Part shown: piece by piece, positions 1 through 23,295 of the stretch
How the letters are laid out: each line of letters opens with the position of its first letter
Numbering within the stretch: the first letter of the stretch is position 1
Source: a virus
Virus record (IMG/VR): IMGVR_UViG_3300044695_001953
Location: 1 to 23,295 of that record
Reading direction: 5' to 3' (one strand)
Length of the DNA: 23,295 nt
Position numbers and translations under genes: made by a program
Notes under the pieces: generated by a model
Databases searched by the model: none
What the model saw: the letters and a program-made list of their open reading frames with translations, nothing else
Told to the model about the DNA's origin: nothing

Positions 1-74
1 ACTTGCAAAATGTGTTCCTTTGCTGTCACCCACGGATGGGAGTAGTCTAATTTTTCTAAGATCTTGCGTTCCAT
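1..74 (-). CDS. Partial gene, N-terminus only (function unknown)
   Basis: An open frame starts at ATG (74-72) and runs off the left window edge after 24 codons; the visible protein begins MERKILEKLDYSHPWVTAKE. It overlaps the end of the upstream glycosyltransferase-type gene by 19 bases, the kind of tight overlap seen throughout this window, which is the main reason to believe it. It follows two glycosyltransferase-type genes and could belong to the same sugar-related group, but too little is visible to name a family. Confidence 0.5.
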   Translation of the reverse strand, partial: MERKILEKLDYSHPWVTAKEHILQ

Positions 75-649
75 ATTACGTGGTTTATTCTTTGAATTGG
101 GTATTTATCTCTAAGCACTAAATTAGTTAAAATAGATTGGTCGTGCCTATGCTCTTTAAAATCGGGATGGTTTGGGATTTGGCTTGGCGCATCGTTCACT
201 AAGTGATCGTCTTGCATCCACTTTGCCCACTCCTCAACAAGTGCGATGTTTTCATCGTTTGCCCTTAGACCTATTAAACCAGCCTCTAATTGGTGGTCTA
301 TTCTCTCAATGCAAGGCAGCATCCCCATTGCTTCTAAGCAGTCAGCTTTAGTCCATTCCCTATGCAAGTACCCACGGCTCACAAATAGATTATCCCAAAC
401 AACAACATAGGCATTAAGCCACTTCCAAAAATCCTCGGTGTGATAATCGCCAGCATCAATGTAAAGGATAAAATCTCCTTTGTTTTCCTTCATTGTGTTT
501 AGGATTATTTCGGGTTTCCACCTCCAATAGTTGTCACCCCTTCCGTTTGGGGATTCATTGCTGTAAGTTTTTAAAGGCAGTCCGTTTGTGAATTGGGTTG
601 CTGCCAACTCTTTATATTTACCGCTGCCGTAGTTTATAACCTTAATCAT
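56..649 (-). CDS. Glycosyltransferase-like protein (GT-A type)
   Basis: This 197-residue protein looks like a small GT-A nucleotide-sugar transferase. Seen in the sequence: an aromatic stretch NYWRWKPEII near residue 40, followed by GDFILYIDAGD at about 58-68, where IDAGD resembles the metal-binding DxD region after a hydrophobic strand, and a late HDQSILTNL segment near 169-177. Similar WRWKP / YLDAG / DQS patterns occur in glycosyltransferases of surface polysaccharide loci. Acceptor and sugar cannot be inferred. Its ATG overlaps the stop of the preceding gene by ATGA, so the two are probably translationally coupled. It lies downstream of the terminase genes. It might modify the virion, phage DNA or the host surface; the sequence does not say which. 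Confidence 0.65.
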   Translation of the reverse strand: MIKVINYGSGKYKELAATQFTNGLPLKTYSNESPNGRGDNYWRWKPEIILNTMKENKGDFILYIDAGDYHTEDFWKWLNAYVVVWDNLFVSRGYLHREWTKADCLEAMGMLPCIERIDHQLEAGLIGLRANDENIALVEEWAKWMQDDHLVNDAPSQIPNHPDFKEHRHDQSILTNLVLRDKYPIQRINHVIWNARS

Positions 650-1308
650 AGCAGTTTGTATTTGATGTCTTGGTATCTATCGCCTCTGCCTTGCGTTCCG
701 TGTGAATCAGCGTAGAGGTGTGTAAGACCTGCAGCAGCAGTGACCTTAAACTGAAAGTATGCGCTGCAATATCGTTCAACGATATGACCAGCCTGCGGAT
801 GCTCTGGATCTAAGTCGCTCTCCATTAAAGCCTTAACGAATGTGTTAATTCTTTCTGCAAACAAAGTGTAATTGGAGGTCATCGGTAAAGGATCGTTCGT
901 GACCGATATTTCTAACTTCCTTAGTTCGGTCTTTATTCCGTTGTAATTCCACCAAGTAGAATCTGCGTACGGATGCCAAAAGTAACCAGCCGAAGCCATT
1001 GGCTGCTTCCATCCCAATAAGTTCACATCGTACTCAAATAGGTTAACGATGTCGGCTGTGATTAGTCCGTTTCGTGTTATTGCATACCAGCCAGTCCAAG
1101 CCACTAAATTAGGGTAGTGTTCAATATTGTCAAGTAGGTCACGTGCGATTATTACCTTGCCCATATCAACAAGGTGTCCGATTTGGTCGGACGGTCGCTG
1201 CCCGAGAAACACATACTTGACATCGGGTAATTCATTGAACTTGCCAGCAGCTAAATAGTCCAGCACTATGTATTGGTCGTGTACGAAAATAAAGGTCTGC
1301 GCTTTCAT
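646..1308 (-). CDS. Hypothetical protein, possibly glycosyltransferase-related
   Basis: This is a 220-residue soluble protein with no signal peptide or membrane segment. The N-terminus (FIFVHDQYIVLDYL) and a later strand (DVKYVFLG) suggest an alpha/beta fold. The stretch WTGWYAITRN followed by NLFEYDVNLLG near residues 71-98 could place acidic residues as a DxD-like site, which is why I link it to glycosyltransferases, but no signature is complete. It begins 10 bases after the large terminase stop and its own stop overlaps the next glycosyltransferase-type gene by ATGA, so it shares a transcript with both. The glycosyltransferase idea is inference from position and weak motif resemblance. Confidence 0.55.
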   Translation of the reverse strand: MKAQTFIFVHDQYIVLDYLAAGKFNELPDVKYVFLGQRPSDQIGHLVDMGKVIIARDLLDNIEHYPNLVAWTGWYAITRNGLITADIVNLFEYDVNLLGWKQPMASAGYFWHPYADSTWWNYNGIKTELRKLEISVTNDPLPMTSNYTLFAERINTFVKALMESDLDPEHPQAGHIVERYCSAYFQFKVTAAAGLTHLYADSHGTQGRGDRYQDIKYKLL

Positions 1309-1317
1309 CGTTATCGT

Positions 1318-2487
1318 TTAGGCTTGCAATATAAAATATTTTCCTGAGTTAGCAACTTTTAATTTATTGAGTGCCACATAACGTAAAGAATCGCAAAGGT
1401 GGTTATTAAAGTCAACTGGCTCATTCAATGGGTTGCCGTTCTTGTCTTGCTTCCACTTGTAGCTATTTAACTCCTTTATCAGATTGACCGAACCCCTTAA
1501 AACGTGCAGCTTGTACCTCTTAAGAATGTCAATAGAGTTTTGAATCGAGTCCTTGCCTTTGTTTGCCCCGTGGATATTAAACCCCATCCGATGCACTTCT
1601 TCGATTGACTTCGGCTCTGCTGAATCAGCGATTATCTCCATTGTCCTTCCAATAGCCATATCCTTCAGTCTTGCACCGATGTCTTGGTTTGTTAGTCCTC
1701 GTTCGTATAAGAGTTCCTCGATGTACAAATGGTCACCATCCTTCCAAACAGCACACAAGGCAGTCGGATCGTTCGTGAAACCCCAGTCCATTCCCAAAGC
1801 TACCAGCTTGCAGCGTACCTTGTCAATAGAATCGCACACATCCCAATTCCTAAACACTAAACCTTCGATGCGACCGGTACGCCCTCTTGCGTACACCTTC
1901 CACAATTCCAAGTCGATGTCCTTTAGTGCCTCAATCTTCTCACGGATGGCTGGTAAAACGTAAGGGTTGTGCCGATGGTCGGAGATAAACAGCTTCACAC
2001 CTTCTTTGCCGATTAGCTTTTCATGCACCCAAAACTCGCTATTCGGGTTGTAGTCAATAAAAGCTTGAATGGTTGTCCGTAAGTACAACTCGTTCCATAT
2101 CTCATAGCTTATGCCGTTGGCTTCGTTTACGAATAGAAACTGCCTTTTACCTGACTTTGCCGATTGGCTGGTTTCGTAACTCTTAAACTCCAATACCGAA
2201 CCGTTGTAAAGCGTGTACACTCGGTCGGTAGCGTTGTAGCTTGCAATCAGCTTTGTTAATATTGGCGAATTTGCCACAATTGTTTGGGCATCTCTAAGCG
2301 CACCACTTTTAAGGTTAGGGATAGTTTCACCCACGATAGTCGTAACGCTTCTCGGGTGTTCTATGGCTCTAAGAAATAGCACCTGAAGGATGGAGTAAGT
2401 CTTGCCCGAAGATGATCCACCCTGGTTGACTACTACCTTATCAGTAGCCGAGTAGTTGTCTTTGAATAAAACCGAACCCTCAAACAC
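1318..2487 (-). CDS. terL: Terminase large subunit
   Basis: This is the ATP-driven DNA packaging motor, which also cuts the concatemer. In 389 residues I see a Walker A loop GGSSSGKT (23-30), a Walker B strand FLFVNEAN (117-124), and the RNase H-like nuclease domain with its three acidic positions: MDWGFTNDPTA (D234), IADSAEP (D288) and NNHLCDSLRY (D366). Length and order fit PBSX/Terminase_3-type large subunits. The only suitable start in frame is GTG at 2487, one base after the TGA of the small-subunit gene, so initiation probably depends on coupling. It sits at the end of the early/middle gene block instead of beside the portal gene, which lies about 16 kb away at the other end of the window. 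Confidence 0.95.
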   Translation of the reverse strand: MFEGSVLFKDNYSATDKVVVNQGGSSSGKTYSILQVLFLRAIEHPRSVTTIVGETIPNLKSGALRDAQTIVANSPILTKLIASYNATDRVYTLYNGSVLEFKSYETSQSAKSGKRQFLFVNEANGISYEIWNELYLRTTIQAFIDYNPNSEFWVHEKLIGKEGVKLFISDHRHNPYVLPAIREKIEALKDIDLELWKVYARGRTGRIEGLVFRNWDVCDSIDKVRCKLVALGMDWGFTNDPTALCAVWKDGDHLYIEELLYERGLTNQDIGARLKDMAIGRTMEIIADSAEPKSIEEVHRMGFNIHGANKGKDSIQNSIDILKRYKLHVLRGSVNLIKELNSYKWKQDKNGNPLNEPVDFNNHLCDSLRYVALNKLKVANSGKYFILQA

Positions 2488-2488
2488 A

Positions 2489-2851
2489 TCAGTCGATTAT
2501 TTCACTCTCGGAAGATGAGGTACTAAACCCGCTATCCACAACCTCAACCTTTAAACCAGTCAAGTGCATTGAGCCTTCGATTTGATTTGTCTGCTTGCCG
2601 TGTGCGCTGTCCATCAGTTCCCGGTACGCATTGACATCTCCTTCCCTTGCTTTCTTTATCAAAGCCAAGGTCATTATATCCTGCTGCTCTAATACCTCCT
2701 GCTCGCCCGTAATGGGGTTCTTTACCGACTGCTGTACCTCCAGCCACTCCCTGACGATAGTGCTGCGGTTGCGTGTGCCTTTGGGTTTCCCTGCTGGATT
2801 ACCGCTTTCGCCCTTTTGCCATCTTGGCTCTATTTGTCCTCTGCCACCCAT
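2489..2851 (-). CDS. Terminase small subunit-like (DUF5681-type N-terminus)
   Basis: This 120-residue protein lies directly upstream of the large terminase gene, the usual place of the DNA-recognition subunit. The N-terminus RWQKGESGNPAGKPKGTRNR (about 10-29) is the basic KGESGNP.GRPKG motif of the DUF5681 family, known from many phage genes next to terminases. The central part (about 30-85) is predicted helical and the C-terminus is rich in serine and acidic residues (FSTSSSESEIID), probably disordered. Its ATG overlaps the stop of the methyltransferase gene as TAATG. The small-subunit role comes from position and the N-terminal motif; I do not see a clear helix-turn-helix. Confidence 0.75.
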   Translation of the reverse strand: MGGRGQIEPRWQKGESGNPAGKPKGTRNRSTIVREWLEVQQSVKNPITGEQEVLEQQDIMTLALIKKAREGDVNAYRELMDSAHGKQTNQIEGSMHLTGLKVEVVDSGFSTSSSESEIID

Positions 2852-4032
2852 TACGTTGTAATTTCGTTGATTCTAATATACTTCTCTCCGTTGCGTTTGA
2901 TAGTCAAACTTGGGTCAAGTTTAATCATTCTATCTACTATTACTTGGCAGTATTTCGGGTCTAATTCCATTCCATAGCACCTTCTCTTAAGTTGATGTGA
3001 AGCAACCATTGTAGAACCACCACCTAAAAATGGGTCAAAAACATTTATACTTTCAATTTGCTTTAATAAATCAGAAAGCAATTCGATTGGCTTTGGTGTT
3101 TTGTGTTCTGCTTCTCTATCCCTTTTGTGTTGCAATACATTAGGTGTTGCACCATCTCCAATTTTTCCTGCAATTTTTGAAGCAAACAAACAAAGTTCGT
3201 GTTGATTTCTAAAAGGCATTCCCATTCCCATTTGCATCTTATCCCAAACAATCATATTTCTAACTCTAAATCCTGACCTTTCAGATATATCAAATGTTTC
3301 AATCCACATTTTCCAATCACAAAAAATAAAAACACTATGGACATCAGAACATAAAGCTAAAACATCCTGCATTAAAAGACGATATCCTCTTGTGCTTAAA
3401 TTGTCGTTTTTTATGGTATGTCCTCCCCTTGCTCCTATGCTTCCAGTAGTTTTACCACTTTCTTGACTTCCTCCACTTGAATATGGTGGGTCGGTTAAAA
3501 GTAACTCAGCCTTTTCCCCATTCATCAACTTTGCCACAGCATCTGAATCCGTACTATCCCCACAAAGCAACCGATGCTCCCCAATCTCAAATAAGTCACC
3601 CAAAACAATATCGGTTTTAATACCGCCTTCGGGAACATCAAAGTCATCCTCCTCGGCTTCGATTTCGGTTTCATTCATCTGCGGTACATCCAAACCCCAC
3701 TCACCTAAACTCTCTGCATCCCACTCGTTTGCTAACATATCCCAATCCCACTCACCGAAGCCTACGTTGTCCTTAATAATAAACTGGCGTTGCTTGTCCT
3801 CATCCCAATCCACGATAGCTACCGGTGCTTCCTTCCATCCTGCTTCCTTCATTGCCTTTAGTCGCATATTACCGCCTAATACAATCATATCCTGATTGAC
3901 TACTATCGGTCGCACTTGCGCCATTTCGGGTAAATCTTTTAAAGACTGAACCAGCTTTTTAAACTTGTCGTCTTTTATTACCCTTGGATTATTAGGATTT
4001 GATTTTATTTTGTTGATGGGTGTTGTCGTCAT
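2851..4032 (-). CDS. ParB-like/DNA methyltransferase fusion protein
   Basis: This 393-residue protein joins two domains. Residues 1-90 are ParB/Srx-like: NPNNPR near 12-17, QVRPIVVN, and the VLGGNMRLKAMKEAG segment at about 51-65. Residues 140-393 are a beta-class amino-methyltransferase: motif IV DPPY (181-184) precedes the SAM-binding motif DPFLGGGST (333-341). DPPY points to N6-adenine. Such ParB-MTase fusions are common in phages, and they protect DNA from host restriction or mark it. No nuclease partner is next to it. The methyltransferase half is clearly more AT-rich (one row near 3300 is about 28% GC) than the ParB half (about 42-47%), which suggests exchange of the catalytic and target-recognition part. 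The start overlaps the preceding small gene by ATGA. Confidence 0.93.
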   Translation of the reverse strand: MTTTPINKIKSNPNNPRVIKDDKFKKLVQSLKDLPEMAQVRPIVVNQDMIVLGGNMRLKAMKEAGWKEAPVAIVDWDEDKQRQFIIKDNVGFGEWDWDMLANEWDAESLGEWGLDVPQMNETEIEAEEDDFDVPEGGIKTDIVLGDLFEIGEHRLLCGDSTDSDAVAKLMNGEKAELLLTDPPYSSGGSQESGKTTGSIGARGGHTIKNDNLSTRGYRLLMQDVLALCSDVHSVFIFCDWKMWIETFDISERSGFRVRNMIVWDKMQMGMGMPFRNQHELCLFASKIAGKIGDGATPNVLQHKRDREAEHKTPKPIELLSDLLKQIESINVFDPFLGGGSTMVASHQLKRRCYGMELDPKYCQVIVDRMIKLDPSLTIKRNGEKYIRINEITT

Positions 4033-4169
4033 AGTTTGTCTATTAGTTCGCTTATTTTATCAATCAGCTTCTGCTTTACTTCATACGCATTATCTACCTC
4101 CGTGTCGCAGATAGCCTCCAGCGTATTAGTTAGTATTTGAATTACGTTTGCTGCTTCGCTTGGGGACAT
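4029..4169 (-). CDS. Small helical protein, 46 aa (unknown)
   Basis: This short frame starts at ATG 4169 and ends with a TGA that overlaps the ATG of the ParB-methyltransferase gene (ATGA). The protein (MSPSEAANVIQILTNTLEAI at the start, then an acidic stretch and VKQKLIDKISELIDKL at the end) looks like two amphipathic helices and may dimerise. It overlaps the end of the preceding gene by 44 bases in another frame. Without it, about 95 bases would be non-coding in an otherwise gap-free operon, and its stop lies exactly where coupling would place it. No family recognised. Confidence 0.6.
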   Translation of the reverse strand: MSPSEAANVIQILTNTLEAICDTEVDNAYEVKQKLIDKISELIDKL

Positions 4170-4428
4170 CTGCTTTGACTTTAGCCTCTTGTGAAACAAT
4201 TACCGGTGCGCTTTTAGTTTCGTAATTATCAAAAGCCACCATCAATTTCGTGAGTGCTTCGATTACGCAAGCCTGACACCAATTATTAAACGAGCCTCCG
4301 TAAAGTTCACCATGTACCTTCTGCATCATCTGCGCTACATCGTGCGGAATGCTTACACTACCCACAGCGTGGTATTGGTCAAGGTAAGGTCGTGCTGCCC
4401 TTAGTTGTAGATATTGGTCTTGGTTCAT
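4126..4428 (-). CDS. Hypothetical protein, 100 aa
   Basis: I chose ATG 4428 (MNQDQYLQLRAARP) because it overlaps the stop of the upstream membrane-protein gene by ATGA; a longer reading to 4464 would overlap that gene by 40 bases. The body (residues 10-75) appears helical, with two cysteines in NWCQACVIEAL. The last 25 residues are basic and low in complexity (KRSSKRNSNTN), probably a disordered tail that could bind nucleic acid. I do not recognise a family. Confidence 0.7.
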   Translation of the reverse strand: MNQDQYLQLRAARPYLDQYHAVGSVSIPHDVAQMMQKVHGELYGGSFNNWCQACVIEALTKLMVAFDNYETKSAPVIVSQEAKVKADVPKRSSKRNSNTN

Positions 4429-4649
4429 TTTAGTAAAGTTTTTTGTGCCATTGCTGCAAACCACATCGCCCCAAACCCTACGGCTGGTGCGTAGAATGAA
4501 GGCTCAACTAATAAAGAGGTAATCAAGCCAAACCAAAAAGCCATACATACTTGGCAGTTTAAAGGCTTACCCTTTAGCTTAAAGCCTGCTAACATAACAA
4601 ATGAATAGCCAGCCAAGCCAGCAAGTGCGCTAATAATTAAGTGCTGCAT
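4425..4649 (-). CDS. Small membrane protein with CxxCxxFW motif
   Basis: This 74-residue protein has two or three hydrophobic segments (about 4-24, 35-50 and 54-70). Between the first two is a short loop, KGKPLNCQVCMAFWFGL, in which two cysteines three positions apart are followed by FW. The same pattern (C-x-x-C-x-x-F/V-W before a membrane helix) is typical of DUF1360-like small membrane proteins found in bacteria and phages. Their role is unknown; the cysteines could bind metal or be redox active. It overlaps the sigma-like gene upstream by 20 bases and the next gene by ATGA. Confidence 0.7.
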   Translation of the reverse strand: MQHLIISALAGLAGYSFVMLAGFKLKGKPLNCQVCMAFWFGLITSLLVEPSFYAPAVGFGAMWFAAMAQKTLLK

Positions 4650-5205
4650 CCTTTAGTGATTTATAGATTGTGTCTAAGTTATGACAAACAGTTCGATAAG
4701 GTATCCCGGTCAATCGGCTGACCGCTCGTTTGTTCCTTAAGGTTAAATGTAAGTCAAGTAGTTTTTGTTCGTAGGGAAACTCACTTTCGTTGTTCAGTCT
4801 AAGATAAGCCACCTCTAATCGGTCTATCTTCCCTTGCGTTTCCAAGTCCTTTTGATAGTCGTAATCGGGTGCGGTTAAGTCAATGCCGTGAGATTCAAGA
4901 TACGATTCGACTGGCATTTCACCCACTTGCCCTAAATGATTAATAGGGATAACCTCGTCACGATTTCGGTACTTCTTGTGAAAGCTTGAGTTTTTAGAGT
5001 TGGCAAAGTTCATCACTATTCTAACAACGTAAAACCTAAAATAACCTTTGTCGTGTGCTTCTAAAATCTTGGCTTCGGGTTTCTCAAAAAGACAAAGCAG
5101 CACCTCCTGACATAAATCGTCAGAGTAAGTGCTGCCTATTGACTTGCAAGCCTTCATCAGTTCGCCTGAATCATACAGCTGCATTATGATTTGCCGTGCT
5201 TTCAC
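4630..5205 (-). CDS. Sigma-70/ECF-like sigma factor
   Basis: This 191-residue protein has the layout of a small sigma factor. Residues about 22-75 resemble region 2 (SDDLCQEVLLCLFE, then an aromatic-rich helix GYFRFYVVRIVMNFANS, as in the core-binding and -10 melting helices). Residues about 155-187 form a helix-turn-helix like region 4 (NKRAVSRLTGIPYRTVCHNL). If real, it would redirect host RNA polymerase to phage promoters, and it sits in the middle block upstream of the late genes. The frame opens at GTG 5205, which lies inside a perfect 6-bp hairpin; ATG 5184, just after the hairpin, is an alternative start (184 aa). Other HTH regulators remain possible. Confidence 0.72.
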   Translation of the reverse strand: MKARQIIMQLYDSGELMKACKSIGSTYSDDLCQEVLLCLFEKPEAKILEAHDKGYFRFYVVRIVMNFANSKNSSFHKKYRNRDEVIPINHLGQVGEMPVESYLESHGIDLTAPDYDYQKDLETQGKIDRLEVAYLRLNNESEFPYEQKLLDLHLTLRNKRAVSRLTGIPYRTVCHNLDTIYKSLKDAALNY

Positions 5206-5208
5206 GGC
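5193..5208 (-). promoter_or_regulatory. Hairpin over the possible GTG start of the sigma-like gene
   Basis: On the minus strand GCCGTG-AAAG-CACGGC forms a 6-bp perfect stem with a 4-nt loop. The GTG at 5205-5203 is inside the left arm. It could hide this start codon and favour ATG 5184, or make translation depend on ribosomes arriving from the gene upstream (stop at 5225). There is no T-tract, so it is not a terminator. Confidence 0.4.
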
Positions 5209-5224
5209 TGCTAATATAGTTATT

Positions 5225-5512
5225 TTATTTGATTTCCAACTCTTTAGCTTTTTTTTCGTACCACAAGGCTTTCTCTATATCCCTGACCGCATCGTCTTTA
5301 TGCCCTGCTCTCATTCTATATTTAAATGAATTAAGCAAGCAGAAATGTATCACAGCATCTTTGCCGTAAATAGATAGCATCATATCAATCACCTCAATCG
5401 GCTGATGGTTGTAGTGTGCTTCTTTGTCTACCAGCTTAAAATCGTTTGGGTGGTAGTTTGTGTGATTAGGCTGGTCATAAAGTACGCCAGTAGGAACGTG
5501 CTGGTATTTCAT
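5225..5512 (-). CDS. DUF3310 family protein (T7 gp1.7-like)
   Basis: This 95-residue protein carries the DUF3310 signature: HYNHQPIEVIDMM (about 33-45), then HFCLLNSFKYRMRAGHKDD (about 56-74) and a lysine-rich closing helix DIEKALWYEKKAKELE. The family includes phage T7 gene 1.7, reported to be a nucleotide kinase, and is widespread in lytic phages, so a role in nucleotide supply for phage DNA synthesis is likely; I infer this from family membership only. Its ATG overlaps the stop of the DnaA-like gene (ATGA), linking it to the replication genes. Confidence 0.85.
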   Translation of the reverse strand: MKYQHVPTGVLYDQPNHTNYHPNDFKLVDKEAHYNHQPIEVIDMMLSIYGKDAVIHFCLLNSFKYRMRAGHKDDAVRDIEKALWYEKKAKELEIK

Positions 5513-5952
5513 ATTTTAGCGTTAAGTTGTTGCAATTTTAACTCCTCTAAGCTGTCCAAAAATGACTGCCGTAACTCAATGGCATCGTTGACTATTTTCT
5601 TGGCTTCTCCCGTGTAGCCTTTGTCCATACACTCCTTGGCTGCAAATAGCTTCTCTAAGACTTTATCTCCGTAGCCTTTTCCAAGTTCTACATTATTAAT
5701 CCATCGGAACTGCCCATCGTTAATAGCAAGCGAATCATTTACTGCATCCCTTGCGTGAAGTAAGGTAGTGCGGTCACGATTGAAAGGCAACGCCATTGCT
5801 TCTTGTTTTAGTTTAGAGCAATGCTTCATCACTAAATACTGCGCTCCGTGTCGTGCGTTCACGATCTCTTGCTTTCTTGACTTGCCCAACATTTGCTGGA
5901 TGCTTACCCCTCGGTAGATAGCTACCCTTTCAATTATTTCATTCGGTGTCAT
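5509..5952 (-). CDS. DnaA domain IV-like DNA-binding protein
   Basis: Residues 5-75 of this 147-residue protein resemble the C-terminal DNA-binding domain of DnaA. It has GVSIQQMLGKSRKQEIVNAR (16-35; DnaA has V..LL..SR...IV.AR), QYLVMKHCSKL, and FNRDRTTLLHARDAV (57-71), which matches the DnaA signature GRDHTTVLHA that contacts the DnaA box. No AAA+ ATPase part is present. The remaining half is helical. I chose ATG 5952, which overlaps the preceding gene by 14 bases. It probably binds DNA sequence-specifically; whether it starts phage replication, regulates genes or blocks host DnaA boxes is open. Confidence 0.82.
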   Translation of the reverse strand: MTPNEIIERVAIYRGVSIQQMLGKSRKQEIVNARHGAQYLVMKHCSKLKQEAMALPFNRDRTTLLHARDAVNDSLAINDGQFRWINNVELGKGYGDKVLEKLFAAKECMDKGYTGEAKKIVNDAIELRQSFLDSLEELKLQQLNAKI

Positions 5953-6175
5953 CGTTTGTCCTTTCAGTCTTTTTGTATTTCTTGTTAAACCACATCTCAA
6001 AGGATGCCTTGGGTGTTGATTGTCCCTCCATAAATGCAAGGGTTAAATGCTCTCGTTCGTGTACGGCTGCTTGTTTGAGTAAGCCGATAACGACTTGCTT
6101 TATACTCGAAGCGTTTAGCACTTCGGTCGGAAGGTCGGCAATCACTTCGATTGCTAATTCAATAGGTGTTTTCAT
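5939..6175 (-). CDS. Hypothetical protein, 78 aa
   Basis: This is a small protein, probably mostly helical, with a hydrophobic first half (IELAIEVIADLPTEVL) and a charged C-terminus (NKKYKKTERTNDDTE). It contains EREHLTLAFMEGQ near the middle. Its ATG follows the stop of the small membrane-protein gene by one base, and its end overlaps the DnaA-like gene. This suggests co-expression with that gene, but I recognise no family. Confidence 0.65.
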   Translation of the reverse strand: MKTPIELAIEVIADLPTEVLNASSIKQVVIGLLKQAAVHEREHLTLAFMEGQSTPKASFEMWFNKKYKKTERTNDDTE

Positions 6176-6176
6176 A

Positions 6177-6338
6177 TTAGTTAAAAATTAAGCCAATGGC
6201 TATTGTGCCAAAGAATGCTAAGAAGATACAAAATGTAGTCAATGCCAGCGCATCAATTACCCAGCAGACAAACTGATCTACTCGGTCGCTTTCGATTAGC
6301 ACCGCAAAGAATGCAAGGATGAAATAAAACACTCTCAT
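6177..6338 (-). CDS. Small two-helix membrane protein, 53 aa
   Basis: The frame starts at ATG 6338, overlapping the TGA of the gene upstream (ATGA), and stops one base before the next ATG. The protein has two hydrophobic segments: FYFILAFFAVLI (about 4-15) and LTTFCIFLAFFGTIAIGLIF (about 33-52), separated by a short polar hinge ESDRVDQ. It would sit in the host inner membrane in a hairpin topology. Size and shape resemble small phage membrane proteins (superinfection exclusion, holin-like), but its place among early/middle genes argues against lysis. Role unknown. Confidence 0.72.
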   Translation of the reverse strand: MRVFYFILAFFAVLIESDRVDQFVCWVIDALALTTFCIFLAFFGTIAIGLIFN

Positions 6339-6574
6339 AACATCTCCTCCTTTTCGGTTACAATGTAAGCTGTCACGCTGTCGTAAGACAACCAGTCATC
6401 ACCTAACTCGGTGTCCTCTAAATCTTGTGAAAGGTCAAGCAGGTACTGCCGTGCATCTTTCAACGAATCAAAGTTCTCAAAATACTTCAGGTCTAATCGG
6501 TTTGACAGCCTAAACCTTTGAGCGGCAACGTGTAAGTGCTGCCCTTGTAAGTCAATTCTAATTTGTGCCTTCAT
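6335..6574 (-). CDS. Hypothetical protein, 79 aa, first gene of middle block
   Basis: This is a compact alpha/beta protein (QIRIDLQGQHLHVAA strand at the start, DARQYLLDLSQDLEDTE helix, then a strand VTAYIVTEKEE). It is the first gene after a TAnnTTTG-type box at 6597-6604, so it likely opens a transcript covering the middle genes. Its leader, TTAAACAACTAAAAG just before ATG, resembles leaders of two early genes at 11894 and 12431. No family recognised. Confidence 0.68.
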   Translation of the reverse strand: MKAQIRIDLQGQHLHVAAQRFRLSNRLDLKYFENFDSLKDARQYLLDLSQDLEDTELGDDWLSYDSVTAYIVTEKEEML

Positions 6575-6596
6575 CTTTTAGTTGTTTAATTGTTCA

Positions 6597-6604
6597 CAAA
6601 TATA
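6597..6604 (-). promoter_or_regulatory. Promoter -7 box of the middle gene block (TATATTTG)
   Basis: On the minus strand TATATTTG matches the Bacteroidetes -7 consensus TAnnTTTG and lies 22 bases upstream of ATG 6574, in one of the few intergenic gaps (about 106 bases). No TTG or TTTG is visible at the expected -33 distance, so the match is half complete. Confidence 0.5.
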
Positions 6605-6664
6605 CACTTATTCACATTAGTTGTATCTCTTTAAATAAAAATAATTTAAATCAAAGATTGAGCG

Positions 6665-6679
6665 TTGCAATTATTGCAA
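6665..6679. repeat. Perfect inverted repeat TTGCAAT-T-ATTGCAA
   Basis: A 7-bp perfect dyad with one central base begins two bases after the stop codon of the methyltransferase gene. It stands about 60 bases upstream of the middle-block promoter box. It is AT-rich and has no T-tract, so it reads as a possible operator for a dimeric regulator and not as a terminator. I found no second copy. Confidence 0.45.
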
Positions 6680-6680
6680 G

Positions 6681-7490
6681 TCAAAACATACTTAATTGTG
6701 CAAGATAAGGCTGCAATCTTTTGTGGGCTAAGTCAACATACTCTTTACTTATTTCGGATAATATCCAATTGCGTTTCCATTTGTTAGCCATTTTTGCAGT
6801 TGTACCACTACCTCCAAAACAATCATAAACTATATCTCCTTCCTTGCTCCATGATAAAATATGGTCTTGTGCAAGTTCTTCAGGAAATACAGCAGGGTGT
6901 CCAGTCTTGTCGTTGAATCCCACAACGTATTCCCATATATTATTCCGTGCAGAAAATTCCGATATAGGCTTGATGTTATCGGTTTTTATCAAATTGCCAG
7001 CTTTGTCGTATTGCGTGTTATTCCCCCAGTTTGTATGCCCTGCCCATTTGTTCTTTTTGTCTATAATCAAATTAGCCGTTTTTATTTCTCCTTTACAAAA
7101 CACAAACATATATTCAAAGATTTGAGTGTATCGGTTGCCTGTTTTTGATGCTGGAAATGAACTGCTGTTTTTTTGATAAATCATTGTGTCGTGCAAATTA
7201 AATCCGCATTGCATAAAAAATAATGCTTGCCTTAATGAACTTCCAGTTTCGCTGCCGTTTATAGTTGCATCACCAACAACCCAAACAACCACACCGCCTT
7301 GCTTTGTTACTCGGTAAAGTTCTTTTGCTATATCCTCAAAAGGAAACGAGTACCCGTTATATTCTCTCAACCCATCGTATGGTGGTGAGGTAACGGTCAA
7401 GTCAATAAAGTTGTCAGGCATTTTTGCCATCGTGTCTAAATTGCTTTCGCAATAAATCTTGTTTAAACTTATCACGTTAACCCCTCCCAC
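6681..7490 (-). CDS. Beta-class DNA methyltransferase (TSPPY type)
   Basis: This 269-residue amino-methyltransferase has motif IV as TSPPY (34-38) and the SAM-binding motif near the C-terminus (DCFGGSGTT, about 223-231), the order of the beta class. TSPPY-type motifs are typical of N4-cytosine enzymes, although some N6-adenine enzymes share it. The middle (VVVWVVGDA, then a variable region) would hold target recognition. No restriction enzyme is adjacent, so it is a solitary phage methylase, probably for anti-restriction. It may start at ATG 7490, overlapping the upstream gene by 19 bases, or at GTG 7475, which gives a 4-base GTGA overlap. The gene is AT-rich (30-38% GC in sampled rows), suggesting separate acquisition. 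Confidence 0.92.
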   Translation of the reverse strand: MGGVNVISLNKIYCESNLDTMAKMPDNFIDLTVTSPPYDGLREYNGYSFPFEDIAKELYRVTKQGGVVVWVVGDATINGSETGSSLRQALFFMQCGFNLHDTMIYQKNSSSFPASKTGNRYTQIFEYMFVFCKGEIKTANLIIDKKNKWAGHTNWGNNTQYDKAGNLIKTDNIKPISEFSARNNIWEYVVGFNDKTGHPAVFPEELAQDHILSWSKEGDIVYDCFGGSGTTAKMANKWKRNWILSEISKEYVDLAHKRLQPYLAQLSMF

Positions 7491-7720
7491 ATTGCTTTAA
7501 TCTCCTTGTCAATGCTTATCCATCCCCTTGCCTTGCGTATAGCTGAATAAACGCTCTGCCGATTAGAGTACCCAAAGGCATCGGTTATCTCTTGGATGGT
7601 ATATCTCTTGCTTAGCCGGTAGATAATCAAATACTTTTTAACCAGCACCGCATCAACTGACAGCAGATCGTCAATGCCAAAGTCTAATCGGGTGGCTAAG
7701 TTGTTTATGTCTTGTTTCAT
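7472..7720 (-). CDS. Small HTH protein resembling DnaA C-terminal helices
   Basis: Residues about 33-68 of this 82-residue protein (YRLSKRYTIQEITDAFGYSN, then RQSVYSAIRKARG) look like a DNA-binding helix-turn-helix. The pattern YTIQEITDAFGY...SVYSAIRK parallels DnaA domain IV (L.EIG..FGGRDHTTVLHAIRK), though more weakly than in the protein at 5509-5952. It likely binds DNA within the replication module. Its start overlaps the ninG stop by ATGA. A regulator or replication accessory role is possible. Confidence 0.65.
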   Translation of the reverse strand: MKQDINNLATRLDFGIDDLLSVDAVLVKKYLIIYRLSKRYTIQEITDAFGYSNRQSVYSAIRKARGWISIDKEIKAMWEGLT

Positions 7721-8085
7721 AGCTTGTTTTTGAACTCCTCTGCTATAAATTCATAATCAGCCTGACTTCTTTTGCACAGCATCTTTGACTTAAATAAGAT
7801 CTGCTCTGCTGTACCCTCTCCCCACTTGTGATCTATAAACTGCCCGTGTTCGTACTGGTTGCCGTTTTCGAATCTATTGCACTTTAAACATTGAGCATTG
7901 GCGTTCTTCTCGTCAAACCTTGTTGCTTCAAATCGTCTTGAGATCATATGACCACAGTCAAATTGTGTAACGTACTTTCCGCAAGTACAGCATTTGGCAA
8001 CTCCATCAATAGAATCTCTAAGCCTTATGTATTGAGCAAAATATTTATCAGCCTTTGCTTTGCTTAAAGCTTTTGTTTTACTCAT
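7717..8085 (-). CDS. ninG: NinG/Rap-like recombination nuclease
   Basis: This 122-residue protein matches phage lambda NinG (Rap), a structure-specific nuclease that cuts branched recombination intermediates. Visible are a zinc-type CCTC pair near 32-35, FDCGHMISRRFEATRF (about 42-57, H46 in the HNH-like core), and NANAQCLKCNRFENGNQYEHG (about 61-81) with a second CxxC pair. Both cysteine pairs and the histidines are intact. I chose ATG 8085, which follows the HNH-gene stop after two bases; ATG 8097 and TTG 8103 are also in frame but overlap that gene. It fits with the ERF annealing protein encoded upstream. Confidence 0.9.
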   Translation of the reverse strand: MSKTKALSKAKADKYFAQYIRLRDSIDGVAKCCTCGKYVTQFDCGHMISRRFEATRFDEKNANAQCLKCNRFENGNQYEHGQFIDHKWGEGTAEQILFKSKMLCKRSQADYEFIAEEFKNKL

Positions 8086-8087
8086 CC

Positions 8088-8609
8088 TTATACCCATATC
8101 CAAGATTTTTTATTAATTAAATTTGCAATAGTTGCTTCAGAAACATTGTATTTTTTTGACAAATTATAATTGCTGGTCAAATTTTCTTTTTTCTCATTTC
8201 TAATTTTACAAACCAAATCTTGATTTAATTTGGTTGTCTTTACTCCTTTTGGCTGTAAGTGCAATCCAGTTTTATATGCGTGTATCATATTTTCTGAATG
8301 ATTACACCATTCCAAGTTTTCTACTCTATTGTCTTGCTTATTGCCATTTTTATGATTTATTAAAGGCTTGTTATTTGGGTTTTCTAAAAAATGCATTGCA
8401 ACTAATTGATGTATTCTAAATTGCTTCATTTGCTTTTTCCCATTATTATAGGAATACAAATTGACTAAGGAATAACCGCTTCTGTTGTGAACAATGCTTT
8501 TCAAAGATTTTATAGAAGCCCAGTTGCTTTTTTCATTTGACGTATAAACAATTCCTTGATTGCTTATTTGATACAAGGGATATCCTTGAATTGTTGCTAA
8601 TTTTTCCAT
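8088..8609 (-). CDS. NUMOD4/HNH homing endonuclease
   Basis: This 173-residue protein has a free-standing homing nuclease layout. A NUMOD4-like N-terminus (GYPLYQISNQGIVYTSNE, about 9-26, the Y.ISN.G.V.S pattern) is followed by an HNH core (RIHQLVAMHF at 65-74, then INHKNGNKQDNRVENLEW at 85-102 with H86 and the catalytic-type asparagines) and a C-terminal DNA-binding part (about 125-170, SKKYNVSEATIANLINKKSW). It would nick or cut DNA and spread its own gene between phages. The gene is very AT-rich (about 22% GC in the row at 8161) between neighbours near 40%, so it is probably a recent insertion between the loader-like gene and ninG. ATG 8609 is preferred over TTG 8615. Confidence 0.92.
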   Translation of the reverse strand: MEKLATIQGYPLYQISNQGIVYTSNEKSNWASIKSLKSIVHNRSGYSLVNLYSYNNGKKQMKQFRIHQLVAMHFLENPNNKPLINHKNGNKQDNRVENLEWCNHSENMIHAYKTGLHLQPKGVKTTKLNQDLVCKIRNEKKENLTSNYNLSKKYNVSEATIANLINKKSWIWV

Positions 8610-8612
8610 TTG

Positions 8613-8620
8613 CAAATTTA
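8613..8620 (-). promoter_or_regulatory. TAAATTTG box directly before the HNH gene
   Basis: The minus strand reads TAAATTTG, matching TAnnTTTG, and ends only three bases before ATG 8609. A start site at the usual distance would give an almost leaderless mRNA. No -33 element is visible and the region is AT-rich, so a chance match is possible. Confidence 0.35.
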
Positions 8621-8667
8621 ATAAAATTTACATATACTAATGACACTTTGTATAATTTTATTTAAGT

Positions 8668-9447
8668 TTACTTAGTTTTATGTTCTTGGAATACTTCATA
8701 TAAAAAGTCGTGTGTTAAATTGTTTTCTCGAAAGTATTGGCGAAGCAAATCATCTCTGCAAATCTTTATCTGCTCAAATCTAAGTTCCGGTATGTCTTTC
8801 GGTCGCTGCTCAATAGCATTTAAGAGCGACTGTATAGTCCGTGCCTCGTATCTTTCAGCGTTATCCCTTTTCGCTTTAATAGCTGCGATGGCTCTATCCT
8901 TTGACTTCTCAAACATTTCTGCTTTCTCGTCAATAGATACCTTTATCTGCCCTATCTTTTCCAGCCACAAGTACCCAGCACTGCCACCATCCAAAAATGA
9001 CTGACCGCTTTTGAACTTGTGATACATTGTCACGAGATGCTCGATGGCTGTGTTTAGCTTTTCTTCTTCGCTCATTTCGTAGGGTTGGAAGGATTGGTTG
9101 TTGCGGTGCGCTGCCAATTCCATCTTCACTTTATCCAAATAGGCATACACCCATTTTAAGTATGTAGCTGGTGCGTTGGCTGAATATACCTCCCCCGACT
9201 TCATACCTTGCTCCACAGCTATCTTAAACTGGTCAAGGGTACATCGTGTCTGCTTCAAATCAGTCTCGATCATACGCACAATAAGATTAAGCGTGTGCTG
9301 GTCGTTTGTTACTTGCTGCCCAGCGTAAGCGCAAACCATTTTGTACTGGTTAAGTATTTCAGGTAGCAAGTCTTGCTGTGGCATTTGAGCGCATTGCTTG
9401 CCTTGATAGGCTTGAACCGCTTGGCTGTTATTCGTTGTCGTTATCAT
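8668..9447 (-). CDS. Putative replication accessory protein (helicase-loader-like position)
   Basis: This 259-residue, mostly helical protein has a polar N-terminus (about 1-25) and a long charged helix region (EKAEMFEKSKDRAIAAIKAK, near 178-197). It lies directly after the replication initiator and overlaps it by 20 bases, the same order as O and P in lambda, where P loads the helicase. I see no Walker motifs, so it is not a DnaC-type AAA+ loader; a lambda P-like, non-ATPase loader or primosome partner is a guess from position. Such second genes are common after initiators in Bacteroidetes phages. Confidence 0.6.
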   Translation of the reverse strand: MITTTNNSQAVQAYQGKQCAQMPQQDLLPEILNQYKMVCAYAGQQVTNDQHTLNLIVRMIETDLKQTRCTLDQFKIAVEQGMKSGEVYSANAPATYLKWVYAYLDKVKMELAAHRNNQSFQPYEMSEEEKLNTAIEHLVTMYHKFKSGQSFLDGGSAGYLWLEKIGQIKVSIDEKAEMFEKSKDRAIAAIKAKRDNAERYEARTIQSLLNAIEQRPKDIPELRFEQIKICRDDLLRQYFRENNLTHDFLYEVFQEHKTK

Positions 9448-10183
9448 AAATAATCATTGAGTGAAGGTCTGCTTTTACTGCTTTTTCAAAGTTGCTTATT
9501 TTTGTGTTTAAGGTAGGAATTATTATTTCATCCTCCCAGCACTTTCCGTTCAGCCAAGTTAATGGATTTTTCCTGAACTGCACATCGGGAGTAGAGTGAA
9601 CGTAAGCTGCAACTTTGTCAAGCGCAGCGTTCTTTTCTTTTTCAGTTAGTTTTGACCACTTAGCTTGGCACTTTTGTAAATCTTGCTTTTTACCAAATGA
9701 ATCCCAAAAAACATTAAACCATTTATCCTCTTCTCTTTTCTCTTCTTTTCTCTTCTCTTCTTCTCTGTTCTCTTCTATTCTCTTCTCTTCTGCATGATTT
9801 GGCATTGCGACTTTATGCGACCGCATTGCGACCGCATCATTTGGCATTGCGATTGCTTCCTTTCGCACCTTTCTTTTCTGCCAGCCTAACGCAGCATTAA
9901 CACTGTTTTTCTTGCTTGTAGCCATTACCTCATCCATATTGTCATCAAGAAAGTCAATGTGAACATTACTGCCAATCTGCTTTATGATTTTGTATTTCAG
10001 CAGGTATTGATACTCTTCTTCACCGCATTCGAGTTCAGCACGCTCAGCATCCATATTGCATTCCTCTACCCAGTAGATGCAGCACAACCTTAAAAACGAT
10101 ACCTGCACATTTGCAGGCGCTCTGTTTATTCGACCAGTCAACCACTTCGTGGGGTCAAACTTAAACCAATTTAATCTTTCCAT
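9428..10183 (-). CDS. Replication initiator protein (Lin1244/Lin1753-like N-terminus)
   Basis: This 251-residue protein begins MERLNWFKFDPTKWLTGRIN and continues with a winged-helix-like domain (to about residue 95), similar to initiators of Bacteroidetes phages and mobile elements. Next come a 7-residue repeat (AIAMPND / AVAMRSH / KVAMPNH, about 113-133) and a charged E/K/R run (EEKRIEENREEEKRKEEKRE, about 135-154). The C-terminal domain (about 155-251, WFNVFWDSFGKK and NPLTWLNGKCWEDE) resembles the DnaD/primosome-type tail. It would bind the origin, which may lie in its own repeats, and recruit helicase. ATG 10183 is preferred over 10192 because a terminator T-tract runs right up to it. Confidence 0.78.
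   Translation of the reverse strand: MERLNWFKFDPTKWLTGRINRAPANVQVSFLRLCCIYWVEECNMDAERAELECGEEEYQYLLKYKIIKQIGSNVHIDFLDDNMDEVMATSKKNSVNAALGWQKRKVRKEAIAMPNDAVAMRSHKVAMPNHAEEKRIEENREEEKRKEEKREEDKWFNVFWDSFGKKQDLQKCQAKWSKLTEKEKNAALDKVAAYVHSTPDVQFRKNPLTWLNGKCWEDEIIIPTLNTKISNFEKAVKADLHSMIIYDNDNE
9727..9791 (-). repeat. Polypurine/polypyrimidine tract in the initiator gene
   Basis: About 65 bases are almost pure pyrimidine on the plus strand (TTCTC and TCTTC units; only a G at 9767 and an A at 9777 interrupt). It encodes the E/K/R-rich linker. Such tracts melt or form triplexes more easily, and it lies right beside the iteron-like repeats. Confidence 0.7.
9802..9852. repeat. Three direct repeats at 21-bp pitch (candidate origin iterons)
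   Basis: GCATTGCGA (plus strand) occurs at 9802-9810, 9823-9831 and 9844-9852, each exactly 21 bp after the last, about two helical turns. The first and third sit in a longer match (ATGATTTGGCATTGCGA against ATCATTTGGCATTGCGA, 16 of 17). They code for the seven-residue repeat of the initiator linker, so a purely protein-level origin is the alternative. In lambda, the origin iterons lie inside gene O at the same relative place. Confidence 0.6.
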
Positions 10184-10283
10184 AAAAAACAAAAACCCCC
10201 ATATAGATGCGAGCTACATGGGGGCGGTTAGGTTAGTTCCTAACGGACTACCTGAAAGACTCGCATTTCCTTCAGGCAATCAT
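10184..10283 (-). ncRNA. Structured RNA with kissing loops ending in a terminator hairpin
   Basis: Read on the minus strand from just after the promoter-like box, the RNA has three hairpins. Hairpin 1 (10276-10251) has a 9-bp stem CCTGAAGGA/TCTTTCAGG, with weaker outer pairs, and an 8-nt loop AATGCGAG. Hairpin 2 (10244-10232) is GTTAG-GAA-CTAAC. Hairpin 3 (10224-10196) has an 11-bp stem CCCCCATGTAG/CTATATGGGGG and the 7-nt loop CTCGCAT, followed by TTTTTGTTTTTT and the initiator ATG. Loop 3 is the exact reverse complement of ATGCGAG in loop 1, so a 7-bp kissing interaction is possible. It may be an attenuator leader for the initiator gene or a small phage RNA. I know no named class that it matches. 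Confidence 0.65.
10196..10224 (-). terminator. Intrinsic terminator or attenuator before the initiator gene
   Basis: An 11-bp stem with a 7-nt loop is followed by five Ts, a G and six more Ts (10195-10184). The initiator start codon comes immediately after, so any transcript for that gene from the visible upstream sites must read through it. Confidence 0.8.
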
Positions 10284-10288
10284 TTACA

Positions 10289-10296
10289 CAAAAGTA
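10289..10296 (-). promoter_or_regulatory. Promoter -7 box before the structured RNA (TACTTTTG)
   Basis: TACTTTTG fits TAnnTTTG and lies in the gap between two genes, placing a start site near 10283, right before hairpin 1 of the RNA. No TTG is seen at the -33 distance. Confidence 0.45.
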
Positions 10297-10307
10297 CAAA
10301 AACTATT

Positions 10308-10691
10308 TTAAATAGCCTCTATGTTCGAATTAATTTCTTTGACATCAATTAGCCGTTCCAATCCATCAGCGCACCGATTAATGCTATTGGCACGTTCTCT
10401 AAGCGACTTGATTTGCATAAGTATTTCTTTCTCATCATAGCTTATGTAGTACCCTCTGCTGGTCGCTATTAAAGGCGCAAGTGCTGTGCATCGTATGTAG
10501 TTCACAACCTTGCGTAGCCTTACTCCATTAAAAGATAAGTTCGGAAATCGCAGCCGAATATAAGATACAAATTCAGGCTCTTTAATAGGGTTTTTCTTTG
10601 TGTATTTTTGAAACTCCGTAATAGCAAATGGGATTAACTGCTGCTCGTTTGGCGTAAGTTCCTGCGTGATATTCTCAAAGTTAGTTATCAT
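10308..10691 (-). CDS. Hypothetical winged-helix-like protein of the replication module
   Basis: The protein has 127 residues. After ELTPNEQQLIPFAITEFQKY (about 11-30) comes FVSYIRLRFPNLSFNGVRLRKVVNYIRCTALAPLIATSRGYYIS. The pattern V/LRKVVNYIR followed by SRGYY is shared with small phage proteins of Bacteroidetes that look like winged helices, the SRGYY strand being the wing. A C-terminal helix (ILMQIKSLRERANSIN) may dimerise. It probably binds DNA. It starts one base after the SSB-like gene stop and is the last gene before the structured RNA. Confidence 0.7.
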   Translation of the reverse strand: MITNFENITQELTPNEQQLIPFAITEFQKYTKKNPIKEPEFVSYIRLRFPNLSFNGVRLRKVVNYIRCTALAPLIATSRGYYISYDEKEILMQIKSLRERANSINRCADGLERLIDVKEINSNIEAI

Positions 10692-10692
10692 A

Positions 10693-10926
10693 TCAAAAAG
10701 GTAAGTCGTTAGATTCTAAGTTAAAGGGTTCAACTGCTTTTTGTGCGTTAGGTGTTTCCATCCTACCTGAAAAGAACTTTCCCTTTGCGCCTTCCTTTAC
10801 CCACAAAGAGATTCGGTAGGTCGTTCCATCAGGTGCAATACAAGTACCGGTGTACTGCGGTGCTTTAGGATTCTCGGTGTTGTTTTTGAAGATGCTTACA
10901 TCTCCAGCTTTAGATTCGTATGCCAT
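10693..10926 (-). CDS. Small SSB-like (OB-fold-type) protein with SSB tail
   Basis: The 77-residue protein begins MAYESKAGDVSIFKNN and continues with YTGTCIAPDGTTYRISLWVKEGAKGKFFSGRME, the strand pattern of small phage proteins that look like one OB fold. The last residues, SNDLPF, match the acidic hydrophobic tip of bacterial SSB (DDLPF/DDIPF), which docks many repair and replication proteins. Between ERF and its partner upstream and the initiator downstream, a role in binding or marking ssDNA is likely. The assignment rests on tail and pattern, since the protein is only half the usual SSB length. Confidence 0.68.
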   Translation of the reverse strand: MAYESKAGDVSIFKNNTENPKAPQYTGTCIAPDGTTYRISLWVKEGAKGKFFSGRMETPNAQKAVEPFNLESNDLPF

Positions 10927-10930
10927 GGTT

Positions 10931-11371
10931 TTAAAATTGGATTGAGATTGAAGATTTAGAATATTTAGGCGATACCTTTTTTACCACCTCGCCAGTAATG
11001 GTGTCTATGATTTCCACATCTTTAGCTTTGAAGGCTAATTTAATGAGTTCCTCTCGTGCTTTGAGTTGCTCTTTGAGTTCTGCCCATACCGAATCTTCTT
11101 CATAAGTGGGAGTGGTTGCGCCATCTTTTAAAGTTACCTTCGCTCCAAAGGCTTCAAATGTCTTTGCCCCATACTTCATTGCCTCATCTTGTGCTAAGTC
11201 CTCCGTGGACTTTAAAACAGTATCTAACGCTGTTCTAATTGCTTTCGCCTTGGCGTGTGCTTCGAGGGGGTTAATGTCACCCCCTTCGATTAGCTTTATC
11301 ATTTCATTTGACCAGTCATTAAGCGAAGCTTTAGAAAGCTGCTTGCTGGTTAGTTGGATTAGGTCAAGCAT
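10931..11371 (-). CDS. Coiled-coil protein paired with ERF (unknown function)
   Basis: The 146-residue protein is rich in charged helices (LSNDWSNEMIKLIEGG-like start, AKAKAIRTALDTVLKSTED, VWAELKEQLKAREELIKLAF), with a short beta stretch in the middle (FGAKVTLKDGATTPTY) and a C-terminal tail TGEVVKKVSPKYSKSSISIQ. Genes of this shape often sit next to ERF-type annealing genes in Bacteroidetes phages. A Gam-like or siphovirus-type helper role in recombination is possible but not shown. It overlaps the ERF gene by 8 bases. Confidence 0.65.
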   Translation of the reverse strand: MLDLIQLTSKQLSKASLNDWSNEMIKLIEGGDINPLEAHAKAKAIRTALDTVLKSTEDLAQDEAMKYGAKTFEAFGAKVTLKDGATTPTYEEDSVWAELKEQLKAREELIKLAFKAKDVEIIDTITGEVVKKVSPKYSKSSISIQF

Positions 11372-11894
11372 TTTCCTTGATGTTTATTATTTCCAACTCT
11401 AAATCTGCCATCATTTCAGGAAGGATGGTGTACTTCTTTAAAAGATCTTCCCACTTGCGTTGACCGCTTGCGATGGCTGGTGCTATCTTTGGGTACATCG
11501 GGTCGCTCTTTGTAAGGGTAGGTAGCTTCTGCGGTGCTTTGCTTGCCTCGTTCGCATCGTCATCCATTGCTTGCATAGCCAAACAGCTTTGCAAAGTGTA
11601 CCTGCGGTAGTAGGAAATCTCCGAACCCTGCTTTTGTGGGTCAACAATGTTAGAAAGCTTCATTGAACTTTCTATCTTCTCCCGTGATTCAGCGTGCCAA
11701 ATTTGAGTCACTACGCTGCCATCAATAATCGGCTGCATAACGAATAAGCCGTGAGCGTGCAGGATTGGCTCTACCACTTCTAAGAGTCCGTTAATGTCAA
11801 AATACTTGGACTTAAAGAAAGGGTTGCTGGAGTTCTTAGGCACTTTGCCTAACTCTTGCTTTGCGCTCAATAGTGCTGTGTGGATTGTTTTCAT
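11364..11894 (-). CDS. erf: ERF-family single-strand annealing protein
   Basis: The 176-residue protein matches the ERF recombinase family (phage P22 Erf): KVPKNSSNPFFKSKYFDING at about 18-37, LLEVVEPILHAHGLFVMQP, then EISYYRRYTLQSCLAMQAMDDDAN (about 92-115), the diagnostic Y.RRY.L....... .DDDAN block. It anneals complementary single strands during phage DNA recombination and circularisation or concatemer formation. The C-terminal 60 residues look like a separate helical tail. It is the first large gene of the early block, and its partners here are the SSB-like protein and NinG. Its leader TTAAACAAAAACAAG matches the one at 12431. Confidence 0.92.
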   Translation of the reverse strand: MKTIHTALLSAKQELGKVPKNSSNPFFKSKYFDINGLLEVVEPILHAHGLFVMQPIIDGSVVTQIWHAESREKIESSMKLSNIVDPQKQGSEISYYRRYTLQSCLAMQAMDDDANEASKAPQKLPTLTKSDPMYPKIAPAIASGQRKWEDLLKKYTILPEMMADLELEIINIKENA

Positions 11895-11924
11895 CTTGTT
11901 TTTGTTTAAGGTTTATAAATATAG

Positions 11925-12044
11925 TTATTTTTTGCTCTTTATCAGCCTATTAGCTGAAATATTATACTCTTTATCAGTTTCTTTCCTGATGTACTTTGCC
12001 CACTCATTGAAGGGTAAAGGGTTGGTAGGGTGTGTGGTTTTCAT
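11925..12044 (-). CDS. Small early protein, 39 aa
   Basis: The frame starts at ATG 12044, overlapping the TGA of the acidic protein gene (ATGA), and ends before the ERF leader. The sequence (MKTTHPTNPLPFNEWAKYIR, then a basic C-terminus ending NRLIKSKK) gives a small basic protein. The short overlap and the filling of an otherwise empty gap support it. No family recognised. Confidence 0.6.
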   Translation of the reverse strand: MKTTHPTNPLPFNEWAKYIRKETDKEYNISANRLIKSKK

Positions 12045-12274
12045 TCTTCTTCGTCATTAATTGTCCATTCATCGTTATCATCATCCTCTAAGGCACGCGT
12101 GATTGCCTCGTCAAGACTTAGCCAGCCTCGGTATCTGCCGTTTTGATAGAGGTCAGCATATTCGCTGCCAATGTAAAGGTCAGTAATAAGGTCGGCAAGT
12201 TCTTCTTCTCGCTCTGCTCTTGCATCGTATGCCGAGTTGTAAGCGTTCAAATCGCTATCGAATGAATCAGCCAT
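12041..12274 (-). CDS. Highly acidic small early protein, 77 aa
   Basis: About 24 of 77 residues are aspartate or glutamate against five arginines and no lysine, so the net charge is near -19. The body carries YDARAEREEELADLITDLYI, GRYRGWLSLDEAITRALE and an acidic tail DDDNDEWTINDEEE. Small, strongly acidic proteins in the first genes of a phage early operon are often DNA mimics that block restriction or other DNA-binding host proteins, but no specific family is visible here. It overlaps the upstream gene by 8 bases. Confidence 0.68.
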   Translation of the reverse strand: MADSFDSDLNAYNSAYDARAEREEELADLITDLYIGSEYADLYQNGRYRGWLSLDEAITRALEDDDNDEWTINDEEE

Positions 12275-12431
12275 TTGCTGCCTCCTTTACTTTTGCAACC
12301 ATCAGCTTTCTGCTTGATTCGGTGCGTTTGAAGGAAGCTACACGGATGTCAATCATTTCGATTAACTCTGCTTTGATTTCGTCAGGAACTCTCTTTTGAA
12401 TCATTGACGTGGTGTAGGTAAGTTTTTTCAT
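12267..12431 (-). CDS. Small basic early protein, 54 aa
   Basis: I chose ATG 12431 (MKKLTYTTSMIQKRVPDEIK), which follows an A-rich leader (TTTAAACCAAAACAAG); an upstream reading to 12545 would overlap the previous gene by 68 bases. The body looks helical, with KAELIEMIDIRVASF and a basic C-terminal half. The short strand plus two helices could form a ribbon-helix-helix DNA-binding fold, but this is a guess. Confidence 0.62.
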   Translation of the reverse strand: MKKLTYTTSMIQKRVPDEIKAELIEMIDIRVASFKRTESSRKLMVAKVKEAANG

Positions 12432-12477
12432 CTTGTTTTGGTTTAAAGTGCGTTGTCGAGTCGCACCCCTCGTTTGT

Positions 12478-12669
12478 TTAGTTTCTTGTTGGGTATTTTG
12501 ATACTTGCTTGCAGTCATTTGGCTGAACACCAAAGAAATCAACATACTCTAAAATGGCTTCTTGTGGTGTGGTTGCAATAGAAAGGAACTTGCCAAAAAT
12601 GCCATTTAAAACAAATTCAAACTTGAATCCTTCAAATTTGCTGCGGTTAAATTCGGTAATTATTGTCAT
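12478..12669 (-). CDS. Small early protein, 63 aa, first gene of the early operon
   Basis: ATG 12669 is the first start after the early promoter; the longer frame upstream would run through the promoter and terminator. The 63-residue protein (MTIITEFNRSKFEGFKFEFV, then NGIFGKFLSIATTPQEAI, EYVDFFGVQP) is probably an alpha/beta fold with many phenylalanines. I do not recognise it. The first early genes often encode host-takeover proteins. Confidence 0.68.
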   Translation of the reverse strand: MTIITEFNRSKFEGFKFEFVLNGIFGKFLSIATTPQEAILEYVDFFGVQPNDCKQVSKYPTRN

Positions 12670-12690
12670 CGTTTCTTGTTTTTGTATATG

Positions 12691-12720
12691 CAAATATAAT
12701 ACCTTTTCGTAAATATACAA
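12691..12720 (-). promoter_or_regulatory. Early promoter (TTG-N19-TATATTTG)
   Basis: On the minus strand TTG (12720-12718) lies 19 bases before TATATTTG (12698-12691), close to the Bacteroidetes consensus TTTG-N17-21-TAnnTTTG. A start site near 12685 leaves a short leader before ATG 12669. It follows directly after the late-operon terminator, so it should drive the early block. Confidence 0.75.
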
Positions 12721-12741
12721 TACCCTAAGAAAAAAATAAGT

Positions 12742-12771
12742 AAAAAAAATCCCCCAGCCGTCTGCCGAGGG
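12742..12771 (-). terminator. Intrinsic terminator of the late operon
   Basis: The minus strand folds CCCTCGGC-AGACG-GCTGGGGG (8 bp, two G-U pairs), followed by an A and eight Ts. It sits 46 bases past the spanin-like gene and just ahead of the early promoter. Confidence 0.85.
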
Positions 12772-12816
12772 ATACACATAAACAAAAAACCGAGATGAAG
12801 CGGTGGGTAAAGGTAG

Positions 12817-13359
12817 TTAATAGATTATTCCCATCAAAGCAAATGCGCCAGCAGCTATCCACGCTAAACGCTTTTGGTTGCGCTGTCTTACTACTTCTCT
12901 ATTTACTTCGTCTAAATAGCCAGCTAACTCAGTACGGCTGGAATCCATCTTAAGAAAGCCAGCCTCTAAGTGGTTAATGATTTGCGCTTGAAATTCTACA
13001 ATGGAATCGCAAGAAGCAAGTTCAGCCAAGACAATGCCTCCAACCTCTAAGCATGAATCTAACCTAACCGGGATGGATTGATCCGCAGGAAAGGTTCTAA
13101 TAAGAGAATCCCATTTGGTTATCGTTCGGGTTCTCGTTATGTAAAGCGTATCCCTTTTCTTATTTAAAAGCCTAACGGAATCCAATAATAACTTGGCTTG
13201 CTTTCTTTCGCTGACTGCCATTTCGTAAAGGATAACGCTCTCGCTTATTTTAGTAGGCTGTGGCGCACTATCTCTATCGCATTGGTGTACCGCTATGCTT
13301 ATGAGAATAAAAGCCGTTACAGCGAAGATAGTCCGATATGCTTTCAATTCGTTTACCAT
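12817..13359 (-). CDS. Two-TM lysis-type protein (spanin-like)
   Basis: The 180-residue protein starts at ATG 13359 (a longer start at 13380 would add seven residues), overlapping the M15 peptidase stop. It has an N-terminal membrane segment (about 10-27, TIFAVTAFILISIAVH), a long charged helical region with much coiled-coil character (about 45-155) and a second hydrophobic segment at the C-terminus (LAWIAAGAFALMGIIY). A membrane-anchored long helix placed right after an endolysin fits a unimolecular spanin or Rz-like function in joining inner and outer membrane, though a spanin usually has a lipoprotein partner; I see no lipobox here. Last gene before the terminator. Confidence 0.6.
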   Translation of the reverse strand: MVNELKAYRTIFAVTAFILISIAVHQCDRDSAPQPTKISESVILYEMAVSERKQAKLLLDSVRLLNKKRDTLYITRTRTITKWDSLIRTFPADQSIPVRLDSCLEVGGIVLAELASCDSIVEFQAQIINHLEAGFLKMDSSRTELAGYLDEVNREVVRQRNQKRLAWIAAGAFALMGIIY

Positions 13360-13718
13360 CGTCTTTTTTTCAAAGAGCAATCATAATGACACCACGTAGC
13401 GTAAGCCTTTAGTCCGCCTTGCTCCATCTTGCCTTCGCTTATCAATCTTTCGATAATAGCAGCAACTGCGCTCGGTGCAATGCCTTGCGCTTTAAAGTCG
13501 GCAGCATCGCCCATTAAATGTCGGCTAAAGGTAGCACCGCCTATCTTCTTATTATGCTCCGCAGACCTATGTCCGCTGGTGATAGTTATAGGGACTTTGA
13601 GTTCATCCCTCAAAACTTGCAAGTTCTTTGCGAGCCGTTCTACATTTGTACGAACTGACAAAGGCATTGGCGCGCCTGACTTGCAAGCAAATTCTTCCAG
13701 CTTAAAGTTCTTAGTCAT
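13353..13718 (-). CDS. Endolysin, peptidase M15 family
   Basis: The 121-residue protein is a zinc D-Ala-D-Ala-type peptidase that cuts peptidoglycan stem peptides. I see the M15 core SRHLMGDAAD (65-74), matching S-x-H-x-x-G-x-A-x-D with H67 and D74 as zinc ligands, SGHRSAEHNKKIGGATF before it, and a closing HYD (H111) as third ligand. No signal peptide is visible, so export needs a holin or other route. It is a single-domain enzyme without a wall-binding module. Its ATG overlaps the metallophosphoesterase stop as TAATG. Confidence 0.9.
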   Translation of the reverse strand: MTKNFKLEEFACKSGAPMPLSVRTNVERLAKNLQVLRDELKVPITITSGHRSAEHNKKIGGATFSRHLMGDAADFKAQGIAPSAVAAIIERLISEGKMEQGGLKAYATWCHYDCSLKKRRW

Positions 13719-14578
13719 TAGTCAGTTTTGGTAAAAGAGATTTCCGCACTCAATTTGCGATAGCCTTGCTCTTGCCTTCTATTGCTTGATAAGGTCATCC
13801 AATACCCACCCAAAGGTTTTACGGGTCTGCCACGCTCAATATGAAATCCGCCAAAGCCATCCTCATACTCCTCTTTGTAGGCTGCGGTTCTTAGCTGGTG
13901 TACTTCTTTGTGATTGATTTCAAATTTAGCTGAATCGTAAGAATCAACCATATTAACGTGATGGTAGCTTTCGTGAACGTGGCCCATCCATATAATATCA
14001 TAACCATCTAATTGCGCTACCATTCGCTGGTCTTGGATTACGCCTTTAGTAACAGCACCACCACCACCGAAGCCGTGGTAGTATTTCATTACTACTTTTG
14101 TTCCTCCGTTTGCTGCGTTGGTAATCTTAAAATCTAAAACACCACCATAGCCACCGACTTGCACGTTTGTTCCGCAAGTCATATTTAAGAGGTCAACAAA
14201 TCTTTGAAGCGGATCGGTTTCAAGGTTCTTAATGATGGCTGTTTCATGATTACCGTACCCAATCAAGAGAATCATATCCGCATACGGAGTCCACCACTTC
14301 ACGGCATCTTCGACAACTGCATCAATGTAGTTCGCCTTATTATGTTCGGGCAGTATGTCTTTCTTGCTTCTGCGTGGATCGTACTTTCCTTGCATCATAC
14401 AAAAGAAGTCTCCGTTAATGACAATCTTTGCCCCTCGTTCCCTTGCTTGCTTTAGATGCCGTTTAAGAAGGTCACGTTCGCACTTAGGATTGTCCCAATG
14501 CAAATCACTAAGCAATAAAAAAAGCTGCGATTTATCAACCGCAACTTTGTGAATGTTTCTCGAAATACGTTCAATCAT
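13718..14578 (-). CDS. Calcineurin-like metallophosphoesterase
   Basis: The 286-residue protein has all the metal-binding motifs of the family in order: SDLH (24-27), NGDFF (55-59), GNHE (109-112) and GHVH (199-202). These coordinate two metals, and the enzyme would hydrolyse a phosphoester; the substrate (nucleotide, nucleic acid or protein) is not visible. It is close in size to phage and bacterial calcineurin-like hydrolases. It lies inside the late block between a small helical protein and the endolysin, with an 8-base overlap at its start. Its role in the late phase is unclear, since it does not belong to the usual lysis set. Confidence 0.88.
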   Translation of the reverse strand: MIERISRNIHKVAVDKSQLFLLLSDLHWDNPKCERDLLKRHLKQARERGAKIVINGDFFCMMQGKYDPRRSKKDILPEHNKANYIDAVVEDAVKWWTPYADMILLIGYGNHETAIIKNLETDPLQRFVDLLNMTCGTNVQVGGYGGVLDFKITNAANGGTKVVMKYYHGFGGGGAVTKGVIQDQRMVAQLDGYDIIWMGHVHESYHHVNMVDSYDSAKFEINHKEVHQLRTAAYKEEYEDGFGGFHIERGRPVKPLGGYWMTLSSNRRQEQGYRKLSAEISFTKTD

Positions 14579-14822
14579 ATTTTACAATTAGACCTGCCAT
14601 GAGGTCAACCATTCCCACTTCTTTACGAGCAGTCTTTTTTGTCCAGCCTTTCTTTTTACTGACAAAATCAACCGCCCAAATATACCACTCTTTGCTTTGC
14701 TGTTCGGTAATCTTAATGTTATCAAATTCATCAGGTGACAAAAGTAAGGCTTGCTCCATAGTCAATCCAGCCAGCTTGTACTGCTCGGCTAAGATATGAA
14801 ATGCAAACTCTTTGTTTGTCAT
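14571..14822 (-). CDS. Hypothetical protein, 83 aa
   Basis: ATG 14822 (MTNKEFAFHILAEQYKLAGL) was chosen because it overlaps the TGA of the coiled-coil membrane gene (ATGA); the frame extends upstream but without neighbour support. The protein seems helical with a lysine-rich segment (KKKGWTKKTARKE) near the C-terminus. Not recognised. It ends by overlapping the metallophosphoesterase gene. Confidence 0.66.
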   Translation of the reverse strand: MTNKEFAFHILAEQYKLAGLTMEQALLLSPDEFDNIKITEQQSKEWYIWAVDFVSKKKGWTKKTARKEVGMVDLMAGLIVKYD

Positions 14823-15118
14823 TTTGCTTCCAGCTTCTTGATGTGGTTTTCCAACACCTTGACTTTCTGCTGTAAACTTAGTATATCCGAATCTCTTTTC
14901 AAAACTTCTTGCTCGTAAAAGCTGCGAAGGTCTTTGATTTCCTTGCGTAACTCGTCTAATTCCGACTGACAATTGTGGTTAGCTTTCTCCCACAAGTCAA
15001 TTAATTTAGCCGTGTTATCTATTTCCGTACCTCGTGCAGCGTACTTTCCACCGCTAAACCAAGCGATAATACCAGCTATGATACCGGTGATTGTTTCCGA
15101 GATAGGGAATTGGCTCAC
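14819..15118 (-). CDS. Small membrane protein with coiled coil (holin-like position)
   Basis: The 99-residue protein has one hydrophobic segment near the N-terminus (TITGIIAGIIAWFSGG, about 9-24) and then a long coiled coil (LDELRKEIKDLRSFYEQEV and on to the end). It could be a holin, or an anchor for lysis proteins. A single membrane segment with a long cytoplasmic or periplasmic helix also fits an i-spanin. Its place upstream of the endolysin supports a lysis function, without telling which. It overlaps both neighbours by ATGA. Confidence 0.62.
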   Translation of the reverse strand: MSQFPISETITGIIAGIIAWFSGGKYAARGTEIDNTAKLIDLWEKANHNCQSELDELRKEIKDLRSFYEQEVLKRDSDILSLQQKVKVLENHIKKLEAK

Positions 15119-15501
15119 AGCTCAAAAGGTTTAGGAGGCTTGCAATAATCCGAATCGGGATTTGCCTTGCAGTACTCTTGAGCGTAGATAGATTCCCAGC
15201 CAGCAAATATGTGCATTCCGCCTCTTTTAGGCCACACAACGTATTGAGCAAACTGACTCAACGGCTCGCTTGCCCAAATAATATCCACCGCCCACAAAGG
15301 AGATAAGACAGCAGGGGTTACTACTTCGCCATCCTCAATTACCGCAGGGGTTAAGACGATGTGTCCGATTTCGTGTACGGCTGTGATAAGGTCGCTCCAA
15401 GTGCTTGACTTCGTGCCGTCAGGCATTACACTCTCGACTTCAATTAGCTTGCGAAGCGTTGCCCATTGGGCAGGGGTGCATTCTATTTTTAGGTATTTCA
15501 T
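15115..15501 (-). CDS. Hypothetical protein, 128 aa, with HEIGH motif
   Basis: ATG 15501 overlaps the tail-protein stop (ATGA), so I chose it over an upstream in-frame start. The protein begins MKYLKIECTPAQWATLRKLI. Residues about 47-57 contain AVHEIGHIVLT, which matches the HExxH zinc motif, and a later acidic/aromatic stretch ends in AGWESIYAQEYCK. The rest (LWAVDIIWASEPLSQFAQYVVWPK) looks like a compact, tryptophan-rich fold. It may be a late virion accessory protein; enzymatic activity is unproven. Confidence 0.65.
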   Translation of the reverse strand: MKYLKIECTPAQWATLRKLIEVESVMPDGTKSSTWSDLITAVHEIGHIVLTPAVIEDGEVVTPAVLSPLWAVDIIWASEPLSQFAQYVVWPKRGGMHIFAGWESIYAQEYCKANPDSDYCKPPKPFEL

Positions 15502-17270
15502 AGTGCGGTGAGGGATTGGAGTTGAGCGTTTGAAAGGCGGGTGGTGTAGATGGCGGCATCGTTTGTGCCGTATGCTCCAATTCCTCCTGCTGTTGACCAC
15601 AGCTGATTAGTTTGCAATTTATCACAAGCAGGGATAGTAGAAGCGTTTGTTCCGCTTGCCACAAGTGTTCCGTTTTTGTAAAAAGCATAATCACCAGCTT
15701 TGTAAGCAAATGCCAACTTTATTTTTTGACCTACGCTTGGAGTAGTGGTTTGAAAAAATAAATTTGTAGAACCATTATAACTTTGAGCATAAATGCTTGT
15801 TCCATCTCCACCAAAACGAATTACAAAATTTGATGATTCTTTTTCCACTCCGAATATTGTTTGGTCAACTGGAATGCCATTAATAACCCCTTCCCAATAT
15901 ATACTACCTTCGGATTGCCCAATCAACGAACTTATCCCCGTCTTGCTCGCAGCATCCGCCAAGCGTGTTACTGATGAGCCAAGGGTGGGGATGTAGGATG
16001 TTGGGTAACTTCCAGCTTCGAGTTGTGCGCCGTAAACCGCAATGCCTTTAGTGATGTCACCAGCATAACCCGACAAACTTAATGCGGGTGAGTTTGTTGC
16101 GCTAACCGCTAATGTTCCCGTTGCGGTTGCTGCCGATGTGTAAACAATTGAGCAGCGATACCATCCATTGCCGTAGTTTTCAATTTTAGAACTAACTGGA
16201 CTGCCCAAAGCCGTACCCAATACTGCTCCCGTTGCAAGGTTAAATTTAACGGCAGCTGGGGTAGTGCCATCACTCAAAAATAAATAGCAGTAATCACGAC
16301 CAGCAGCCTTTACAAATGAGGAAAGCGTATAGGTCGTTGCCGATGTTAAAGAAGGGCTTTGCAATAAGTCGTGAAATCCGTCGAATGCTGTTTCAAAAGC
16401 AGTATCTGCATTTGTATATCCATCGGGACTAACTAAATTATTTGCGGTTATCGTTAAATTGTTTTTATTCCAACCCGCATTATCAAACTGCTCCGAGTAT
16501 AGGGCAATGTTAGTCCTCTGCGGTTCTAACAACAAACTCGGACAGCCACCGCCCGTGTAGTCTAATCGGGGGATGTCGGCTGTAATGCCTACTGATACAG
16601 CTGCGGTAGTGGTGGGGATGTAGTCGGTTGCGATGTCGCCCGTTTCTAATTGTGCGCCCCAAATATATATGCCGCTTGTTCCGTTGCCAGTTTCAGAAAC
16701 TCGAATGCTATATTTATAAATTGCAGTTAAAGTAGGTGTTTGAAAACTAATTCTATACCAGCCGTTTGCATACAATTCCGTTTTCGGGTTTATAAACTGA
16801 TTGCTATCACCATTAGTAATTGCGCCATTTAATAAATTAATTGTTAAAAAAGCACCCGTTACTTGATTTTCCCTGAACCTAATTGTTGAGAACTCCCCAG
16901 CCTTTGCAAAAATAGACAATGTATAATTATTGCTTGCAATGTCTACAAGTTGGCGTAATCCCGTACCATCCCCACTTGAGCCACTTTGCCCATTATTTAA
17001 TATTAATTTATCTGCTGTGCTTGTTCCATCAGGTGCAGTTATTACATTTGAAGAAATAGTGCAATTAGATTTATCCCAAGCAGCATTATCAAACTGCTCA
17101 CTAAACGTAATCACATTAGTCCGCACCTTCTCTATCAAACCTGCGGAGTTTACCCGTGTGGCGTTTGAGTTTCTTGCAAAGGTCAAATCGCCAGCACCGC
17201 TGTCGGGGATTTGAGAATACAACTTGGCAGCTTTGTAGCGGTCGGGTATTAGTAATAACGATGGGTTCAT
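15498..17270 (-). CDS. Receptor-binding/tail-fibre-type protein with tandem lectin-like repeats
   Basis: The 590-residue protein starts at ATG 17270 (overlapping the small gene upstream by ATGA). The N-terminal part (PDSGAGDLTFARNSNATRVN, about 22-41) matches a module common in phage tail and adhesin proteins. It then carries two similar sandwich domains: RTNVITFSEQFDNAAWDK (about 50) and RTNIALYSEQFDNAGWNK (about 250), each ending in a stretch such as QLEAGSYPTSYIPTLGSS. The C-terminus is a concanavalin/LamG-like domain (from about 455, GSIYWEGVING to SNAQLQSLTAL). It would bind surface sugars of the host. A shared 17-base DNA stretch (17083-17099 and 16477-16493) marks the duplication. Confidence 0.8.
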   Translation of the reverse strand: MNPSLLLIPDRYKAAKLYSQIPDSGAGDLTFARNSNATRVNSAGLIEKVRTNVITFSEQFDNAAWDKSNCTISSNVITAPDGTSTADKLILNNGQSGSSGDGTGLRQLVDIASNNYTLSIFAKAGEFSTIRFRENQVTGAFLTINLLNGAITNGDSNQFINPKTELYANGWYRISFQTPTLTAIYKYSIRVSETGNGTSGIYIWGAQLETGDIATDYIPTTTAAVSVGITADIPRLDYTGGGCPSLLLEPQRTNIALYSEQFDNAGWNKNNLTITANNLVSPDGYTNADTAFETAFDGFHDLLQSPSLTSATTYTLSSFVKAAGRDYCYLFLSDGTTPAAVKFNLATGAVLGTALGSPVSSKIENYGNGWYRCSIVYTSAATATGTLAVSATNSPALSLSGYAGDITKGIAVYGAQLEAGSYPTSYIPTLGSSVTRLADAASKTGISSLIGQSEGSIYWEGVINGIPVDQTIFGVEKESSNFVIRFGGDGTSIYAQSYNGSTNLFFQTTTPSVGQKIKLAFAYKAGDYAFYKNGTLVASGTNASTIPACDKLQTNQLWSTAGGIGAYGTNDAAIYTTRLSNAQLQSLTAL

Positions 17271-17431
17271 ATTCTTTTTAATAAAGTGATGAATGAAGAT
17301 AAAGCGCAAGGGTTGCTGTCTGCTAATGCGCCATCGTCCTCGGCACGAAGGTTATAGGCTGCGAATAAAACAGCCAAGTCACCAGCACCAAAGAGCGCAG
17401 TAAGAGGGTAGCCGTAGCCGAGCCTTACCAT
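17267..17431 (-). CDS. Small protein of the tail module, 54 aa
   Basis: The frame opens at ATG 17431, sharing a base with the upstream stop (TAATG), and ends by ATGA with the receptor-binding gene, so it is coupled on both sides. The protein (MVRLGYGYPLTALFGAGDLA, with LRAEDDGALADSN later) fills the only gap between these two genes. It is too small to name; a structural or chaperone role for the tail protein is possible. Confidence 0.7.
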   Translation of the reverse strand: MVRLGYGYPLTALFGAGDLAVLFAAYNLRAEDDGALADSNPCALSSFITLLKRI

Positions 17432-17700
17432 TATATGTTTGTGTAACCGATTACGCTTCCAGCAGATAACGCAACAGCCGTGATGTTTTGACCTTTTGCT
17501 CCACGGATAACCATACCCGATGCAATAGGCGCACCCGTTAAGTTATACAAAGTTACAAGGTTAGTGCCACCCGATGTTAAGGTAGTGAAGGTCGCTGCTT
17601 CGTTTACCACTAAAAAGTCGTAGTTCTTACTGGTCACAGAAGATGAAATGTATTCCATCGTTCCTACTGAACCCATTATTTCTTGCAAGATAGTTGCCAT
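17431..17700 (-). CDS. Small virion-type beta protein, 89 aa
   Basis: ATG 17700 (MATILQEIMGSVGTMEYISS) follows a TACATTTA box; the reading from 17742 overlaps the gene upstream. The protein is mostly short strands (VVNEAATFTTLTSG, LVTLYNLTGAPIASG) rich in glycine, threonine and serine, typical of small phage head or tail decoration proteins. No family can be named. Confidence 0.65.
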   Translation of the reverse strand: MATILQEIMGSVGTMEYISSSVTSKNYDFLVVNEAATFTTLTSGGTNLVTLYNLTGAPIASGMVIRGAKGQNITAVALSAGSVIGYTNI

Positions 17701-17714
17701 ATGTTCTTTTCTTT

Positions 17715-17743
17715 TAAATGTAGTTAGTCGGGAATAATGCAAA
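17715..17743 (-). promoter_or_regulatory. Possible late promoter (TTTG-N17-TACATTTA)
   Basis: TTTG (17743-17740) and TACATTTA (17722-17715) are 17 bases apart on the minus strand, before ATG 17700. It differs from the usual TAnnTTTG only in the last base. The TTTG lies in the end of the upstream gene. Confidence 0.45.
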
Positions 17744-18218
17744 TGTCACGAGAAAACGGCATCTCGAAATTGAAAGTCGCTCTCCAGCCTGCGACCTTGT
17801 CATCCCTTGCCTCTAAAAAACGATTTAAAGAAACGCTTGAATTTAGAGTATAATTGAACTCGGGATCGTCTTGGAAAAAAGAGATGTAGTCGGTAGCTAT
17901 TTCAAGCATATCCGAAATGACTTCATCTTCGTTGTCCTTCCAATATTTCAAAGGGTCTGCATCTTTGTTTCTAATATCCTCTACTCTATCCATAAAGTAA
18001 ACACCCACGCTCATTGTACGGCTTGTTGCAGCCGTGCTTGCGCTTTCCAAGTCAACGTACACCAAAGGGTAAGCGATGCGGTCTAAGGTAGGCTGTTTTA
18101 AGTTGGTAGTGTTATCCGTGCCAATAGACAACGGATCACCACAACCAAAGCTATTTACCTGCTCGTGTGCTTGGCTTAGTTTTAGTAACTGAGTCTTTAG
18201 CTGATTCCAACTTGGCAT
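17724..18218 (-). CDS. Putative tail-completion/terminator-like protein
   Basis: The 164-residue protein starts MPSWNQLKTQLLKLSQAHEQ and has a beta-strand-rich middle (AYPLVYVDLESA, SRTMSVGVYFMDR) and a C-terminal strand pattern (WRATFNFEMPF). Position after the connector-like gene, size and the L.....V.V.F strand layout fit tail terminator or head-tail joining proteins of the gp10/gpU kind, but I cannot confirm the family. No membrane or signal segment. Confidence 0.58.
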   Translation of the reverse strand: MPSWNQLKTQLLKLSQAHEQVNSFGCGDPLSIGTDNTTNLKQPTLDRIAYPLVYVDLESASTAATSRTMSVGVYFMDRVEDIRNKDADPLKYWKDNEDEVISDMLEIATDYISFFQDDPEFNYTLNSSVSLNRFLEARDDKVAGWRATFNFEMPFSRDICIIPD

Positions 18219-18261
18219 AGTATATCTTTAGTTTTTCGATGTTCTTTTTATGAAACTTCAT
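18151..18261 (-). CDS. Possible small overlapping ORF, 36 aa
   Basis: An ATG at 18261 overlaps the TGA of the connector-like gene (ATGA) and leads to a lysine-rich 36-residue frame (MKFHKKNIEKLKIYYAKLES, then AKDSVTKTKPSTRAGK). Its last 68 bases run inside the next gene in another frame. It could be a coupling peptide that lets ribosomes reach ATG 18218, or a chance frame. Confidence 0.35.
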   Translation of the reverse strand: MKFHKKNIEKLKIYYAKLESAKDSVTKTKPSTRAGK

Positions 18262-18839
18262 AGACAATCATTACAAAAAGGGTTGTCACCTTGGTATCTC
18301 TCTTGAAAGCTGCGAGGGATTCGGTAAGGGTTGGACAAGTTCAAGCCAGTATTGTAATTGTCCCTGCGAGGTCTAATCGTGTCCACCTTAACTGAAGGGT
18401 TGTTGAATAAAGGATAATCCGTGCGGTACTCAATTAAATAACGAGTGATTCTTTCGCTGTACCATTCCGCATCGTTCTTGGCTTTGTTAATCAGCCTTTC
18501 GATTTCCTCCATTGACATCGCATCCGATTCCTCCGACCTTCTTCTTACCATTCCTTTGTTCATGTATTTAAACGCCAAAACGTGTGGAAGTTCAAAGTAA
18601 ATCCACTCCCGAATGGCTGGCTGAAGGTAGTCGTATAGCAAAGTTTGATTCAAAGCACTAATGCTACCGCTTACGATTTGATTAGCTATCTCTTTGTATA
18701 AGTCCGAACCGATAATAGACTGAATGCGCATCTCCTGCACCTTTACGATTGTCGGTCGTAGTTGGGTGTAAGATACGTTCTCGTTTATAATCGAGTTGGC
18801 AATTAAGTCTTGCTCCGTTATGAATAGTGCCTTTGTCAT
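18258..18839 (-). CDS. Head-tail connector-like protein
   Basis: The 193-residue protein is largely helical: FITEQDLIANSIINENVSYTQ, YKEIANQIVSGSISALNQTL, AIREWIYFELPHVLAF, then MEEIERLINKAKNDAEWYSE. This pattern, directly behind the portal gene, fits the helical head-tail adaptor proteins (DUF6712-type in Bacteroidetes phages). The C-terminus (NPFCNDCL) carries a CxxC pair, unusual for such proteins. It starts four bases into the portal stop (ATGA). Confidence 0.66.
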   Translation of the reverse strand: MTKALFITEQDLIANSIINENVSYTQLRPTIVKVQEMRIQSIIGSDLYKEIANQIVSGSISALNQTLLYDYLQPAIREWIYFELPHVLAFKYMNKGMVRRRSEESDAMSMEEIERLINKAKNDAEWYSERITRYLIEYRTDYPLFNNPSVKVDTIRPRRDNYNTGLNLSNPYRIPRSFQERYQGDNPFCNDCL

Positions 18840-21157
18840 ACTAATTCTATTTTGTTGCCCTTACGAACAACGATTTGTTGCTGCCAAATGTGTCTGCAAG
18901 AAGGTCTTGAAACATCCGTACCGGGAAGGGTGTACCAACCGCCTCTGCGCTCCCAAACACTAAATCCCATAATGGCTGTCATTTGGTCAATGTCTTGGCG
19001 TGTGTAAAGCTTATTTAACTTTATAAGCGTTCTGCAAAAGTCACGGGTTGTGTCAATTACTTTCGCACCAGTAGCATCAGGGCGAAGGTCGTAGCGGTAA
19101 CGTATCTCAAACGCTTCCTCTGCCTCGGTATCAGGTGTGTCGGCTATTCGTGCAACTCTATCTTGGATAGTTACACGCCCTTTAGAGATAAGGTACTCAA
19201 TACGCTCGCTTACTTTTTCCAACGGCACATCTAATCTTCGAGAGATTTGGTCTGCATCTACCTTTTTAGTCCTTTTAATCTCAGCTAAAATCTTCTTGTC
19301 GAGTTCTTTATTCTCAGGCTCTACTTCCATAAATTCTGCAAACAAAGAGTTGTCGGCTTCAAACCTTACCGGCTTAGACCTTAATACTTGGTAGTTGTCG
19401 GCACTTACACCGAACTCCATAGCCACGCTTTCAAACGCCTCCATTTCGTCAAGTTCGCCTAATTCTCTTAGCTTATTCCGTGACCAGCCTAAAGCTGCTT
19501 TTCCGCCCCATAGGAGATACGAAATATAACCGCAGTCGCTTTGGCTGTCTGCGTTGTCATAGTACGTTTCAGCACGGCTCAAATAGCTGTGCATCCTTTT
19601 AATTGTTTCTAAGGATACACCCTCTCCGTTGGCTAACTGCTGCGCCCTTACTTTACCAGTTTGGGTAGCGCATTTGTTATTGTTCTTTTCGTTGAGTTCG
19701 ATTCCTCTTTTGGCGTTGTTTCTTACACCCTCACCGTAGTCGGCAAATGTTTCAAACTCTTGATTAAACTCCATCGGCTCGCCTAAAAACAAATCAACCT
19801 GCTCGGCTGGCAAACCGAATCCTTGCAGCATTATAGTCGCTTGCTCTTTCGTCAAATCTCCTTTGGAGTACTTGCGTACCACTCTAAGCATTTTGTCTTG
19901 CTGTGAGGCAGATAAACCAGCGAGAACGCTATTGCCCATCTCTTGTGGTGCTACTATTTCCGCAGGTGAGGGTGTTGTAAGGTCAGGCTCATATCCAGCC
20001 TTTTCTCTAAGTTCGTCACGTGTTAAAATTTGCAACAATGAAGCCTCGGTTAGCTGCTCGCTAATAGGCTCGGTTGGCTGTAATTTCAAACCAGTTACTC
20101 CGTTGAAAGAAGCAAGGTAATTTACCGACCGCTCGATTCTTTGTACACGATCTTCGATGTAAGTAGCTTTAAAGATTTCGTACGACTCAACCATTTCGGC
20201 TCTGCCTCCTAATTGCCCTTCAGTTTTTACACCAAATAACATCGGTGAGGTAACACGGTGAGCAACGAAAATCTCCTGTTGAACTGTCTTATTTAGAATG
20301 TCAAACTGCTTATCTAAGTCACTTGGAGTTAAAGGAGTCAGTTCGGGTTTGGTTTCGGGTGAGTCGGAAAAGTTCACAAGGAAACGACCAGCGTTATCCG
20401 TGCCTCCAAACTTCATCTTCATCTGCCTTTCGATGGCATCCGATTCCTCGGGGGTGGGGATTCCGTTTGGAAAGTTAATAAGGTAAGAACCCCAAAAGTT
20501 GTTCTTTATATTGTTTACGTGAAAATTAGCAATCTCCACATCCAACTCAATGTAAGCAGTACCGCCAAGATATTCAGGCAAAGGGTAAACCTTAACGCCT
20601 GCGCTGTATGCTCTATAATAAAACAACTGCTTGCCGATTCTATTGTCTGGATCGAAAGCTGGGATTTGGTTTACTTGGTTCAGCTGGGGGAATTGCCTAA
20701 CCTCGTATTCGTCATACCAATCGTAAACATAAAACATCTTTTCATCCTTGTCCGCACGAACTCTATGAAAATCCACGTGACAAATCTCTGCAATCCCCCC
20801 GCCTCTACTCCAAGTAACTTCCAAAGCAAAGCCGTTGTAGATTTCCATGTCCAACGTTAGCTTTTGGGTAAGGTCGTTCATCGAATCATAAGCATTTGGG
20901 AACGTAGGCGAATCCAAAAAGGCTTTGGCAGCAGGTGTTTCTTCTTCCGATGTCCATCCTTTACCTACGATGTAACCCACTTTACCATTCACGATGGCGT
21001 TATGCTTTGCTGACCTTCGGTAAAGGTTTAAGAGGTAGTTAGGGTAGTCGTTTTCAACTCCATAAGATACCCATTGCTGGCTTTTGTTTTCGATAAACAA
21101 AGGCACTTTATGCTGGTAGCCTTGCCACGAAAAGGCGAAAGGTTTTTTAGAACTCAT
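18836..21157 (-). CDS. Portal protein with long C-terminal fusion
   Basis: Residues 1-420 of 773 look like a phage portal: an N-terminal arm (GVENDYPNYLLNLYRRSAKH, then NGKVGYIVGKGW), DMEIYNGFALEV, and RMTSPMLFG-like clip region (VAHRVTSPMLFGVKTEGQLG). Past 470 come further modules. One is the domain NAKRGIELNEKNNNK ... SLETIKRMHSYLSRAE ... GYISYLLWGGKAALGW, known from phage head-morphogenesis proteins. Next is a winged-helix-like segment (KKILAEIKRTKKVDADQISR). Last is a C-terminal domain like that of Mu gpF-type minor head proteins (RDFCRTLIKLNKLYTRQDID, then GGWYTLPGTD and SCRHIWQQ). Portals are usually 400-550 residues, so several head functions may be joined in one chain. Confidence 0.82.
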   Translation of the reverse strand: MSSKKPFAFSWQGYQHKVPLFIENKSQQWVSYGVENDYPNYLLNLYRRSAKHNAIVNGKVGYIVGKGWTSEEETPAAKAFLDSPTFPNAYDSMNDLTQKLTLDMEIYNGFALEVTWSRGGGIAEICHVDFHRVRADKDEKMFYVYDWYDEYEVRQFPQLNQVNQIPAFDPDNRIGKQLFYYRAYSAGVKVYPLPEYLGGTAYIELDVEIANFHVNNIKNNFWGSYLINFPNGIPTPEESDAIERQMKMKFGGTDNAGRFLVNFSDSPETKPELTPLTPSDLDKQFDILNKTVQQEIFVAHRVTSPMLFGVKTEGQLGGRAEMVESYEIFKATYIEDRVQRIERSVNYLASFNGVTGLKLQPTEPISEQLTEASLLQILTRDELREKAGYEPDLTTPSPAEIVAPQEMGNSVLAGLSASQQDKMLRVVRKYSKGDLTKEQATIMLQGFGLPAEQVDLFLGEPMEFNQEFETFADYGEGVRNNAKRGIELNEKNNNKCATQTGKVRAQQLANGEGVSLETIKRMHSYLSRAETYYDNADSQSDCGYISYLLWGGKAALGWSRNKLRELGELDEMEAFESVAMEFGVSADNYQVLRSKPVRFEADNSLFAEFMEVEPENKELDKKILAEIKRTKKVDADQISRRLDVPLEKVSERIEYLISKGRVTIQDRVARIADTPDTEAEEAFEIRYRYDLRPDATGAKVIDTTRDFCRTLIKLNKLYTRQDIDQMTAIMGFSVWERRGGWYTLPGTDVSRPSCRHIWQQQIVVRKGNKIELV

Positions 21158-21680
21158 TGATGATTACGTTTAAATTGTCTAAGGTAAGCGTGACAGCGTG
21201 GCTTGAGCATTTAACATACATCCGAATCGTATCTCCTGAAGATAAAGGCACTACGCATTGGGAAGGAATAGTCACCTCGTTAGCCGAAGGAATAACCGAT
21301 ACAAACTCCGAGCAAGGCCACAACTCTGCATTTTTGAATATAGCAACGTGAATCTTTCTGCTTGACTGCCCGATTACAGCAACTATTGCGCTCGTTCTAA
21401 AATACTTCAAATCACCGCTATAAGTCACAAGACCCGAAGCGTTCACGCTTAATCCGTTTCTATTGAATCCAGTCGTAATAGTAGCGTTTAAAGGTGACCA
21501 TACACCCTCTGCTAAAGTGGTAGTGCCTGAAGATGCAAAGTCAAAAAAGTTGAGCGCACTCGGTGAATCCTCGACTTGTATCGCACAATTTTGCATCCAC
21601 GTTCCAACTCTCGTTGCGGTGTTTGCACCTTGTGTCGTTTCGTTTTTGATGACAAGCGCATCGGTTAAAAGTTGTCCCAT
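21147..21680 (-). CDS. C1q/TNF-like jelly-roll virion protein
   Basis: The 177-residue protein ends in a pattern typical of C1q-like trimeric jelly rolls in phage fibres: SGLVTYSGDLKYFRTSAIVA, SSRKIHVAIFKNAEL, LSSGDTIRMYVKCSSHAVTL, ending in LDNLNVIINEF. The first 60 residues form an attachment part. It is probably a short head or tail fibre or decoration. It lies just upstream of the portal and its ATG shares a base with the upstream stop (TAATG), preceded by a TACATTTA box. Confidence 0.72.
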   Translation of the reverse strand: MGQLLTDALVIKNETTQGANTATRVGTWMQNCAIQVEDSPSALNFFDFASSGTTTLAEGVWSPLNATITTGFNRNGLSVNASGLVTYSGDLKYFRTSAIVAVIGQSSRKIHVAIFKNAELWPCSEFVSVIPSANEVTIPSQCVVPLSSGDTIRMYVKCSSHAVTLTLDNLNVIINEF

Positions 21681-22162
21681 TAGTTAAATGTATAGTCAAA
21701 AGTGTTATCAAACGTGCCAGTCGATGGCTCTGCGTAAGTGATTGTATTTGTTGCGCTCACAAAGGCTTGCTCGCTCATTTGTATATAAGCAAGACCAGTT
21801 TCTACTAAAGCAATATGGCCCTCGTATGCTGTGTAGGTATATTGACCTTTGGATAAATCCCCGACTGAAATACTAAACTTGTCGTAACGGCTTAAACCTT
21901 GCGATTGGTTAGACGAGCGTAAAATGCTAAACGATGTAGTTTCTGCTGTTGCCATTGACCTCAACTCAAACTCGAAAGTAGAAGGAATAAACAAGGCTTC
22001 TGCGTATCTATCTATTCCGCAAGTCACCTCTGCTGGAAGCGCACCATCTTCGTTACATCTTAGCTGGTAGGCTGCCCACCCCTCAAAGGGGAATGTGGTC
22101 GTGCATCGGTCACTCCAAGTGACTACGATTTCATTCGACTGGTTAGATAGTAGGTAAAGCAT
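21680..22162 (-). CDS. Hypothetical virion-type protein, 160 aa
   Basis: The 160-residue beta-rich protein (VTWSDRCTTTF, FEFELRSMATAETTSFSI, GQYTYTAYEGHIALVETG) has the look of a small structural domain with alternating polar and hydrophobic residues. Related genes upstream of C1q-like fibre genes occur in Bacteroidetes phages, with the LVETG..... strand near the end. Probably part of a head or tail appendage together with its neighbour. Family not recognised. Confidence 0.64.
   Translation of the reverse strand: MLYLLSNQSNEIVVTWSDRCTTTFPFEGWAAYQLRCNEDGALPAEVTCGIDRYAEALFIPSTFEFELRSMATAETTSFSILRSSNQSQGLSRYDKFSISVGDLSKGQYTYTAYEGHIALVETGLAYIQMSEQAFVSATNTITYAEPSTGTFDNTFDYTFN
21685..21712 (-). 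promoter_or_regulatory. Possible late promoter (TTTG-N16-TACATTTA)
   Basis: TTTG (21712-21709) and TACATTTA (21692-21685) sit 16 bases apart, four bases before ATG 21680. The box also encodes the end of the upstream protein, so its conservation could be partly coding. Confidence 0.4.
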
Positions 22163-22170
22163 CTTAAAGG

Positions 22171-22200
22171 TAAATGTATCACCGAAGCGAATGATACAAA
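22171..22200 (-). promoter_or_regulatory. Possible late promoter (TTTG-N18-TACATTTA)
   Basis: TTTG (22200-22197) and TACATTTA (22178-22171) are 18 bases apart. The second lies in the 16-base gap before ATG 22162, and the first is at the end of the glycosyltransferase gene. Confidence 0.45.
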
Positions 22201-23231
22201 TCCATCCTTTTTGCTCCCCAATAATCTATGTTAAATTCCGTTTCGATTGTTTCTTTTAAATTGGCTGCCAAGGTCAAACGCAAGTCCTTTTCGTGGATTA
22301 AAGTTTTCATATACTTGTGCCAATCTTTACTTCTTGCCTCCCGAACTAAAAAGCCGTTTAATCCGTGGTCGATTATAGTGTTATAAGGGTAAACATCGGA
22401 AGCAATTATAGCTTTCCCCATCGTGCCAGCTTCGACCAATTTTAACTCACTCTTGCATCTATTAAAGGTCGTATCTCTCAAAGGTGCAAGGCAAACATCC
22501 ACAAAGTTATAGCCTCCGACATAAGAGTAAATGTCCGCTGCTTCTATTCTGCCGTAGTTCTCTTGCTTGCCGTTACTCGTAAAAACTCTTTCATAGGCTT
22601 CGTACATTGGGTTTTCGTTCCAGCCTCCTAAATAAAGCCGATACAAGCCGTTTAAGGAACGATCGTCTGCAAGGATGCCCATACCCGATTCCATTAAGAT
22701 AATGTCCTCATAGTGCTGCGCACCACCAAACCAGCCGAACCTAACGAACTCACTCGGTTCGGGTTTTGACTTGTACTGCTCGTAGCCCAAAAAGGTGCAG
22801 TTAGGAATTACCGAAACATTCGGATTTAGAATAGATACCTTTTCTTTTAAGTAGGCATTGGTGCAGATAACGTGGTCAACTACTCTAATGTGGTCACGGA
22901 TTATATTTGAAATGTTTTTTTCTCTATAAAGAGAATACATCGGATGACCTGATTCTAATACCCAATAATCGTCAAGGTCGAGAATCAACGTAACTTTGAA
23001 CTGGTTACACTTATCTCGAAGCCATTTAATTTGTTCGGGTGTTTCGCCCCACATCCTACTCACTAAAACGATGTCCATCTGCTCAAAGGATTCATCGGAG
23101 ATTCTAAAGGGGTCAGGTGCTGAATAAAACGTAAGACCTTTGTACGCTGCATCTAAGTGAGCGTGCGGAAGTTCAAGTCGGTAGAGTGCCGAACCCGTAC
23201 TTTGGATGTTGTGGATTAGTGCTATTTTCAT
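22179..23231 (-). CDS. GT4-type glycosyltransferase
   Basis: The 350-residue protein has the GT-B layout: an N-terminal Rossmann domain (ALIHNIQSTGSALYRLELPH, then VTLILDLDDYWVLESGHPMY) and a C-terminal sugar-nucleotide domain with the typical closing region KSELKLVEAGTMGKAIIASD (about 263-282, the E...G.....S element of GT4) and NGFLVREA. VSVIPNCTFL and VRFGWFGGAQHYEDI mark the linker between the domains. It would transfer a sugar from a nucleotide donor, probably to a virion protein or host polymer. It is the first gene past the terminator at 23260-23288, in the late block with structural genes. Confidence 0.88.
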   Translation of the reverse strand: MKIALIHNIQSTGSALYRLELPHAHLDAAYKGLTFYSAPDPFRISDESFEQMDIVLVSRMWGETPEQIKWLRDKCNQFKVTLILDLDDYWVLESGHPMYSLYREKNISNIIRDHIRVVDHVICTNAYLKEKVSILNPNVSVIPNCTFLGYEQYKSKPEPSEFVRFGWFGGAQHYEDIILMESGMGILADDRSLNGLYRLYLGGWNENPMYEAYERVFTSNGKQENYGRIEAADIYSYVGGYNFVDVCLAPLRDTTFNRCKSELKLVEAGTMGKAIIASDVYPYNTIIDHGLNGFLVREARSKDWHKYMKTLIHEKDLRLTLAANLKETIETEFNIDYWGAKRMDLYHSLR

Positions 23232-23244
23232 TGTCGTTTAGTAG

Positions 23245-23252
23245 TAAATGTA
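23245..23252 (-). promoter_or_regulatory. TACATTTA box before the glycosyltransferase gene
   Basis: A fourth TACATTTA lies 13 bases before ATG 23231, but no TTTG stands at 16-19 bases upstream; that place is taken by the terminator stem. Its role as a promoter is doubtful. Confidence 0.3.
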
Positions 23253-23259
23253 TAAACAC

Positions 23260-23288
23260 AAAAAAAGGCGCACCCCGTAGGATGCGCC
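23260..23288 (-). terminator. Intrinsic terminator with TACG tetraloop
   Basis: On the minus strand GGCGCATCC-TACG-GGGTGCGCC forms a 9-bp stem with a C-G closed UACG tetraloop, followed by seven Ts. It ends the operon lying to the right of the window, just before the glycosyltransferase gene. Confidence 0.88.
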
Positions 23289-23295
23289 CGTGCTT

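Follow-up and report, generated by a model that had tools for sequence, protein, structure and literature searches.

A kissing-loop leader RNA ahead of a phage replication initiator gene and its recurrence among related phages

What occupies the short gap between an early open reading frame (ORF) and the replication initiator gene of this phage, and is it connected to the expression of the initiator? The window, by which we mean the whole stretch of DNA that was analysed, is a viral record of 23,295 bases. Its phage genes lie on the minus strand and include those for the portal, the terminase, an ERF recombinase, a single-strand DNA-binding protein and the replication initiator. A sequence-only reading had placed in this gap two hairpins whose 7-nt loops are complementary, with four G-C pairs, the second hairpin being a strong terminator whose T-tract reaches the initiator ATG. 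All of these elements are present on the minus strand.

The RNA unit fills the interval from the end of the early ORF (10308) to the initiator ATG (10183), and all of its parts are read from the minus strand, in the order TAnnTTTG box, hairpin H1, hairpin H2, terminator H3 and T-tract. The box (TACTTTTG, 10289..10296) does stand just upstream of H1, as had been proposed. We take it to be a promoter box of the -7 type of Bacteroidota, and it places the predicted transcription start at about 10286-10281. H1 had been recognized but drawn too short (10276-10251); it is a 14-bp stem at 10246..10281 with an 8-nt loop, AAUGCGAG (10267-10260), of which AUGCGAG (10266-10260) are the kissing nucleotides. 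H2 (10227..10244) is smaller, with 6 bp, a 6-nt loop and an energy of -5.5 kcal/mol. H3 (10195..10225) has the features of an intrinsic (Rho-independent) terminator, namely a GC-rich 12-bp hairpin followed by TTTTTGTTTTT; its 7-nt loop CUCGCAU (10213-10207) pairs over its full length with the loop of H1, and its T-tract, TTTTTGTTTTTT (10184..10195), directly abuts the ATG. From the positions of the promoter box and the terminator, the RNA is predicted to be about 100 nt long, beginning almost at H1 and ending after H3.

The minus strand of this interval folds with an energy of -45.8 kcal/mol (z = -5.4), and the opposite strand folds more weakly (-30.8, z = -3.1). A strict pattern of a kissing hairpin followed by a terminator occurs once in the window and in none of 300 dinucleotide shuffles, while the chance expectation of a relaxed version is 0.05. 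The kissing-loop observation is thus confirmed as real and far above chance. Neither loop 7-mer recurs elsewhere in the window, in which no further exact target is seen. Gaps of the gene map hold two more hairpins that resemble strong terminators and carry long T-tracts, at 12773-12749 and 23289-23266 on the minus strand.

The genes on both sides give the unit its context. Downstream lies the initiator gene (9428..10183, minus strand, 251 aa), assigned to replication initiation or primosomal proteins by PHROG (phrog_270, E 4e-11; phrog_9327, E 3.7e-9). Within it, at 9792..9864 on the minus strand, are repeats of TCGCAATGCC that are probably iterons and the origin; initiators of the MKDPAF type carry instead ACCCAAA repeats spaced by 11-12 nt. 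These initiators are members of a large group (MKDPAFLFYSSDFL...) that numbers more than 571 relatives. Upstream is the early ORF (10308..10691, minus strand, 127 aa), which belongs to phrog_2113, a family whose function is not known, and whose stop lies about 20 nt ahead of the RNA. DNA similarity to cultured phages is confined to a short, conserved stretch at the C-terminal end of the initiator, and no kissing hit was obtained in the closest cultured relatives that we examined (Flavobacterium morran9-1, Cellulophaga phi10:1 and Tenacibaculum JQ). A tRNA gene is found in the early region of related phages, at 2297-2375 of L006 and 12-94 of L034.

Compensatory changes in homologous phages had been named beforehand as the test whose failure would speak against the RNA, and both loops and stems were found to covary strongly. 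Related viral contigs have other sequences in place of the loops, and to a large extent also of the stems, yet the complementarity of the loops is kept. This close family was found by sequence and structure, and the kiss was not used in finding it. Three loci (L002, L003 and L004) retain the RNA of the window, with a compensatory change in H3 of L004. Three others (L006, L007 and L009) carry a different RNA in the same place, with the loops AGUCGCAG and CUGCGAC, and L008 and L034 carry the loops AGUAAGAG and CUCUUAC. A covariance model built from the window-type RNA only recovers these other loop types by their structure (E 7e-7 to 3e-9). Several members, L002, L006 and L008 among them, also have a TTTG 19 nt upstream of the TAnnTTTG box.

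When the H1 and H3 parts of six distinct RNAs are aligned without gaps, the kissing helix is 100% paired, with double changes in four of its seven pairs. Two kinds of controls, shuffled alignments and alignments slid out of register, were used to judge this covariation: over the whole structure, none of 500 shuffles scored as high on four of the five measures, and the real alignment beat all of the slid controls. Between types 2 and 3, a single one of the 14 H1 stem pairs is exchanged and the closing pair is lost, and yet three of the seven kissing pairs are exchanged. We relied on covariation in place of a shuffle test on each leader taken as a single sequence, which is weak for kisses this short.

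The element is not confined to these close relatives. A scanner for hairpins whose loop matches that of a following terminator, which gives 3.8 hits per Mb on shuffled sequence, found matches in 37 of 80 further loci, every one of them ahead of the initiator and on the same strand as the genes. The true members have 39-48 nt between their loops and a TAnnTT(T/C)G box just upstream (the L243 and L246 types excepted), while chance matches come without the box; L196 and L132 were recognized on visual inspection, once a weak hit of the model or a less strict earlier scan had pointed to them. In L052, L064 and L069 a kissing-like hit recurred that we rejected, as it is one long hairpin without a promoter box. 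By our count the element is present in about 54 contigs, nearly always before the initiator or before a small operon that holds it. Across 14 distinct sequence types, each of the 98 kissing pairs is Watson-Crick, in an alignment whose rows were cut around the matching loops, so that full pairing of these columns is partly a condition of selection; double compensatory changes occur at six of the seven positions. The structure as a whole scores 0.889 for covariation, where shuffles give 0.215 and none of 500 scores as high. Independent evidence is provided by the diversity of the codes, by the fixed place and spacing, and by the close family that was found without the kiss. The loops follow a code of approximately 5'-GU-NNN-AG-3', in which the outer positions are nearly fixed and each of the three central ones takes three or four pair types. 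Own loops match over 6-7 nt in 11 of 11 types tested, and cross-pairs do so in 2 of 110.

In the window and in the L006 type the T-tract lies at the initiator ATG or ends a few bases short of it, so that the abutment first noticed holds for the window. It does not hold for several relatives (L196, L251, L263, L265 and many of L285-L328), in which a small ORF or an HNH-endonuclease ORF lies between the RNA and the initiator. Directly after the terminator, in L251, L265 and many of L292-L328, we observed ORFs resembling NUMOD4/HNH endonucleases, a name given by eye. Comparison of near relatives also shows that the RNA can be exchanged as a module of the replication region and is not strictly tied to one initiator. 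L002 and L006 share about 90% identity on either side of a replaced block, on one side as far as the point where the RNA begins and on the other from the final part of the initiator onward. Between these flanks the RNA and the N-terminus of the initiator have been swapped en bloc; L034 and L008 have the RNA in common and diverge from the start codon on.

A second class of leader precedes about 30 related initiators (L099-L149, L206, L261, L262 and L271) and lies about 120 nt ahead of their ATG. It comprises a promoter box and a 9-bp pseudoknot helix that joins the 5' end to the interior of a terminator-like hairpin, with a conserved 13-aa leader ORF (MKNILNPTITALP and stop) over the 5' arm of that hairpin. 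Its pseudoknot is hypervariable, with double changes in seven of nine pairs and all cells paired. In both classes, the loop of a hairpin at the start of the initiator is matched by a segment further upstream, and this code is hypervariable. The design recalls RepY/RepZ, which combines a leader peptide with a pseudoknot. Apart from these, a third type (L129, L135, L152 and L273) has a large hairpin together with an ORF of about 30 aa overlapping the start of the initiator, and the leaders of L162, L195, L197, L227 and L250, unrelated in sequence, have a segment of 6-10 nt that matches the loop of the terminator adjoining the initiator.

No Rfam family matches the RNA at its gathering score, in agreement with the initial reading, which knew of no named class with this layout; the best match below threshold, the trpB motif (26.3 bits against a gathering score of 59), was judged to be due to chance. 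A literature search, partial in coverage, did not find such an element described. The model of family II gave nothing in 400 cellular genomes, under strict filters that make this weak evidence of absence. The kissing model, searched under equally cautious reading (strict filters, absence counting as weak evidence), gave weak hits in 13 of 395 cellular genomes, and the ten that we inspected were ordinary terminators without a loop match. We describe these kissing-loop leader RNAs as a new RNA family, the principle of control by kissing being itself known.

How could such an RNA act? The sequence-only reading had offered a riboregulator or attenuator of the initiator, or a copy control of the plasmid kind. 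The conserved place before the initiator supports this general view; the choice between action in cis and in trans we infer. The anatomy, covariation, recurrent placement, code diversity and module exchange make the evidence strong for the structure, and it is moderate for the function. We favor, with moderate confidence, a self-type recognition in trans that would tune termination or translation ahead of the initiator, in a manner related to copy number or immunity. The phage RNA, with its own promoter and terminator and about 100 nt of H1, H2 and H3, would head the replication-initiator operon. As both loops bear one self-complementary 7-nt code, RNA copies and the nascent leader could recognize their own type by kissing. 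The terminated RNA would most likely build up with the phage copy number and kiss the nascent leader, probably as a head-to-tail dimer. The kiss would favor the terminator fold and the structure that lies on the start region of the initiator, and initiator output would then drop in a manner specific to the self type. The various codes might accordingly correspond to incompatibility or immunity types.

The preference for trans comes from three points: the geometry of the kiss, the fact that the window shows no further exact target, and the change of code from one near relative to another. Two fully paired 7-nt loops are expected to stack on their stems. By simple A-form lengths, which are not a 3D model, the rigid H1-kiss-H3 stack of the window measures about 92 A, and the linker spans about 33 A when H2 is folded and about 126 A when it is open. 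A rod of 92 A against a linker of 33 A favors trans pairing, and in this simple geometry pairing between two RNAs would face no linker limit and give two equal rods. Against trans, a cis kiss of the window type seems possible if H2 opens, and the linker of some other members is long enough for it anyway. Three further points weigh on this preferred account. The kissing energy (-8.9) is small against that of the H3 stem (about -19), so the route from pairing to changed termination is not obvious, a search for an anti-terminator that would pair with the terminator arms found none, and the presence of another ORF between the RNA and the initiator in several relatives would also speak against it.

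The same geometry bears on the alternative that survives best, a purely cis attenuator in which the H1 loop and the emerging terminator loop alter termination or access to the start codon within one transcript, with no separate small RNA. The terminator adjoins the start of the operon, opening of H2 would permit the kiss within one RNA, and similar initiators are preceded by a pseudoknot form of this idea. We nevertheless consider this rather unlikely: the linker of L263, of about 7 nt, is too short with both stems formed, a cis switch needs no hypervariable code, and no anti-terminator partner was found for the terminator arms, the best upstream duplex reaching -4.3 as opposed to -20.1 kcal/mol for the pairing of the arms. 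A small RNA that acts in trans on another target, such as an mRNA of the host or of a competitor, appears less probable still. In such a case the kiss would serve only to fold and protect the RNA, and its place would be one of convenience, which fits with a complete unit of promoter and terminator whose neighboring genes can differ (L034 against L008). However, the loops change completely among close phages, which is a poor fit to a conserved host target, no second target was found in the window, and the place near the initiator is kept in very diverse phages. We find it very unlikely that the element is an origin-associated primer RNA or a single-stranded DNA structure used by the initiator. 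Although the initiator and its iteron-like repeats adjoin, the stems contain G-U pairs and the minus strand folds better, both of which indicate RNA, the terminator would stop a primer before the iterons, and in L034 and L008 the RNA has been exchanged without the initiator. Genes are commonly preceded by terminators, but an ordinary terminator next to unrelated hairpins with a fortuitous loop match is refuted by the covariation, with the recurrence and the 300 shuffles also against it.

To return to the self-type recognition in trans that we prefer, how does it relate to known systems? Control by RNA kissing is classic in plasmids but, to our knowledge, has hardly been described for the genes with which tailed phages replicate, and least for those of Bacteroidota phages. 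In ColE1, RNA I and RNA II are antisense and sense RNAs, the replication primer being RNA, with seven-nucleotide loops that pair completely; the phage RNA shares such fully pairing 7-nt loops, but neither a sense/antisense pair nor an RNA primer is seen. The CI RNA of phage P4 and the c4-type RNAs of P1 and N15 are short leader RNAs with complementary segments and premature termination upstream of replication genes. They set the immunity type, and the P4 CI RNA is processed. Our RNA resembles them in its complementary segments within a leader upstream of replication genes; the P4 CI RNA, however, lacks the H1-H2-terminator kissing layout, and the hosts differ.

In the repC attenuator of the Staphylococcus plasmid pT181, a terminator ahead of repC is controlled by a kissing antisense RNA, which is a separate molecule complementary to the whole leader; the 5' arm of the terminator is trapped by an anti-terminator (PMC5435934, PMC4878617). 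The phage RNA is likewise an initiator leader with an intrinsic terminator directly upstream of the coding sequence, and the loop-loop kissing that decides specificity in pT181 is what we propose for it. Unlike pT181, no anti-terminator was detected, and the loop that partners H1 belongs to the same RNA, being that of the terminator. A full TTTG-N-TAnnTTTG promoter for an antisense RNA was not seen on the plus strand, where there are only isolated boxes at 9497, 9647 and 10603. In the I-complex plasmids, kissing between RNAI and SLI sets copy number and incompatibility, and a single loop change alters compatibility (PMC10724649). The phage RNA has complementary, covarying hairpin loops like these and the ColE1 copy-control RNAs; the partner loops of the plasmids, however, come from opposite strands, whereas both phage loops are in one sense transcript unit. 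Together, pT181, the I-complex plasmids, the P4 CI RNA and ColE1 are the closest working analogues.

The class is recurrent, strongly backed by compensatory changes and unlisted in Rfam. We would tentatively suggest that Bacteroidota phages hold a large class of homotypic kissing RNA codes, either as a GU-NNN-AG loop with a terminator loop or as a pseudoknot, without an antisense gene. It is conceivable, if no firmer than this suggestion, that such codes, diversified like the incompatibility types of plasmids, set the copy number in replication and make phages mutually incompatible or immune to superinfection. The natural loop alleles, for example GUCGCAG and GUAAGAG, are ready-made orthogonal RNA pairs, and they allow one to test directly whether co-resident phages recognize each other via RNA. 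As a separate observation, one contig (IMGVR_UViG_3300032050_000499) carries two replication regions, L245 and L246, near its opposite ends. They are 87% identical, their kissing codes differ in a compensated manner (GUAUCCG and GUGUCCG), and they represent either two co-resident modules or a chimeric assembly.
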